This document shows positions 1 to 64,000 of a DNA stretch of 64,000 nucleotides, one piece after another. Location: contig JAHBWW010000002.1 in assembly GCA_019636795.1 (NCBI GenBank), positions 62,001 through 126,000 of the forward strand. The letters run 5' to 3'. The translations under genes were made by a program, and so were the position numbers. The notes beneath the pieces are model-generated. The model was not told the DNA's origin, made no database searches, and saw only the letters and a program-made list of their open reading frames with translations. Within the stretch, counting starts at the first letter, position 1. Every line of letters begins with the position of its first letter. This DNA is from Phycisphaeraceae bacterium (GTDB lineage Bacteria; Planctomycetota; Phycisphaerae; Phycisphaerales; UBA1924).

Positions 1-957
1 TACGCTCGCTCGCGCACTCAGCAACTTCTGGCTCGCTTCGCCGACCCAGACCTCGTCACAAAGATCACTTCGCCGCGCCGGGCCGCCCACTTCTGGGTAC
101 GCACTATCGCGAGCGCCTTGGCTACCGCTTCACTCGCCTTTGCTCTGGTGCAGCCACAATGGAACGAGCGAGAGATCCCCGTCGCACGAAAAGGCCGCGA
201 AATCGTCTTCGTTGTCGACGTCTCGCGCAGCATGCTGGCCCGCGACCTCGCGCCCAACCGTCTTGAGCGCGCCAAGATCTGGATTCGCGATATGGCCTCG
301 GTCGTCGAAGGTGATTCAATCGCCCTCGTTGCCTTCGCAGGGTCCGCTGTCGTCAAGTGCCCCCTCACACGCGACATTGGCTTCTTCAATCTCGCCCTCG
401 AAGAACTCTCGCCCGATTCGGTCCCTGTCGGCGGCTCGATGATCGGTGATGCCATCCGTAAGACAGTTTCTCAAGTCTTCGAGCGCGACCCAACACGCGA
501 TCGACCCGACGCAATCTACCGCGACATCATCCTCATCACCGATGGCGAAGATCAGGACAGCCTGCCTGTCGAAGCCGCCGAATCTGCAGCCCAGTCCAAT
601 ATCCGCATCATCACAATCGGGCTCGGCAGCGACACAAACGGCACCCCAATCCCCGCCCAGAACTCCACCGAGCCATTCGCAACCTACCGCGGCGAAGTAG
701 TTCGCTCTCGACTCGATGCCGGTGCACTTGCCCGCATTGCCCAGGCCACCCCAGGCGGAGTTTTTCTCAACGTTGGCACCGGCAACATCGCTCTCGACGA
801 CATCTACTCCCAACTCATCGCCTCGGCCGATCAGATCACACTCGAAACCGGCAATGCCATGCGCTACGACGAAATGTTCTGGGCCTTTCTTTGTATCGCG
901 CTGGCCATGCTCGTCATCGAATCGTTCATTGATGACCGCAGGAGAGTGCAACCATGA
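1..957 (+). CDS. BatA/BatB-type von Willebrand factor A membrane protein (5' end missing)
   Basis: The frame is open from the first base, so the start lies outside the window. The visible part begins with a BatA-type box (LARFADPDLV), then a hydrophobic stretch and a VWA domain with a complete metal-ion site: DVSRS with its Asp codon at 217, the Thr in PLTRD and the Asp in ITDGED. A second hydrophobic helix near the C-terminus (FWAFLCIALAMLVIESF) would anchor the protein in the inner membrane. It heads a run of four coupled genes (VWA, TPR, BatD, BatE-like), the usual Bat (aerotolerance) order. The family is linked to stress tolerance and envelope complexes, but its biochemical role is not settled. 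The stop overlaps the next start as ATGA. Confidence 0.88.
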   Translation, partial: YARSRTQQLLARFADPDLVTKITSPRRAAHFWVRTIASALATASLAFALVQPQWNEREIPVARKGREIVFVVDVSRSMLARDLAPNRLERAKIWIRDMASVVEGDSIALVAFAGSAVVKCPLTRDIGFFNLALEELSPDSVPVGGSMIGDAIRKTVSQVFERDPTRDRPDAIYRDIILITDGEDQDSLPVEAAESAAQSNIRIITIGLGSDTNGTPIPAQNSTEPFATYRGEVVRSRLDAGALARIAQATPGGVFLNVGTGNIALDDIYSQLIASADQITLETGNAMRYDEMFWAFLCIALAMLVIESFIDDRRRVQP

Positions 958-1982
958 TGCCGCACACGCTGATCTTCGCCGCCTTGCTCTCGCTCTCGCC
1001 CAACAATGGCCATCGACTCTTCAGCGAAGGCAAGTTCCCCGAAGCCGCCCAGGCCTTCGCGCACAGACCATCCGCAGAAAGCATGTTCAATCACGGGTGC
1101 GCACTGCTCGAAGCTGGCAACTATGCCGGCGCAATCGAGGCGTACCGCACCGTCGATACAGCCTTCCCTCATCTTGCTCCCAACGCCCGCTTCAACCTCG
1201 CCCATGCGCTCTTCAAATCAGCGATGGCAGAGATGCAGCCTCGAACCGTCAACGACCAACTTCAACCAGGCGACCTTGGCAAAGCACTTGTTCTCCTCCG
1301 CGCCAGCGCTGCTGCCTTCCGGGCAGTTCTCGATGTCGCACCGAACGATCTCGACGCTGCTCGAAACACCGAACTCGTCCGGCGACTCATCGCACAGATT
1401 CAAGACCAACTCGAAGAGCAGCAACGTCAGCAACAGCAGATGCAGGACGCTGCCAACCGGATGGAACAACTCGCGGACGCACAGCAACAGCAAGCCGACC
1501 AGACGCGCACAACTCCGCCAAGCCGATCACGCGAGCAGCTCGAATCCCAGCAGGACCTCAATGAACAGACACAACAAGCAGCAAACGATCTCGAAGAGCT
1601 TCTCGACCAGAATCCCGAGTTGGCCGACTTGCTCCAACAAGCCATGAAATCGCAAAGCGACGCGATGGAAGAACTCGCCGTCAGCCGCACCGATCGAGCC
1701 GCACCCGAACAGCAGACCGCCGCCGACCAACTCCGCGCCATCGCCGAAGCCCTGCGACAATCCGCCGATCAGCAGCCGCAAGAACAACAGGATCAGAGCG
1801 AACAACCGCAACAACAGCAGCAGCCACAGGAAGCACCCAACCAGCCCGCTGCCGATCAACCAAAATCCCCCGAGCAAAGACACGCCGAGCAAATCCTCGA
1901 ACAAGAGGGCCAGCAGCGACGTGAGCTCGAAAATCTTCGTCGCATGCTCAGCCGCCCTGTCCCCGTAGAGCGAGATTGGTAA
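954..1982 (+). CDS. Bat operon TPR protein with Gln-rich C-terminus (BatC-like)
   Basis: This 342-residue protein starts with a short hydrophobic leader and then TPR-like helices over about residues 20-130 (AESMFNHGCALLEAGNYAGA, NARFNLAHALFK). From about residue 150 it is very rich in Gln, Glu and Ala, with runs such as QQQQQPQEAPNQ, and is likely coiled coil or disordered. TPR partners of this kind follow the VWA proteins in Bat operons and are thought to scaffold the complex. The start overlaps the VWA stop by four bases (ATGA) and the stop overlaps the BatD start (TAATG), so translation is coupled. The Gln-rich tail is low-complexity and not informative for homology. Confidence 0.82.
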   Translation: MMPHTLIFAALLSLSPNNGHRLFSEGKFPEAAQAFAHRPSAESMFNHGCALLEAGNYAGAIEAYRTVDTAFPHLAPNARFNLAHALFKSAMAEMQPRTVNDQLQPGDLGKALVLLRASAAAFRAVLDVAPNDLDAARNTELVRRLIAQIQDQLEEQQRQQQQMQDAANRMEQLADAQQQQADQTRTTPPSRSREQLESQQDLNEQTQQAANDLEELLDQNPELADLLQQAMKSQSDAMEELAVSRTDRAAPEQQTAADQLRAIAEALRQSADQQPQEQQDQSEQPQQQQQPQEAPNQPAADQPKSPEQRHAEQILEQEGQQRRELENLRRMLSRPVPVERDW

Positions 1983-3742
1983 TGCACACACGTTCCCGAG
2001 TTTATCATTTCGCGTTCGTGCTCATCTGCCTTGTCTGTTCTCACGCACGCGCCCAAACCAGCATCGAAGTCACCGCGGCTGTCGAACCCGAGCGCGCATA
2101 CCTCGGCAGCACGTTTCGCTATGTCATCTCCATTCTCTCAAACAAGAGGCTGGCAGTCGAAGATCCAATCGTCAATTTCCCAAATCAGATCCGTGTTCTG
2201 AGCACCGGCTCCTCTTTCATGTCACAGCCCGGACGCGCCCGCGACGCCAATGGCAACATCGTCGTCACCAACGTCATCACCCAGTCCTACACCTACACAC
2301 TGGCCGCATCCAGTTCGGGCACGCTCACGATCCCCTCGATGCAAGTCGTCGTCGATGGGAACACCTTCAACACCAATCCCGTTGATGTCGAAATCGTCGA
2401 GCCGGATCAGCCAGATGACTTTGCACTCGAAGCCCGCATCAGCAAGCCTCGCGCGTATGTCGGTGAACCAGTCACGCTTCGCCTCACGTGGTACGTCGGC
2501 CGTGATGTGCAGAGTTTCGCCCTTGCAGGTGGCGACATTCCCGATGGCCTCACCGTCGAGCCAATCAGCGATCCAGTCGCGTTTCGCGATCGCTCTGGGC
2601 AGTACTTGCGCACCGAAATCTTCGGCCAAACCATCTACGGCAAGCGCGGGCAAGGTTCCTTTCAGGGCACCGCCGCCCTCACACTCACCTACGAACTGCG
2701 CATCATCGCCGAGCGCCCCGGCACATTCTCCCTCGGCCCGATCGTCATGATCTTCGACACGCCTCGCCGCAACGAACGAGGCACAGAACGAGGCATCTCT
2801 CGCACCGCGCCCATCGAGTTCACCGCACGCCCCATCCCAACCGATGGTCGCCCGAGCACCTTTACCGACCTCATCGGTTCATACATGATCGAAGCAAGCG
2901 CCTCGCCCACCGATGTCAACGTCGGCGACCCTATCGCGTTGCAGGTGCGCATCACCGGCCCAAACGCCCCGCGCATCGAAGATGGACCCAATCTCGAAGT
3001 TCAGCGTCAACTCGTCGATCACTTCAAACTTGATACCACAGGCTGGACACGCGTGCCCGACAGCACCGGCCGCGCCGTCTTCCGCACAACCATCCGCGCA
3101 CTCAGCGAAAACGTCACCGAGATTCCCCCACTCGAACTTTCGTATTTCGAACCTATGCAGGGCAAATTCGGAACATCGTTCACGGCTCCCATCCCGATTA
3201 CCGTCCGCTCCACGCGGGATGTCACCCTGGCCGACGCGATTCTCAGCCCCCTTCGCGCCCCCGCCTCACGCTCCTCACTCGATCGCTCCGCCCCCGGCAT
3301 CTGGGCGCTGGCGTCTGCCGATGAACTGGCAAGACCAGCACCTCCTGAACGAATCGAGCAGTGGTTCTGGTACGCCATCGCCGCTGCCCCGACCGCTGCC
3401 CTGCTCGTCATCTTTTTTTCGACAGTGCGTGATCGCGCCACCCGACCCGGTGCTCGCGCACGTCACGCACTGCACAAAGCCCTCCGCCTCGCACGCGCAG
3501 GCAAGACCGATCTTGCCGTGCGACACTACATGGCCCTTCGTCTGGCCCAACGACCCGACGCAATCACCGCCGATGACTGTGCCCGCATTGCTGCTACTCC
3601 GCTCGAAGCACGCGAACTTGCAGCTGCACTTGAACGCACCGAACTGGCTCGCTTCGGGGGCCTCGATCGCCCCGCGCCCGATCCGGAGCGGTGCTGCCAA
3701 CTCCTCCGCAACGCACACGAGCACATGGAGCGCACACAATGA
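1982..3742 (+). CDS. BatD-like protein
   Basis: 586 residues. A signal peptide (MHTRSRVYHFAFVLICLVCSHARAQ region) is followed by a long beta-rich periplasmic part typical of BatD, with repeated Ig-like segments (VTAAVEPERAYLGSTFRYVI, ARISKPRAYVGEPVTLRLTW, ASASPTDVNVGDPIALQVRI). A single transmembrane helix lies near residue 465 (WYAIAAAPTAALLVIFF), and the C-terminal ~110 residues are cytoplasmic and helical. I chose the ATG at 1982, which overlaps the upstream stop as TAATG, over an in-frame TTG six bases earlier. BatD is the exported partner in Bat operons. The stop overlaps the next start as ATGA. Confidence 0.87.
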   Translation: MHTRSRVYHFAFVLICLVCSHARAQTSIEVTAAVEPERAYLGSTFRYVISILSNKRLAVEDPIVNFPNQIRVLSTGSSFMSQPGRARDANGNIVVTNVITQSYTYTLAASSSGTLTIPSMQVVVDGNTFNTNPVDVEIVEPDQPDDFALEARISKPRAYVGEPVTLRLTWYVGRDVQSFALAGGDIPDGLTVEPISDPVAFRDRSGQYLRTEIFGQTIYGKRGQGSFQGTAALTLTYELRIIAERPGTFSLGPIVMIFDTPRRNERGTERGISRTAPIEFTARPIPTDGRPSTFTDLIGSYMIEASASPTDVNVGDPIALQVRITGPNAPRIEDGPNLEVQRQLVDHFKLDTTGWTRVPDSTGRAVFRTTIRALSENVTEIPPLELSYFEPMQGKFGTSFTAPIPITVRSTRDVTLADAILSPLRAPASRSSLDRSAPGIWALASADELARPAPPERIEQWFWYAIAAAPTAALLVIFFSTVRDRATRPGARARHALHKALRLARAGKTDLAVRHYMALRLAQRPDAITADDCARIAATPLEARELAAALERTELARFGGLDRPAPDPERCCQLLRNAHEHMERTQ

Positions 3743-4542
3743 ACCGCCTGTGCCTCATCGTCTGCTCCATTGTCATGCTGCTTTTCGCACCATACGCTCG
3801 CGCGACGCCACCAGCCTCCGCCTCAGAGCACGCCATTTCGCTCTATGAGCAGGCCATCGGTGTCTATCGCTCTGATCCGATTCTCGCTCGCGCCCTCTTC
3901 GCTCAATCCGCTGCCGAGTTCACTCGTGCCTTGCGCGAAACTGGCCACAACCCCGAGTTGTACCGCGCCCTCGGGAATGCTGCCCTCCTCTCAGAACAAA
4001 CCGGGCAGGCAGTCCTCGCTCTTAACCGGGCGCTGGTGCTCGATCCACGCCACGCTCAGGCACGCGAAGCACTCACTGCTGCGCGGGCAGCAGTGCAGAT
4101 CGACATCGCACCCGCGCCCAGCCAGCGTGCGATCGACGTAGCCAACAGTTGGCGGCGCTTCGTCTCGCCCATCGTCGTTCAGTTCACATTTGTCCTGTCG
4201 TGGACCGTGCTCTGGATCTGTATCGCACGCTCTCGTTCAGTGCGCGCAAGCACCCCCGCCTTCATCCCCGCCATCGCTGCAATCCTGGCGTTGATCTCCG
4301 CCCTCGCACTTGTTGCCAGCGAGTGGGATCGTCGCACCGATACTCGCATCGTCGTACTCAACCCCACCTTTGGTTTCAATGGCCCCAGCCGCGACGTATA
4401 CGAGCCCACCTTTGAGCAGACCCTCCCGCCCGGCACCGAAGCCCGCGCTATCGAGTCCCGCAATGACTGGACGCGCGTACGCCTCCGCTCAGGTTCTGAA
4501 ACGTGGATTCCCACCGACACCTTCGATTACGTGCAGCCGTAA
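3739..4542 (+). CDS. BatE-like TPR protein with C-terminal SH3-like domain
   Basis: 267 residues from the ATG that overlaps the BatD stop (ATGA); longer in-frame starts would lie inside BatD. It has a signal peptide (LCLIVCSIVMLLFAPYARAT), then TPR-type helices (ALFAQSAAEFTRALRETG, LYRALGNAALLSEQTGQAVL). Two transmembrane helices follow (IVVQFTFVLSWTVLWICIA and FIPAIAAILALISALALVA). The last ~70 residues look like a bacterial SH3 domain (RAIESRNDWTRVRLRSGSETWI). This matches BatE of other Bat operons. It is the last gene of the operon and converges on purM with 55 bases between, where I see no strong terminator. Confidence 0.83.
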   Translation: MNRLCLIVCSIVMLLFAPYARATPPASASEHAISLYEQAIGVYRSDPILARALFAQSAAEFTRALRETGHNPELYRALGNAALLSEQTGQAVLALNRALVLDPRHAQAREALTAARAAVQIDIAPAPSQRAIDVANSWRRFVSPIVVQFTFVLSWTVLWICIARSRSVRASTPAFIPAIAAILALISALALVASEWDRRTDTRIVVLNPTFGFNGPSRDVYEPTFEQTLPPGTEARAIESRNDWTRVRLRSGSETWIPTDTFDYVQP

Positions 4543-4597
4543 TGAAACTCGCTCCTCGCAAGCGGCCATTACAAAAGACTTCATTGAGCAGTCATCA

Positions 4598-5677
4598 TCA
4601 CTTGAATCGGACAACGCCCTTGCCGCGCTCGATTCGTCCGATGGTCCAGACTCGTTCGCCAAACCGCTCCAGTTTCCGCACGATCGACTCGGCAAACGTC
4701 GGGCGCACGATCAGGCAGTACCCGATCCCCATGTTGAACACGCGCCACATCTCGTCTTCTGCCACCCCACCCTTCTTCTGAAGAAACGAAAAAACCGAAG
4801 GCTTGTCCCATGCCCGTCGATCCACGACTGCATCGACGCCGTCGTGCAGTGCGCGATTCAAATTGCCCTCGAGCCCGCCGCCAGTGATATGCGCCATGCC
4901 CGTCACAACTTTCTTCACGCGATACGCCCGCCCGAGCCGCACGATCGAATCCGCATAGATCCGCGTCGGCTCAAGCAGCACATCGCCCAGCACGCGCTCG
5001 CGATCCAACTCCGGATATACCTTGTCGAGCTTCAGTTTGGCTTTCTGTACGATCTTGCGAACGAGCGAGTACCCATTCGAGTGCACACCGCTCGACGCCA
5101 GACCCAGCACAATGTCTCCCGGCTCGACGCGCGTCGCATCCGTCGCCCGCGAAAGCTCGACCACCCCCACCGCAAACCCGGCCAGATCGAAGTCGCCTTC
5201 CTTGTACAGGTCGTTCATCTCCGCGGTCTCGCCACCAAGCAGCGCACACCGCGCAAGCTCGCACCCGCGGCTGATCCCGCTGAGCAGTGCCATCAGCATC
5301 TCCTGCTCCACCCGATGAACCGCGATGTAATCCAGAAAAAACAACGGCTCGGCACCCTGCACAATCAGGTCATTGACATTCATCGCCACAAGATCGATCC
5401 CGACCGTGTCGTACCGATTCATCTCTTTGGCAAGGTGCACCTTCGTCCCCACGCCATCGGCACACGACACCAGCACCGGCTCGCGGTAGTTGTGTCGAAA
5501 CAATTCCTCGTTGTAGTCAAGCCGGTATAGCCCCGCAAACCCACCGGGGTTCGCAATCACTCTCTGCCCGTGCGTCCGCCGCAACAGCGACCCGATCGAC
5601 GCTACGAATCGATCGCCCGCCTCGATGCTGACTCCCGACTCGGCATATGTCAGACCGCCAGATTTCGTCTTCGCCAT
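4598..5677 (-). CDS. purM: Phosphoribosylformylglycinamidine cyclo-ligase (AIR synthetase)
   Basis: PurM closes FGAM to aminoimidazole ribonucleotide with ATP in the fifth step of purine synthesis. The 359-residue product has the family's N-terminus ([20 protein letters not shown]), a glycine-rich loop ([12 protein letters not shown]), the [12 protein letters not shown] segment and C-terminal [13 protein letters not shown] start at MAKTKSGG because residues further upstream have no counterpart in PurM and run into the divergent region before metK. Length is close to the family norm. No other purine gene is nearby. Confidence 0.96.
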
Positions 5678-5853
5678 GCCCGGAGGATATGGCCTCGCAC
5701 CCACCCTCCGCAGCCCAACTGGGCACAAGCCTCCGCCAGGAACTTCTCGACCCTCCGACCCTCGCACCCCGCAAGGTCTACGATCGTCCTCAAGGTCCGC
5801 TGGTCAAGCCGGTCAGCACATCAACCCAACCCGCGTTTCAGGGATTTCGTGCC
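5678..5853. promoter_or_regulatory. Divergent purM/metK intergenic region
   Basis: This 176-base gap separates the starts of purM (minus) and metK (plus), so promoters for both should lie here. I could not pick a convincing -10/-35 pair. I looked for a SAM-sensing riboswitch in front of metK and saw no recognisable core and no terminator hairpin. Confidence 0.4.
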
Positions 5854-7041
<1,188 letters not shown>

Positions 7042-7050
7042 GCCACTCCG

Positions 7051-8229
7051 ATGCATCCCCCGAGCAACGAACCTCGGAAACACAACCCCATCGGCACCCT
7101 CGCCGGCGCAGCGTTCCTGGCTGTCTCATGGACATGGTGCATCGGCATGTTCCTCCCGATTCTCCTCGTCCGCGACTTCGGCCCTTGGGCGTTCCTCGTC
7201 TTCGCACTCCCCAACATCGTCGGTGCCGCTGCCATGGGCTGGGTGCTTTCGACACGCGAGTTCGCTGCCCGTCTTGTCACGTTGCATCGCCCCGCGCTCG
7301 AAGCCTTCTCCATCGTCACCATCGCATTCCACATCTACTGGATCACCTGGCTCAGCTCATGGGTCGCAACCAGCCTGCACCTCGATCGAGTCTCCCTGAC
7401 AATCGTGCTCCTCCTGGCAATCGCTGCCTTCGCCCTACTCATCACACGCCCATCGCGCAGCCTCGTCGCCATTGCCCTCCCCATCTGGCTCCTCTCGGCC
7501 GCGGTCTTCATCGCCCTGACATTTCACACCAAATCCGTCATCCCCACGCCCGCACTCGAAACCTTGCCGACCGGCCTCCTCTGGCTCGCCCCCATCTGCA
7601 TCTTCGGCTTTGCCCTCTGCCCATACCTCGATCTCACCTTCCACGCCACACGACTTTCCCTCACCGCCCGACAGTCGCGCATTGCCTTCACGCTCGGCTT
7701 CGGGTTCTTCTTCGCCGCGATGATCCTTCTCACTCTCGCATACGCACCCTTCATCGACGAACGCATCTCACCCCGTGTCCTCCCCACCTGGATCGCAGCC
7801 GCAATCCTCTTTCACCTCTTGATCCAAGCCAGTTTTACCATCGCCGCTCACCGCCGTGCCACCACGCCCATGCTCATCCCCGAAAAGTTCGCCTGGGGAT
7901 TCTGGGTGCTGGCCGCGCTCGCAGCCATCATCGCCTCGCGCCTGCCCGAACACTCAGGCATATCCGCTGGTGAACTCGGATACCGCCTCTTCATGTCCTT
8001 CTATGGCCTCGTCTTCCCCGCATACGTCTGGCTCGTCATGATCCCCACGCGCATCGCAACCCCCGCCGCCAGGCGCAAAACAATTCGCGTCTGCGCCGCC
8101 GCCGTCGGTATCGCCGCCCCCATGTTTTGGATGGGCTTTATCGAACGTCAGGAAATCTGGCTCGGTTTCGGCCTTGCCGTAGTCATTCTCGCACGCCTCT
8201 TCCTCCCCAGACGCGCCGCACTTCAATAA
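7051..8229 (+). CDS. Polytopic membrane protein of unknown function
   Basis: 392 residues with about 10-11 predicted transmembrane helices, for example FLAVSWTWCIGMFLPILLV, AFLVFALPNIVGAAAMGWVL, LTIVLLLAIAAFALLI and IAFTLGFGFFFAAMILLTL. The first two helices and the WCIGMFLPILLVRDFGPW loop recall sodium:solute symporter-like or APC-fold transporters, but I recognise no diagnostic motif and would not assign a substrate. It begins nine bases after metK, so co-transcription is likely, and ends seven bases from the convergent queG. Confidence 0.75.
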   Translation: MHPPSNEPRKHNPIGTLAGAAFLAVSWTWCIGMFLPILLVRDFGPWAFLVFALPNIVGAAAMGWVLSTREFAARLVTLHRPALEAFSIVTIAFHIYWITWLSSWVATSLHLDRVSLTIVLLLAIAAFALLITRPSRSLVAIALPIWLLSAAVFIALTFHTKSVIPTPALETLPTGLLWLAPICIFGFALCPYLDLTFHATRLSLTARQSRIAFTLGFGFFFAAMILLTLAYAPFIDERISPRVLPTWIAAAILFHLLIQASFTIAAHRRATTPMLIPEKFAWGFWVLAALAAIIASRLPEHSGISAGELGYRLFMSFYGLVFPAYVWLVMIPTRIATPAARRKTIRVCAAAVGIAAPMFWMGFIERQEIWLGFGLAVVILARLFLPRRAALQ

Positions 8230-8236
8230 CAAGCAC

Positions 8237-9319
8237 TCACAAGCGTTCCCCAGACCTTCGCAGCACCTGCAAAGCCGTCTCACGCACCAACTCGCTCGCA
8301 TCATCGCGCGCAATCTCCTCAATCCGCGCACGCAACGCCGCATCCTCACCCCGTGCCAGTTCATTCCCCGCAGCAATCGCCGCATTCCGACGCATCATGT
8401 CCAGCTTCGCCCGCTTGATCGCCGAACCCGAACACGCTTCACGCCGCTCATCCTCCTCCCAACCCAACACCTCCAGCAAGTCGAACCCGCTCACGCGCGC
8501 TTCATACGCCGGATACACACTTCCAGCCCGCTCGCCCGCCGCGCCCGCACGCTCCGAATTGTGCGGGCACACCTCCTGGCACACATCACACCCGAAAACC
8601 CAATCCCCAATTCCCTCAAAAAACTCTTCCTCGATCAGCCCCCGATGCTCGATCGTCAGGTAACTCACGCAACGCCTCGCATCGACCGCATAAGGCGTAA
8701 TCGCCTGCGTCGGGCACGCATCAATGCACCGCGTACACGTCCCGCAATGATCCGCAACCACGCGCTGCTCCGCAGACGCCTCAAGCCTCAGCGTCGTCAC
8801 CACCCCGCCCAGCAGCACATAACTGCCCAGCCTCGGATGAATCGTCAGCGTGTGCTTTCCCGTCCACCCGATCCCGCAGCGTGCCGCCAGTTCGCGCTCA
8901 AGCACCGGAGCCGTATCAACAAACGCGCGAAACCGCTCGCCCGGATACGCCTTGCTCAACTCATCGCACAGCGTATGCAACCGCTTCTTAAGCACCACAT
9001 GATAATCACGCCCGCGCGCATACCGCGCCACCCGCCCCAATCGCACTCGCCCGTGCCTGTCCTCACGCTGACCCCGCACCGCGTACTGATCCGCAACCAT
9101 CAGCACACTTGCCGCATCCGCCAGCATCAACCGCACATCGCACCGCACATCGGCGTGCTCTGCCAGCCACGTCATCGAGCCGTGCTTGCCAGCCGCAATC
9201 CACGCCTCAAACTCTTTCGACCATCTACTCGGTTCGGCAGCGCACACCCCACACGCCGCGAAACCAAGCGACTTGCATCGCTCGATCAAACGTTGCGTTC
9301 GTTCGCGATCTTCGCTCAC
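8237..9319 (-). CDS. queG: Epoxyqueuosine reductase
   Basis: QueG reduces epoxyqueuosine to queuosine in tRNA, the last step of Q34 synthesis, using cobalamin and two 4Fe-4S clusters. The 360-residue product has the catalytic Asp region FVDTAPVLERELA (Asp135), GWTGKHT, and two ferredoxin-like cysteine sets: C192-C195-C198-C202 (CGTCTRCIDACP) and C217 with C244-C247-C251 (CDVCQEVCP). The start is GTG. It lies ten bases downstream of a TIM-barrel gene on the same strand. The C-terminal ~90 residues look like the HEAT-like repeats seen in longer QueG proteins. Confidence 0.95.
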   Translation of the reverse strand: MSEDRERTQRLIERCKSLGFAACGVCAAEPSRWSKEFEAWIAAGKHGSMTWLAEHADVRCDVRLMLADAASVLMVADQYAVRGQREDRHGRVRLGRVARYARGRDYHVVLKKRLHTLCDELSKAYPGERFRAFVDTAPVLERELAARCGIGWTGKHTLTIHPRLGSYVLLGGVVTTLRLEASAEQRVVADHCGTCTRCIDACPTQAITPYAVDARRCVSYLTIEHRGLIEEEFFEGIGDWVFGCDVCQEVCPHNSERAGAAGERAGSVYPAYEARVSGFDLLEVLGWEEDERREACSGSAIKRAKLDMMRRNAAIAAGNELARGEDAALRARIEEIARDDASELVRETALQVLRRSGERL

Positions 9320-9329
9320 ACCCTCGCGC

Positions 9330-10193
9330 CTAACTCATCGCCATCGCACGCGGGCCAGCCTTTGCACGAGCGCCCGCATACCACCCCATCAGGTCCGCCA
9401 CACTCTGAGGCAACACCCGCTCGGCCGCCTCAAGCCCCGAAAGCCACAGGCGATCCCACTCGATCACCGCCCAGCCGCCATAGTTTCGCCGCGCCAGTTC
9501 TTCGACCACCTCGCGACAGTGCATCTCGCCGTGCCCGATCGGAACAGCCGTGGTTCCTACAAAATCTTTCAACTTCACGCTCTCAAGCCGCTCACCCAGC
9601 ATGCGCACGCCCTCGACAGGGTCCTCCCCCACCGACTGAGCAACCGCCGGGCAATACGCAGCCGCAACGTGAGTCGATGCCAGACGATCCATGATCTCAT
9701 TGAGATCTTCCGCCGTCGCAAACGACCCGCCATTCTCAATCAGCAGCCGCACACCCGTGTTGCGCGCGCACGCCGCCGCGAGTTCCATCCGCTCGATGAT
9801 CCGCCGAAGCCCCGCCTTGCGCGTCTCCTTGGCCCCGAGTTCAAACGCAAACACGCGCACAAACGGAGCCTTCACCTCGCGCGCCACGTCAATCATCCGC
9901 TTGGTCGCACGCACCTCAATCTGCGTTTGGCTCACCACACGCCCCACCACCGGCGGAAAAATCGGCGCGTCATACCGAATCGAAGTCGCAAGGCACGCAA
10001 TCGACACCCCAGACTGCGCACTCAGACGCCGAATCTTCGCAAAGTCCGTCAGGCACGGATCCGGCGCGAACTGCGATGAGTCATCGCCGAACGTCCGCAA
10101 CTCCACACCGGTCACGTCGATCTTCCTCGCAAACTCGAACACCCGCTCAAGCGTCCACTCCGGACATGCCACTGTGCTGATCGCAGGCTTCAT
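9330..10193 (-). CDS. Sugar phosphate isomerase/epimerase family (xylose isomerase-like TIM barrel)
   Basis: A 287-residue AP-endonuclease-2/xylose-isomerase-like TIM barrel. Supporting segments are the N-terminal STVACPEWTLERVFEFARK, IDVTGVELRTF, the metal-ligand Glu strand LLIENGGSFA, and HCREVVEELARRNYGGWAVIEWD near the C-terminus. Members of this family isomerise or epimerise free or phosphorylated sugars and related acids; the substrate cannot be read from sequence. It starts at MKPAISTVA and is followed ten bases later by queG. The divergent neighbour is a small lipoprotein. Confidence 0.8.
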   Translation of the reverse strand: MKPAISTVACPEWTLERVFEFARKIDVTGVELRTFGDDSSQFAPDPCLTDFAKIRRLSAQSGVSIACLATSIRYDAPIFPPVVGRVVSQTQIEVRATKRMIDVAREVKAPFVRVFAFELGAKETRKAGLRRIIERMELAAACARNTGVRLLIENGGSFATAEDLNEIMDRLASTHVAAAYCPAVAQSVGEDPVEGVRMLGERLESVKLKDFVGTTAVPIGHGEMHCREVVEELARRNYGGWAVIEWDRLWLSGLEAAERVLPQSVADLMGWYAGARAKAGPRAMAMS

Positions 10194-10502
10194 GGTGCAA
10201 AAAACTCCTTGTCAGGGACCCCATCCCCGGTGCGGATCAATGGTAGGTCGTGCTGCACTTGGGGAGCACACGCCAGAACAGAGGTCGCCATGAACCACAC
10301 CCACAACGTCCGAAGAACCCCATGTTCACCACGATCCGATGATGTCTGCACCAAGCATGCCGATCACGCGGGCACCACCAACCCTGCCAGAGTCCAGCCA
10401 CGAGCCCAAACCCTCAACCACCGGGTGTCATCTTTCCGATCTCCCATCAGCGGCACGCGGGGTGCGAACGTCGCCAACGTTGAGGCTTTGAAAGGTCCGC
10501 GG
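10194..10502. other. Intergenic region between TIM-barrel gene and lipoprotein
   Basis: About 310 bases between divergent genes. An ATG at 10290 preceded by GAGG (10281-10284) opens a frame that runs into the lipoprotein, but the 71 extra residues are Arg/Thr/Pro-rich with no family look, and they would bury the lipoprotein signal. I therefore treat this stretch as non-coding leader and see no other structure in it. Confidence 0.4.
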
Positions 10503-10733
10503 TTGTCCAGTCTCCGCACCAGCACGACGCAATGCGTCGTCATCATCAGCACGGCCCTTGTCCTCCTCGGCTCGGTCGGCGGTTGCACCAACACACGCCA
10601 GCGCGATTTCTACGCCGCACGCAACATCGACATTTCCCCAGAGCCCGGCGATGGAACCGTCATCGTTCGGCGCGACACGGTCGACCTCCTCACACGCGAA
10701 CGTCAGGCCCTCGCCCTCTCGCGCGTCGATTGA
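10503..10733 (+). CDS. Small putative lipoprotein
   Basis: If translation starts at the TTG at 10503, preceded by AAAGG at 10491-10495, the product is 76 residues with a good lipoprotein signal: an Arg-containing start, a hydrophobic core (VVIISTALVLLG) and a lipobox ending GSVGGC at Cys28. The mature part is about 49 residues (TNTRQRDFYAARNIDI... ALALSRVD) and has no recognised domain. An alternative in-frame ATG at 10290 would put the lipobox near residue 99, which is unlikely for export. No known function. kynA follows about 70 bases later. Confidence 0.55.
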   Translation: MSSLRTSTTQCVVIISTALVLLGSVGGCTNTRQRDFYAARNIDISPEPGDGTVIVRRDTVDLLTRERQALALSRVD

Positions 10734-10802
10734 TCAAACGCCAACCTCCAAACCTCGGCCTGTCCGGGTCCATAGCATGAACTCGCAACAAGGAGCATGC
10801 TC

Positions 10803-11633
10803 ATGGACCCGGACCATGCCGAACCAGCGCCCCAGTCTCGCAGCGAGATGAACTACGCCGAGTACCTCGCGCTTGATCAGATCCTCTCCGCCCAGAAGCC
10901 CCTCAGCCGCCCCGAGCATCACGACGAGATGCTCTTCATCATTCAGCACCAGACCACCGAACTCTGGTTCAAACTCATCATCCACGAACTCCGATCCGCC
11001 ATGCAGTGGATCCGCGACGACAACCTCTCACCCTGCTTCAAAGTCCTCGCGCGCGTCAAGCACATTCAGACCCAACTCGAAAGACAGTGGTCAATCCTCG
11101 CCACACTCACCCCCAGCGAATACCTCGAGTTTCGCAGCGTGCTCGGCTCGTCGAGCGGGTTCCAGTCGCACCAGTACCGCCTCGTCGAGTTCCTGCTCGG
11201 CAACAAAAACGCCGGCATGATGCGCATGCACGAACGCGACCCACAAGCCACTATCCTTCTGCAGCACGCCCTCGATAACCCAAGCCTCTACGAAGAGTTC
11301 TTGCGCTACCTCAGCCGCAAAGGCATGCCCATCCCGCAATCGGTCATCGAACGCGACTTCTCCAAGCCCTACGAACGACATGACGGCGTCGTCGAGGTCT
11401 TCAAGACCATCTACCGATCGCCACACGACCATTGGCAGGCTTACGAAATGTGCGAATCCCTCGTCGATGTCGAGGAGTCATTCTCCCTCTGGCGCTTCCG
11501 CCATCTCAAGGTCGTCCAGCGCGTGATCGGCTTCAAACGCGGCACCGGCGGCAGCGCCGGAGTCCCGTTCCTCCGCCGCGTCGTCGATCAGGTCCTGTTT
11601 CCGGAGCTCTGGGATGTCCGCACCGAACTCTGA
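10803..11633 (+). CDS. kynA: Tryptophan 2,3-dioxygenase
   Basis: Heme dioxygenase that opens the indole ring of tryptophan to N-formylkynurenine. The family signature is [20 protein letters not shown] near the N-terminus, followed by [15 protein letters not shown] and C-terminal [16 protein letters not shown] chose the ATG at 10803 because AAGGAG at 10790-10795 is seven bases upstream of it; the ATG at 10797 is too close. 276 residues, normal length. The end of the gene (ELWDVRTEL) contains, in another frame, the ATG of a kynU-like reading frame; see the duplication described at 11598-13116. Confidence 0.95.
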
Positions 11634-11662
11634 ACCCCCAGCACCAGCCAAAGCAATCGCTC
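11598..11662 (+). repeat. kynA/kynU junction repeat, left copy
   Basis: 65 bases covering the kynA C-terminus and the first codons of a kynU-like frame. They match 13052-13116, the start of the intact kynU, at 58 of 65 positions without gaps. The two copies are offset by 1454 bases and bracket the dockerin-type gene. Confidence 0.9.
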
Positions 11663-11754
11663 GGCAGGGTTGCATCGATGATCCGCGCTCAATCATGCTC
11701 AACTTCTTCGATGTGCAGATGTTCCTCGGGCTCTACAGCGCGGGGTGTGCGTAG
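11614..11754 (+). pseudogene. Chimeric remnant: kynU start fused in frame to a dockerin tail
   Basis: A 46-codon frame whose first ~16 codons match the kynU start ([12 protein letters not shown] against MSEPNSELPAPA) and whose last 17 codons are the end of the dockerin-type protein at 11869-12774, including the final GCA and stop. The middle (about 12 codons) matches neither. It overlaps the end of kynA by 20 bases. I read it as a scar of an insertion or tandem duplication between kynA and kynU, not a functional gene. Confidence 0.75.
11702..11754 (+). repeat. Dockerin-tail repeat, left copy
   Basis: 53 bases identical to 12722-12774, encoding FFDVQMFLGLYSAGCA and the stop. Perfect identity, against 58/65 for the neighbouring kyn repeat, suggests this duplication is younger or has been homogenised. 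Confidence 0.92.
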
Positions 11755-11868
11755 CGACCCGCCTTGACCACGATCGGCGTATGTGCGACAGTGCTCGTGA
11801 GATATGAAATTCCCATTGACGCTCGCAGCGTCTGGCTGTATAGTGCGCGGATTCTGGAGGAAGCCCCC

Positions 11869-12774
11869 ATGTTGACCCGCTTGTGTCTTGTGCTGATCGT
11901 GTTCATCGCCGCGCCCGTATGTGCCCAACCTGTCTTTCTGGCCAGTTACAACAGGGTGCTGTATCGCGTCACCGACGGCATGATCGAAGCCTTTCCCAAT
12001 CAGCCCGGCACGATCATCGGCATGACCGTCGTGCCGCCAGGTGCCTCTGTCATGGGAGCTGGTGCGGGAGAGGTGCTTGCTGTCCAAGGCGGCGCTGGCA
12101 ATACCCGCATCTGGCGCGTCGACAATCCGCTCAGTGGAACACCAAATCTTGTGCATCTCGGCGATTTCCCCGAAAATACGTATCGCAATGACATCACATT
12201 CGCTCACGGTCGCCTCTTCGGCGTCGTCGGCGGCATCATCTCGGAGTACAGCACACACGATTTTTCGACGTTGGATGTCATCGATCTCGAACGCCCGAAC
12301 GCGGCTGTCGGAGGCATGGCTTTCGACGGCGTCGAGACATGGTATCTGTCCAATCAGACTTCCAACCGCATCATCCGCCTGCCCGATCCTCCCACTCCGG
12401 AAGGCTGGACACCACTCGGTCCGATTGGAATAACCATGGACAATAACGACCTCGATTGGTTTTATGGCCGACTGTATCTTGCAACATATACAAGCTCGAC
12501 GCTGGTCATCGGGTGGATCGATCTCGAAACCGGCGTGTTCAACCATGTTGTCGATGTCGTCGAAACCACTTCCTCCGGTGTCGTTGGACTTGCGATCCTC
12601 AACCCTTGCCAGGTTGACATGAATGTTGACGGCGTGCTCGACTTCTTCGACGTGCAGGTGTATCTGAACCTGTATTCGCGCGGCAGCCCGCTTGCTGATC
12701 TCAACAACGACGGCATCTTCGACTTCTTCGATGTGCAGATGTTCCTCGGGCTCTACAGCGCGGGGTGTGCGTAG
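11869..12774 (+). CDS. Secreted protein with C-terminal dockerin-like EF-hand repeats
   Basis: 301 residues with a signal peptide (LTRLCLVLIVFIAAPVCAQ). The ~210-residue middle looks like a beta-propeller or sugar-binding repeat (FLASYNRVLYRVTDG, ETWYLSNQTSNRIIRLPDPP) with no domain I can name. The C-terminus holds two EF-hand-like loops, DMNVDGVLDFFDVQVYL and DLNNDGIFDFFDVQMFL, and ends in GCA, the layout of GC-type dockerin domains in Phycisphaerales. These domains are proposed to anchor or sort secreted proteins. TGGAGGAA at 11855-11862 supports the ATG at 11869. The gene sits between kynA and kynU, with duplicated sequence on both sides, and looks inserted. Confidence 0.8.
   Translation: MLTRLCLVLIVFIAAPVCAQPVFLASYNRVLYRVTDGMIEAFPNQPGTIIGMTVVPPGASVMGAGAGEVLAVQGGAGNTRIWRVDNPLSGTPNLVHLGDFPENTYRNDITFAHGRLFGVVGGIISEYSTHDFSTLDVIDLERPNAAVGGMAFDGVETWYLSNQTSNRIIRLPDPPTPEGWTPLGPIGITMDNNDLDWFYGRLYLATYTSSTLVIGWIDLETGVFNHVVDVVETTSSGVVGLAILNPCQVDMNVDGVLDFFDVQVYLNLYSRGSPLADLNNDGIFDFFDVQMFLGLYSAGCA
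12722..12774 (+). repeat. Dockerin-tail repeat, right copy
   Basis: The 3' end of the intact dockerin-type gene, identical over 53 bases to 11702-11754. Confidence 0.92.
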
Positions 12775-12825
12775 ATTCGCTCGCCCGCAGCCACCTGCCA
12801 CTTCAGTGTCGTCGGCCCGATCGGC

Positions 12826-12900
12826 GGGCTGGCACCGATGCCTCGATCCCCGTCATGCTCTGCGTGCCTCCGAAGTCGGCTTTGCGACTTCGGTGCCGAG
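12826..12900. repeat. Palindromic element, third short copy
   Basis: About 75 bases resembling the first part of the two ~400-bp repeats at 22774 and 23767: GGC(T/G)GGCACCG..., then GAAGTCGGCTTTGCGACTTC and GGTGCC. It contains a perfect inverted repeat CCGAAGTC (12870-12877) / GACTTCGG (12886-12893). No T-run follows, so it is not a classic terminator. It lies inside the block inserted between kynA and kynU. Confidence 0.65.
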
Positions 12901-12933
12901 CGCGCTCGCGCGGTCTTTACTCTCCCATCTCCC

Positions 12934-12957
12934 GATCTCGATCTCGATCTCGATCTC
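12934..12957. repeat. GATCTC hexanucleotide microsatellite
   Basis: Four tandem perfect copies of GATCTC in the non-coding stretch upstream of kynU. The rest of 12775-13051 holds the palindromic element and nothing else I recognise. Confidence 0.9.
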
Positions 12958-13051
12958 ATGCCGGATCGTTGCTGCCAAAGTCCGTTGTCACCCGCAGCCA
13001 GCACCGCTCGCCTTGACGTGCTGCGCTGGGTTCAGTACTCTGAGCTCACTA

Positions 13052-13116
13052 TTTCCGGAGTTGTGGGATGTCCGAACCGAACTCTGAACTCCCAGCACCA
13101 GCCGAAGAACTCGCTC
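13052..13116 (+). repeat. kynA/kynU junction repeat, right copy
   Basis: Right-hand copy of 11598-11662. It still encodes the kynA tail (LWDVRTEL and stop) in one frame and the kynU start in another, which indicates that kynA and kynU once overlapped directly. Confidence 0.9.
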
Positions 13117-14336
13117 ACGCCATCGCATCGCTCGACAGCGGCCCGCTCGACGAACTTGGCGTGATCAGACACCTTCATCCACTCTTCTCCCGCGTTCTCG
13201 CCCGGCAGGAAATCTATCTCGCCAATCACTCCCTCGGCCGCCCGCTCGATCAGACCGCGTTCGACATCGCCGAGGCCATCAACCTGTGGTACACCGACAT
13301 GGACGACGCATGGACCGCATGGATGGCCGAGATGCACGCATACCGCCGTCGCATTTGTGCGCTGATCGACTGGCATCGCCCCGACGCGATTGTCCCCAAA
13401 ACAAGTGCCGGCCAAGGCCTGCGTGCCGTGCTCAACGCCCTGCCCGAATCACCCGTTCGAGTGGTCACCACTACTGGTGAGTTCGATTCGATCGACTTCA
13501 TCCTGCGCAGTTACGAGCAGCGCGCGCTCATTCATGTGGATCGTCTTGGCCCGACTGATAATGGAAATTTCAGCCTCGACGCGCTGATCGCCGCACTCGA
13601 ACGCCGCACCGATCTGGTTGTTATCAGCGCGACCTATTACGCCTCCGGGCAGATTGTCAGCGGGTTGCCCGCGCTGATCGAGGCTGCGCACAAGATTGGC
13701 GCTTTGGTGCTGGTCGATGCGTACCACGCTGCCGGCGTGGTGCCTATGACCGAGGCGTGGCGTGAAGCCGATTTTGTGATCGGAGGCAACTACAAGTACA
13801 CGCGAGGCGGCCCGGGAGCGTGCTGGCTGGCGATTCACCCGCGACACCTGGATGTGCCATCCCCCAAACTGGTCACCACTGATACGGGGTGGTTTGCGCG
13901 CAGAAATCCGTTCGGATTTTCACGCGACAATTCCGCCGAGCGCGGCGCGGGCGGCGACGCGTGGCTCGAATCCACGCCTTCGTTCCTGATTCCGTATCAG
14001 ACTCGCGCCGGGCTTGACCTTGTTCTGGGGATAGGCGTCGAACGCCTGTTCACCTACAGCGCCGACTTGCGGACCCACCTGACCTATGCGCTGGATCGCG
14101 CAGGGGTCGCCACACGACCAAACAACGGGCAAGGACTTTTTGTACTGATCCCGACGCGCGATCCGGCGCGTGATCTTGCCTCGCTCAAGGCGGCGGGCGT
14201 GAATGCCGACGCGAGGCCTCACCCGATTGGGGATGGATCGTCGTCGATCCGCTGCTATCCGGACCTGCTCAATACGCGCGCCGAGCTCGACGAGGCCGCG
14301 AGTCGGATCGGGCGCGCGCTCAGTGCGCGTGGGTAG
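13068..14336 (+). CDS. kynU: Kynureninase (PLP-dependent)
   Basis: Fold-type I PLP enzyme of the kynureninase/class V aminotransferase group, cleaving kynurenine to anthranilate and alanine. The 422-residue product has YHAAGVVPMTEAWREADFVIGG leading to the PLP lysine in NYKYTRGGPG (about residue 243), and DAYHAAG with the cofactor Asp. Location next to kynA makes kynureninase the best reading; a related lyase remains possible. Kynurenine formamidase was not found in the window. The start sits in the right copy of the junction repeat. It converges on and overlaps the histidine kinase gene by 17 bases. Confidence 0.87.
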   Translation: MSEPNSELPAPAEELAHAIASLDSGPLDELGVIRHLHPLFSRVLARQEIYLANHSLGRPLDQTAFDIAEAINLWYTDMDDAWTAWMAEMHAYRRRICALIDWHRPDAIVPKTSAGQGLRAVLNALPESPVRVVTTTGEFDSIDFILRSYEQRALIHVDRLGPTDNGNFSLDALIAALERRTDLVVISATYYASGQIVSGLPALIEAAHKIGALVLVDAYHAAGVVPMTEAWREADFVIGGNYKYTRGGPGACWLAIHPRHLDVPSPKLVTTDTGWFARRNPFGFSRDNSAERGAGGDAWLESTPSFLIPYQTRAGLDLVLGIGVERLFTYSADLRTHLTYALDRAGVATRPNNGQGLFVLIPTRDPARDLASLKAAGVNADARPHPIGDGSSSIRCYPDLLNTRAELDEAASRIGRALSARG

Positions 14337-15162
14337 GGAGCGTTGCGGGAAGAATGATGGTGAAGTCTGAACCTCGACCGACCTCGGAGTGAATATCGAT
14401 GCGCCCGTTATGGGCTTCGATGAGGCGGCGCGCCATGGGGAGTCCCAGGCCTGAACCACCCGATTTGGTGGTGAAGTAAGGCTGAAAGAGTCGCTCGCGC
14501 GTGGCGTCGTCGATGCCTGGGCCGGTGTCGATGACGTGGATGAGCGCGATTGGGGACCCGTCGGGATCGGTGCCTTTTTCCGTGCGGATAATGAGATCTT
14601 TGGGTGCGTTTTTCATGGCTTGAACAGCGTTGAGCATGAGATTGAGCGTTGCCTGCTTGAATGGCACCGGGTCAACCTGTGCGAGCAATGGGTGTGGGCA
14701 GAGGACGGGCCTGAGTCTCACACCGGCCTGTTCGGCCTGGGGGAGAAAGAAATCGACGAGTTCGTCGACGAGGATGTTGATATCGAGCGTGCGGAGTTCG
14801 ACATGGACGTTGCCCGCGTATTCGAGAAAGTCGGAGAGAATTGATCGCAGCCTCTCGATCTCGCGTTCGACCGTGTTGATGCGACGGACGAGGCGGGACT
14901 TCTCGTCGTCATCGATTGCGGACTCTCGAATGCTCTCCGAGAGCAGTTGTGCGTTGAGGCCGATGGTGGAAAGGGGGTTTTTGATTTCGTGAGCGAGGCC
15001 TGCGGTCATGGCTCCGAGTTCGGCGAAGCGTTGTTTGCTGAGAGTGCGGCGTTCGAGCAGGGTCGCGAGGCGAAGTTTTCGACGCGCGAGGTACGCGACA
15101 ACTGATGCACCGAGAGCAGCGCCGAGCAATGCTGCGGAGAGTGCGATGATGAGTTCGGTCAC
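14320..15162 (-). CDS. Sensor histidine kinase
   Basis: 280 residues: an N-terminal membrane helix (IIALSAALLGAALGASVVAYL), a HisKA dimerisation domain with phospho-acceptor His58 in GLAHEIKNPL, and a HATPase domain with the N box (NLMLNAVQAM), G1 (DTGPGID) and G2 (GGSGLGLPMARRL). There is no periplasmic sensor domain, so the signal is likely intracellular or sensed in the membrane. No response regulator gene is adjacent. It follows the cold-shock gene after 21 bases on the same strand. Confidence 0.9.
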   Translation of the reverse strand: MTELIIALSAALLGAALGASVVAYLARRKLRLATLLERRTLSKQRFAELGAMTAGLAHEIKNPLSTIGLNAQLLSESIRESAIDDDEKSRLVRRINTVEREIERLRSILSDFLEYAGNVHVELRTLDINILVDELVDFFLPQAEQAGVRLRPVLCPHPLLAQVDPVPFKQATLNLMLNAVQAMKNAPKDLIIRTEKGTDPDGSPIALIHVIDTGPGIDDATRERLFQPYFTTKSGGSGLGLPMARRLIEAHNGRIDIHSEVGRGSDFTIILPATLPTHAH

Positions 15163-15183
15163 AACGGTCTCCGGCCGCGACGT

Positions 15184-15468
15184 TCAGCGGCGTGGAGAGC
15201 GTGCGTGAGGACGAGCGCGGAGTACGGTGATCTCGCCGGTTGTGTCTTCGAGGCGGACGATGCGTGTGGCGCGCCAGCCCTTGTCGGAGTTGTCAGCGCT
15301 GTAGATGACATGGGATCCATCGCGGAGGGCACGGAAGCCTTCACCTTCGATGACAGTGTAGTGCGCGAAGATGTCCTGACCCTCAGGCCCGGCAATGAAG
15401 CCATACCCCTTTCGCGGGTCGAACCACTTGACAACACCTTCAACGTCTCGGAGTTCCTGTTCAGACAT
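15184..15468 (-). CDS. Cold-shock domain protein
   Basis: 94 residues with one CspA-type domain: GVVKWFDPRKGYGFI (RNP1) and DIFAHYTVI (RNP2), followed by a basic tail (RARPHARSPRR). Family members bind single-stranded nucleic acid and melt RNA structure. The start at MSEQELRD is preferred over a GTG-type extension 11 residues upstream that lacks homology. It has about 27 residues more than minimal CspA, mostly a C-terminal tail. It lies between the histidine kinase and pnp, all on the minus strand. Confidence 0.93.
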   Translation of the reverse strand: MSEQELRDVEGVVKWFDPRKGYGFIAGPEGQDIFAHYTVIEGEGFRALRDGSHVIYSADNSDKGWRATRIVRLEDTTGEITVLRARPHARSPRR

Positions 15469-15579
15469 GGCAGTCCCCAACGTGTCGAATCGAAAGCACA
15501 CGTGGCCATTCTGTCAGGCGTCGCGACAGTGACGGTCATGCTGCCGCGGGCCGATAACCAATATACCCGAAAGTCAAGA

Positions 15580-15608
15580 CAAAAGCACGCAAACCCGCCG
15601 AAGCGGGT
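15580..15608 (-). terminator. Rho-independent terminator after pnp
   Basis: Read on the minus strand, ACCCGC-TTCG-GCGGGT (plus 15593-15608) is followed by TTTGCGTGCTTTT. The stem is six base pairs with a stable TTCG loop and an imperfect T-run, about 40 bases after the pnp stop. Confidence 0.65.
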
Positions 15609-15647
15609 CTGCGATTGTGGATCAGTTCCCGATTTGGGGCGGCAGTT

Positions 15648-17813
15648 TTAGTCGGAAGCCCCAACGGTATCGGCCTGAAGTTGAGCCATCGCGGCCTTGC
15701 GGCTGAGTTTGATGCGACCCTGATCGTCGATCTGGATGACCTTGACCTTGATCTGGTCTCCAACCTTCACAACATCTGACACCTTCGCGACATAGCCATC
15801 GGCGAGCTCGGAAATGTGGCACATGCCGTCGGTGCCTGGGATGAGTTCGACGAATGCGCCGAAGTCCTTGGTGCTGACGACTTTGCCTTCGTAGATGGTT
15901 CCGACTTTGACTTCTTCGCAGAGGGCTTCGATCTCGGCCTTGGCACCGTCGATACCGCGTGCGTCGGGGGATGCGAGGATGATGGTGCCGCTGTCATCCA
16001 CATCGATGGAGACGCCGTACTTGTCCTGGAGGGCGCGGATGGTCTTGCCCCCGGGGCCGATGAGTTTGCCGATCTTGTCGGGGTCGATGCGAATGGTGAT
16101 GAGGCGTGGTGCGTAGGGAGAAATCGTATCGCGGGGCTTGGCGATGACGGCTTCCATGGCTTCGATGATCTGGAGGCGACCGACGCGGGCCTGTTCGAGA
16201 ATGACCTCGATCTGGTCCACATTGAGCCCGCGGGCCTTGAGGTCGAGCTGGATTCCGGTGATGCCGACGCGCGTGCCTGAGACTTTGAAGTCCATGTCGC
16301 CGAAGAAGTCTTCTTCGCCGAGGATATCGGTGACGAAGACTTCCTTTTGTCCGTTTTCATCGGTGAATCGTCCGACGGAAATGCCGGCGCAGGTGTTGAG
16401 GATGGGGACGCCGGCGTCCATGAGGGCAAGGCATCCGCCGCAGACCGACGCCATGGATGAGGAGCCATTGGACTCGGTGATATCGCTGACGATGCGGACT
16501 GTGTAGGGGAAGTCCTCGGGGCTTGGGAGGATGGCCAGAAGCGAGCGTTCGGCGAGTGCGCCGTGTCCGATTTCGCGGCGGCCTGGGCCTGTGATGCGTT
16601 TGGCTTCGCCGGTACAGAAGGGGGGGAAGTTGTAATGAAGGGTGAACTTCTTGGCGTACTCGGGCAGGAGGCCGTCGATGATCTGCTCATCGCGTCCGGT
16701 GCCGAGCGTGCAGGAGACGAGGCTCTGGGTTTCGCCGCGCTGGAAGAGTGCGGACCCGTGTGTGCGATCGAAGAGACCGACTTCCATTTCGAGGGGGCGG
16801 ATCTGTTTGAACCCGCGACCGTCGGCCCGGAGTCCCTTCTCGACGATGAGTTGTCGAGTGACCTTTTTCTCGAGAGTGCGGAAAGCTTCTTTGGCGTGAT
16901 TGCGGTCTGACTCGCTCTTGCGGAAGTCGCCGAAGGTGCCATTTTCGTTGAGCGGGAAGTGCTCGTCGAGGAAGGTCTTGCGGATTTCACTGACACGATC
17001 GCCCCGTTCGGTTTTGCCACCGATCTGACGTGCTTCCATAAGGGCAGCGTGGCAATGCTTCTTGACTTTGTCGGCAATCTCAGCCGGGGGGAGGGCGAGA
17101 GTCCCGGGGTTGGTGGGCTTGCCGGCGTGCTTAACGAGTTCATCCACCATATCGAGGATGGTGGTGATGTGGTGCTGTCCGAAGCGGATGGCTTCGAGAA
17201 CGACGGATTCTTCGACTTCGGCCGAGCCGACTTCGATCATGTTGACGCCGTCGCGGTGACCGGCGAGGACGAGATCGAGGTCGGAATAGTCCATCTGGCT
17301 GACGGTGGGGTTGATGACGAACTTGGGGCCATCGTCGGTGTGAATGCGTCCGACGCGCACGGTGGCGCTGGGTCCTTCAAAGGGCGCGTCGCTGATGGAG
17401 AGGGCGGCTGCGGCGGCGGTGGCGGAGAGGACATCGGTGTCGTTTTCACCGTCGTGGCTCATGACCCAGACCTGGACCTGGATCTCATCGATGAAGCCAT
17501 CGGGGAAGAGCGGGCGAAGCGGACGATCGATCATCCGCATCGTGAGGACTTCCTTCTCGTTGGGGGCGCCTTCGCGCTTGCGGAAGCCTCCGGGGAACTT
17601 GCCGGCGGCCGAGGCCTTCTCGCGGTAGTCGACGGTGAGGGGGAAGAAGTCGATACCTGGGCGAGGCTCGGCGCGAACGACGGTCGCGAGGACCGTGCTG
17701 CCGCCGTAGGTGAGCATCAATGCCGAGCTGGCGAGTTTGGCGATGCGTCCGGTCTCGATTTTAAGAGTTCGGCCGCCGAATTCGCGTTCGAGGGTGAGAG
17801 GGTGTGTGGTCAT
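15648..17813 (-). CDS. pnp: Polyribonucleotide nucleotidyltransferase (PNPase)
   Basis: PNPase degrades RNA 3'-5' with phosphate and is part of the degradosome. The 721-residue product has two RNase PH domains ([14 protein letters not shown] in the first; [15 protein letters not shown] and the [19 protein letters not shown] active-site segment in the second), a KH domain with the GxxG loop ([15 protein letters not shown]) and a C-terminal S1 domain ([20 protein letters not shown]). I start at MTTHPLTLE, with AAAGGAA upstream on the minus strand. rpsO lies upstream, the classic rpsO-pnp order. Confidence 0.97.
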
Positions 17814-18081
17814 TTCGTTGCGTTCCTTTCGTGGCGACAGGCCGACAACAGTGGTCGGAGTTCGCCCATGTGGACCCATCGCGCCACCGATCCGTCAATC
17901 ATCCGGCGGAATCGGAGCGGACTGAATCCGTACCTTGTTGAGCGGCAGCGCCCGGAACGTTGAGGGGCAGAAGGCAGGAGACAGTGCGAGACTGTCCGGT
18001 GCCCACTGCCGCTCCCCGGGAGAGGCCGCGAGTGCGATATCGAAAATCCGGCGCGGGCGTTTGGCCCTCGCCGGCGAGAAT
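17814..18081. other. rpsO-pnp intergenic region
   Basis: 268 bases between rpsO and pnp on the minus strand. In other bacteria this gap carries a pnp promoter and a leader hairpin processed by RNase III. Here I see only short GC-rich inverted repeats (such as CTCCC-C-GGGAG) and cannot assign a specific element. Confidence 0.35.
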
Positions 18082-18351
18082 TTACTTGCGCAAGCCGAGT
18101 GCTGCGATGGTTTCGAGATACTTCTCGCGGTTGGTGCGCTGGAGGTACCGCAGGAGGCGGTTGCGTTTGCCAACCATGAGGACGAGGCCGCGACGGTTGT
18201 GCATATCGAGCTTGTGCTCGCGGATGTGCCCGGCGAGTTGTTGAATGCGGGCGGTGAGGACGGCGATCTGAACTTCGGGCGAGCCGGTGTCGGTGGTGGT
18301 GCGTCCAAACTTTGCAACAATATCGGCGGTTTCCTGAGTCGTGAGAGGCAT
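18082..18351 (-). CDS. rpsO: 30S ribosomal protein S15
   Basis: 89 residues, full length for S15. It contains [19 protein letters not shown], the [20 protein letters not shown] rRNA-binding segment and [17 protein letters not shown]15 binds 16S rRNA helices early in 30S assembly and in many bacteria represses its own translation. It is upstream of pnp. Confidence 0.98.
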
Positions 18352-18486
18352 GTGCGTTGATCTCCTGATGTCTCGGTCGGCAGTGTCCTAACACAAGCAG
18401 ACCGTCGAGCCCGTACGCCGGGCAGGGTTTGTGAAGGATAGGCCGGTCGAGGAGGAAGCGTCTACGGCGGTCCTGAGAGCGACCGC

Positions 18487-18492
18487 TATGAT
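18487..18492 (+). promoter_or_regulatory. Candidate -10 box (TATGAT) just before the aminotransferase
   Basis: TATGAT ends six bases before the ATG at 18499, which would place transcription start at or next to the start codon and give a leaderless mRNA. No good -35 is seen and no Shine-Dalgarno sequence precedes the ATG. Confidence 0.4.
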
Positions 18493-18498
18493 TGGCCC

Positions 18499-19770
18499 AT
18501 GACGGACACCCTTTCCATTGCCCGCCGCGTCGCCACGATGACCCCATCGGTCACGGTCGCCATCACTAATCGAGCCAAGCAGATGAAGGAGGATGGGGTG
18601 GATGTGCTGGCGTTCGCGGCCGGTGAGCCTGACTTCGACACCCCGGCCCCGATCAAGGAAGCTGCCATCGAGGCACTGCGGGCAGGGCAGACCAAGTACA
18701 TGCCGACGCTGGGCGACAATGCCACCAGACAGGCGATCGCTGATAAGTTGGGCAAGGAAAACGGGATTCCGGGGCTTTCGGCCAAGCATGTGGCGATCTC
18801 TTCTGGAGGCAAGCATGCGTTGTTTGTCGCGATGCACTGCCTGGTCGATGGGAGCGAGGGCGGGCGCGAGGGTGGCTCGGAAGTCATCCTGCCGGTGCCC
18901 GCGTGGGTCAGTTACAAGCCGATCGCGGAAATGGCAGGCGCGAAAGTCGTCGAGATCGAAACCACACCCGAGTCGGAGTTCAAGATCACTCCGGAGCAGT
19001 TGCGTGAGGCTATCACGCCTCGAAGCAAGGTGCTGATCCTTAACTCGCCGAGCAATCCGTGTGGCACGATGTACAGCGAAGAAGAGTTGCGCGCGATTGC
19101 AGAGGTCGTGGCCGACGCCAGCATGAATGTCGCGCCGGGGCTGGTGGTGCTGACCGATGAGATTTACGAGAAGATTGTGTATGGCGGCATTGCACACTTT
19201 TCGATCGGATCGGTGCCTTCGATCGCCGAGCGCACGCTGACGCTCAATGGCATGAGCAAGGCGTTTGCCATGACGGGTTGGCGCGTGGGATATGCGGCGA
19301 TGCCGGGGGACTTCGGTGCCAGATTTATCGGTGCGATGGGCACGCTGCAGGGGCAGATGACGACGAACATCACCAGTTTCGTGTATCCAGCAATCCGGCG
19401 TGCATTGACGGACCCGAGTGTGGCCGAGTCGGTCGAAGTCATGCGGCAGGCGTTTGCGAAACGTGCGGCGCTGACGCATGAGAGGCTCAGCGCGATCGAT
19501 GGATTTCGCTGTGTTCGGCCTACGGGTGCGTTCTATGCGTTTCCGGATGTATCCGAGCACTTTGGTCGCTCGTCGGCGAAGGGGCGTGTAATCGGTTCGG
19601 CGCTCGATTTTGCCGAGGCGCTGCTTGAGGAAGCGCGCGTCGCGGTGGTGCCGGGCGAAGACTTCGGCGGGTGCGGCGAGGCGTGCGTGCGGCTGTCGTT
19701 TGCGTGCGGCGAAGAGCAGATCTCGCGCGGCATGGACCGCATCGCGGAGTTTGTCAGCGCGCTGCGGTGA
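18499..19770 (+). CDS. Aspartate aminotransferase family (class I, AAT Ib type)
   Basis: PLP-dependent aminotransferase of 423 residues. Features: AAGEPDFDTP near the N-terminus, the SPSNPCGTMYS segment (Asn contacting PLP), VLTDEIYEKIVY (Asp binding the pyridine nitrogen), and the Schiff-base Lys at about 254 in NGMSKAFAMTGWRVGY. This subgroup usually transaminates aspartate, and sometimes prephenate; the exact substrate is not decided here. A Gly/Glu-rich insert (GSEGGREGGSE) follows the first beta-strand region. Divergent from rpsO. Confidence 0.9.
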   Translation: MTDTLSIARRVATMTPSVTVAITNRAKQMKEDGVDVLAFAAGEPDFDTPAPIKEAAIEALRAGQTKYMPTLGDNATRQAIADKLGKENGIPGLSAKHVAISSGGKHALFVAMHCLVDGSEGGREGGSEVILPVPAWVSYKPIAEMAGAKVVEIETTPESEFKITPEQLREAITPRSKVLILNSPSNPCGTMYSEEELRAIAEVVADASMNVAPGLVVLTDEIYEKIVYGGIAHFSIGSVPSIAERTLTLNGMSKAFAMTGWRVGYAAMPGDFGARFIGAMGTLQGQMTTNITSFVYPAIRRALTDPSVAESVEVMRQAFAKRAALTHERLSAIDGFRCVRPTGAFYAFPDVSEHFGRSSAKGRVIGSALDFAEALLEEARVAVVPGEDFGGCGEACVRLSFACGEEQISRGMDRIAEFVSALR

Positions 19771-19805
19771 GCGGAGTTGGCGCGGTTTGCAGAGTCAACG
19801 GGGCG

Positions 19806-20846
19806 TTACTGGCTGAACTCGCTCAAAAAGCGCTGGACATCGAAGAAGTCGAACGAGCAATCGGGCACAAGATCGGCTCGCGGATTCTGATTGCTCAGGT
19901 CCGCGAGGAAAGCCTGGACGTCGAAAAAGTCGCGGATGCCGTCGGCGTTGTAGTCGCCTGCGGAGCCGACGCGGATGACCAGTTCGAGCGTGGGTGCGAG
20001 GCCGAAGAAAGCGGCGATTGGGTTGTCGCGCGTGTAGAAGTCGGGGTAGAGCGGGTCGCCGGGGCCGATGTCGGGGTCGAAAGTTGCGCCGTGGAGCGAT
20101 GAGATGACGAGATTGAGTTTGCCCGCAGTGAGAGCCTCGGCGAAGTAGCGCTGGGTCTGCGGGTTACAGAGCGTCAGATCGAAGGTAAAGGTGGTGTCGG
20201 CGGGAACGAGCGCGCCTGCTGGCAGGTCGGCCAGACCGATCGCGAGCGACGAAACCTCGAACCCATCGCGGACGTTGTTGGAGATGTCGATCGCGTTGCC
20301 ATTGGCGTCGACGGCGGCTGCGAACGCGACGCGGATATCCGAAGCGTCGATGAAAGGATTTCCAACCACGTTGTAGGGGCTGGTTTCGGTGAAGTTGGCA
20401 AGTGAGAAGCCGTCGCGATATCCGACGGGGTAGATTTCGATCGGGCGGCCGATGTCGTTGTCGGAGGTGTAGAGCGGGTCGTTCTCGTCGCGATATGTGT
20501 TCACAGCGTCGAACGTCGGGTCATAAAAGAACTGGCGATCGTTGGCGACCGTTGCAGTGACACGGGCGCTGATGACTCGGTAGGACGAAAGGGGCAGACC
20601 CGTCGGCACGCGCCCTGTGGTTGTGAAGAGCAGGATGAACTGCCCATCGCGATTGTCGAACTCGGGCAGGTTGGGGGTGGCGAAGGTGGGCGCGCTGATC
20701 CGCGAGCCGGGCGTGCCATTGAATGGGTACATCCAGCGGTCGCCGTCGGGTTGATTCCATGCGGTCTCGATGACCTGGGCTCCAGCGAACGGTGCCAGAG
20801 CCACAAAAGCCGCACAAGTCAGAGAACGCGCACAAGACTTGACCAT
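19806..20846 (-). CDS. Secreted protein with C-terminal dockerin-like repeats
   Basis: 346 residues with a signal peptide (ARSLTCAAFVALAPFAGAQ). The N-terminal ~280 residues are predicted beta-rich (NQPDGDRWMYPFNGTPG, ARVTATVANDRQFFYD) and may be a carbohydrate-binding or jelly-roll module, but I cannot name it. The C-terminus has two EF-hand-like units, DYNADGIRDFFDVQAFLADL and DCSFDFFDVQRFLSEFS, close to those of the 11869-12774 protein but ending in FSQ without a terminal GC. Loss of the GC ending may matter if GC is the sorting signal. GGAG lies eight bases before the start. Confidence 0.78.
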   Translation of the reverse strand: MVKSCARSLTCAAFVALAPFAGAQVIETAWNQPDGDRWMYPFNGTPGSRISAPTFATPNLPEFDNRDGQFILLFTTTGRVPTGLPLSSYRVISARVTATVANDRQFFYDPTFDAVNTYRDENDPLYTSDNDIGRPIEIYPVGYRDGFSLANFTETSPYNVVGNPFIDASDIRVAFAAAVDANGNAIDISNNVRDGFEVSSLAIGLADLPAGALVPADTTFTFDLTLCNPQTQRYFAEALTAGKLNLVISSLHGATFDPDIGPGDPLYPDFYTRDNPIAAFFGLAPTLELVIRVGSAGDYNADGIRDFFDVQAFLADLSNQNPRADLVPDCSFDFFDVQRFLSEFSQ

Positions 20847-21086
20847 GGCTGATCTCCATTCAAACGGGCATTGGGAGCGATGTTACGACCAGAAAATCCA
20901 CCGCAACAGGTGGTTTCCCACGCGTTATCCATCCCGCTTGCCCGCAATTCCTGCACTTTGACAAGAAGATTGTAGACTCATTGAGACTGAGTTGCAATAG
21001 CAGGATATGATTCTGCCGCTTGGCCCCGCATCGGCGGAGTTTCCGCTCCGAAGAAGGGATCGACTCGGCAGCGACAGGAAACGGAC

Positions 21087-21986
21087 GTGACGAAAAGCAC
21101 TACATCTTCCTTTGCCCTGGCGAGCAGCACTTCGGCGTGCAGGCGAGGCTTTACGCTCATCGAGTTGCTCGTGGTCATTGCGATCGTGGCGCTGCTCATC
21201 GGGATACTGCTGCCAGCACTGGCCGGAGCGCGGGCGATCGGGCGGCAGTGTGTCGAACTCGCGGCAGCGCGGCAGATGATGGCAGCATCGACGATGTACA
21301 CCAACGACCATGCTGGGCGTGTGCTCGTCGGGTTCCCGACCAACGACATGGTTCGGGGCGCAAGCGCGCCGCTTGACCACGAAGGCAATCGCATCGCGGG
21401 CGGAGCGTCGAATGAGGAGATCGCCAAGCGGTATCCGTGGCGGATCGCACCGTATCTCGATTACAACTTCGGCGGGTTGTATTCATATCCGATCGACTTC
21501 ACGTTGCCGGATGTGCGCTACCGCGTGAGTCTGTATCCGACGCTTGGGGTGAACGCGAGTTTTGTCGGCGGGAGCAGCCGCGACTTTGCATTCGACAGCC
21601 GCATCCGCCAGATCTACGGGCCGTACTTCGTGACGCGGCTCGAAGAGGTGCGCAACCCGTCGGGGCTGATGCAATTCGTCTCGGCGCGCGGTCTCAATGA
21701 GGGCGATACCGCGATCGAAGGGCTCGACCCGAGGCAGCAAGGCTATTTTCTGGTGCGCCCGCCGCAGTTGTTTGCGCACACGGGAAGGCTGTGGCAACCG
21801 AAGTACGAGGCGTTCGCGACCGATGTTGGCACCAACTCGGGGTTCGTGGCGCTACGGCACCGAAGCAAGGCGGTCAGCGCGATGATCGACGGACACGCCA
21901 CGATGCGCGACTGGGACGATCTGAACGACATGCGGCTGTGGGCGAACCTGGCGAGCGGGCCGGGGTATGTGGTCGCGCCGCGGTGA
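21087..21986 (+). CDS. Pseudopilin with type II secretion/type IV pilus leader
   Basis: 299 residues starting with GTG at 21087; AGGAA at 21076-21080 gives good spacing. The leader ends RRG and is followed by FTLIELLVVIAIVALLIGIL, the prepilin peptidase site and hydrophobic helix with the conserved Glu5. The C-terminal ~250 residues form a globular domain of the type common in planctomycete pseudopilins (ITTSAG-like spacing is absent; FVALRHRSKAVSAMIDGHA near the end). Planctomycetes carry many such genes away from secretion operons; the role is unknown. Confidence 0.85.
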   Translation: MTKSTTSSFALASSTSACRRGFTLIELLVVIAIVALLIGILLPALAGARAIGRQCVELAAARQMMAASTMYTNDHAGRVLVGFPTNDMVRGASAPLDHEGNRIAGGASNEEIAKRYPWRIAPYLDYNFGGLYSYPIDFTLPDVRYRVSLYPTLGVNASFVGGSSRDFAFDSRIRQIYGPYFVTRLEEVRNPSGLMQFVSARGLNEGDTAIEGLDPRQQGYFLVRPPQLFAHTGRLWQPKYEAFATDVGTNSGFVALRHRSKAVSAMIDGHATMRDWDDLNDMRLWANLASGPGYVVAPR

Positions 21987-22022
21987 TGTACGAAAATTAG
22001 TATGTGATGAATGCGAGTTGCA

Positions 22023-22160
22023 GTCGGTGGCCAGGCCCACGATCGCGTCCGGCTCGCCGTAGGCCGCGTAGTCGATCTCGAGGCTCGCCCGCTCGCGCAG
22101 CCACACCGAGTGGCTCGTGCTGCCCCAGTCGTCGCCGATGATGCGCCGGACGCTGAACAT
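22023..22160 (-). pseudogene. Duplicated 5' fragment of the RHS-tip gene
   Basis: This encodes MFSVRRIIGDDWGSTSHS... up to AYGEPDAIVGLATD on the minus strand, nearly identical to the first ~46 residues of the RHS protein at 24856-26118. Homology stops exactly where the dockerin-like insert begins in the intact gene. It is in the same orientation and sits at the far end of the island, so the two copies form flanking direct repeats about 3.96 kb apart. Confidence 0.85.
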
Positions 22161-22244
22161 GCTGTCAATCTCATGTGTCATACAGCATCGTCAAAGCGAG
22201 GGCCTTGATGCTTTCAAAAGCCGACTTTCGATATCTCAATGAGA

Positions 22245-22751
22245 TTACTGAAACCTACTCACAGTAGCCGCAAGAACCGTCTCGTCCTGCCGAATCACAG
22301 TGAAGCACGCAAAAGACAGATCACCAGAAGACCACTTGTACATTCTTACAAATAGCTCCTCATCACTACTTTCTTCAGCAACCTCAAAAATAAAATATAC
22401 TATTGGACCACCAAATGTTCCTGACGCAAAAGCATCTTCAACGGCGGGCGGCAGGGGAAAATCATCTACAAGGGGGCCGCGCCAGGGAACCGTAAACACA
22501 GGACTGGCACCGGACGATGGAACGATCTCAAATGAACTTCCTGCGACAGAGAGAAGGGCGGCATCGACGACGCCAGGAGATCCTTCCCTCTTTCGAACCC
22601 ATTCAACAGAGCACTCCCCCGTGATGACTACATCAAACATCTTCTGAATTCGAGCCTGACTCGGTTTTTGATTGCGTGCCATGATGAACACCCCGATCAG
22701 AATCAGGATGATGAGCACGCCCACGACAGCGAGTATCTGTTTCATATTCAC
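22245..22751 (-). CDS. Small membrane-anchored protein of unknown function (RHS island)
   Basis: 168 residues from a GTG at 22751 (an ATG six bases downstream is the alternative). One N-terminal transmembrane helix (ILAVVGVLIILILIGVFIM) is followed by a soluble domain of ~140 residues with strands such as GPIVYFIFEVAEES and FACFTVIRQDETVLAATV. No family recognised. Base composition is more AT-rich than neighbouring housekeeping genes. It lies in a minus-strand array downstream of the RHS-tip gene and follows repeat copy A, so a role as a membrane immunity-type protein is possible but unproven. Confidence 0.65.
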   Translation of the reverse strand: MNMKQILAVVGVLIILILIGVFIMARNQKPSQARIQKMFDVVITGECSVEWVRKREGSPGVVDAALLSVAGSSFEIVPSSGASPVFTVPWRGPLVDDFPLPPAVEDAFASGTFGGPIVYFIFEVAEESSDEELFVRMYKWSSGDLSFACFTVIRQDETVLAATVSRFQ

Positions 22752-22773
22752 GATTCAACTCTTTTTAGAGCGG

Positions 22774-23170
22774 GCGGGGTGGCACCGAAGTCCCCCTCTC
22801 CGTGCCACTGAAGTCGGCTTTGCAACTTCGGTGCCCGCAGCGCATCGAGACGTGCGGCCAGCCCGTGATGCCGGTCGGTTGCTTTCATGCCGACAGCCTA
22901 CCAGACAGCGCGCGTCGCGTCAAGCCAATGCGTGCAGGTAGGCCGACTGCGACGACGGGGCGTCAGACTTCGACCATGAAGCGCCAGACCCAAGGCCACA
23001 TGTGCGGCTTCAACACCGAAGTCTCCGAGCCGACTTCCGTGACTCGCAAGGCAGGCCGGGGTGGCAAGAACGTCGCCACCGTGCCGTGCAAGTCCATCGC
23101 ACCGCTCGCCGGAGGAACCAGCGAACGGTGGCACGGGTTTATTCATTTGATCGCTTGCACCCGGCCAAAA
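22774..23170. repeat. ~400-bp direct repeat, copy A
   Basis: About 397 bases very similar to 23767-24164. It begins GCGGGGTGGCACCG, contains the palindrome region GAAGTCGGCTTTGCAACTTC, and ends near GCACCCGGCC. It fills the whole gap between two minus-strand genes. A frame of about 90 codons on the minus strand is preserved in both copies but resembles no protein I know and has no ribosome-binding site. Confidence 0.9.
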
Positions 23171-23181
23171 GTCAATATCAA

Positions 23182-23748
23182 TCACCACGGAGGGGCTGTC
23201 CGTGGATACTCGAAGATGAAGCCGTATGCGGCTCGAGATCGAAGACCGATGGCTTCAGCAATCGGATCCGCTTCGAGATCTGAATTGCTGGCTGGGTATC
23301 GTTTCTGCAAGAAATCGACCAGTTGGCGCGCGATGGTGGAACCCAAGCCAAATTTATAAAGGGAAAAGCACTGAATTTTTTGTTCCTCGTTGCTCACCAG
23401 TACCAGGAAGTCGGGGCCGTCTGAGTTATCAAAATGGCCTGGAACATGCACAAGCATTGCAGCACTGACCGGCTCAAGGTCGATCACCATGATTCCCGTA
23501 GGAGAGGGTAAAAACAGACGAGTACCTTCGAGTCGAATCGTACGAGATTCAAAAAACACAATACTCAATATTGCAAAGAAGAGACAGCAAAACATCAAGC
23601 CAAATATATATTCACCCCGTATAGCGATGGCATCAAAAATCGCTAGCATTGCAAAGATCAAGCACACTGCAGCAACCGCGCCAGAAATCACAGTCCCAAT
23701 CCAGCAGGGAGGCTGGAACAACACCGTAGAGAAGTCGTCGTTTGTCAT
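23182..23748 (-). CDS. Two-helix membrane protein of unknown function (RHS island)
   Basis: 188 residues with two adjacent N-terminal transmembrane helices (VISGAVAAVCLIFAMLAIF and IFGLMFCCLFFAILSIVFF) and a C-terminal soluble part resembling the PH-like domains that follow paired helices in small bacterial membrane proteins (ESRTIRLEGTRLFLPSP, FLVLVSNEEQKIQCFSLYKF). No specific family assigned. AT-rich relative to the chromosome. Each flank is a copy of the ~400-bp repeat, so gene plus repeat may move or duplicate as a unit. Confidence 0.65.
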   Translation of the reverse strand: MTNDDFSTVLFQPPCWIGTVISGAVAAVCLIFAMLAIFDAIAIRGEYIFGLMFCCLFFAILSIVFFESRTIRLEGTRLFLPSPTGIMVIDLEPVSAAMLVHVPGHFDNSDGPDFLVLVSNEEQKIQCFSLYKFGLGSTIARQLVDFLQKRYPASNSDLEADPIAEAIGLRSRAAYGFIFEYPRTAPPW

Positions 23749-23766
23749 TATTCAACCAATGCTGAG

Positions 23767-24164
23767 GCGGGGTGGCACCGGAGTCCCCCCTCCCCGTGCC
23801 AACGAAGTCGGTCTTGCGACTTCGGTGCCCGCAGCGCATCGAGACGTGCGGCCAGCCCGTGATGCCGATCGGTTGCGTTCATGCCGACAGCCTACCAGAC
23901 AGCGCGCGTCGCGTCAAGCCAATGCGTGCAGGCAGGCCGACTGAGACGACGGGGCGTCAGACTTCGACCATGAAGCGTCAGGCCCAAGGCCACATGTGCG
24001 GCTTCAACACCGAAGTCTCCGAGCCGACTTCCGTGACTCGCAAGGCAAGCCGGGGTGGCAAGATCGTCGACACCGTGCCGTGCAAGTTCATCGCACCGCT
24101 CGACGGAGGAACCGGTGAACGGTGGCACGGGTTTACACATTTGATCGCTGGCACCTGGCAAAAA
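23767..24164. repeat. ~400-bp direct repeat, copy B
   Basis: Second copy of the repeat at 22774-23170, with scattered substitutions and essentially no large gaps. It contains a perfect CGAAGTC/GACTTCG inverted repeat around 23803-23824. It lies between the lipoprotein gene and the two-helix protein gene. Confidence 0.9.
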
Positions 24165-24178
24165 ACCAAGATTATTTC

Positions 24179-24859
24179 TTAGGGACTAGCAGGGTCGCCT
24201 GATGGTGGCCACTGAAACTCACTCACTACAAACCAAATTTGATATAGTCCAACAAACACGTTGTCCTCATCAAATATGACGACAACGGCTGCCGAGCTTG
24301 CTGGGCCAGGATGATTGAGGAATGAATTCATCGTATAAAGGGTCGATGTAGCAGAAGAAGTTATAACTTTGCTCGAAGGCCAGGCAGTATGCTCCGCTCG
24401 TGCATGCTCCAGATCGGAATATGATCTCGACAGCCAGCTCTTCGGCGGTGCATTTTGGCCAAATGCAGAAGCCAAAATGTCCGGATCTGGATACTCATAA
24501 TTTAGCGGGATTTCGATAGCCGGTGTTGCCGAAAGCCGCTGCAGAAGCGTACCCTGCACTTCGAGCATTGGTACACCAATTCGTTTCTCAAGTTCCTTCC
24601 GATGTTGGCCAATCATACCCTGGAGCATTTCGCTCATCGCATCAGCGAGTGCCATTTCCATTCTGGAGGGCGATCGACGATTTCGAGGAACGCCTCGTGC
24701 GGACATGTAGTCCGTCACAAATCTATGATATGCAGCATGATCCGCCGGTGGAGTGGGGAATTGCGACGGCAATTGGGCCGGGGTTGACGGATTGCAGCAA
24801 CCCAAAAGGTAATAGGACACAAAGACAATACTGAGATATAGGCGGCATGAAAGGTTCAT
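24179..24859 (-). CDS. Lipoprotein translationally coupled to the RHS-tip gene
   Basis: 226 residues with a lipoprotein signal: hydrophobic core LYLSIVFVSYY and lipobox LLGC at Cys21. The mature domain is about 205 residues, helical at first (RMEMALADAMSEMLQGMIG, HRKELEKRIG) and then mixed, with strands AAVVVIFDEDNVFVGLYQIW near the end. No family recognised. Its ATG overlaps the RHS stop as ATGA, which ties its expression to the RHS protein. Lipoproteins and membrane proteins often serve as immunity partners for polymorphic toxins, so an immunity or accessory role is a reasonable guess. AT-rich. Confidence 0.7.
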   Translation of the reverse strand: MNLSCRLYLSIVFVSYYLLGCCNPSTPAQLPSQFPTPPADHAAYHRFVTDYMSARGVPRNRRSPSRMEMALADAMSEMLQGMIGQHRKELEKRIGVPMLEVQGTLLQRLSATPAIEIPLNYEYPDPDILASAFGQNAPPKSWLSRSYSDLEHARAEHTAWPSSKVITSSATSTLYTMNSFLNHPGPASSAAVVVIFDEDNVFVGLYQIWFVVSEFQWPPSGDPASP

Positions 24860-26118
24860 CGAATAGCTCTTGGATCACCCCATTCTCGACGAATCCTATT
24901 TCGATCATCATGCAGGTACGGAATAAACTCGCCGTCATAGGTACCAGAGGGAACAAAGTCAGGATAATAGTCTCGATGGTTTGTTGACATAAGAAGATCG
25001 TGTGCAAAGTGAAAGTACGGGGTCGTTCTGAACGGATCCCATCCACAATCACATGCAGCGATATAACCAACCGATAAGCCGTATCCGGCCAAACCTGCCA
25101 TTTGACTGAAGGAAATTGGCCTGTTCTCCATGATATGATTTTCCCACCAGTTGCTGCCATCGGAGTGGGCGTCAAGGTATATACCAAACAATTCTCCTCG
25201 CCGGCTCGCCATCATCCACTGGTACAACAATACACCGCGACCTGATCCGCTGACCGTTAAGACGTAATATTTATGTGCACGCATCTGATCAATTTGCCTC
25301 TTTCGAATCTCGAGTCGAGTACGAAATGTGAAAATCGTATTGGGAATCGAGAAATTCTGGTCTGGACACAACTGATCGGAGCCCGAAATGTCGCGAAAAG
25401 ATACATCGCCGCGATGAACAGTCTTCACTGGCTGCGGATGGGAAGAAATCCACTTTGAAAATTTCCCATGTTCCAAGCCCAGTTCCGAGGCCAGCTCAAA
25501 AATCGTATCATAATCATCATCAGACCCTCTAGCGCCCTTGGCCTCCGTTCTGGCAGTCGCGGTTGGTTGACCATTGCGTCTCACAACCCACAGTCCAATA
25601 GGATCACTCGCGAGAATCGGCGTACCGCCAGCATAGAGATACAAACTCCCCCCATCCACAAACCCCGCCGGGTCCCTCTGTAGCCACCTTCCCTGCTCCG
25701 GGTCCAGCACGCGGTGCCGCACATGGTACAGCCCTGTGATCGCGTCGTGGCGGTAGCCCGCCAGCCCGAACGGGTTCTCTTCAGCGTTCCGCCTGCCCGT
25801 CGGGCTCAGCGGCTGCAGCGCCGTCGACAGGTCCGCCAGAAAAAACTGCACGTCATAAAAATCCCATTCGCTGTCGTTGTTGCGATCCGCCTCGGGATCC
25901 TCAGCCGACAGGTGGGCCATGAACGCCTGCATGTCGAAGAAGATATCGACCTCGCCGTCGCCGGTGAGATCCATCCACGGATCGGTCGACAGGCCCACGA
26001 TCGCGTCCGGCTCGCCGTAGGCCGCGTAGTCCAACTCGAGGCTCGCCCGCTCGCGCAGCCACACCGAATGGCTCGTGCTGCCCCAGTCGTCGCCGATGAT
26101 GCGTCGGACGCTGAACAT
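24856..26118 (-). CDS. RHS-core tip protein with internal dockerin-like insert and C-terminal caspase-like candidate domain
   Basis: 420 residues. Residues 1-45 match the start of an RHS core (SVRRIIGDDWGSTSHSVWLR, DYAAYGEPDAI). About residues 46-100 form two EF-hand-like loops (DLTGDGEVDIFFDMQAF, DRNNDSEWDFYDVQFFLADL), as in the dockerin-type proteins here. The RHS core then resumes (NPFGLAGYRHDAITGLYHVR, LDPEQGRWLQRDPAGF, LYLYAGGTPI, DPIGLW). The last ~240 residues are a variable tip with no family I recognise; FGIYLDAHSDG and, 39 residues on, VGYIAACDCG resemble the His and Cys motifs of caspase/CHAT-type peptidases. There is no signal peptide and no long repeat region, so it is a truncated or orphan tip. 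Overlaps the lipoprotein start by four bases; 39 bases from tyrS. Confidence 0.8.
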   Translation of the reverse strand: MFSVRRIIGDDWGSTSHSVWLRERASLELDYAAYGEPDAIVGLSTDPWMDLTGDGEVDIFFDMQAFMAHLSAEDPEADRNNDSEWDFYDVQFFLADLSTALQPLSPTGRRNAEENPFGLAGYRHDAITGLYHVRHRVLDPEQGRWLQRDPAGFVDGGSLYLYAGGTPILASDPIGLWVVRRNGQPTATARTEAKGARGSDDDYDTIFELASELGLEHGKFSKWISSHPQPVKTVHRGDVSFRDISGSDQLCPDQNFSIPNTIFTFRTRLEIRKRQIDQMRAHKYYVLTVSGSGRGVLLYQWMMASRRGELFGIYLDAHSDGSNWWENHIMENRPISFSQMAGLAGYGLSVGYIAACDCGWDPFRTTPYFHFAHDLLMSTNHRDYYPDFVPSGTYDGEFIPYLHDDRNRIRREWGDPRAIR

Positions 26119-26157
26119 GCTGCTGGCAGTATATCGGCCGCGCTATCGTTGGGGCCT

Positions 26158-27453
26158 ATGGTGAGTGATTTTCTTGATGAACTGAAGTGGCGCGGGCTGA
26201 TCAAGGATGTGACCGATGAGGCCGGGCTGCGCACGCATCTGGCGGGCGGGGTGCGGAAGATCTATGCCGGGCTCGATCCGACGGCTGACAGTCTGACGAT
26301 CGGGAACCTGGTCACGATCATGGCACTCGCGCACGCCAAGCGGGCGGGGCACGAGGCGGTGGTGGTCATGGGCGGCGGCACGGGGCTGATTGGCGACCCA
26401 TCGGGCAAGAGCGCCGAGCGGACGCTGATGACGGCCGAAACTGTGGAGCACAATGTGCGCAAGCAGAGGCCGATCTTCGAGCGCGTGCTCGGGAGCGTCG
26501 ATGGGCCGGCGTTTGTGATTCGCAATAATGCGGACTGGCTGACGAAGATCTCGTATATCGATGCGCTGCGCGATATCGGCAAGTATTTCAGCGTGAACAT
26601 GATGATGCAGAAAGAATCGGTGCGCGAGCGGCTGCACAACCGCGAGCAGGGGATCTCGTACACCGAGTTCAGTTACATGATTCTGCAGGCGTATGACTTT
26701 CTGCACCTGTTTCGCGAAGAGGGCGTGACGGTGCAGTTTGGCGGGAGTGATCAGTTTGGGAATATCGTGGCGGGGATGGATCTCATTCGGCGGGTTTATG
26801 CGGCTGAGGGTGAGGCGCATGGGGCATGTTTCGGCCTCACCTGGCCTCTGGTCACCAAGGCGGACGGCGGGAAGTTTGGCAAGACCGAGACCGGGGCGAT
26901 CTGGCTGACGGCCGAGCGGACGAGCCCGTACGCATACTACCAGTTCTGGCTCAATGCGAGCGATGATGATGCGCTGAACTGGCTCAAGGTGTTTACGTTT
27001 CTGCCGCGCGAGCGGGTCGAGGCGATCGCGGCGTCGCACGCGGCCGACCCGGGCAAACGCGAGGCGCAGCGCGTGCTGGCGATGGAGGCGACGACGATTC
27101 TGCACGGGCGCGCGGCGGCCGAGCAGGCTGAGGCGGCGGGCAAGGCGCTGTTCTCGGGCGAGATCGACACGCTCGATGAGGCGACGCTGCGCGAGGTGTT
27201 TGCGAGCGTGCCATCGAGCGATCATGCTGCGGCGCTGCTTGCGGCGGGCATCGATCCGGTGGACCTGCTGGTAAGCACGCAACTGGCTTCGAGCAAGCGC
27301 GAGGCGCGGGAGTTTGTGGCGAATGGGTCGGTGAGTGTCAATGGACAGAAGATCGGGCCTGAGACGCGCATTTCGGGCCATCATCTCCTGTTTGGATCGC
27401 TGATTGCGCTGCGGCGGGGCAAGAAGCAGTGGCACCTGACGCGGTGGGCGTGA
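26158..27453 (+). CDS. tyrS: Tyrosyl-tRNA synthetase
   Basis: Class I synthetase charging tRNA-Tyr; 431 residues. YAGLDPTADSLTIGNLV occupies the HIGH position, FGGSDQFGNI and YSYMILQAYDF-type segments bind tyrosine, KFGKTETGAIWL is the KMSKS-type loop, and a C-terminal S4 domain follows (VSTQLASSKREAREFVANGS). The HIGH motif reads TIGN, so its first His is Thr, which is unusual. I start at MVSDFLDELKW; further upstream codons are antisense to the RHS gene. Only 39 bases separate it from the divergent RHS gene, so there is no room for a T-box leader. Confidence 0.96.
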   Translation: MVSDFLDELKWRGLIKDVTDEAGLRTHLAGGVRKIYAGLDPTADSLTIGNLVTIMALAHAKRAGHEAVVVMGGGTGLIGDPSGKSAERTLMTAETVEHNVRKQRPIFERVLGSVDGPAFVIRNNADWLTKISYIDALRDIGKYFSVNMMMQKESVRERLHNREQGISYTEFSYMILQAYDFLHLFREEGVTVQFGGSDQFGNIVAGMDLIRRVYAAEGEAHGACFGLTWPLVTKADGGKFGKTETGAIWLTAERTSPYAYYQFWLNASDDDALNWLKVFTFLPRERVEAIAASHAADPGKREAQRVLAMEATTILHGRAAAEQAEAAGKALFSGEIDTLDEATLREVFASVPSSDHAAALLAAGIDPVDLLVSTQLASSKREAREFVANGSVSVNGQKIGPETRISGHHLLFGSLIALRRGKKQWHLTRWA

Positions 27454-27557
27454 GGCCAATAATCGGCCGATTCCGGCGGATTTTGCTTGCATGGCGGCTG
27501 GGTCATTGCGATACTTGAGGGTGGCGCACGGAGGAGCACCATAACAAGGAGGTTCGC

Positions 27558-27989
27558 ATGGATACCGTCAGGCAGATCATTGGAGAAGGCGGGCAGAGTG
27601 TGCATTCGGTCGCGCCGACCGACACTGTTCTGACCGCGGCCCAGCGGATGAACGATCATCACATCGGTTCGCTGGTGGTGCTCGATGGGTCGAAGCTCGT
27701 CGGCATTGTCACGGAGCGCGACGTGATGCGGCGCGTGGTGGCAACGCAGCGCGATCCGATGGAGACGAGCGTTCGCGAGATCATGACGGCCGACGTTCTG
27801 ACGTGCAGCCCCAAGACTTCGATCAGTCAGGCCAAGGCTGTGATGCGCGACCGGCGCATTCGCCACCTGCCGGTGTGTGAACATGATCGGCTGGTGGGCA
27901 TCATCTCGATCGGCGATCTCAACGCCTTCGAGAACCATCAGTTGTGCACGACGCTGGACATGCTCGAGGCGTATATCTCGCAGGCGTGA
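27558..27989 (+). CDS. Two-CBS-domain protein
   Basis: 143 residues made almost entirely of two CBS domains: HSVAPTDTVLTAAQRMNDHHIGSLVVLD...LVGIVTERDVMRRV and the second with ADVLTCSPKTSISQAKAVM...IRHLPVCEHDRLVGIISIGDL. Paired CBS domains bind adenine nucleotides or SAM and act as sensors. No effector domain is attached and the neighbours do not suggest one. AAGGAGG at 27549-27555 region is a strong ribosome-binding site, suggesting good expression. Confidence 0.93.
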   Translation: MDTVRQIIGEGGQSVHSVAPTDTVLTAAQRMNDHHIGSLVVLDGSKLVGIVTERDVMRRVVATQRDPMETSVREIMTADVLTCSPKTSISQAKAVMRDRRIRHLPVCEHDRLVGIISIGDLNAFENHQLCTTLDMLEAYISQA

Positions 27990-28039
27990 GTGCGAGGCGA
28001 GAGTCGATGATGGGCTTGATGTGTTGGACGGACTGCGGC

Positions 28040-28059
28040 CCCCTGGCTTGCGCCAGGGG
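28040..28059. repeat. Hairpin between convergent genes
   Basis: CCCCTGGC-TTGC-GCCAGGGG, an eight-pair stem between the CBS gene and the convergent oxidoreductase-like gene. It could act as a two-way terminator, but no T-run follows on either strand. Confidence 0.4.
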
Positions 28060-28095
28060 CTCTTCAAGGCTGGCGCATTACGGGACAGTTCCGGA

Positions 28096-29130
28096 TCACG
28101 GTGCTTCGGCGGCACGGCGGAGCGTGGCGGGGCTTTCGGGCTGGCCGGTGCGGGTGCTGAGCATGGCGGCTTCGGCCATCGCGAGGATGGCTGGGGCCAC
28201 GGCACGACTCGCGGGAGGCTCAGAGGCGGCGGCGATTGCAGCAGCGATCAGGCGCGAGGCAGGATCAACATCGCTGGGCGCGCTTGCGCTGCGTTGTTCA
28301 TCGAGCACGCGGCCATCGGGTGCGGTCCAGACGAAGCCTTCATCCCAGAGGCGCAGCCGCCCGCCCGGGCCGAGGATTGTCACGCCGCGGTGCCAAGGCC
28401 CGGTCTGATTGCTGACCAGGACACTCGCGGAGCGATTTGCGTCGAAGCGCAGTGTGGCTGAGAGTGTGCCATGAGCTTCGGGCAGCGAGCCCATGCGCAG
28501 GCCGCGCATCTCGGCGGGGGCGACATGCGAAGCGCTGATGAGTTCGGGCTCGCCGACAATGGTGTGGATGAGTTCCATCGCACTGGCCAGGCGCGCGCCC
28601 AGTGAGCCGGCACTGGGGGATGCGGCGCAGAGCACAGCCACGGCTGAGACTTCGCCAAAGTTTTCAAGGGCTGCCAGACCCTCGCGCATCGGCGCGGCCG
28701 CTTCGACCGCAGCGGCCGATCGCACGATATCCCACAGTGGCACGCCTTCGATGGGCACCTGCCATGCGGTGCTGGCCAGTGTTGCGGTGGTTGGCGGGAG
28801 AAACTCGAAGGAGACGATGCGCGCGCCACGCCGTGCGGCGGCTTCGAGCGCGGCAGCGTCGGCGGGCGACTCGCCGAACCCCGCAGCATCGGCCAGCAGC
28901 ACGAGCGAGGCCTCGGTGACCGAGATTGCAGCCCGGAGGTCGTCGTGTGCTGCGGGAGGGCTTGGCGCAGCGGGCGAGAGGTCAGCAAGTTCGGCTGCCA
29001 ATGCCGAGGCCCGGCCTTTTTCTCCGGTCCCGACCGAAACCAAGTGCATGGATGCCAGTGCGGCGATCTCTCGCACGAGCGGCACTTGCTCAGAACGCAT
29101 CCAGCACAGGGTTTTGATGAACTTGGCCAT
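28096..29130 (-). CDS. Gfo/Idh/MocA-like protein, divergent
   Basis: 344 residues from MAKFIKTLCWM. The N-terminal half alternates strands and Ala-rich helices as in a Rossmann-like fold (SLVLLADAAGFGESPADAAALEAAARRGARIVSFE), and the C-terminal half resembles Gfo/Idh C-domains (GRLRLWDEGFVWTAPDG; SMELIHTIVGEP). The usual GxGxxG and EKP motifs are not visible, so nucleotide binding is doubtful. Family assignment is tentative. Upstream in-frame sequence overlaps the RNase P RNA and is not coding. Confidence 0.55.
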   Translation of the reverse strand: MAKFIKTLCWMRSEQVPLVREIAALASMHLVSVGTGEKGRASALAAELADLSPAAPSPPAAHDDLRAAISVTEASLVLLADAAGFGESPADAAALEAAARRGARIVSFEFLPPTTATLASTAWQVPIEGVPLWDIVRSAAAVEAAAPMREGLAALENFGEVSAVAVLCAASPSAGSLGARLASAMELIHTIVGEPELISASHVAPAEMRGLRMGSLPEAHGTLSATLRFDANRSASVLVSNQTGPWHRGVTILGPGGRLRLWDEGFVWTAPDGRVLDEQRSASAPSDVDPASRLIAAAIAAASEPPASRAVAPAILAMAEAAMLSTRTGQPESPATLRRAAEAP

Positions 29131-29173
29131 GGCGTCGCATCGTAAGCGTGTCGGGGCTATGGTGATGGTGACA

Positions 29174-29637
<464 letters not shown>

Positions 29638-29648
29638 CGGCCGCGATC

Positions 29649-29690
29649 GCGGGCCTTGCGGGGAAAACTCGTGAGGCCCGCGGCCTTTTT
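29649..29690 (+). terminator. Rho-independent terminator of RNase P RNA
   Basis: GCGGGCCT (29649-29656) pairs with AGGCCCGC (29674-29681), followed by GGCCTTTTT. It lies 12 bases beyond the P1 stem. Confidence 0.85.
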
Positions 29691-29787
29691 GTGTGGGTGG
29701 CGATGTGATGTGACACTTGAATTAAAAAGCAAGTCCGTGGCAGCACAGTGCCCGGTAGGCTGCTTGGGCAGCTCGGCTTTTGGTATC

Positions 29788-30804
29788 ATGTGTGTGATGA
29801 TCAGGAAACTCATGCGTTTGTTGTCGTTGACCCAAGGGCGCGACGATGGTGCGTCGATTGGGATTGAGTTGCCGACGATAGAACGCGAGCGGATCGCCCA
29901 CCTGCTGCGCATCGAAGAGAACCTGCCGCACCTGGACTGGGCTGCCGCGTGGACCATGATTGAAAGGGAGTCGAACAAGGATGAAGTTGCGGCGAGTCAA
30001 CTCGCGCGGGCCATTGTGGCAGCCTGGCTGGATGAACTGCGCGACGCGATGCCGACTGATTCGAGGCGCTGGCGCGGCTGGGCTGTCGAAGGACTGGCTC
30101 CATTGGAGGGCACGATCGGCAAGCGCGTGGCTTCCTACGCCGAGCGATCGCTTCATGTCATTGGCGAAGCGTTCGCTTCCATTCGAGGCAGTGTGAGAGA
30201 TGAACCAATTCCGCCGATTGCGATTATCGTGCTAGCCACGGCTGATGAGTACTACTCGTTCATTTCTGCGTATTACGATGAAGGAGCCTTTGCGACTTCG
30301 GGCGGTGTATATCTGCGAGAATCGCCTTCCAACTGTGCGGCCTTGATCATCAACGCACAGACACGGTACTCGGTGAACGCTGCGATCGCTCATGAGCTGG
30401 CACATCACGCTCTTGTGCCGATCACGGAAGCAGGTCGTCTCGGGGCCGGACTTCCACTTTGGGCAGAAGAGGGCTTAACCCAGATGATGGAAGAGCGCGT
30501 GACGGGCGTTTCAAATTTTGTGTTCAGCCGCGAGATGCGAGAGAGACATATGCAACTCTGGAGTGAGATCGGATTCGATGGCCTGGCATCGGGTGAGACG
30601 TTTCATTCGCCGGATGGTGAGGAACAGGAATTGTCATACAACCTGGCAGAGGCAATCACGCGCTCGCTGCTGTCGACACGACCCGGCGACTTCTTTGCCT
30701 TTGCACGGGCGTGCGTGCAGGATGGGGTCGATGCCGAAGACGCAGCCATTGCGCACCTTGGCAAGGATGTGCAAGAGATCGCGAGAGATATGCTTCAGGT
30801 TTAG
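29788..30804 (+). CDS. Putative gluzincin-type zinc metallopeptidase
   Basis: 338 residues from ATG 29788; ATG 29797 is equally possible. HELAHH at His202-His207 is an HExxH zinc site, and LWAEEGLTQMMEER about 20 residues on supplies a Glu as likely third ligand, the gluzincin (MA clan) arrangement also seen in DUF1570-like proteins. The region before it (IAIIVLATADEYYSFISAYY, GGVYLRESPSNCAALIIN) fits the edge strand of that fold. No signal peptide is visible, so it may be cytoplasmic. Substrate unknown. In-frame codons upstream overlap the RNase P RNA and terminator and are excluded. Confidence 0.72.
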   Translation: MCVMIRKLMRLLSLTQGRDDGASIGIELPTIERERIAHLLRIEENLPHLDWAAAWTMIERESNKDEVAASQLARAIVAAWLDELRDAMPTDSRRWRGWAVEGLAPLEGTIGKRVASYAERSLHVIGEAFASIRGSVRDEPIPPIAIIVLATADEYYSFISAYYDEGAFATSGGVYLRESPSNCAALIINAQTRYSVNAAIAHELAHHALVPITEAGRLGAGLPLWAEEGLTQMMEERVTGVSNFVFSREMRERHMQLWSEIGFDGLASGETFHSPDGEEQELSYNLAEAITRSLLSTRPGDFFAFARACVQDGVDAEDAAIAHLGKDVQEIARDMLQV

Positions 30805-30866
30805 TTGCGCCGCTCCGACGGGTCTGGTGGTCGCGATTGAGCAAACCCTGGCGCGCATCGACTTTT

Positions 30867-30882
30867 CCCAGTTCGAACTGGG
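30867..30882. promoter_or_regulatory. Perfect 16-base palindrome, possible operator
   Basis: CCCAGTTCGAACTGGG is a perfect palindrome about 60 bases upstream of the promoter for the 40-residue gene. It has no following T-run, so it is not a plus-strand terminator; a protein-binding site is one possibility. Confidence 0.35.
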
Positions 30883-30943
30883 GTTGGGTCCAGAATGATT
30901 CGAATTCAGAATTTGGTGGCGTAGAAATTTGATGATTGACGCG

Positions 30944-30972
30944 TTGCTTTCTGGACAAATGCTCGCTATATT
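30944..30972 (+). promoter_or_regulatory. Sigma-70-like promoter for the 40-residue gene
   Basis: TTGCTT (30944-30949), 17-base spacer, TATATT (30967-30972). The start would fall near 30979, giving a ~45-base leader that ends in the strong AAAGGAG at 31011-31017. Confidence 0.65.
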
Positions 30973-31023
30973 CGCAGCCGATGGTCGCGGCATTGTGCCG
31001 GGACGCCTTGAAAGGAGATGCCG

Positions 31024-31146
31024 ATGGAACATTTGAAGCAATACATCGCTGGAACCGACACGCTCGGCCGCGGTTTTGCTGCGGTGAGGCCGTCGTACTC
31101 CGTCGATCTCATTGATACTACTGACATCAAGGTGCTTCCGATGTAG
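31024..31146 (+). CDS. 40-residue small protein with own promoter and terminator
   Basis: Begins at ATG 31024, six bases after AAAGGAG, and ends with TAG at 31144-31146. The peptide starts MEHLKQYIAGTDTLGRGFAA and ends SVDLIDTTDIKVLPM. It is neutral to slightly acidic overall, without a membrane helix or signal peptide, and has no Cys. A good promoter lies upstream and a strong terminator begins 30 bases after the stop, so this is a self-contained, probably well-expressed monocistronic unit. I recognise no family. The transcript could also function as a regulatory RNA, but the strong ribosome-binding site favours translation. Confidence 0.7.
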   Translation: MEHLKQYIAGTDTLGRGFAAVRPSYSVDLIDTTDIKVLPM

Positions 31147-31175
31147 GTGAGACCGAACAGTCTTTGTTCTGCATG

Positions 31176-31206
31176 ACCCCGGAAGCACTGGTTTCCGGGG
31201 TTTTTT
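31176..31206 (+). terminator. Rho-independent terminator after the 40-residue gene
   Basis: CCCCGGAA (31177-31184) pairs with TTCCGGGG (31193-31200), followed by TTTTTTC. An eight-pair stem with a six-T tail. Confidence 0.92.
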
Positions 31207-31262
31207 CGTTGTGGAACTTTCGTCGATCGGCCTTGGGGCCGGGGCGTGAGAGGAGTTGTGCT

Positions 31263-31505
31263 GTGCGCACTGAACTGATGGTGCTGGCTGCGAACTTCGC
31301 GGTCGTGGGATTGCAGTTGCTGGTGGTGATGGTGTGGAGGCGCGAGCCTTCGTCGCGGCGCGGCGAGGGGGTGTATGTGTACCGACGGCGGGGCCGGCGT
31401 GTGTTGGTCGCATGTCGGAGGACGAACTGTGCGTCATTTGCAAACAGCCCGCATCTGGCTGGCAACGCAACGCGATGGGCATCGGTGGCGGCGGGAGTCG
31501 GATGA
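31263..31505 (+). CDS. Possible small membrane protein (low confidence)
   Basis: A GTG at 31263 preceded by GAGAGGAG (about 31247-31254) opens an 80-residue frame with one hydrophobic helix (LMVLAANFAVVGLQLLVVMVW) followed by a basic region (RREPSSRRGEGVYVYRRRGRR). The N-terminal half looks protein-like; the C-terminal half does not, and it overlaps another candidate frame. It may be a shorter real gene or none. Confidence 0.3.
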   Translation: MRTELMVLAANFAVVGLQLLVVMVWRREPSSRRGEGVYVYRRRGRRVLVACRRTNCASFANSPHLAGNATRWASVAAGVG

Positions 31506-31573
31506 AAAGAGGTGGGCAGCCTGATTCTCGAGCGATACGTGTCACGAAATGCGCGAGCAAGCATGTGCAATGA
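31412..31573 (+). CDS. Possible small CxxC protein (low confidence)
   Basis: ATG 31412 opens a 53-residue frame, MSEDELCVICKQPASGWQ and onward, with a CVIC motif and a Gly-rich middle. Only one CxxC plus a distant Cys is present, so a full zinc ribbon is not supported. It overlaps the preceding candidate in a different frame and the end of the restriction gene on the other strand. At most one of the two candidates is likely real. Confidence 0.25.
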   Translation: MSEDELCVICKQPASGWQRNAMGIGGGGSRMKRGGQPDSRAIRVTKCASKHVQ

Positions 31574-32240
31574 GTGGGGTGACGAGGCGTTCGAAGGTCA
31601 GTTCGGGATGTGGCTCGGAGTATGATCCGTCGGAAGCGCTCAGCATGAACGTCGCTCCGTCATAGAGTCGTTCCCGCACCAGTTTTTCGATGAGCAACGC
31701 ATACCGATCGGCATACGACGCTCCACGAAACTCGTTAAAGACGGGAAAGTGCGGCTCGGACACACGCACGGGAGATCGCGATCGAGGACAATCTTCGAGC
31801 AGCATGAGGTAGCCGAGGAATGGCCGGGGTGAAGGACGGAAAGCGCCTTCCCGATATGCTGCCCAGATATCCGTAGCGCTGCCGAGAGCTTCTTCGGTTC
31901 TGTTGTTGAAGTTATTGCCAAAGGATGGCCCGATTTGCGACTTGAACTCGAGCGCGGCGAGCAACTCACGCTCGTGCATGACAATGAGGTCCCACTTTTT
32001 CTCGGCTCGATACCAGCCGGGGAGTTCAACCATTCGATCGGTTGTAATACAGAACTCAGGCACGCCCGCCTCGATGAGCAACGCGCGAACGAGCGACACG
32101 AAGCCATTCATTTGCTTGCCGCCGGTGACTGCACTTCGGGCTCCGCGGTCGGGGTCTGCAATCTGACGGCTGGATTGATTGCTGCGCGTGCTCCAGAACG
32201 ATGCCACAGCCAGCTGAACGCGCTGCTCGAGATCCTTCAT
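31542..32240 (-). CDS. PaeR7I/XhoI-type type II restriction endonuclease
   Basis: 232 residues resembling PaeR7I and XhoI, which cut CTCGAG. The PD-(D/E)XK core is visible as KKWDLIVM (Asp84) and ALEFKSQ (Glu98, Lys100), followed by the family segment GPSFGNNFNNRTEEALG and DIWAAYREGAF. The start overlaps the methyltransferase stop by four bases (ATGA), so the nuclease is made after its protective enzyme. Recognition of CTCGAG is inferred from family only. CTCGAG occurs in the window, for example at 11124 and 25309, so the site is not eliminated from the genome, as expected if it is methylated. Confidence 0.85.
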   Translation of the reverse strand: MKDLEQRVQLAVASFWSTRSNQSSRQIADPDRGARSAVTGGKQMNGFVSLVRALLIEAGVPEFCITTDRMVELPGWYRAEKKWDLIVMHERELLAALEFKSQIGPSFGNNFNNRTEEALGSATDIWAAYREGAFRPSPRPFLGYLMLLEDCPRSRSPVRVSEPHFPVFNEFRGASYADRYALLIEKLVRERLYDGATFMLSASDGSYSEPHPELTFERLVTPLIAHACSRIS

Positions 32241-33223
32241 GCAACCCTCGTCGTGATGGTCGAAGTCAGGTACAGATCACTTCCGTGAGCCGCGAGCCGA
32301 TCTTTGGCCAGTCCGAAGTACGCCGGATCAAGCTCGATTCCAATACTGTTGCGTCCCCAGCGTGCGCAGGCGAGATTGGTTGTGCCCGTGCCCATGAATG
32401 GATCGAGCACACGATCTCCGACAAAGGAAAACATGCGAACAAGACGTTCGGCGAACTCGAGTGGATATGGTGCCGGGTGTCGCGGATTCGATGTGCCGCG
32501 CAGGTCGGACCAGATCTGTCTGAACCATGTCTGGTAGTTCTCGCTGCTGATGATGCTGAGGATGCGTTCTTCACTGGTCGGGCTGCGATAGCCGCCAGGC
32601 TTGCGCTGCATCAGGATGAACTCGATGTCATTCTTGATGACGGCGTTAGGTTCATAGGGCTTGCCGAGGAATCCGCCTCCGCCCGACACTTCGTAGTTGG
32701 CGTTGGCGATCTTGTGCCAGATGATCGGAGCCAGATTGTCGTAGCCGATCGCTTTGCAGCGTTCCTGAATGGTGGCGTGGAGCGGAACCACGGTGTGCCG
32801 ACCGTTGTTGCGTCGGCGAGACAGACACACATCCCCCACATTGATGATGAGTCGCCCGCCCGGCACCAATGCGTTATAGCAGTTGGTCCAGACCTCGTCG
32901 AGTCCTGCCATGAACTCCTCATAGTCTGCGACATGCCCGAGCTGGGCTTCGTGATCGTTGTACTCTTTGAGGATCCAATACGGCGGGCTGGTGACGACAA
33001 GATGGACGGAGTTGGGCTCCAGACGGGTGGCTCTTCGAGCATCGCCAAGGATGAGCTCGTGAGAAGTCTCTTTTTCACGCACGGCGGCTTCAATCTTTCT
33101 GATGGCTGCCGGATCGCGCGCGAGTTTTGGGATTGTCAGGTCCAGCTTCTCCTTGCCGACCAGTTCCGCAAGCAGAACACGAACGGGATCTACGGATGCA
33201 GGCGCTGTTTCGGCTGGTTTCAT
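32237..33223 (-). CDS. Type II DNA methyltransferase (beta-class N4-cytosine/N6-adenine)
   Basis: 328 residues from MKPAETAP. The catalytic TSPPYW is at residues 78-83 and the SAM-binding DPFMGTGTT comes near the C-terminus, the order of beta-class enzymes. The region between (EVSGGGGFLGKPYEPNAVIKNDIEFIL) fits this class. It should protect the recognition site of the linked PaeR7I/XhoI-type nuclease, most likely by N6-methyladenine. Starts upstream of 33223 run into the neighbouring promoter. A TACAAT box ends six bases before the ATG, so the mRNA may be leaderless. Confidence 0.92.
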   Translation of the reverse strand: MKPAETAPASVDPVRVLLAELVGKEKLDLTIPKLARDPAAIRKIEAAVREKETSHELILGDARRATRLEPNSVHLVVTSPPYWILKEYNDHEAQLGHVADYEEFMAGLDEVWTNCYNALVPGGRLIINVGDVCLSRRRNNGRHTVVPLHATIQERCKAIGYDNLAPIIWHKIANANYEVSGGGGFLGKPYEPNAVIKNDIEFILMQRKPGGYRSPTSEERILSIISSENYQTWFRQIWSDLRGTSNPRHPAPYPLEFAERLVRMFSFVGDRVLDPFMGTGTTNLACARWGRNSIGIELDPAYFGLAKDRLAAHGSDLYLTSTITTRVA

Positions 33224-33229
33224 TGGGCC

Positions 33230-33235
33230 ATTGTA
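33230..33235 (-). promoter_or_regulatory. Candidate -10 box (TACAAT) for the methyltransferase
   Basis: On the minus strand TACAAT is followed by six bases and then the methyltransferase ATG. No Shine-Dalgarno sequence fits in the gap, which supports leaderless translation. Confidence 0.45.
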
Positions 33236-33346
33236 ACAGTACCCGACCGGGATGGCTGCCTTTCCTTTCCAACCCACTGCAAAGACTGGACACACGGGCG
33301 TACGTCGCGTCGCTTGACTCTGCCTTTTGTTCGGCTATTGTACGGA

Positions 33347-34486
33347 ATGCCTCCCGCCGCTCCTGATCCCGACTTCGCCTATCGCCACGCTTTGCCTCAG
33401 GGGCCTGCTCACCGCCGCGGCGCGGGGGTCAATCCCGGCAATCGGTTTGAGACGGTCAGCCTCTCGATCCTCGGCGAAGAGCTCGACCGGCAGATGGTCG
33501 AGCGCGAACAAGAGGATGGGCAGCCTGTGCGTGTCGAGCGGCGAGTCTACGCCGACCGCACGCAGACGATCATCAACCGAGTCTCCCGCGCGAGCGATAT
33601 GCCGTTCGACTGGACACTCAATCCGTATCGCGGGTGCGAGCATGGGTGTGTGTATTGCTATGCGAGGCCTTATCACGAATACCTCGGCTTCAATTGCGGG
33701 CTCGACTTCGAGACCAAACTGGTCGCCAAGCCCGACGCGGCGCAACTTCTCGAAGCCGAACTGGCAGCACCATCATGGAAGGCCGAACCGATCGTGATGA
33801 GCGCGATCACGGACATCTACCAGCCGATCGAGCACGAGATGCGCCTCGCGCGGCAGTGCCTTGAAGTGCTGGCCGACTGTCGCCAGCCCGTCTCGACCAT
33901 GACCAAGAGCGCAATGGTGCTGCGCGATTGCGATCTGTGGGCGAAGCTCGCTGCGTTCGGAGCGGGGCGGGTGACGATCACGCTGGTGACGCTGGACAAT
34001 GATCTGGCGCGTGCGCTCGAGCCGCGAGCCTCTGCTCCGTCGGCGCGGCTGCGTGCGATCCGCGAGCTGACGGCGGCGGGTGTGCCTGTGACGGTCAACA
34101 TCGCTCCGGTGATTCCAGGGCTGACAGATACTGAAGTGCCTGCGATTCTCGAAGCGTCGGCCGAAGCGGGCGCGGTCGGGGTGACATGGATCCTGCTGCG
34201 TCTGCCGTGGCAGGTCAAGGAAGTGTTCCTGGACTGGCTCGCGCGCAGTGTGCATCCGTCGCGGGCGGCGAAAGTCGAGGCGCACATCCGCGCGACGCAG
34301 GGCGGGCGGTTGTATGACTCGAGCGTGCGCAGCCTGCGCGGCCGAGGCACCGGAGTGCTGGCTGCACAAATCCGCCAGACTTTCAAGGTCTTTTCGCGTC
34401 GCTACGGCATAAGTGAAAAGTTCACGCCATTGAGTGGAGCATCCTTCCGACCTCCGAGCTCGGGGCAGATGCGTCTGTTTGAGTGA
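33347..34486 (+). CDS. PA0069-family radical SAM protein (SPL-like)
   Basis: 379 residues. The radical SAM cluster motif is C97-C101-C104 in RGCEHGCVYCYARPYH, preceded by the family's ASDMPFDWTLNPYRG. Other marks are YQPIEHEMRLARQCLEVL, TKSAMVLRDCDLW and RLYDSSVRSLRGRG near the C-terminus. These proteins resemble spore photoproduct lyase but their substrate is unknown. A TATTGT box ends five bases before the ATG. Longer in-frame starts upstream are antisense to the methyltransferase gene. Confidence 0.92.
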   Translation: MPPAAPDPDFAYRHALPQGPAHRRGAGVNPGNRFETVSLSILGEELDRQMVEREQEDGQPVRVERRVYADRTQTIINRVSRASDMPFDWTLNPYRGCEHGCVYCYARPYHEYLGFNCGLDFETKLVAKPDAAQLLEAELAAPSWKAEPIVMSAITDIYQPIEHEMRLARQCLEVLADCRQPVSTMTKSAMVLRDCDLWAKLAAFGAGRVTITLVTLDNDLARALEPRASAPSARLRAIRELTAAGVPVTVNIAPVIPGLTDTEVPAILEASAEAGAVGVTWILLRLPWQVKEVFLDWLARSVHPSRAAKVEAHIRATQGGRLYDSSVRSLRGRGTGVLAAQIRQTFKVFSRRYGISEKFTPLSGASFRPPSSGQMRLFE

Positions 34487-34532
34487 CCCGCACCTGACTT
34501 TTTATACCTGCACGCACGTCAAGCGGACGCTC

Positions 34533-35822
34533 TCAGTTCAGGCGATACTGCCCCGGAACTTGCATGCCGGGCGACACGATCGGCGTGTCGAACGTCAGCG
34601 CGGCTTCGTGCTCCATGAGATCGTGCTTCGACTGTGTCACAAAGTCCCACGAGACTTCCTGGCATGAATACGCCGCCATGCGACCCATCACGGCAGTGAG
34701 CGAACTCTCGGCACACTCGCGCAATTCGACAATCGGCTTCCCGGCACGGATGGAATCGATGAGGTCGGTGTGCTCGCGGACGTACGGATTGTTGCCGCTG
34801 TGACGCAGTTCGAACGAGCGCTCGCCTGCGTGGTCGGCGATCCATGACCGCTCCGGGTTGACGTGCGCGACGCCTTCGGAGCCGAAGATCGTGTTGATGA
34901 CGCGCGGCTGTGAACCCGGAATCTGGCGGCACTTGAAACTCACGACAGCACCATTGGCATAGTGGTAGTCAATGTCGATGTGGTCGTAAATCTCGGAATC
35001 GTCGGGGCGGGTCATTGCGCCGCCCGAGCCGAACGCTCGCACCGGTGGGCCGCCCATGATCCAGTTGATGGCATCGATATTGTGAACCGCCTGCTCGACG
35101 ATCTGGTCACCACTAAGCCAGACGAAGTGGTACCAGTTCGAGAGTTGATACTGCATGTCGCTCATGCCCGGCTGACGGTCGCGATACCAGATGCCGGTCG
35201 AGCAGTAATAGGCGAGCCCGGCTGTGATGCGCCCGATCGCGCCATCATGGATGCGTTTGACGGCTTCGACATATGAAGGCTGACGGCGGTACATGGTCCC
35301 GGTGACGATCGCGGTGCCTTGCGCCAAAGCCTTGTCGTGTGCTTCGACACACACGCGATAGCCGGGGGCGTCGACGCAGACAGGCTTCTCGGCAAAGACG
35401 TGCTTACCAGCTGCAACGGCTTCAGCGATGTGAAGCGGTCGGAAGCCCGGGCTGGTCGTCAACAACACAAGATCGACCTCGGGGTGTGCGATCACCTGGC
35501 GGTAGGCATCGAGGCCCGAATAGAGCGACTCATCCTTGACATCCACCTGGCCCGCTACCTGCGTGCCTTTCATCGTGTCGCGCGCCCGGCGGCAGAGGTC
35601 GAAGTTCAGATCGCCGATCGCGACAAGCCGTACACCTTCGCTGCTCGAAAGGCTATCGACACACGCCCCAAGCCCTCGCCCGCCAGCCCCGACGACGCCA
35701 ATGCGCAGTTCATCTGAGCCCACAACAGGGGCAATCGGACGTGAAAGCGAGAATGGGGTCAAGCCCGCAACGGTCGCTGTGGCGGCAGTGGCTTTGAGGA
35801 ATTCGCGGCGAGTGGGTGACAT
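34533..35822 (-). CDS. TAT-exported Gfo/Idh/MocA oxidoreductase
   Basis: 429 residues from MSPTRREFLKATAATATVAG, a twin-arginine signal (TRREFLK), so it is exported folded with its cofactor. The Rossmann domain has GVVGAGGRGLGACV and the family EKP motif (VFAEKPVCVDAPGY). The C-terminal domain continues with the histidine-containing VHNIDAINWIMGGPPVRAFGSGG. Planctomycetes have many such exported dehydrogenases, thought to act on sugars from polysaccharide breakdown; the substrate here is unknown. AAGGAG lies upstream at good spacing, which decides the start. Confidence 0.9.
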   Translation of the reverse strand: MSPTRREFLKATAATATVAGLTPFSLSRPIAPVVGSDELRIGVVGAGGRGLGACVDSLSSSEGVRLVAIGDLNFDLCRRARDTMKGTQVAGQVDVKDESLYSGLDAYRQVIAHPEVDLVLLTTSPGFRPLHIAEAVAAGKHVFAEKPVCVDAPGYRVCVEAHDKALAQGTAIVTGTMYRRQPSYVEAVKRIHDGAIGRITAGLAYYCSTGIWYRDRQPGMSDMQYQLSNWYHFVWLSGDQIVEQAVHNIDAINWIMGGPPVRAFGSGGAMTRPDDSEIYDHIDIDYHYANGAVVSFKCRQIPGSQPRVINTIFGSEGVAHVNPERSWIADHAGERSFELRHSGNNPYVREHTDLIDSIRAGKPIVELRECAESSLTAVMGRMAAYSCQEVSWDFVTQSKHDLMEHEAALTFDTPIVSPGMQVPGQYRLN

Positions 35823-35989
35823 AGGGTGACTCCTTGAGCCAAGAGGATAGGGTACTGCCGCAAGTTCGTACGTAGCTGGGGGTAAATTCAAACTCATAAG
35901 GGTTAGTGCCCATCAACAGGCTCAGGAATCGAACTTATGCCAGCAACGAAGAACCAAACAGTGCATGAGAATCCGTCGATACTTGAGAT

Positions 35990-38341
35990 GTGATGCGCAT
36001 CTCGAACCCGAACAAGCTGATGGCAGGCGCTGGGGGAAGTGGCACGCTTCCGGTGCCAAAGCGTGCACGCCTGCTGCAAGGTGCTTGCGTGATGCTCGTT
36101 GCGGGCGGAGCGCTGGCAATCGTCCTTGCCGTCAGAACAGCACTCGATGTCACCAATGACCACCTGCGCAGCGAAGGGATCGCTGCACGAACGCTTAGCG
36201 AGTTCGGCATCGACCTGTCTCAGCGCATTCTTGACACGGTGGAGCCTGCGATGGCGCGGACCGCGAAGATCGCTGGAGACTCGCGAGTTCATCATGCCCT
36301 AGGAACCGCCGATCGCGCGACAGCAGCAGCGTTGTGCAACGAATTGATCCTTCATGAACCCGGCTTTGATGCGATCGCGCTCTTCGATTCTGCGGGCCAC
36401 ATCCTGGCGATCAACTCGATCCATGCGAATGGCGAGCCTATCGCTGCGGAGCGCGTTGCCCGCATCACTGGACAAGACCTGTCACAACGGCCGATCATCG
36501 CAGGTTGCGTGGGAAATGACTCGTCGACAGATGTCCTGGAGTTCCAGACATCGTGCGACATCACGCCAGCACTCTTTGACTCCAAAGGTTTGTCGATCGC
36601 GCACTCCGTTCCCGCGGTCGATGCGGCGGGTCAGAAACTGGGGGTGGTGAGTACGCGCCTCGTGTTTCAACGGCTGCATTCACTGATTGATGACTCAAGC
36701 CTTCGGCACATCGGCGGTGCGGCGTGGTACGTCTCGGACAGTGGACTGATTTTTGACGAAAGAATTCTTGAAGGAATCGACGACCAGCCTGTGTCGAATG
36801 AAGAACTTGCATCTATTGTGGCTCCACTCGCACATGCAAATGGCGTGCATTCAATCATGCAGCGATCCGGGACTTTCATAGGTCTCTTCAGGGTCGAACG
36901 CCTTCGCACGATTGACGGCGGAGGCATCACGATCATGGCCTCGGTACCTCGCACATGGGTCGATGCCGCGGCGAGGGCCGAACGCCTGTGGACAGCGGCC
37001 ATACCAGCATCAATCGGAGCACTACTCCTCTTGAGTGGGTGGACAAGCCTGCTTTTGGCGTCCTCGATCTGCCTTCGCGCAGAGGCCGAAGCCGCCCGCT
37101 CGCGCGCCGAAATTGCAAGCCGCGCCAAAAGCGAGTTCCTGACCAACATGAGCCACGAAATTCGGACACCAATGACGGCCATTCTGGGCTTTGCCGACCT
37201 GATTGCCGATCTCGACATGAATGCCGACAGGCGTGGTGAGTTTCTCGAGTTCGTCACAACCATCAAGCGTAACGGCAATTACCTGCTCAGTGTGATCAAC
37301 GATATTCTTGATCTGTCGAAGATCGAGGCTGGCAAGCTGACGATCGAGCAACTTCCGGTTGATCCGCGATCGCTGATGCTCGAAGTTGAATCACTTCTGA
37401 GCGTCAAGGCGAAGGAAAGGGGAATCACGCTCGAACTTGAACAGTGCACGCCGCTCCCTCAGACCATTCGGTCGGATCCTGTGCGTCTGAGGCAGATTCT
37501 GCTGAATCTTGTGGGCAATGCGATCAAGTTTTCCGAACACGGAAGCGTGATCATGCGAGTGGGAATTGATGAGGCCCAGGCCGAGCGCCCGAAGTTGATC
37601 GTGAGTGTGCACGATTCTGGCATCGGCATCACACCCGAGTGCTTGTCCCGGCTGTTCGGCGCGTTCGAGCAGGCAGACGCTTCGACGACGCGCGAGTTCG
37701 GCGGCACAGGGCTGGGGCTGCGCATCAGCCGAACGCTGGCGCAGTTGCTCGGTGGCGATGTCACGGTCATGAGCACTCCTGGCAAGGGAAGTGTTTTTAC
37801 AGCGAGTGTCGAAACCGGGCCGATTGGGGGTGTGCCATTGCTCGAACCGCACGCTTTGCGATTGGCGAAACATGAAACCGACTGTGAAATCACAAGGAAT
37901 ATACATGCGCGTGCGTTGCAAGGCGTGCGCGTGTTCCTGGCCGAAGATGGGCCGGACAATCGAAGACTGATTGAGTTTCACCTAACCAAAGCCGGTGCGG
38001 AAATCCGATCATTCGAGAACGGACGATTGGCACTCGAAGCTTTGACAGTCGACGGCACGATTGACGGCGAGTTGATTGATCCCCCGCCCTGCGATCTGTT
38101 GCTGACGGACATGCAGATGCCGGAGATGGATGGGTACTCGCTGGCACGAGTACTCCGCGCGAGAGGGTGGTCTCTGGCGATCGTGGCACTGACGGCCCAT
38201 GCGATGAGCGGCGACGCAGCCCGGTGCCTCGAAGCCGGGTGTGACGCATACGCCAGCAAACCCATTGACAAGGCCAAACTGATGGAAATCTGTGTCGAAG
38301 CGGCCCAGCGCAGTCGTCGATTGAGCACATGGGCAGCGTAA
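35990..38341 (+). CDS. Hybrid sensor histidine kinase/response regulator
   Basis: 783 residues from GTG 35990 (ATG 35993 also possible). A first transmembrane helix ([21 protein letters not shown]) and a second near residue 345 ([21 protein letters not shown]) bracket a ~290-residue extracytoplasmic sensor domain of likely double-CACHE type. Then come HisKA with phospho-acceptor His389 in [10 protein letters not shown], HATPase ([32 protein letters not shown]) and a receiver domain with phospho-acceptor Asp707 in [15 protein letters not shown] and the Lys in [11 protein letters not shown]. No output domain, so a phosphorelay partner must exist elsewhere. Confidence 0.94.
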
Positions 38342-38420
38342 GCAGTGAACGACGAGCCGGCCCAAGACCCGTCGGTGGTGTGCTGGCTCACCCATGAACT
38401 CTGCGTACCATGCGTGAAGC

Positions 38421-39323
38421 ATGAGTATCAATATTCGCCTAGCACATTCACCGGACTCCGACGATGTCGTGATGTGGTGGCCGCTCGTCGGGCTGGGTGG
38501 CAGCGGACCGGCCATCGACACGAGTGGGTTCGTCTTCACGCTTGAAGCACGGGATGTCGAGGAACTCAACAAAATGGTCGCAGGTAAGGAGCGCAACGGG
38601 TACGAAGTAACGGCGATCAGTTGCGCAACGTATCCGGTAGTGGCCGATCGGTACGTCATCACACGCAGCGGCGGATCATTCGGCGAAGGCTACGGGCCTC
38701 GTGTAGTGGTGCGGGCAGAGCATGCCGATGGCGGGGTCAACGCGCTGCGCAGCAAGCGCATCGCTGTGCCCGGAGTGAACACGACGGCGTACCTGGTCCT
38801 GCGATTGATGCTCGGAGCCGACTCCTTCGAGGCTGTGGAAATGTTGTTTTCCGACATTCCCGGCGCGGTCATGCGAGGCGAGGTTGATGCGGGTCTCCTG
38901 ATTCATGAGGCACAGTTGACACACGAATCGCTCGGTCTCACCGAAGTCGCAAACCTCGGCGTGTGGTGGGCGACTCAGACGGAGTTGCCACTGCCACTCG
39001 GGCTCAATGTTGTGCGGCGTGATCTTGATGCACGATTCGGCCCGGGCACCGTCAAGGTGCTCGATGGCGTACTGACCGCTTCAGTGGAGCACGCCGTTTC
39101 GCACCCGATCCAAAGTCGCGAGCACTTGCGCGCCAATCGTGGCGACCGGGCGGAATGGGATGATGCAACCCTCGTCGATCGATATCTTGCGATGTATGTC
39201 AGCGCACTGACTCAGGATATGGGCGAGCGGGGGCGGCGAGCCATCGCTGAGCTTCTCGGGCGCGGAGCTCAAGCCGACCTGTGCCGTGCGGTCGGCCAGA
39301 TCGATCTGGCCAGTGACCACTAG
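38421..39323 (+). CDS. mqnD: 1,4-dihydroxy-6-naphthoate synthase (MqnD family)
   Basis: 300 residues with the substrate-binding-protein-like fold of MqnA/MqnD. Key segments: LAHSPDSDDVVMWWPL at the N-terminus, EVTAISCATYPVV, SKRIAVPGVNTTAYLVLRLML and GEVDAGLLIHEAQLTHE, with the His of LIHE fitting the MqnD active site. The enzyme converts cyclic dehypoxanthine futalosine to 1,4-dihydroxy-6-naphthoate in menaquinone synthesis by the futalosine route. No other mqn gene is adjacent. MqnA is a related alternative, but the VDAGLLIHE signature favours MqnD. Confidence 0.88.
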   Translation: MSINIRLAHSPDSDDVVMWWPLVGLGGSGPAIDTSGFVFTLEARDVEELNKMVAGKERNGYEVTAISCATYPVVADRYVITRSGGSFGEGYGPRVVVRAEHADGGVNALRSKRIAVPGVNTTAYLVLRLMLGADSFEAVEMLFSDIPGAVMRGEVDAGLLIHEAQLTHESLGLTEVANLGVWWATQTELPLPLGLNVVRRDLDARFGPGTVKVLDGVLTASVEHAVSHPIQSREHLRANRGDRAEWDDATLVDRYLAMYVSALTQDMGERGRRAIAELLGRGAQADLCRAVGQIDLASDH

Positions 39324-39331
39324 AGCCCGAT

Positions 39332-39655
39332 TCAGGCGCGGCGCATGCGGTCATCGAAGCCTTCGATGCGGCGGCGAAAGGCGGCAACATCGAAGGATTG
39401 AGGCAGCGTCTCGAGCGATTCGAGGGCGATGCGGATCCCGCGTTCGGCCACGGCTGCCGGCGGCTCGATCCCGCCGCACCAGAACTCATAGTCGGCGCAG
39501 CTCAGACGCACCGTGGCGGGAAAACACGTGCCATCAGGATGCGTGATTTCCGCGATATAGGACCAGCCCTGCGCGGTAGTGGCTTCGCACGAGAGGTCAA
39601 CGCGGGTGGAATTGCTATGCGACGGGTGTGACACGCAGAGAGTGTACGAGTGCAT
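39332..39655 (-). CDS. Small conserved-looking protein of unknown function
   Basis: 107 residues from MHSYTLCVSHPSHSN. The sequence looks like a compact beta-rich domain (RVDLSCEATTAQGWSYIAEI, CFPATVRLSCADYEFWCGG) followed by a helix (PPAAVAERGIRIALESLETL). No family recognised. It is convergent with mqnD (8-base gap) and head-to-head with the ABC permease, only ten bases apart at the starts, so the two share a promoter region within their own coding ends. Confidence 0.6.
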   Translation of the reverse strand: MHSYTLCVSHPSHSNSTRVDLSCEATTAQGWSYIAEITHPDGTCFPATVRLSCADYEFWCGGIEPPAAVAERGIRIALESLETLPQSFDVAAFRRRIEGFDDRMRRA

Positions 39656-39660
39656 ACGAT
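39655..39660 (+). promoter_or_regulatory. Candidate -10 box (TACGAT) before the ABC permease
   Basis: TACGAT ends five bases before the GTG start at 39666, with no Shine-Dalgarno sequence. It overlaps the start codon of the divergent small gene. Confidence 0.35.
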
Positions 39661-39665
39661 CGGGC

Positions 39666-40994
39666 GTGACATTTCTCATTGAGACAATCAAGTTGGGGCT
39701 GGCGAATCTGCGTTTGCAGTTGTTGCGTTCGACACTCACAGCACTCGGGATCATCTTCGGCGTCGCGGCCGTCATCACCATGGTCGCCATCGGTGAAGGT
39801 TCAACGCAGGAAGCCCTTCGACAGATCGAGCGACTCGGGGCTCGCAACATCATCGTGCGAAGCCAGAAGCCACCCGAGAGCCAATCTGCCCAAGGCCAGC
39901 AGCGCGGATTTTTGAGCACCTACGGCATCACATTTGGCGACTTTGACATCATTGAAGACAACTTTCGTGATGTAGCGAACATCGTGCCTCTCAAAGAGAT
40001 CGGGAGTGAAGTCCTGCGCGGGCAGAGGCGCAAAGTCAGTCAGGCGTACGGAACAACCCCCAATCTGGCTCAGGTTGCAGGGCTCGTCGTCGCACGCGGG
40101 CGGTATCTGGCACAACACGACCTCGACCAGAGTGCCCTTGTATGCGTGATCGGTCATGAAATCGCCAAAGAGTTTTTCTCCCTCGAAGATCCGCTCGGCG
40201 AAACCATCCGCATCGATGACAAATCGTTCAAGGTCGTCGGCGTGCTCGCACCTGTGGGACTCAGCGGCGGTGCCGGCGCTGCACTGGTCGGTCGCGATCT
40301 GAACCTGGACCTGCATATCCCAATCACTACGGCACGGGCGGTCTTCGGCGACATCGTCGTTCGGCGGACGCAAGGCTCGTTCCAAGGGAACGAAGTGCAA
40401 ATCTCCGAGGTGTTTCTCGAATCGCCCGACCGCGAACGTGTCATGTCAGACGCCGATCGTCTGCGTCGCATCATGGAACTGCGACATCCTGGACTGACAG
40501 ATATCGGGATGATCGTCCCGTACGAGTTGCTCGAAAGTGCCCGGAAGCGCGCCTTGACCGGTCAGATCGTGTCCGGTGCCGTAGCGGCAATCGCACTTCT
40601 TGTTGGCGGAATCGGGATCATGAACATCATGCTCGCCAACGTAACCGAGCGCACCCGCGAAATTGGCATCCGCCGAGCACTGGGCGCGACACGCAAACAC
40701 ATCATCGCGCAGTTCATGGTCGAGACGAGCGTTCTCAGTTGCATCGGCGGACTTGTGGGTGTGGGGTTTGGGATCGGGCTAGCTGTCGCGCTCGATCGGC
40801 TTGTACCGCTGTTGCCCGAGGCCCCGTTCATTGGTTCGGCGATCACACCCGACGCTGCTCTCCCGACGGTCATCACGGGTTGGTCGATTATCGTCGCTTT
40901 CGTGGTCGCAGCCCTCACGGGGCTCGTGTTCGGCATCTATCCGGCGCGCAAGGCAGCGTTGCAGGACCCGATTGTCGCCTTGAGGCACGATTGA
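39666..40994 (+). CDS. MacB-type ABC transporter permease
   Basis: 442 residues from GTG. The N-terminal helix with LRLQLLRSTLTALGIIFGVAAVITMVAIG is the MacB/FtsX start; then comes a large periplasmic domain (MacB_PCD type) and a C-terminal FtsX domain with three helices (VAAIALLVGGIGIMNIMLAN, CIGGLVGVGFGIGLAVALD, IIVAFVVAALTGLVFGIYPA) and the TERTREIGIRRALGATRKH coupling loop. Such permeases pair with an ATPase and often a membrane-fusion protein in export or lipoprotein release; neither partner is adjacent here. Probably an orphan permease whose ATPase is encoded elsewhere. Confidence 0.92.
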   Translation: MTFLIETIKLGLANLRLQLLRSTLTALGIIFGVAAVITMVAIGEGSTQEALRQIERLGARNIIVRSQKPPESQSAQGQQRGFLSTYGITFGDFDIIEDNFRDVANIVPLKEIGSEVLRGQRRKVSQAYGTTPNLAQVAGLVVARGRYLAQHDLDQSALVCVIGHEIAKEFFSLEDPLGETIRIDDKSFKVVGVLAPVGLSGGAGAALVGRDLNLDLHIPITTARAVFGDIVVRRTQGSFQGNEVQISEVFLESPDRERVMSDADRLRRIMELRHPGLTDIGMIVPYELLESARKRALTGQIVSGAVAAIALLVGGIGIMNIMLANVTERTREIGIRRALGATRKHIIAQFMVETSVLSCIGGLVGVGFGIGLAVALDRLVPLLPEAPFIGSAITPDAALPTVITGWSIIVAFVVAALTGLVFGIYPARKAALQDPIVALRHD

Positions 40995-41064
40995 TACAGC
41001 AGACGATTGAACGAACCAGACCAATTTCCAAGAAAGTTAGAGAACCTGACACACGAGGATGCAC

Positions 41065-41778
41065 ATGAGCCGATATTCGATCGACGACTTCCTGGCCGAC
41101 ACCGTACAGCGCGATCTGGACCAGGGACTGTTCGAGCTCGAACGCGAGCGCATCCTCGAGGTGAACCTCGCAGACATGGTGTGGATGAAGCACGGCGCGA
41201 TGATCGCGTACCGAGGCGACATCCGCTTTGAACGCGAAGGCATCTTTCAGCGGGGGCTGGCCAAGACCCTCAAAAAGACCTTCACCGGTGAAGGTGCCAG
41301 ACTCACCAAGGCCACAGGCCGAGGCAAGTTGTACCTTGCCGATCAAGGCAAGAAGGTGACAATCCTGAATCTCGAACGCGACGCGATCTTCATCAATGGC
41401 AATGACATCCTGGCCTTTGAGGCAAGCCTTGACTGGGACATCAAACTCCTTCGAAAGGTGATGGCAATTGCCGCAGGCGGGCTCTTCAACGTGCGGCTCG
41501 AAGGAACCGGCATGGTCGCACTGACCACGCACTTCGAGCCTTTGACCCTCCTCGTCGAGCCCGGCTCGCCCGTGTTCACGGACCCTCAGGCCACAGTGGC
41601 CTGGAGCGGGAACCTCTCGCCAGAGTTCAAAACCGACATTCAACTCAAAACCTTTTTCGGACGTGGTTCGGGCGAGAGCGTCCAGATGCGGTTCGAAGGC
41701 TCAGGGTTCGTCGTCGTTCAGCCGTTCGAGGAGTCACTCTTGCAGAGTCAGGCCGGCGCGACGAACGCTTCGGGCTAA
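41065..41778 (+). CDS. AIM24 family protein
   Basis: 237 residues. Beta-rich AIM24-type sequence: GAMIAYRGDIRFEREGIFQR, GEGARLTKATGRGKLYLADQG, AFEASLDWDIKLLR, and the end FKTFFGRGSGESVQMRFEG-like segment followed by GFVVVQP. The yeast namesake is mitochondrial; the bacterial role is unknown. ACGAGG at 41053-41058 favours the ATG at 41065 over that at 41059. It lies between the ABC permease and a glycosyltransferase on the same strand. Confidence 0.85.
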   Translation: MSRYSIDDFLADTVQRDLDQGLFELERERILEVNLADMVWMKHGAMIAYRGDIRFEREGIFQRGLAKTLKKTFTGEGARLTKATGRGKLYLADQGKKVTILNLERDAIFINGNDILAFEASLDWDIKLLRKVMAIAAGGLFNVRLEGTGMVALTTHFEPLTLLVEPGSPVFTDPQATVAWSGNLSPEFKTDIQLKTFFGRGSGESVQMRFEGSGFVVVQPFEESLLQSQAGATNASG

Positions 41779-41853
41779 AACACGCGCCAACTCGCTGCGC
41801 ATGGGCATTGAAACACAAGTGGACAGCCTGAGTGTGCCGATTGGCGTTGAGCC

Positions 41854-43215
41854 ATGCACGCCGCCCCCTCCGACACCCCTAGGCCTCTGTTTCTCCTGCC
41901 TCCAGGGCAGATGGCGCGGCATAGCCTGCTGGGAATGCTCCGGGCGTCGCAGCGCCTTGGTCTGAACCCGGGTTGGATCGAAGTCCAGACACTCCGCGAT
42001 CGCGCCAGACGTGCCGACGGTTCACGCAGCGCGATCAGCCTGCTCATCGCCGAGCAGCGCTATCGCGTTGAAGCTGGCGGGTTTACGCACGCCGTGTCGT
42101 TCGGCCCCTCGGGCGTCATCGACTTCACCTTGCCCACCGGCTCGACGCCTGAGTCGCTCTGGACACACCTCGGACTCAATGTGGCCATGTGGTGGGCGGA
42201 CCACCCGAGCTGGCTCTCGGCTGAGTCGGCCCTCTTCGAACCGGCACGAACAATGTGTGCTGGTTCAGTCTATGGACATATCGTCAAGTCGAAACCCACA
42301 GCCGACGAAGCTCGCGAGATACTCGGGTGGTCACGGGTCGATTCCATGCCCGTCGCCGAGGATTACGAGGTTGTCAGACCGATGAAATCGGGAGAACCTC
42401 GCCACGATGTGGTTGTGGTTGCACACGATGTTCAGCCGGTTGCGATGCCTTTGAAGCGCTTCCTGGCTGCAGACGACCCGGACCCGGCAACCATGGAACG
42501 GGCCATGATCCCGCAAGCCATGTCACAATTCTCGAAATTCATTCGCGAAGACAAGCCGGCCATCAGAGTCGCACTCGAACGTTTCGCGTCCGAGTTGCTC
42601 GAAGCCCGAGCCTGCGAGCCTCTGCGCACGGTGCATCAACTCGCGACCCAACTCGGGGCCGACCACGGGGCGGCACTGATCTACCTGACACGCAAAGGCC
42701 GACGCTGGTACAAAACTCAGCAGATCCTGCGACAAGCAACCACATGGCGCCGTTCGTTCTGGCTGGCGTGGCTCGCTCAGCGCGTCGAACTCGGTGTGTA
42801 CGGATGTGACGCGAAGGCGATCGGCGTACCCCAGGCTATGGAAGCCCTGTCATCAGTGGCGCACCAAGACTTGTCACGCGTCTATGGGCTTGGCAAGTGC
42901 GCGATTTCGATCAATCCAGCATGTGACGAAGCCAGCGTGACCCACGAGGTTTTTCAGATCGCAGGCTCTGGAGTGCCGTGCATCCATCATGCAACCGCCG
43001 GTCTCGGTGAACTCTTCGACATCGGACGCGAAGTCATGACCTTCTCACGTGGCCCCGAGTTGCTTCATGCAGTCGATCACCTGTGCGCCCACGAAAGTCT
43101 CCGCGAAGAGTTCGGGCAACGGGCACTCTCGCGAACCCGAGCCCAGCACGCATGGGAACACCGCGTACCCCGGCTCCTGGGCACCGCCAACCAAGCAACA
43201 CTCAAAGCCGCCTAG
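41854..43215 (+). CDS. Glycosyltransferase, CgeB/GT-B-like
   Basis: 453 residues. The C-terminal half resembles CgeB-type glycosyltransferases: GLGKCAISINPACDEASVTHEVFQIAGSGVPCIHH and ELFDIGREVMTFSRGPELLHAV, the GT-B nucleotide-sugar side, followed by RTRAQHAWEHRVPRLL. The N-terminal half is less conserved (LLPPGQMARHSLLGMLRASQRLG). Likely transfers a sugar to a surface component; donor and acceptor are unknown. It converges on gcvP with 45 bases between. Confidence 0.65.
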   Translation: MHAAPSDTPRPLFLLPPGQMARHSLLGMLRASQRLGLNPGWIEVQTLRDRARRADGSRSAISLLIAEQRYRVEAGGFTHAVSFGPSGVIDFTLPTGSTPESLWTHLGLNVAMWWADHPSWLSAESALFEPARTMCAGSVYGHIVKSKPTADEAREILGWSRVDSMPVAEDYEVVRPMKSGEPRHDVVVVAHDVQPVAMPLKRFLAADDPDPATMERAMIPQAMSQFSKFIREDKPAIRVALERFASELLEARACEPLRTVHQLATQLGADHGAALIYLTRKGRRWYKTQQILRQATTWRRSFWLAWLAQRVELGVYGCDAKAIGVPQAMEALSSVAHQDLSRVYGLGKCAISINPACDEASVTHEVFQIAGSGVPCIHHATAGLGELFDIGREVMTFSRGPELLHAVDHLCAHESLREEFGQRALSRTRAQHAWEHRVPRLLGTANQATLKAA

Positions 43216-43260
43216 ACAGAGCATCGCACCGCGAACGATCGGCCCAGACTCGACGCCTGC

Positions 43261-46164
43261 TCAGCTTTCTGTCACAGGCACACACGAGCAAAACAGGTTT
43301 CGATCGCCATACGGATTGTCAACGCGACCCACGCTCGACCAGAACTTGTGCTCACGCAGGTGAGGCATCGGATACACAGCCTGCTCGCGTGTGTACGGAT
43401 GCTTCCAGTCGCCTGTCGCAATACTGGCAATTGTGTGCGGGCTGTTGCGCAGCGGGTTGTCATCGCGGCTCATCGTCCCCGATTCAATCTCGGCAATCTC
43501 GGCACGAATCGACAACATCGCATCACAAAAACGATCGAGCTCGGCCTTAGGCTCCGACTCAGTCGGCTCGACCATCAGCGTGCCCGGCACCGGCCACGAC
43601 ATTGTCGGCGCATGGAAGCCGTAGTCGATCAGTCGCTTGGCAATGTCATCAATCTTGATGCCCGCCGACTTCTCAAACGGCCTGCAATCAAGAATGAACT
43701 CGTGCGCCACGCGCCCTCGCGACCCACGGAACAACACCGAGTACCCACTCTTGAGCCGATCGGCCATGTAATTTGCATTAAGGATCGCGACGGCACTCGC
43801 CTTGGTCAGCCCCGCACTCCCCATCATCGCAATATACGCCCAACTGATGGGCAGAATCGCACTGCTGCCGTATGGAGCCGCGCTGATCGGTCCGATCGCA
43901 TGCTTCCCCGCCGACGCTGGCGCCATCACCGGATGCGTCGGAAGAAACGGGGCAAGATGAGCCTTGACCCCAATCGGACCCATCCCCGGCCCGCCACCTC
44001 CGTGCGGGATGCAGAACGTCTTGTGCAGGTTGAGGTGGCTCACATCCGAGCCATAATCGCCCGGACGACACAGCCCTACCTGCGCATTCATGTTCGCACC
44101 GTCAAGATACACCTGCCCGCCGTGCTGATGAACGATGTCGCACATCTCTCGTATGGTCTCATCGAAGATCCCAGTCGTCGACGGATAGGTCACCATGATC
44201 GCAGCCAGCGTGTCCTTGTGGGCCTCGGCCTTGGCGCGCAGATCATCGAGATCCACAAGCCCATCAACGCACCGCACACTGACCACCCGATACCCCGCGA
44301 CGACAGCCGACGCCGGATTTGTGCCGTGGGCAGACTCCGGAATCAGGCACACCGTGCGGTGCCCCTCGCCGCGCGCAAGGTGAAACGCGCGAATGACCAT
44401 CAACCCGGCATACTCGCCCTGCGAACCGGCGTTGGGCTGAAGCGAAACCGCATCGTACCCCGTGATCTCCGCCAGCCACGCTTCGAGTTCGGCAAACAGT
44501 GTGGCATACCCCGCCCACTGGTCGCGCGGCGCAAATGGGTGCAGGTATGCAAACGCCGGCCAAGTGACCGGAATCATCTCGGTCGTGGCATTAAGCTTCA
44601 TCGTGCACGAGCCGAGCGGGATCATCGAGTGCGCGAGGCTGAGATCACGACTCATAAGCCTGAAGATGTACCGCAGCATCTCCGTCTCAGAGTGGTGCGT
44701 GTTGAACACCGGGTGCGTCATGAACTCGCTCGTGCGCACAAACGACTCGGGGAGAGCGACGTGCGCGCGAGCCGCGAGAGCCACAACATCCGGCTTGCTC
44801 GCGCCAAAGACCTCCAGCAGGTCGCCGATCAGCGCAACATCCGAAGTCTCATCAAGGCTGATGCCGACCGAACCATCACCAAAGTCTCGCAGGTTGATGC
44901 GCACCGCACGGGCTGCCTCCAGCACCCGCTTCGCATCGCCCTTGACACGCACGCGCAACGTATCGAACACCAGATCATCGCCGATCGCGTGCCCAAGGTC
45001 GAGAAGCCCCACGCGCAGCGTCTGCGTCAGATGATGCACGCGGCGGGCGATCGCTCGCAACCCATGCGGGCCGTGGTACACGCCATACATGCTCGCCATC
45101 ACCGCCAGCAGCACCTGCGCGGTGCAGATATTGCTCGTGGCACGATCACGCTTGATGTGCTGCTCGCGCGTCTGAACAGCGAGCCGAAGCGCCACGTTGC
45201 CCGCAGTGTCGCGCGACACACCAACCAGTCGCCCGGGAAGTTTGCGCACAAACTCTTCGCGCGTCGCCATGAACGCCGCGTGCGGACCACCAAAACCCAT
45301 CGGCACACCAAAACGCTGGGCGCTCCCGACCGCAATGTCGGCCCCCCACGCCCCGGGTGGCGCGAGCAGCGTGAGCGCCAGCAGATCCGTCGCTGCCACG
45401 ATCATCGCCCCAGCCGACCGGGCGCGCGTCGCCAGCGCGTGATAGCACTCAACGCGACCGTCCGTCGTCGGATATTGAAGCAGAATTCCTGCAACAGATT
45501 CATCAGGATTCATGGCATCAGGTGCGACAACCTCGACACTGATTCCCTGAGGCTCAGCCCGCGTCCGCACGACCTCAATCGTCTGCGGATGGCAATCGCT
45601 CGCGACTAGAACCCGCGTCCGTCCACCGGGCGCGATCGACACACACATGGTCATCGCCTCGGCCGCGGCTGTGCCCTCGTCGAGAAGACTGCTGTTGGCC
45701 AGCGGCAGGCCCGTCAAATCCGAAACCATCGTCTGAAAGTTCAGCAACGCTTCGAGCCGCCCTTGCGCAATCTCAGCCTGGTACGGTGTGTACTGCGTAT
45801 ACCACCCGGGGTTCTCCAGAACGTTGCGCAAAATCACCGGCGGCGTCACCGTCCCGCTATAGCCCATGCCCATGCACGAACGAAACACCTTGTTTTCCGC
45901 CGCGATACTCGATATGCGATCAAGCAATGCCTTCTCGCCCAGTGCCTCCGGCAAGTCGAGCGGCCGATTCAGCCTGATCGATGCCGGCACAACATCGGCA
46001 ACAAACGCCTCCATCGTGCCATAGCCGAGGCTCGCTAGCATCGCGCCAATCTCCTCGTCATTCGGACCAATATGACGCGGGGCAAACCCGTCGCACGCCT
46101 CGAGCAGCGAACGGGCCGAAGTGTGCGAAGCGGACGGATTCGTAGTCATGACGCCTGAACTCAT
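43261..46164 (-). CDS. gcvP: Glycine dehydrogenase (decarboxylating), P protein
   Basis: 967 residues, the full single-chain P protein of the glycine cleavage system. It binds PLP, decarboxylates glycine and passes aminomethyl to the H protein. Marks: [21 protein letters not shown] and [17 protein letters not shown] near the N-terminus, and the PLP lysine near residue 715 in [21 protein letters not shown]. An ATG five codons downstream (46149) is an alternative start. The other gcv genes are not in the window. Confidence 0.97.
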
Positions 46165-46287
46165 CGCGTGATTTCTCGACTATGGGTGATGGGGTTGCGT
46201 TTGGATCGAAGGTAACTGTAGGAAGCAGGCCAGACACAATAATGCCATGGAAAAAAGCAACTTCAGGGTTCAAGCCTCCCAGACCAC

Positions 46288-46293
46288 TAGAAT
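46288..46293 (+). promoter_or_regulatory. Candidate -10 box (TAGAAT) before the M28-like gene
   Basis: TAGAAT ends six bases before the ATG at 46300; the gap (CCTGGC) holds no clear ribosome-binding site. Consistent with a leaderless mRNA. Confidence 0.4.
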
Positions 46294-46299
46294 CCTGGC

Positions 46300-48264
46300 A
46301 TGACCGCCCGACCGAACCGCTGGCGCTGCGCTTCCTGTTTTTTGCTCCCGATGACGGCTTTCGGGTCTCCCACACAACCCGAGCCCGACCAGGCCGCCCG
46401 ATTGCGAGCCGAACGAGCCCAATCCCGCATCGCGCAGCGCGCCCAGGCCGGGCAGGAAGAGCTTCGGCGTGCACAGGATGTCCAGGCCGTGCACCGAATG
46501 ATCGCTCTCCTTGCCGGACCCGAGATGGCAGGCCGCGCCCCCGGTTCGCCCGGCCTCGACCGCGCCGCCGATGCGATTGAAGATCTCTTTCTCGGGCTGG
46601 GGCTCGAACCCGCATTCGCCTTGGCCGAAAACAACCCCGATCAGAAAACCTATCGCCAGCGGTTCACGATCGGCAGCACCGTTGACTCAATTGCCTCCCG
46701 CACATCGTTTGGGCTTGCCGACGGGCGCGTTATTGCAGCTGACAATGATCTTGAAGTCTCGATCTACAGCGGACGCGGAGCTTTCGCCGGGCCGGTTTCG
46801 TTCGTCGGCTACGGCATCGTCGCCGGTCCGGGCACCTATCTCGGCTTCACTGGCACCGATTCCATCGAAGACCATGTCGTCCTCATGCTCAGCCACGAAC
46901 CTATGGACGACCTTGGACGCAGCTTGTGGTCCGATCGCGGGTGGAGCTTTGCCGCCCCTCTGTACCGCAAACTCAGCGCCGTGCATCGCCGGGGCGCCAA
47001 AGCCGTCATCGTCGTCGATCCGCCCGATCACGACCCCGATGCCAATGGCTCGGCCGACCCGGCAGGACAAGTCCGCACCCAAGTCACACCGTTCGAAATC
47101 CCCGTCGTGCATATCAGCCAGGCCCAAGCCGATGAACTTCTCCGTGTTGGCACCGGCCGCAGCCTGCGCGAACTGACACGCGCCGCCAACCGCGCGGGCA
47201 TCGTCCTTCCACTCCAAAGCGTCACCGCAGCTGTCCAAACAAACGTCGAAGTCACACCGCTCTGGTCAGAAAACATCGGCGCGATTCTCGCTGGACGTGG
47301 CACCCTCGCTGGCGAAGTAGTTGTCATCACCGCTCACTACGAATTTCGCGACCCATCGCCGGTTTTTATGGCCGCTTCTGACACAGAACCAAGCCCCGCA
47401 GCCGACGACAATGCCTCGGGTGTCGCCTCCATGCTGCTTGTTGCCGAACGCCTGCGAGATGCGTACGACACGCTCGATTTCGAAACGCCTGCACGCACCA
47501 TCCTCTTCCTCGCACTCTCCGGCGGCGACAAATCCCATCGCGGCTCAAGCCACTACGTCGAGCACCCGATCATTCCGATCACAAACCATGTCATCATGCT
47601 CAACCTTGATGCCGTCGGGCGCTACAACGACTTCCCGCTCCAGATCGGTGGCGTCGACTCGGCCAACGAACTCGAATCCATCGTTCAAGACACTTTGCTC
47701 CTCCACCGTGTCGACGCTGTGCCCGCCGAGCCCGAGACCTTCGCCGACAGCGACCACCAGAGCTTCAACGATCGAAATGTTCCTCAGTTGATGTTCTCGA
47801 CTGGCATCCAGCCCGAGCACGGCTCCATCGCCGACACTCCCGAAACCATCGACGCCGACGGCATTGTCACAATCAGCACGCTGGTTCGAACACTCGCCCT
47901 CGAATTAGCAACACACCCCGAACGCCCGACGTTCGTCCAACGAGGCGCACGCCCACGCGATCGCCAGCCCGACGACCCCGCACGCGACCGCGTTCGCGTC
48001 GGGCTGATTCCCGCCGCCGGAGCGACCGGCGACGGCATGCTCATCGCGCGCGTCAGCGATGATTCCACCGCTGCCCGCGCAGGCTTTCGTCCCGGCGATC
48101 GCGTGCTCGAATGGAACGGGCAAGCCGTAGAAAACGCCCAGCACTGGGCTTCGATGATCGAGCAACATCGCCCTGGCGATACCGTCAACGTCACCATCCG
48201 CCGCGCAGGCCAGACCCAGTCCATCGAGATCATCCTCGAAAGCGCCAAGGAACCCAGGCCTTGA
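46300..48264 (+). CDS. M28-family peptidase-like protein with PA insert and C-terminal PDZ
   Basis: 654 residues with a probable signal peptide (CASCFLLPMTAFGS). A PA-like insert (about residues 150-300) lies within an M28 aminopeptidase fold: metal-ligand regions ITAHYEF, PAADDNASGVASML, LNLDAVGRY and SDHQSFNDR. The catalytic/ligand pair that normally reads GEEKGLLGS is GGDKSHRGS here: the base Glu is Gly and the next ligand Glu is Asp, so activity is doubtful. The C-terminal ~90 residues form a PDZ domain (ARAGFRPGDRVLEWNGQAVE). The Nudix gene starts in its stop codon. Confidence 0.87.
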   Translation: MTARPNRWRCASCFLLPMTAFGSPTQPEPDQAARLRAERAQSRIAQRAQAGQEELRRAQDVQAVHRMIALLAGPEMAGRAPGSPGLDRAADAIEDLFLGLGLEPAFALAENNPDQKTYRQRFTIGSTVDSIASRTSFGLADGRVIAADNDLEVSIYSGRGAFAGPVSFVGYGIVAGPGTYLGFTGTDSIEDHVVLMLSHEPMDDLGRSLWSDRGWSFAAPLYRKLSAVHRRGAKAVIVVDPPDHDPDANGSADPAGQVRTQVTPFEIPVVHISQAQADELLRVGTGRSLRELTRAANRAGIVLPLQSVTAAVQTNVEVTPLWSENIGAILAGRGTLAGEVVVITAHYEFRDPSPVFMAASDTEPSPAADDNASGVASMLLVAERLRDAYDTLDFETPARTILFLALSGGDKSHRGSSHYVEHPIIPITNHVIMLNLDAVGRYNDFPLQIGGVDSANELESIVQDTLLLHRVDAVPAEPETFADSDHQSFNDRNVPQLMFSTGIQPEHGSIADTPETIDADGIVTISTLVRTLALELATHPERPTFVQRGARPRDRQPDDPARDRVRVGLIPAAGATGDGMLIARVSDDSTAARAGFRPGDRVLEWNGQAVENAQHWASMIEQHRPGDTVNVTIRRAGQTQSIEIILESAKEPRP

Positions 48265-49043
48265 GCGGCATCGTGCTGCCTGACGACTTCTCCGAGGTGC
48301 TCATCGTCCCGATCGATCAGCCCAGCACGTTGTCGCTGTCTGTCCTCCCTGCCGACGATCACCCCGCAAGCCCCGAGTCGGAGCATCGTTGGGCACAATT
48401 GTGCGCACACAACCCGGCACTCCTCAATGGCCCAATCCTCGCACTCGATGCGTGGCACGCCCAACAGCAACGCCTCACCGCACGAGTCGCCCACTATCAA
48501 CAAATGGTGGCCCCCGACCCCGGCCGATCGCGCATCGTCCAGATCGGTGTCACCGGCGTCATTCTCGCACGCAACACTCACGCATCTGACGACGAGCCGC
48601 ATGTTCTGCTTGCACAACGAACGCATCGCACAACGGTGTACCCAGGCCAATGGGAGCTTGCACCCTCTGGCGGCATCAACCCACCGCCTCACACGCCAAT
48701 CACCCTGAACTTGTCCGCATGGCTCGATGCTCTCAATCGAGAATCGCACGAAGAACTCGGGCTTGATCTGACTCAAAGCACGATTCGCACACCGATGCTG
48801 TGCTTCGATCCCTTCGCCCCCAGCGCCGATCTCGTGTGCATTGTGCATCTCGCCGCGCAGTGCGACGATGTTGATCGTTCTGTGACTTCGCACCTGGCTT
48901 CGACATGGGAATATACCGCATCCCAGTGGATTCCCGTCTCACGCCTCGCTCAGGCAGCAGACGATCCCGCTACAACGATCATCCCCCCAAGCCGTGCGAT
49001 CATGCGTGCCCTGGCTCGCGATCACTCGCTGCTGAAGAGCTGA
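48261..49043 (+). CDS. Nudix hydrolase
   Basis: 260 residues if translation begins at TTG 48261, which overlaps the M28 stop as TTGA and has AAGGA nine bases upstream; GTG 48273 is the alternative. The C-terminal ~150 residues are the Nudix domain, with RESHEELGLDL as the RExxEExG core, WELAPSGG before it and an enlarged loop (INPPPHTPITLNLSAWLD) inside the box. The N-terminal ~110 residues are a poorly conserved extension. Nudix enzymes cleave nucleoside diphosphate-X compounds; the substrate is unknown. It overlaps the convergent ABC exporter by 22 bases. Confidence 0.85.
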   Translation: MSGIVLPDDFSEVLIVPIDQPSTLSLSVLPADDHPASPESEHRWAQLCAHNPALLNGPILALDAWHAQQQRLTARVAHYQQMVAPDPGRSRIVQIGVTGVILARNTHASDDEPHVLLAQRTHRTTVYPGQWELAPSGGINPPPHTPITLNLSAWLDALNRESHEELGLDLTQSTIRTPMLCFDPFAPSADLVCIVHLAAQCDDVDRSVTSHLASTWEYTASQWIPVSRLAQAADDPATTIIPPSRAIMRALARDHSLLKS

Positions 49044-50845
49044 TTCCTCGCCAGTTGTCGGTAGAGTTCACAACGTTCGAGCAACTCCGAATGCGACCCC
49101 CGATCAACGATCGACCCGTGATTCATCACCACAATCTCGTCGGCACTCACCACAGTGCTGAGGCGATGCGCAACAATCAGGCACGTCCTCCCCACCGCAA
49201 ACCCCGCAATCGCCGCTGCAATGTGCGACTCGCTGTCTGAGTCGATCATGCTCGTCGCTTCATCCAGAATCAGAATCGCCGGATCGCGCAAAATCGCGCG
49301 AGCAATCGCCAACCGCTGCCGTTGCCCGCCGCTGAGCGTCATCCCCTGATCGCCCAGCATCGTGTCGTACCCTTGCGGCAGTTTCTCGATGAACTGGTGC
49401 GCGTGCGCCTTTTCAGCCGCACGAACGATCATCGCCTCATCAACCCCGCGCGCGCCGTACGCAATATTCTGCCGCACGCTCTGGCGAAACAGCACCGTCT
49501 CCTGCGTGACCACGCCGATCTGCGATCGCAGGCTCCGCAGTCCGACCTCACGCACATCGCGACCATCAATGCGCACCACACCGGCGTCCGGATCAAACAA
49601 CCTCGGCACCAGACTCAGCAGCGTCGTCTTGCCGCACCCGTTGGGTCCGACAAACGCCACCGTCCTGCCGTGCGCAATCTTCAGCGTCACATCATCAATC
49701 GCCGGCCGGTTCGCGCCCGGATACGTCAGACTCACCCCCTCGAATGCAACCTCGCGCGCATGCCTTGGCAATCGCGGACGCTTCGCGCCGTCACGCTCTT
49801 CGGGCGCTTCATTCAGCAACTGTGCAATGCGCGTGGCCGCTGCCGACGACTGCTGAATATCCGTCACCAATCCCGTCAGAGGCTTGAGCGACGCCCCCGC
49901 AACCCCCAGTGCCCCGATGGCAAGCACGAACTTGGCGCTGTCCAGCTGCCCGTCATGGATCGCCTTGATCGCCACAAGACTGAGCACCCCCAGCGCCATA
50001 ATCGACACAACTTCCACAAGCGGACTCGCAAGAGCCCTGGCGAATCGCACCCGCAGCAGCTCCCTCAGCACCTGCTTGTTAATCTTGTGAAAACGACCGC
50101 TCTCATGCCGCTCGTTCGTGTGCACCTTCACAACGCGCAGACCCTGAATCACCTCGGCCGTCGCCCCATAGAGCAGCGCCTGGCTCTGCAGCGCCGCACG
50201 CGACGCACGCCGAATCCGCTTGCCAAGTTTGCGAATGATCGTGTACAGCACCGGCGCGACCACCAGTGCCACCCCCGACAATCTCCAGTCAACGACAAAC
50301 GCCGCAACCAACGCCGCCAGTCCCTTCGTCAGCTGCGCCATCGACTTGGACACCAGCGCCGTCATACCGAGCGCAAGCGACTGCGGGTCGTTCACGATGC
50401 GGCTGATCGCGTCCGAACTGCCTCCTTCCGCGATCTGACGCAGTGGCAGGTGAATCACGCGCCCAAACAACTCGCGCCGCAACTGCGCGATTGTCCGCTG
50501 CACAATCGTCATCGCGAAATACGCATGCAAAAAATTCGCCGTCGCCCCGAACACCGTCAATACCCCAAGCCCGATCATGATCCAGACAACCGACACAAAC
50601 GGATCCTGCGGCAATCTCTCAATCCACGACTCTGACAGCCTGCCCGCAACCCACGAAGAAGCGTTCAGGTCGGTTGCCATCTGACGCAGATTCGTCTCAT
50701 TGCCCATCACCGAGTCGAGCACCGGCCCCACGCCGACAATGCCCGCACCAAGTCCCGCCGCCGACAACGTCGCCATGACCAGCGCCCAGACCAAAAGCCC
50801 GCGATAGCGCAGCATGCGACCGGACAGCTTCCAGAAATCATTCAT
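49022..50845 (-). CDS. MsbA-like ABC exporter (fused permease and ATPase)
   Basis: 607 residues from MNDFWKLSG. A six-helix transmembrane domain (LLVWALVMATLSAAGLGAGI and onward) is followed by an ATPase with Walker A GPNGCGKTT, signature LSGGQRQRLAIARAIL, Walker B ILILDEATS and the H-loop LIVAHRLSTV. Relatives flip lipids or glycolipids, or export peptides. Next to a polysaccharide cluster, lipid-linked glycan or lipid export is a reasonable guess. The start at 50845 is preferred; a GTG five codons upstream is possible. Confidence 0.94.
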   Translation of the reverse strand: MNDFWKLSGRMLRYRGLLVWALVMATLSAAGLGAGIVGVGPVLDSVMGNETNLRQMATDLNASSWVAGRLSESWIERLPQDPFVSVVWIMIGLGVLTVFGATANFLHAYFAMTIVQRTIAQLRRELFGRVIHLPLRQIAEGGSSDAISRIVNDPQSLALGMTALVSKSMAQLTKGLAALVAAFVVDWRLSGVALVVAPVLYTIIRKLGKRIRRASRAALQSQALLYGATAEVIQGLRVVKVHTNERHESGRFHKINKQVLRELLRVRFARALASPLVEVVSIMALGVLSLVAIKAIHDGQLDSAKFVLAIGALGVAGASLKPLTGLVTDIQQSSAAATRIAQLLNEAPEERDGAKRPRLPRHAREVAFEGVSLTYPGANRPAIDDVTLKIAHGRTVAFVGPNGCGKTTLLSLVPRLFDPDAGVVRIDGRDVREVGLRSLRSQIGVVTQETVLFRQSVRQNIAYGARGVDEAMIVRAAEKAHAHQFIEKLPQGYDTMLGDQGMTLSGGQRQRLAIARAILRDPAILILDEATSMIDSDSESHIAAAIAGFAVGRTCLIVAHRLSTVVSADEIVVMNHGSIVDRGSHSELLERCELYRQLARNQLFSSE

Positions 50846-50999
50846 AAGCAAAGATTCCACGCCACACCGAACGTGATGGGCAGCACGATCCTACGCTCAT
50901 AGCCCCAAGGTGCCGGGTTCACTTGTCCGCCTCACGGCGGTTTTGTGTGTACACCCGCATACGATACTTTCCGATCCGTTCCCCTTTGGATGCACCAAC

Positions 51000-52370
51000 A
51001 TGACTCAAACGATTCTCACCGGCTCGGAGATCGAGCCGAAACACATTCTCGACACCTTCCCCATGCTTCTCGATAAAATCACCACCAAAACAGCCACCAT
51101 TGGCGTTGTCGGTCTGGGTTATGTCGGGCTGCCCCTTGTCAAAGCCGTTCATGACGCAGGCTATCCCGTCATCGGATTCGACGTCGACAAATCCAAGATC
51201 GACCTGCTCGCACGCGGACACAGTTACCTCAAACACCTTGGCGATGACTTTGCCCAGAGCCTCTACAAATCCGGACGCTTCAAACCGACCACCACCGAAC
51301 GTGACCTCGCACAAGCCGACATCATCGTCCTCTGCGTCCCCACTCCCCTCGGCAAGCATCGCGAACCCGATCTGAGTTACGTCATCAAAAGCACCGAACT
51401 CGTCGCGCGCGTCCTGCGGCGAGGCCAGCTCGTCGTCCTCGAATCCACCACCTACCCCGGCACAACCCGCCAGGACATGCTCCCCATCCTCGAAGCCGCC
51501 GGACTCAAGTGCGGCTCAGATTTCTTCCTCGCCTACAGCCCGGAACGCGAAGACCCGGGTCGCGCCGGCGTCTCAACCAGCCAGATCCCCAAACTCGTCG
51601 GCGGAGTTGACGAAAAAAGCACCGAACTGGCCATGCAGTTCTACACCCGCGTCATCGAACGCGTCTTCCGCGTCGACTCGGCCGAAGTCGCCGAAGCCGC
51701 CAAACTCCTCGAAAACATCTACCGCGCCGTCAACATCGCACTCGTCAACGAACTCAAGATCATTTTCGATCGCCTCGGCATCGACATCTGGCAAGTCGTC
51801 GCAGCCGCATCCACCAAACCCTTCGGCTTCCAGGCCTTCTATCCCGGTCCCGGCCTCGGTGGACATTGCATCCCCATTGACCCTTTCTACCTCACATGGA
51901 AGGCCAAGGAAACCGGATACGCAACCAAGTTCATCGAACTCGCCGGCGAAATCAACAGCCAGATGCCCGCCTATGTCGTCGCCAAAGTCGCCCAGGCACT
52001 CAACGAACGCACAAGGTCTCTCAAAGGCTCCAGGATTCTCATCCTCGGCATCGCCTACAAGCCCAACGTCGATGACGTGCGCGAATCCCCCGCAGCAGAA
52101 ATCATCGAACAACTCATCCACGCCGGCGCTGAAATCTCCTATCACGACCCGCACGTCCTCCAGTTCCCCGAAATGCGCAAATACGACATTGACCTCGAGA
52201 GCGTCCCGCTCAGCGCCGACAATGTCTCCAGCGTCGATTGCGTGCTGATCGTCACCGACCACGCCGATGTCGACTATCAACTCGTCGCCGATCATGCCTC
52301 GCTCGTCGTCGACACGCGCAACGCTATGGCACGCGTCACCAACCCCAAGGCCCATATCTACAAAGCCTGA
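51000..52370 (+). CDS. wbpA: UDP-N-acetyl-D-glucosamine 6-dehydrogenase (WbpA type)
   Basis: 456 residues. The NAD site is GVVGLGYVGLPLVKA; TTYPGTT and ENIYRAVNIALVNELK follow; the catalytic Cys290 lies in GPGLGGHCIPIDPFYL; and GIAYKPNVDDVRESPA is in the C-terminal domain. It oxidises C6 of a UDP-sugar to the uronate. The PGLGGHCIP-IDPFYLTWKA pattern and the linked WbpB, WbpD and WbpE homologues point to UDP-GlcNAc as substrate. The gene is on the plus strand facing the rest of the cluster and overlaps the first glycosyltransferase tail by 13 bases. Confidence 0.93.
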   Translation: MTQTILTGSEIEPKHILDTFPMLLDKITTKTATIGVVGLGYVGLPLVKAVHDAGYPVIGFDVDKSKIDLLARGHSYLKHLGDDFAQSLYKSGRFKPTTTERDLAQADIIVLCVPTPLGKHREPDLSYVIKSTELVARVLRRGQLVVLESTTYPGTTRQDMLPILEAAGLKCGSDFFLAYSPEREDPGRAGVSTSQIPKLVGGVDEKSTELAMQFYTRVIERVFRVDSAEVAEAAKLLENIYRAVNIALVNELKIIFDRLGIDIWQVVAAASTKPFGFQAFYPGPGLGGHCIPIDPFYLTWKAKETGYATKFIELAGEINSQMPAYVVAKVAQALNERTRSLKGSRILILGIAYKPNVDDVRESPAAEIIEQLIHAGAEISYHDPHVLQFPEMRKYDIDLESVPLSADNVSSVDCVLIVTDHADVDYQLVADHASLVVDTRNAMARVTNPKAHIYKA

Positions 52371-53635
52371 GCCCGCGCCTGACATCCCGTCAGGCACTCG
52401 CCCAGATCCACCAGTCGGTCCGCCTGTTTCTCGCGCGTGTAAAACGCAATCTCGTGCTCTCGTCGCGCCGCCTGATTCGCCCCACGCCCATCCACGATCC
52501 CTTCGAGCGTCCGCCTCAAGGCCTCATCATCCACGCACGCCGACCCACGCCCCACCCGCTCGACCAGATCCCCCACACACCCGCGAGGCCCCGTCACTAC
52601 TATCGGTGCCGACGCCGAAAGATACTCGAAGATTTTCCCGCTCAAAACACCGTCATAATCACCATCGTACTCGATCGCCAGCAGCGCATCGGCATCACGT
52701 TGCAGCCGCAGAGCGTTCGGCCTCGACACCAGCCCCATCGCCTCCACCACATCCTCAACGCCCAGCCTTCTCGCTTCACCGAGCCAATGGCTCATGCCCT
52801 GCCCCGCCACCACCAGCCGCACACACTCACGCAGCCTCGGCGACGCCGCAATCGCCCGCAGCACAGGCCTCACATCCTGATGCTTCGGATACACCGTGCC
52901 CGTGTACACCACGCGCGTTCGCCCATCACTCGCAAACACGCCGGTCGCATCCACTTCCTCAGGCTCGTGCTCAAAGAATCCGTTGTAGATCACCTGCACC
53001 CGCCGCGCACCCGCATCATGCAGCCGCCGCGCCAGCGGCTCGCTCACCGTTGTCGCTGCATCCGCCTGCGCCATGACACGCCGCTCGAGCGCCTTCTCAC
53101 GCAGCGTAAACGGATACAACCCCGCGAACTGATGGTTCGTCGTCCACAGATCCCGATAGTCCGCAATCCAACGCCCACGCTGGCTTCCCAGCCGCAACGC
53201 CACAAGATGCGCCGTATAGGGCCCGCACGAACTGATCACAAGATCCCAGGGACCCGCGATCTCCGCTGCCTTGGTCGCAGGCCCGATCCACGCATCCGTC
53301 ATGTCCGGCATCCGCACCGAACTGAAGACCCCCGTGCGCTCCTTGACCTCGCGCAGAATCCCACCCCCACCGCCCTCGCCCGGCACATGCTCGCCCGCCG
53401 GTGCCGCGTGCGATCGCCGCACATGATCCAGCAGCAGCCGCTTGGGCACCGCAATCTCGTGCACCGTCAGCCGCCCATCGGACACCTCGAGCCCACGCTG
53501 ATCTTCGCGCTTGGCCGTCGTCAGGACATGCACACAATGCCCGCGATCGGCAAACCCTTTCGCGAATGACCACGCACGCAGAGATCCCACGCTGAGCAAA
53601 GGCGGAAAGTATGGCGAGATCATCAGCACGCGCAT
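52358..53635 (-). CDS. GT4-type glycosyltransferase
   Basis: 425 residues with a GT-B fold. The N-terminus is FPPLLSVGSLRAWSFAKGFADRGH; the donor side has VVYTGTVYPKHQD, VVAGQGMSHWLG and the GT4 motif SGKIFEYLSASAPIVVTGP. Probably adds a sugar of the polysaccharide or lipid-linked repeat. It overlaps the upstream glycosyltransferase by 13 bases, so they are coupled. Last gene of the minus-strand cluster, tail-to-tail with wbpA. Confidence 0.88.
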   Translation of the reverse strand: MRVLMISPYFPPLLSVGSLRAWSFAKGFADRGHCVHVLTTAKREDQRGLEVSDGRLTVHEIAVPKRLLLDHVRRSHAAPAGEHVPGEGGGGGILREVKERTGVFSSVRMPDMTDAWIGPATKAAEIAGPWDLVISSCGPYTAHLVALRLGSQRGRWIADYRDLWTTNHQFAGLYPFTLREKALERRVMAQADAATTVSEPLARRLHDAGARRVQVIYNGFFEHEPEEVDATGVFASDGRTRVVYTGTVYPKHQDVRPVLRAIAASPRLRECVRLVVAGQGMSHWLGEARRLGVEDVVEAMGLVSRPNALRLQRDADALLAIEYDGDYDGVLSGKIFEYLSASAPIVVTGPRGCVGDLVERVGRGSACVDDEALRRTLEGIVDGRGANQAARREHEIAFYTREKQADRLVDLGECLTGCQARAQAL

Positions 53636-54807
53636 GCCGACCCTCGTTCTCCATCAGTATACAAACTTTCCAGCCGTCTCACATAATTTCTCAGCCCGCG
53701 CGATTCAAGCATCTCTGCCACCCGATCGCTCGGCCCCACCCCCGTCGGCTCTTGCGACAGCGCCCGCCCCAGCCCCGCCTCAACCGACTCGGCCATCAAC
53801 GGATTGAACGTCCACCCCACCCCGAACTCCGCCACGATCTCCGCCATGCCCCCTCGATCACTCACCAGCAGCCCCGTGCCCCGGCTCAATGCCTCAAGCA
53901 TCACCAGCGGCGCATTCTCATACACCAGCGAAGGCAGCACCAGCACATCCGCTTGCCCTATCCGCTCAAGCGTTCCGGCGTGGCTCAGCCGACCGCAGAA
54001 CTCCACCCGCTCCTCCAGCCGATTCTCCCTCACAAACCGCTTCACCCCTCCAAGGGACGAACCGTCCCCAACGACCGTCAGATGCCATCCCTCGATCCGG
54101 GTGATTGCGCTCAGGAACAGTCCCAACCCCTTCTCAGGCTCCACCCGTCCCGCAAAGATCAGCCGAAGGTCGCGCCCAGGCTCCTTTCCCGCCGCCTCTT
54201 CCACCTCAGGGCCAGGGTCAGGCAGATGCACCCGCGGAATCCCCGTCACCGCCATGGCCCGCATCATGAAGCGGCTCGCACAGATCAGCACATCGATCGC
54301 TCGCCATCGCCGATGCACTCGATAATTCCAAGAGTGCTGCGCCGCCTTGAGCAGCCCGTGCGCCCGACTGCGATGGTCCCATTGCCACCGCCACAGATCA
54401 CGCCCGCGCACGCGAACGCCCGGTTCAAGCATCACCGGCGCTTCGCCCTCGAACCGCCGAAGCCCCGAGTTCGGACACACCAGATGAAAATCCGCCGCTG
54501 TCATCACCAGACGCGTCATCCGCCCGCCTCGCCATGCGTGCGCCTCAGCGATCACCCCCGGCGACAACTCGTGGTAGACATTAAAAAAGTGCACCACATC
54601 GGGCGTCAGCGCGTCCAGCCGTCGCCGCAGCGCCAACCGCGCCCCCTTCGAATCCACATAACCCCAGGGCGTGCGCCGACCTCCCACGTCCTGACTCGTG
54701 AACACCTCCACCTCGTGCCCACGCTCGCGCAGACCCGTTGCCGTCCGCTGCACGACATGCTCGCAGCCCCCGGCCTCGAGGTAGTCATTGACCAGCAGCA
54801 CCCGCAA
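53623..54807 (-). CDS. GT4-type glycosyltransferase
   Basis: 394 residues, GT-B. The N-terminal LLVNDYLEAGGCEHVVQRTATGL and the donor-site FAGRVEPEKGLGLFL, VVGDGSSLGG and PSLVYENAPLVMLEAL motifs are those of GT4 enzymes. It is the second glycosyltransferase of the cluster and lies downstream of the aminotransferase with a 40-base gap. The retaining GT4 mechanism is expected from the family; donor and acceptor cannot be read. Confidence 0.9.
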   Translation of the reverse strand: MRVLLVNDYLEAGGCEHVVQRTATGLRERGHEVEVFTSQDVGGRRTPWGYVDSKGARLALRRRLDALTPDVVHFFNVYHELSPGVIAEAHAWRGGRMTRLVMTAADFHLVCPNSGLRRFEGEAPVMLEPGVRVRGRDLWRWQWDHRSRAHGLLKAAQHSWNYRVHRRWRAIDVLICASRFMMRAMAVTGIPRVHLPDPGPEVEEAAGKEPGRDLRLIFAGRVEPEKGLGLFLSAITRIEGWHLTVVGDGSSLGGVKRFVRENRLEERVEFCGRLSHAGTLERIGQADVLVLPSLVYENAPLVMLEALSRGTGLLVSDRGGMAEIVAEFGVGWTFNPLMAESVEAGLGRALSQEPTGVGPSDRVAEMLESRGLRNYVRRLESLYTDGERGSACAC

Positions 54808-54847
54808 CGCGGCTCGTCCTTCCTTCCCGGTTGTCCCCAGCCCGTCT

Positions 54848-56041
54848 TTACGCCGTCACCGCAGCACGCTCGGCCACGAACGCTGCCGTCGTCTGCACCA
54901 CATGCTGCTTCTGCTCGACGGTCAACTCCGGATAGATCGGCAGCGCAATCGTCTCGGCCGCCGCGGCTTCCGACTCGGGCAGCGCCCCTTCGCCCTGCCC
55001 AAGATACGCAAAACACTCCTGCATGTGCAGCGGCACCGGGTAGTAGATCTCCGTCCCGATGCCCTCAGCCTGAAGATGCGCCCGCAGTTCGTCGCGGATC
55101 GACCCCGGAACTCGAATCACATACTGGTTGTAGATGTGCCGCGCCGTCCTGGGCGCCGGTGCCGGCGTCCGCAGCGCAAGCCCCTGGCTATTGAGCGGCG
55201 TCGCACTCGTTGTGGCCCCGGCCTTGGCGAACTGCTCGTCGTAGAACGCCGCATTGGCCTGACGACCCGCGTGCCACGATTCGAGGTGCCGCAGCTTGAT
55301 CCGCAGGATCGCAGCCTGCAGCGCGTCGAGCCGACTGTTGATCCCGATGATCGAGTGGTAGTACTTCGGCTGCCCGCCGTGGATGCGCAAAATACCCATC
55401 TTCGCCGCAAGTTCGTCGTCGTTGGTCGTGATGATCCCCCCGTCGCCGAACCCGCCCAGATTCTTGGACGGGAAGAAACTGAAGCACCCTATCGTGCCCC
55501 GGCTCCCAACAGTGATGCCATGCTTGTCGCGTGTCCCGATCGCCTGGGCCGCGTCCTCGATGATCGGCACGTTGAGTTCCTTGCCGATCTCCAGAAACTC
55601 ATCCATATCGACCGCCTGCCCGAACAGGTGCACCGGCATGATCGCCTTGAGCCGCGTGCACGTCTTGGCCATCGCGCGCGCGTGCTTCGGGCACATGTTG
55701 TACGTCACCGGGTCGATGTCCACATACACCGGCTTGGCGCCCAGCCGCGCCACCGCGCCGCCCGTAGCAAAAAACGTGAACGAAGGGCACAGCACCTCGT
55801 CGCCAGGTCCCACATCCAGCGCCATCAGCGCCAGCAGCAGCGCGTCCGAGCCCGACGCGCACCCGATCGCGTGTTTCGTGCCGCAGTACGCCGCGATCTC
55901 CTTCTCCAGCGTGCTGACCTCGGGCCCCATTATGAACCACTGGGCCTCGACGACCTGCCGAATCACCGGCTCGATTTCTTCACGCAGGCTCGCGTACTGG
56001 GCCTTGAGATCCAGCAGCGGCACCGTTGGTTTCTGACTCAT
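54848..56041 (-). CDS. wbpE: DegT/DnrJ/EryC1 aminotransferase (WbpE type)
   Basis: 397 residues from MSQKPTVPLLDLKAQY. PLP-dependent sugar aminotransferase with CASGSDALLLALMAL, CPSFTFFATGGAVARLGAKP, IIEDAAQAIG and the PLP Lys in SFFPSKNLGGFGDGG; GINSRLDALQAAIL follows. In the Wbp pathway this enzyme aminates the 3-keto UDP-GlcNAc uronate. The ATG at 56041 overlaps nothing; upstream in-frame codons lie between it and wbpD. Expressed with wbpB and wbpD on the same strand. Confidence 0.9.
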   Translation of the reverse strand: MSQKPTVPLLDLKAQYASLREEIEPVIRQVVEAQWFIMGPEVSTLEKEIAAYCGTKHAIGCASGSDALLLALMALDVGPGDEVLCPSFTFFATGGAVARLGAKPVYVDIDPVTYNMCPKHARAMAKTCTRLKAIMPVHLFGQAVDMDEFLEIGKELNVPIIEDAAQAIGTRDKHGITVGSRGTIGCFSFFPSKNLGGFGDGGIITTNDDELAAKMGILRIHGGQPKYYHSIIGINSRLDALQAAILRIKLRHLESWHAGRQANAAFYDEQFAKAGATTSATPLNSQGLALRTPAPAPRTARHIYNQYVIRVPGSIRDELRAHLQAEGIGTEIYYPVPLHMQECFAYLGQGEGALPESEAAAAETIALPIYPELTVEQKQHVVQTTAAFVAERAAVTA

Positions 56042-56083
56042 GGTTCGTTCTCCGAAAGAGATTCTGTCGCGCGCGGGGCACAT

Positions 56084-56710
56084 TCACCCGACAATCGCGT
56101 CCTGGACCTCGCGCACCGGCGAGAGCGTCTCGCCCGATTCGCGATACTCATTCTTGCACGCCGGGCACGCCATCGCACCGCCCGCCCCGGCCTTGGGAAG
56201 CGTCGAGCCGCACCGGCACGCCCACCCCTTGCGCCGGGCCGGAACTCCCAACATCAGGGCGTAATCCGGCACATCGCTGGCCACCACCGCACCTGCCCCC
56301 ACGAACGCGTACTTCCCGATCGTCACGCCGCACACGATCGTGCAGTTGGCCCCCAGCGACGCCCCGCGGCGCACCAGCGTCGGCTTGTACTGATCGCGCC
56401 GCGGGATCTCGCAGCGCGGGTTGATCACGTTGGTGAACACCATCGAAGGCCCGCAGAACACGTAGTCCTCGAGCACCACACCCGTGTACAGGCTGACATT
56501 GTTCTGGATCTTGCAGTGGTCCCCGATGGTCACGTCCGGCGACACCACCACGTTCTGCCCGATGTTGCACTGCCGACCGATCCGGCAGTTCTTCATCACG
56601 TGCGAGAAGTGCCAGATGCTCGTGCCCGCTCCGATCACGCACGGCTCATCGACATACGCCGACTCGTGCACCTTCACACCAGACGCAAGCATGGTTGACT
56701 CAGTGGACAC
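56084..56710 (-). CDS. wbpD: N-acetyltransferase of the left-handed beta-helix type (WbpD)
   Basis: 208 residues. Hexapeptide repeats form a left-handed beta-helix ([60 protein letters not shown]), with the [18 protein letters not shown] segment typical of WbpD. It would acetylate the 3-amino group of UDP-GlcNAc(3NH2)A. A short C-terminal zinc-ribbon-like tail (CRCGS and CPACK) is present; short Cys motifs of this kind also occur in some WbpD relatives. It overlaps the wbpB stop by 11 bases, which couples them. Confidence 0.88.
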
Positions 56711-57752
56711 GGCTGTTCACTCCTGTCTTGATCTCGGCCTCGAGCGTTTCGGCCACGGGCGAATCATCGAGCACCAGAGGCGTCGGCTGGCCCCCGGCTT
56801 CCATCGACACCTGCGCGCCCCACAGCACCTGAAGCACGCGCACCCCGCTCACGCCATCTGTCCTGGGCGTCGCCCCCGACCTGACACACGCGATGAAGTG
56901 CCTGCACTCTTCGGCCAGCGGCTCGGCGTCGCCGTAGTCCACCTCCACGCCTTCGCCCTTGACCGGCACCGGCTGGCCCTGCTGCCAGTCCACACGCTGG
57001 TCGTACACCACCAGCTTCTTGGCCACATCATCGAAACTGGCCATCTTCTTCGACCCCACCACGACCAGTTTCTGCTCCTTGAACGGATGCAGCCACGACA
57101 CGAACACATGCGCCCGCTCTCCCCCGGCGAAGCGCAGCTGCGTCACCGTCACGTCGGCGATGTTCTCCGACACATACGCCCCCCCGGTCGCCACGACCTC
57201 AACGGGCGAGTCTCCCACAAGCCGCAGAATGACCGCAATATCGTGCGGGGCGAACGACCACAGCGCGTTCTCTTCGGTCCTGATCTTGCCCAGATTGAGC
57301 CGGTTCGAGATCACGTACCTGATCTCCCCGAGGTCGCCCGCGTCGATCATCGCCTTGAGCTTCAGAATCGCCGGGTGGTATTCAAGCAGATGCCCCACCA
57401 TCAACACCCGCCCGGCCGCAGCCGCCCGCCGCACCAGATCGCGGGCCTGACCCACATCGATGGTCAGGGGTTTCTCCACGAAAACGTGCTTGCCCGCCTC
57501 GATGGCCGCCTTGGCCAGCGTGTAATGCGTCTCGGCGGGCGTTGCGATCATCACCGCATCGATGGTCGGGTCCTCAAACACAGCCTCGGGTCGAGCAAAG
57601 ACCTCCGCAGCGGGGGCAAGTTCCCGGGCCACTGCCCGTCCGGACTCCGTCGGATCGACCACCGCGACCACAGCATTCAGGCGCGCCAGCGTCCGCACGA
57701 TGTTGCGACCCCAGCCACCGCAGCCCAAAACGCCGATTCGTGATGTGCTCAT
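56700..57752 (-). CDS. wbpB: Gfo/Idh oxidoreductase (WbpB type)
   Basis: 350 residues. Rossmann NAD site [19 protein letters not shown] motif [27 protein letters not shown] and [14 protein letters not shown] near the substrate site. WbpB oxidises C3 of UDP-GlcNAc uronate, and with WbpE couples oxidation to amination through glutamate and 2-oxoglutarate. It is the first gene of the minus-strand run wbpB-wbpD-wbpE-GT-GT. The short GGAG upstream is a reasonable ribosome-binding site. Confidence 0.88.
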
Positions 57753-57884
57753 GCATTCTCCAGGCCCGGCCAGTGCGAGCGGCGGGCCGATCTCTCTAGC
57801 TGCACTCGGATTGGTGAGGACTGTAGCCCACCAGCCTCAAGCCGTCACCGCCGACGCGCAAAACCTTTGCCTTCATGCCCCCAC

Positions 57885-58373
57885 TCACCGCGCCGGGCCG
57901 CCGCAATCGCTGCCCCCGGTCGCTTCGACCGTGAGCCGGATGAACGCCGGGCTGTGCAGCGGTCCGGTGTTGATGCCCGGGCAGGTCTTCGCCGCCCGCG
58001 CCCACGTCTGCGGACTGCGCACGATCGCGGGCCAGAAGGGCCACGTGCGGCACTGGCTCGGCCGGGCCTCATACACCCCGCACACCGCCTTGCCCGGCAC
58101 CTTCTCGCGGTCCAGAAACACGCAGTCAAGCCCGAACGCCGACTCCTTCTCATAGAGCGACCGCCCCAGCATCGTCTCATGCGTGTACCGCGCAATGAAC
58201 GCCTCTTCACTTAGCCCCAGCAGCGCCGCGATGGCCCGGCCTTCCTCATCAGTCAGCAGCACATACCCGCTCGGCCCAGTGCAGCAGTTGCCGCACATGG
58301 TGCAGGCAAAGCGCAATCCCGCCTCCTGGCCATCGGCGTTGCTGTGGGCTTCGGGCGTGTCGTACCATGCCAT
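57885..58373 (-). CDS. YkgJ-family cysteine-cluster protein
   Basis: 162 residues from the ATG at 58373, chosen because GAGG sits seven bases upstream; longer in-frame starts overlap the divergent methyltransferase start. The signature is CTMCGNCCTGPSG, with later Cys residues (CVFLD, CGVYEARPSQCRTWPF, CPGI) that complete the likely zinc or iron-sulfur site. The function of YkgJ-like proteins is unknown. It diverges from the methyltransferase with 52 bases between starts. Confidence 0.86.
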   Translation of the reverse strand: MAWYDTPEAHSNADGQEAGLRFACTMCGNCCTGPSGYVLLTDEEGRAIAALLGLSEEAFIARYTHETMLGRSLYEKESAFGLDCVFLDREKVPGKAVCGVYEARPSQCRTWPFWPAIVRSPQTWARAAKTCPGINTGPLHSPAFIRLTVEATGGSDCGGPAR

Positions 58374-58425
58374 GAGCGACCTCGCTTCGAGCATAGCCGC
58401 CCTGCCCCCCTCACCGGGAAACACG

Positions 58426-59184
58426 ATGACGCCTGAATCCTCGACCCAGCGCCACCAATCCTCCATCCAGCGCAATCTGGGCCAGGTCTCCAAGACCTAC
58501 CGCGACTCAGGGATCTATGGCCGCTTCATCAACACCTGCCGCCTCGATGCCTGGCACGCCGCGATCGAGCGCTGCGTTCTGCCGACCGACAGCGTCGTCG
58601 ATCTGGGCTGCGCCTATGGCTCGTGGGCCGACAACTGGCGCGCCCTCGGCTTTGCGCGGACCATCGGGATCGACCCCAACCCGGCCGTGCTCGAAGCCGC
58701 CCGCGCCGCACTCGACGAGGCGCACGAAGGTTTTGCCAGCGACGCTGCCCGCCTCTGCCCCTCGTCGGCCCTGATCGCGGCCAACGGCGTGGTCGTCCAC
58801 ATCCTCGAAGACGACGCCACGGTCGGGTTCCTGCGCGACGCGGCCGCAGCCCTGGCGCCCGGTGGCTGGCTGGTCTATTCAGTCCTCGCGGCCGAGCATT
58901 ACTACAACGCGGGCAGAAAAGAATGGTTCGGGCCCAACTCATGCGTGCGGCCGCTCGAAACGCAGCGACGCTTCGCGGCTCAGGCCGGGCTCGAGATCGT
59001 CGCCGAGATCGGCACATTCATCGACCCCTGGGCCCTGCCCGCTCTCGAGTTCCTCGCGGCCGACGAAGAGCGCCGGGCGGACTGGGCGACCTACCAGGCG
59101 TTCATCGATCTGGCCGCCGTAGTGCGAGGCCACCCGGACGCCCCCTTCAGCGAGGTGCTGCTGGTGACGCGGGCCGGAAACTGA
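58426..59184 (+). CDS. SAM-dependent methyltransferase
   Basis: 252 residues from ATG 58426; an in-frame ATG at 58372 would overlap the divergent start. Class I Rossmann fold: VVDLGCAYGSWADNWRALG (motif I), IGIDPNPAVLEAARAAL (acidic residue of motif II), IAANGVVVHILEDD and AAALAPGGWLVYSVL. The substrate is unknown. GGGAA lies upstream. It lies next to the polysaccharide cluster and might modify a sugar, but also could be unrelated. Confidence 0.82.
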   Translation: MTPESSTQRHQSSIQRNLGQVSKTYRDSGIYGRFINTCRLDAWHAAIERCVLPTDSVVDLGCAYGSWADNWRALGFARTIGIDPNPAVLEAARAALDEAHEGFASDAARLCPSSALIAANGVVVHILEDDATVGFLRDAAAALAPGGWLVYSVLAAEHYYNAGRKEWFGPNSCVRPLETQRRFAAQAGLEIVAEIGTFIDPWALPALEFLAADEERRADWATYQAFIDLAAVVRGHPDAPFSEVLLVTRAGN

Positions 59185-59212
59185 AGCCCCACGCCCGCGC
59201 CACCGACCCATC

Positions 59213-59845
59213 TCAGGCCCGGGCCGCGACCGCCGCCGCAATCTGGGCCTCACGCTGGCCCGCCTCGGCCTCCGAGCGGGCACACTCGGCCGCCAGCGCC
59301 GCCGCCGCCGCATCGGCCAGCAGCGGCAGATTCGCCCGCACATTGGCCGCCCCGGCAACCACCGCCGCGCGCGCCATCGCCGCAGCGCACACCAGGTCGC
59401 TGGAAAGCATCCTGGACGTGATCGGTACCACCTCGGCCACCAGCCGCAGCAGATCCACGCCCGCCGCCATCACTGCACGCGGAGGCACCACCGCCTCGGC
59501 CGCCGCCGCACGCATCGCCGCCGCACGCCCCGCGTCCGTCTTGTCAATCTTCATCGCCGCATTGAGCACGCCGTACGCCGCCATATCCGCTTCGCCCAAA
59601 GCCAGACTCAGCGCCCGCGCGCGCTCAAGCCGCGACAGCGCCGCCGACAGCGCCGCCTCGTGTTGCGCCAGCGCCTTCGAGCCCTGCGCATAACGCACCA
59701 CCATCGCAGCAAGCGCCGCCGCCATCGCCCCGCTCAACGCAGCCGCCGCGCCCCCGCCAGGCACCGGCCGCCGCGCCGCCAGCGCATCAAGAAACACCGA
59801 AAGCTCAGCCCATCCCGCATCCGCCGCGCCCGCCACATCAGTCAT
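59213..59845 (-). CDS. Cyclodeaminase/cyclohydrolase family (FTCD C-domain-like)
   Basis: 210 residues, helical and very Ala-rich. PVPGGGAAAALSGAMAAALAAMV is the signature of the FTCD cyclodeaminase domain; LSLALGEADMAAYGVL and ANVRANLPLLADAAAA follow the family pattern. In full FTCD this domain turns 5-formimino-THF into methenyl-THF and ammonia. Alone, it may be a methenyl-THF cyclohydrolase (FchA-like). It starts three bases after the cyclophilin stop, so the two are co-expressed. Confidence 0.85.
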   Translation of the reverse strand: MTDVAGAADAGWAELSVFLDALAARRPVPGGGAAAALSGAMAAALAAMVVRYAQGSKALAQHEAALSAALSRLERARALSLALGEADMAAYGVLNAAMKIDKTDAGRAAAMRAAAAEAVVPPRAVMAAGVDLLRLVAEVVPITSRMLSSDLVCAAAMARAAVVAGAANVRANLPLLADAAAAALAAECARSEAEAGQREAQIAAAVAARA

Positions 59846-59848
59846 GAT

Positions 59849-60994
59849 CTAGCGCTCCACCGGCGCAGTGCCCGGCTCAGCAAGCGGCCTCGGACCCTGC
59901 CCCGCCGGCGGAGCATCCACGACCCGCACCGTGCGGATGATCGGAGCATCGGCCGCGCGCCCCGCGGCATCCACCGGCGTCGCCGCAATCGCCATGATGA
60001 CATCCTCGCCACGCACCGCCTGCGCAAAAGCCGTGTACCGGCCATCAAGCCGCTGCGTCCCGGCCTGACTCAGACAGATGAAAAACTGACTGCCACCCGA
60101 GTCCGGATCACCCGAGCGGGCCATCGACACCACCCCAAACGCATGCCCCAGCGTGGACGGCTCAAGGTCAATCATGAACCCCGGCCCGCCACTCCCGCCC
60201 GCCGACGGATCTCCCGCCTGGATCACAAAAGGATGCCCCGTCGAAGACCGCGGCACAATGCGATGGAACACCACCCCTTCATAAAACCCGCCCGCAGATA
60301 GATGCAGCATCGTGTACGCCGTGTTCGGGGCCGCATCCGGGCGCAACATGATCTCAATCTCGCCCAGCGTCGTGTCGAACACCAGGTGCCGATCAACGTA
60401 CGCCCGGATCCCCGTATAGACCACCTCGCGGTCGGCCGCGGCCTGCCCGGCCAGTCGCCGCAGCCGGATCTGCTCGCTCTCGAACATCGGCCGCCCCTGA
60501 GCGGCATCCTGCGTGATCTGCGGGATCACTCTGGCCGGACCACCGTCGGGCGACGCTGCCGCACGCTCGATCATCAGTGCCGCACGCTCGGGCGTGAGCA
60601 TCGGCTGGAGCACAACTGGCGGCCCGATGGCCTCGCCCGCCGAGAACAACTGGGCATAGAGCAGCACCGGAGCCGAGCGCGTCCAGAGGATCGGAAACAA
60701 CGACGCCATATCGGCCCGACCCGACGACGCCGCCGACTCGGCCACCACCACCCAGCCCGACGCCGCCGCCGCATCACGACGCATCAACCTGATCGCGAGC
60801 ATCGGCTCATCAGACTCAGGCGCGACAATGGTCACGATCAGCGGCCGGTTGATGCCGTTGTAGAGCCTCTCGGGCATGATCTGCGCATGCCCCGCTGCCG
60901 CGATTCCCATCGCCGCTGCAACGCCCGCCATCCGCCCCGCCCCAAGTACACGCAACATCGCAATGACCACAAGCCCGGCAGGATCCATTTTCAT
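59849..60994 (-). CDS. Secreted cyclophilin-type peptidyl-prolyl isomerase
   Basis: 381 residues from MKMDPAGLVV, where a signal peptide (MLRVLGAGRMAGVAAAMGIAAAGHAQ region) fits. The C-terminal ~180 residues are cyclophilin: FDTTLGEIEIMLRPDAAPNT, GVVFHRIVPRS, GGPGFMIDLEP, GVVSMARSGDPDSGGSQFFI and RYTAFAQAVRG. The catalytic Arg (FHRI) and the QFFI segment are present. The N-terminal ~190 residues are of unknown fold. It would act outside the cytoplasm on protein folding. In-frame codons before 60994 are rejected as non-coding. Confidence 0.87.
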   Translation of the reverse strand: MKMDPAGLVVIAMLRVLGAGRMAGVAAAMGIAAAGHAQIMPERLYNGINRPLIVTIVAPESDEPMLAIRLMRRDAAAASGWVVVAESAASSGRADMASLFPILWTRSAPVLLYAQLFSAGEAIGPPVVLQPMLTPERAALMIERAAASPDGGPARVIPQITQDAAQGRPMFESEQIRLRRLAGQAAADREVVYTGIRAYVDRHLVFDTTLGEIEIMLRPDAAPNTAYTMLHLSAGGFYEGVVFHRIVPRSSTGHPFVIQAGDPSAGGSGGPGFMIDLEPSTLGHAFGVVSMARSGDPDSGGSQFFICLSQAGTQRLDGRYTAFAQAVRGEDVIMAIAATPVDAAGRAADAPIIRTVRVVDAPPAGQGPRPLAEPGTAPVER

Positions 60995-61118
60995 GCACTT
61001 CTTCTTGGCCAAAGTTCGACCGGACACGCACGCACCACACGCCCCGCGTCCAATCCTACGAGCCGCCCCGCGCGCCGTCAGCACGCCCGCGACCCAACGC
61101 AACGCCCCACCGCCCCGC

Positions 61119-61847
61119 TCAGGGCAGGCGATTGTCAAGCCAGCGCCAGGCATCGGCGATCGAGTCGTCAGTCCCGCCAGCCTGTGTCTCCGAATCAGGC
61201 CTCATCATGAGCAGCCGCGACTGCGAATCGTCCACCCATCCCACATGCAGCCCTGCCCGCAACACGTTCAGACCCTGCTCGTGATTGAAATCGTCCTGAG
61301 TTCGCATGCCATCCGAAACCAGCGCAATGCTGCCACTGATTTGAAAAATGTTCCGAATTCCATTCCCGTCCTGTCCCCGATAGTGGTAGTTTCCCACAAT
61401 TTCTCCACCCTTCCCAGCCCACCGCGATTCGTAAAGCGAGAAGGGGTGATTTCCCTTGTGGGAAGGGCAGTAGAACAGCCCCGGCGTGTTCACATAGTCC
61501 GCACGAAACAACACCCCAAGCCCGTCCCAGCCATCGCGACCAAGCCTCCTGCGCTCAGTCGTGGGCAGGCGAAGCGTCATCATGCGGGAAGTGTCCTGAT
61601 CGTTGAACGCTATAAACGCGCTCGGAGGCAGGATGCCATTATGGTTATCGGTATACAGCTGGATCGCAAGCCCATGCTGCCTCAAATTCGAGGCACAAAT
61701 GACGCGCCGCGATGTTTCCTGCACTCGGCTCAGCGTTGGGGCCAATATCGCTATCAGCAGCGAAATCACCGAGATCGCGACAAGAATATCGAGCAAGGTA
61801 AACCCTTGACGACCGAAGGACTTATGTGTCTTCCGCTCTTGCTTCAC
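61119..61847 (-). CDS. Pseudopilin with prepilin leader
   Basis: 242 residues. The leader KQERKTHKSFGRQG precedes FTLLDILVAISVISLLIAIL; the residue after the cleavage Gly is Phe, but the usual Glu5 is Asp (FTLLD), a small departure from FTLIE. The rest is a soluble domain with RVICASNLRQHGLAIQLYTDNHNG, typical of planctomycete pseudopilins. Its structural or secretion partner is unknown. It is separate from the pseudopilin at 21087. Confidence 0.84.
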   Translation of the reverse strand: MKQERKTHKSFGRQGFTLLDILVAISVISLLIAILAPTLSRVQETSRRVICASNLRQHGLAIQLYTDNHNGILPPSAFIAFNDQDTSRMMTLRLPTTERRRLGRDGWDGLGVLFRADYVNTPGLFYCPSHKGNHPFSLYESRWAGKGGEIVGNYHYRGQDGNGIRNIFQISGSIALVSDGMRTQDDFNHEQGLNVLRAGLHVGWVDDSQSRLLMMRPDSETQAGGTDDSIADAWRWLDNRLP

Positions 61848-62187
61848 GCCGATCTCCAGGAGCGGGGCATTTCAGCGTTGCACCGATCCAGAGCTCCAGA
61901 TTATCAGATTCGGCCATTTGCTGCAACCTCAATAACTACGAAGCCCAAAGTTTTGTTCTCTTTTATCGGACGGCAATTGCTGCGCATAAGATTTTCTCCG
62001 CTTCTCCCCCTTCCCGCATTGCGGGGGATCGACAACCTTGTCATACTGATTGCTGCTCGGCAGCATTCCGATTCTCTGGGCAATGGGCCTGAAGCGGGAT
62101 CCGCTGCACACACCTTGCGTATTGACCTGCGGCGATTGGGCACTCTTCCAATCCCCGCCGGTGGTGGTCGACCCCGGTGACAACGTG
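61848..62187. other. Intergenic region between pseudopilin and sigma factor genes
   Basis: 340 bases between divergent genes. It holds a short hairpin CCCGC-ATT-GCGGG (62013-62025) without a T-run. In-frame codons upstream of the sigma gene are open but not protein-like. Promoters for both genes should be here; TTGTCA (62038-62043) with a weak CAGCAT 17 bases on is the only pair I would name, and I doubt it. Confidence 0.35.
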
Positions 62188-62865
62188 ATGTCGGACAAGG
62201 TTTCAGAGAATCAGTTCGGTCCTTCGCCAGACGGTTCAACCCCGGGCGAAGGCGATGGTGGGGAATCATCGCGCCCAACCCGCCGCACGCGTGCCACGCA
62301 CGATGCGGTTCAGGAGGCAGCCGATCTGGACCTCATGACGCGGGTGGCGTCGGGGAGTGACAGGGCAGTTGGCGAGTTGTACGACAGGTTTGGTTCGCTG
62401 GTCTACCGCATGGCATATCAGGCCATGCCGACCAAAGCAGAAGCAGAAGACGCAGTTCAGGAGGTCTTCGTTCGATTGTGGAAAACCGCCGGCCGGTACG
62501 ACCCCGACCGCGCAGCTCTCGTGACCTGGGTGATGCTCATTGCACGACGTCACCTGGTCGACAAGTTGAGAAGATCCAAGGCCAGGGTCAAGGCGACGAG
62601 TTTGGACGAAGGTCAACCCTGGAAGTCCGGCTCGGCCGAGCCCGAAGCCTCAAAGACGGAGCGCGACGAACGATTCGCAGCGCTGATGAAGAAGATTGAC
62701 GCATTGCCCGAGTTACAGAAGACGGTCGTGACTCGAGCATATCTGGGAGGCCAGACGTTAAGGCAGATTGGTGAGGAACTGAACACGCCTCTGGGCACGA
62801 TCAAGTCGGCCTTGAGCAGAGCGCTTGTCAGACTCCGAGAACGGACCGGTGAGGAAGTCCTTTGA
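62188..62865 (+). CDS. ECF-type RNA polymerase sigma factor
   Basis: 225 residues from MSDKVSENQ. After a ~45-residue acidic/Ser-rich N-terminus come region 2 (DLMTRVASGSDRAVGELYDRFG, EAEDAVQEVFVRLWKTAGRYDP, WVMLIARRHLVDKLRR) and region 4 (LPELQKTVVTRAYLGGQTLRQIGEEL, GTIKSALSRALVRLRE). Regions 1 and 3 are absent, which marks it as an ECF (group 4) factor. The stop overlaps the next start as TGATG, and that gene is the likely anti-sigma factor. Confidence 0.95.
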   Translation: MSDKVSENQFGPSPDGSTPGEGDGGESSRPTRRTRATHDAVQEAADLDLMTRVASGSDRAVGELYDRFGSLVYRMAYQAMPTKAEAEDAVQEVFVRLWKTAGRYDPDRAALVTWVMLIARRHLVDKLRRSKARVKATSLDEGQPWKSGSAEPEASKTERDERFAALMKKIDALPELQKTVVTRAYLGGQTLRQIGEELNTPLGTIKSALSRALVRLRERTGEEVL

Positions 62866-63680
62866 TGAACACGCGTGACCTGTTGGAACTTGCAGCCCTC
62901 GACGCCCTCGATCTTCTCGATCCGGGCGAAAAGGAAGACTACGAACGAGCATTCGCATCGGCGTCGCCAGCGATTCGCCGCGAGGTCCGCGCCGCTCAGG
63001 CCCGCGTCGTCGATCTCGAATCCATCCTCCCCGAGGTCACTCCAGAACTCGACCTGCGCGCTCGCGTCATCAATGCCGTCGCGGTCGCAAGGCAAACCGA
63101 GCAGGCTTCCCCATCACGCGCCGTCGTTCATCGCCCGGGCCGTGTCGAGCCTCGCGTCGCCAAGAGTCGTCGCGTCAGTCCGTTGTGGCGGGCCGCATCC
63201 ATTGGCCTGTCCGTCGCTGTCATGGTCCTTGGTGTCGTCGCTGTTCAGATTCAGGAACACAACAACCGACTCGGCGAAGCCGTCGTCGTCTCCGAATACT
63301 TCCAGCGCATCGGCACCCGACACCTGCGCGACACCCTCTTCGATGCAAACACTAAACGCGCCATCTTCACCAAGGCCGACAACAGCACTCTCGCTCGCGA
63401 CGCCACCGCTGTCGTTCTCTCCAACCCCGACTGGAAGTCTTCGCGATTCTTCTGCAATGGTCTGAGTGGCGAAGGTGGCAAACCCGGCTCATTTCAACTC
63501 TGCGTCATCGACGCCAACAACAACGTCATTCAGCAGGTCACCAAGTTCAAATCCGAAGGTCGCTGGGAAAGTTTCGACGTTTCGGTCGCCCTCTCAGCCA
63601 ACACTCGCCTGGCCATCTTTATCGACCGTGGAATCGAAGGCCTCGGTGAAATGGTCCTGGTCTCCACAGCCCTCGCCTGA
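62865..63680 (+). CDS. Putative anti-sigma factor (membrane, RskA-like)
   Basis: 271 residues from ATG 62865, overlapping the sigma stop by one base. The N-terminal ~100 residues (ELAALDALDLLDPGEKEDYERAF) have the Leu-rich anti-sigma look but no zinc-binding HxxxCxxC motif. One transmembrane helix lies near residue 110-130 (AASIGLSVAVMVLGVVAVQI), then a ~140-residue extracytoplasmic domain (RHLRDTLFDANTKRAIF, FQLCVIDANNNVIQQV) of the RskA/anti-sigma-K type. It would hold the ECF factor until a signal at the membrane releases it. Confidence 0.85.
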   Translation: MNTRDLLELAALDALDLLDPGEKEDYERAFASASPAIRREVRAAQARVVDLESILPEVTPELDLRARVINAVAVARQTEQASPSRAVVHRPGRVEPRVAKSRRVSPLWRAASIGLSVAVMVLGVVAVQIQEHNNRLGEAVVVSEYFQRIGTRHLRDTLFDANTKRAIFTKADNSTLARDATAVVLSNPDWKSSRFFCNGLSGEGGKPGSFQLCVIDANNNVIQQVTKFKSEGRWESFDVSVALSANTRLAIFIDRGIEGLGEMVLVSTALA

Positions 63681-63700
63681 TTTCGCTAAAACCACCTCAT

Positions 63701-63728
63701 AAACGCCCTCCGAAACGGAGGGCGTTTT
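63701..63728 (+). terminator. Rho-independent terminator of the sigma/anti-sigma operon
   Basis: AAACGCCCTCCG-AAA-CGGAGGGCGTTTT, an 11-12 pair stem ending in TTTT, about 20 bases after the stop. The stem is symmetrical, so it can also serve the convergent gene at 63781. Confidence 0.93.
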
Positions 63729-63780
63729 CATTTGATCGCAATCACGCCCGTCAGGCTCTGCTCATCACACACGTCCACGC

Positions 63781-64000
63781 TCAACCGATGTCGATGCGCG
63801 GATCCTGCCAGCGCGCCTCTGTGAGCAGTGCTTCAAGTTGCTGATCGCGTTCAAACTGCGTCTTGGAGGTGGACATGCGACGCCACAGCACAAAGCCAAG
63901 CACCGATGTCAGCGCCATGCCTCCGCCGAAGATCGACCCAACGAACATCACGCGCTCGCTGTCGATCGGCTCAGGCTTGGCAATTGCTGGTGCTGCAACG
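63781..64000 (-). CDS. C-terminus of a membrane protein (5' part outside the window)
   Basis: A minus-strand frame open from the right edge to a TGA at 63781-63783, giving 72 residues. It contains one transmembrane helix (VMFVGSIFGGGMALTSVLGF) followed by LWRRMSTSKTQFERDQQLEALL and ends RWQDPRIDIG. The stretch before the helix is Pro/Ala-rich (VAAPAIAKPEPID), like a linker. Too little is visible to name a family. It converges on the anti-sigma gene across the shared terminator. Confidence 0.7.
   Translation of the reverse strand, partial: VAAPAIAKPEPIDSERVMFVGSIFGGGMALTSVLGFVLWRRMSTSKTQFERDQQLEALLTEARWQDPRIDIG

Follow-up and report, generated by a model that had tools for sequence, protein, structure and literature searches.

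Several described systems resemble the locus analysed here. In Enterobacteriaceae, downstream fragments of the rhs core form large direct repeats, and two E. coli strains carry a downstream core fragment with no obvious tip (Jackson et al. 2009, PMC2935791). The accessible part of that study also presents a displacement model with circular intermediates, which is hypothetical. For Salmonella, the available sections of Koskiniemi et al. 2014 (PMC3967940) give evidence of recombination across a core repeat of 522 bp with 95% identity. Homology-anchored insertion was proposed for the immunity gene arrays of V. cholerae, according to the available text of Kirchberger et al. 2017 (PMC5361080). A literature search found no paper combining a Planctomycet, an RHS repeat and a dockerin.

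The locus lies in a 64,000-nucleotide stretch of a Phycisphaeraceae bacterium genome (GCA_019636795.1, here G000), called the window below. It fits the features of the enterobacterial arrays: an RHS core end with a variable tip, a downstream core repeat, and a GC-poor tip and downstream region. The downstream core copy, referred to as the stump, has no tip and probably remains from an earlier, displaced module.

Layout of the island

The island comprises 4.1 kb between a pseudopilin-like gene and tyrS (Table 1) and holds only one tip. The stump starts 37 bp past the stop of the pseudopilin-like gene, and the tip-side repeat copy ends 35 bp before the start of tyrS. Most of the tip domain and of the ORFs has a GC content of 46-54%; values rise up to 63% in the D1 repeats and are 55-70% in the flanks.

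Table 1. Features of the island and its neighbours, in window coordinates
Feature	Position	Strand	Basis
Pseudopilin-like gene, left neighbour of the island	21087..21986	+	PF07963, TIGR02532; relatives have orthologues close to tyrS
RHS-core stump without a tip; second 141-bp repeat copy	22024..22164	-	Repeat comparison, flank alignment, L013 match
168-aa ORF, candidate orphan immunity gene; N-terminus hydrophobic (by eye)	22245..22751	-	
D1 repeat copy a, with GAAGTCGG/GCGACTTC-type hairpin	22780..23145	.	Repeat search
188-aa ORF, hydrophobic N-terminus (by eye), between D1 repeats, candidate orphan immunity gene	23182..23748	-	
D1 repeat copy b (94% identity with copy a)	23773..24135	.	Repeat search
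226-aa ORF, 4-bp overlap with tip stop, candidate cognate immunity gene	24179..24859	-	Position
Headless RHS tip ORF, 420 aa, candidate toxin	24856..26118	-	ORF list, TIGR03696, NF041540 (sub-threshold)
First copy of the 141-bp repeat, opens the tip ORF; internal RHS core, 5'-truncated	25982..26122	-	Repeat and L013
tyrS, to the right of the island and divergent from the tip	26158..27453	+	PF00579, E 2.3e-72

The tip ORF consists of a core remnant (residues 1-46), a dockerin-like segment (50-95), an RHS-associated core end (111-176) and a C-terminal domain (177-420). The core end was recognized by TIGR03696 (NCBIfam, E 9.2e-16), and the dockerin-like match from residue 50 (NF041540, E 0.013) is below the cut-off. 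The motif DPIGL can be read in the sequence, and 244 residues without a family match complete the ORF; this C-terminal domain is a candidate toxin. The ORF had no match in Pfam or among PDB sequences, and NCBIfam returned RHS and dockerin models only. Structure prediction from the single sequence gave a model of no use (mean pLDDT 33.4). H and C motifs picked out by eye had a protease-like look, but no search result backs this reading and it was dropped.

The three small ORFs are best read as immunity genes on account of their positions. The 226-aa ORF has a lipoprotein-like N-terminus (by eye). None of the three reached the cut-off of any Pfam or NCBIfam family, and a phmmer comparison among nine candidate immunity proteins from five loci of this genome gave no cross-matches. 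Apart from the 141-bp repeat, the island has a single direct repeat, the D1 pair, which brackets the 188-aa ORF. Hairpins of the D1 type occur 12 times in the genome when up to 3 mismatches are allowed; the reversed control gave 0. Six of these hairpins are in three RHS loci: the window island, L060 and L141.

Tip and tyrS are divergent, and their ATGs are separated by 39 bp (26119-26157); a TATACT motif, found by eye, is located 9 nt before the tip ATG. Judged from this arrangement, transcripts of the orphan tip might have almost no leader, and the former upstream region of tyrS may have been lost.

The direct repeat and its boundaries

The first-pass annotation had reported a copy of the tip start in the same orientation at the far end of the island. 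This copy is real. The two stretches form a direct repeat of 141 bp on the minus strand, identical at 135 of 141 positions (96%) and spaced 3,958 bp apart, and they bracket the island at its very edges, as had been proposed. Of the six mismatches, four are at third and two at first codon positions; by the mismatch list, the longest identical run shared by the copies is 42 bp. A 22-mer taken from the repeat, searched with up to 3 mismatches, hits two sites in the window (0 expected by chance), and both are the repeat copies.

Homology stops sharply at both ends. Rather than running far beyond the ATG, it ends 4 nt upstream of it, and on the downstream side it reaches tip residue 45-46. In terms of core position, the starts of the two copies agree to within 3 bp. 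The 300-bp flanks upstream align with a score of 18 (mean of 200 shuffles 17.1, maximum 24) and those downstream with a score of 17 (mean 18.7, maximum 27, likewise 200 shuffles). A larger segmental duplication is ruled out by this lack of homology in the flanks past the repeat.

The first-pass annotation placed the end of homology exactly at the dockerin boundary. The two do lie within about four codons of each other (residue 45-46 versus 50), but they do not coincide exactly. A dockerin-like segment occurs at the same core site in other RHS genes, both in this genome and in those of relatives (partial alignment, by eye). Such segments are very common in this genome: residues 1-173 of the tip have about 100 matches in it, most of them confined to the dockerin-like part.

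The repeat is an internal piece of the RHS core

The repeat had been taken for the start of an RHS gene, a reading that another locus of the same genome contradicts. At L013 (G000:C2:566623-566889) the sequence upstream of the peptide encoded by the repeat is still RHS core (...YIDDLVARRVQHGLPGTTYTPPDGAWSHGDLALTLSDS|MFSVRR...); MFSVRR...GLA is there the end of a longer, frameshifted core remnant that extends upstream through YIDD. By this comparison the 141-bp repeat is a stretch of RHS core coding sequence with no natural gene start, and its ATG is internal.

The genome (3.49 Mb) contains four copies of the repeat, none of them inside an intact RHS gene. The two copies outside the window are C2:566624-566761 in L013 (138 bp) and a partial one at C2:454920-454989 in L014 (70 bp); between L013 and L014 the homology reaches further upstream than the window repeat does. 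Three extra bases of the window stump (TGA) are shared with L013, which may be chance. The L014 copy belongs to a lone window-type core fragment (L014 8880-8990, at C2:454.9 kb) with no RHS tip in the 18 kb around it, and is possibly a scar.

The stump of L013 (9639-10410, minus strand) is chimeric. It follows the main-type core to about YIDD and then the window-type core up to the stop: 552 bp of the locus' own main core are repeated at 96% before the switch. Such a switch would point to earlier recombination between different types of core.

No intact RHS gene with the window-type core was found in the genome assembly, which is 97% complete. Contig C3 begins inside an RHS gene (bases 1-856), which places at least one assembly break in an RHS core. 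An intact main rhs gene with the window-type core may be situated in such a gap.

Tipless stumps across RHS loci

An HMM of the RHS core end was built from loci of this genome and of relatives, and 8 own and 26 relatives' loci were scanned with it. One relatives' locus has no tip and was dropped, leaving 33 loci with a tip (8 own, 25 relatives'). The count excludes L155 and L014 (no tip), the L119 fragment (model positions 98-195, class "other") and hits to dockerin alone.

A tipless core stump is present in 14 of the 33 loci. Among own loci it was found in six of eight: L013, L062, L063, L141 and L142 by the HMM, and the window, whose stump the HMM missed and which was counted through DNA identity. 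L060 and L061 lack one. Among relatives the number is 8 of 25 (L114, L116, L118, L120, L144, L146, L147, L154), with the caveat that these loci were hand-picked from the hit list, that several come from one genome (four from G006, three from G051) and are not independent, and that some are cut by contig ends. All 15 stumps detected by the HMM are on the strand of the tips and downstream of a tip, and 13 of them have no further tip beyond. The two internal hits, in L114 and L144, may come from genes that were split. In L144 (G006) model position 82 is both the end of a core piece and the start of the next tip, which lies about 1.35 kb further on (2805-3074 and 4428-4940); this RHS gene was apparently split by an insertion.

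The best match of a stump is the core of its own locus in 10 of 14 cases. The exceptions are L062 (whose own core is off the contig), L063, L142 and L147.

The 15 stumps that the HMM detected have 3' ends anywhere between model positions 42 and 152; match boundaries and E-values of the local HMM are fuzzy by some residues. This scatter speaks against the first-pass view of the dockerin boundary (about position 110) as a special joint, even though in L013 the start of the orphan tip (112) and the stump end (110) nearly meet. An integron-like site-specific cassette system was likewise rejected: the ends share no constant site, and Pfam and NCBIfam scans of the four island ORFs detected no recombinase.

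Two further loci of this genome have one headless tip between direct repeats. In L141 the repeats are 310 bp long (94.8% identity) and 2,182 bp apart, and in L142 they are 242 bp long (93.8%) and 2,638 bp apart. Ahead of the truncated core, the L141 repeat also takes in hairpin DNA of about 62 bp that is not part of the core; it therefore arose after the truncation.

A different arrangement is seen in L060 (G000:C2:163000-182000), where three RHS tips stand in a row on the minus strand (ORFs 13284-11707, 11052-8683 and 8600-7107). Each has its truncated core behind its own hydrophobic, signal-peptide-like N-terminus (by eye), as if these orphan tips had gained secretion signals of their own.

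The same site in relatives

The full stretch of the repeat is confined to this genome among 163 genomes of its family. Weak matches to the repeat query, mainly to its upstream YIDD part, are present in 8 other genomes of the 163. The pseudopilin-like gene and tyrS are on one strand in six of seven relatives' loci (G010, G013, G015, G017, G023 and G024, not G002). The gap between them is about 85 bp in G023 and 228 bp in G017; in the closest relative, G024, it is 1,361 bp and contains an unrelated 408-aa gene. Comparison of the tip with these seven loci gave dockerin-like segments only and no RHS piece, and the tip protein has no relative in the genome contig collection. The first-pass annotation had proposed looking in relatives for another tip attached to the stump; these searches turned up none. 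No relative of the stretch was detected among viral contigs. Plasmid matches cover the general RHS part only and are at most 37% identical among the matches listed.

Origin of the stump

The stump is probably the eroded remainder of an RHS module that was displaced through Rhs C-terminal displacement. The first-pass annotation had offered this as one of its readings, and it gains support from the 13 other RHS loci, in this genome and in relatives, with such a stump. The sharp repeat ends, the core in L013, the best matches within own loci, the GC-poor region and the short distance between the neighbouring genes where the island is absent also favour it. Tip and immunity cassettes of the lineage would be gained and shuffled through recombination in the RHS core. 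At the window locus, an incoming tip-immunity cassette would have recombined with a resident, already 5'-truncated core fragment between the pseudopilin-like gene and tyrS. One core copy would have landed before the new tip, and the old one would have been shifted to the opposite island end. Deletion would then have removed the tip of the old module, leaving 141 bp. In this account the crossover, the sequence of steps and the disappearance of the old tip are inferred. Recombination between the two copies could still take place at a low rate and delete the island.

Some observations count against displacement. With no intact RHS gene of this core type in the genome, the island does not form the tail of any main rhs gene. 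Behind the stump, where the immunity gene of the displaced module would be expected, there is no orphan immunity gene, and 4 of the 14 stumps do not have their best match in their own locus. The nearly coincident 5' ends of the window copies are unexpected from two independent truncations. Insertion into a truncated fragment, or its duplication, explains them better than two random truncations, and these ends keep the insertion of a circle alive as a rival.

In that scenario, which is possible but rather unlikely, a circle-forming unit of tip and immunity gene entered a lone tipless core scar by a single crossover and can leave again via the repeats. It would account for repeats at both island edges that start at the same core position. 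L141 and L142 have the same one-cassette plan, with the L141 repeat postdating the truncation; the lone core fragment in L014 offers an example of a scar, and circular intermediates have been proposed in the available text of Jackson et al. 2009 (PMC2935791). However, neither an excised form nor an empty scar is known here, and relatives have no RHS piece at the site. The differences at 6 of 141 sites indicate that the event was not recent, no episomal or viral relative was found (the plasmid matches listed are at most 37% identical), and many stumps in relatives end at differing points. The three headless islands of one genome (window, L141 and L142), which share the plan, form the basis of a broader reading that we regard as doubtful: the RHS islands of the family would be homology-bracketed cassettes, and stumps at the 3' end and lone scars such as L014 would be reusable docking sites where whole toxin-immunity cassettes come and go as circles made by recombination, far from any main rhs gene.

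It is improbable that a headless tip module was duplicated in tandem and nearly the whole second copy was then deleted. Such a duplication accounts for the equal 5' ends, and likewise for L141 with its upstream hairpin DNA, but neither a second tip nor duplicated immunity genes have left a trace, and D1 is the sole additional direct repeat. That the 141-bp stretch is a small repeat with a mobile or regulatory nature of its own, as its four genomic copies and the position of one of them (L014) away from any RHS tip could suggest, is very hard to believe, since copy ends vary (141, 138 and 70 bp), L013 and L014 share longer upstream homology, the copies read in frame as RHS core and there are only four in 3.49 Mb.

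Comparison with known systems

Displacement of Rhs C-termini and tipless downstream core fragments are already known, as the available text of PMC2935791 documents. With those arrays, in the parts described there, the island shares downstream core fragments in the same orientation that form direct repeats, a near-identical core within the locus and a GC-poor tip region. In contrast to them, the island has no intact main rhs gene attached and carries a dockerin-like segment between the core and the RHS-associated end. It also belongs to a lineage that we take to be distant, in which tipless stumps are frequent (14 of 33 loci).

The orphan rhs-CT/rhsI modules (PMC3967940; Poole et al. 2011, PMC3150448), so far as the available sections of these papers describe them, are similar in having a truncated rhs gene, DPxGL before a variable tip and then a small ORF. 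They too lack an export signal and have a core stretch that could recombine. The repeated core is shorter here, 141 bp at 96%, whereas the Salmonella repeat in the available text of PMC3967940 has 522 bp at 95%. The island also differs in that it is not downstream of a main rhs gene and that its tip ORF has an ATG, a possible start; its anatomy fits such a module, with a candidate toxin and a candidate immunity gene.

In the displacement of T6SS effector-immunity modules in V. cholerae, new pairs anchored by upstream homology likewise oust old ones, and orphan immunity genes are kept. The effectors there are of another type, and an RHS-core stump is not described in the available part of that report (PMC5361080).

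What is new at the present locus is the lineage, the lack of a main gene and the frequency of tipless stumps. The picture of Rhs displacement is thereby extended from Enterobacteriaceae to a distant lineage where tipless stumps are regular, and the bracketed loci in one genome provide a set in which the idea of circular intermediates could be examined.
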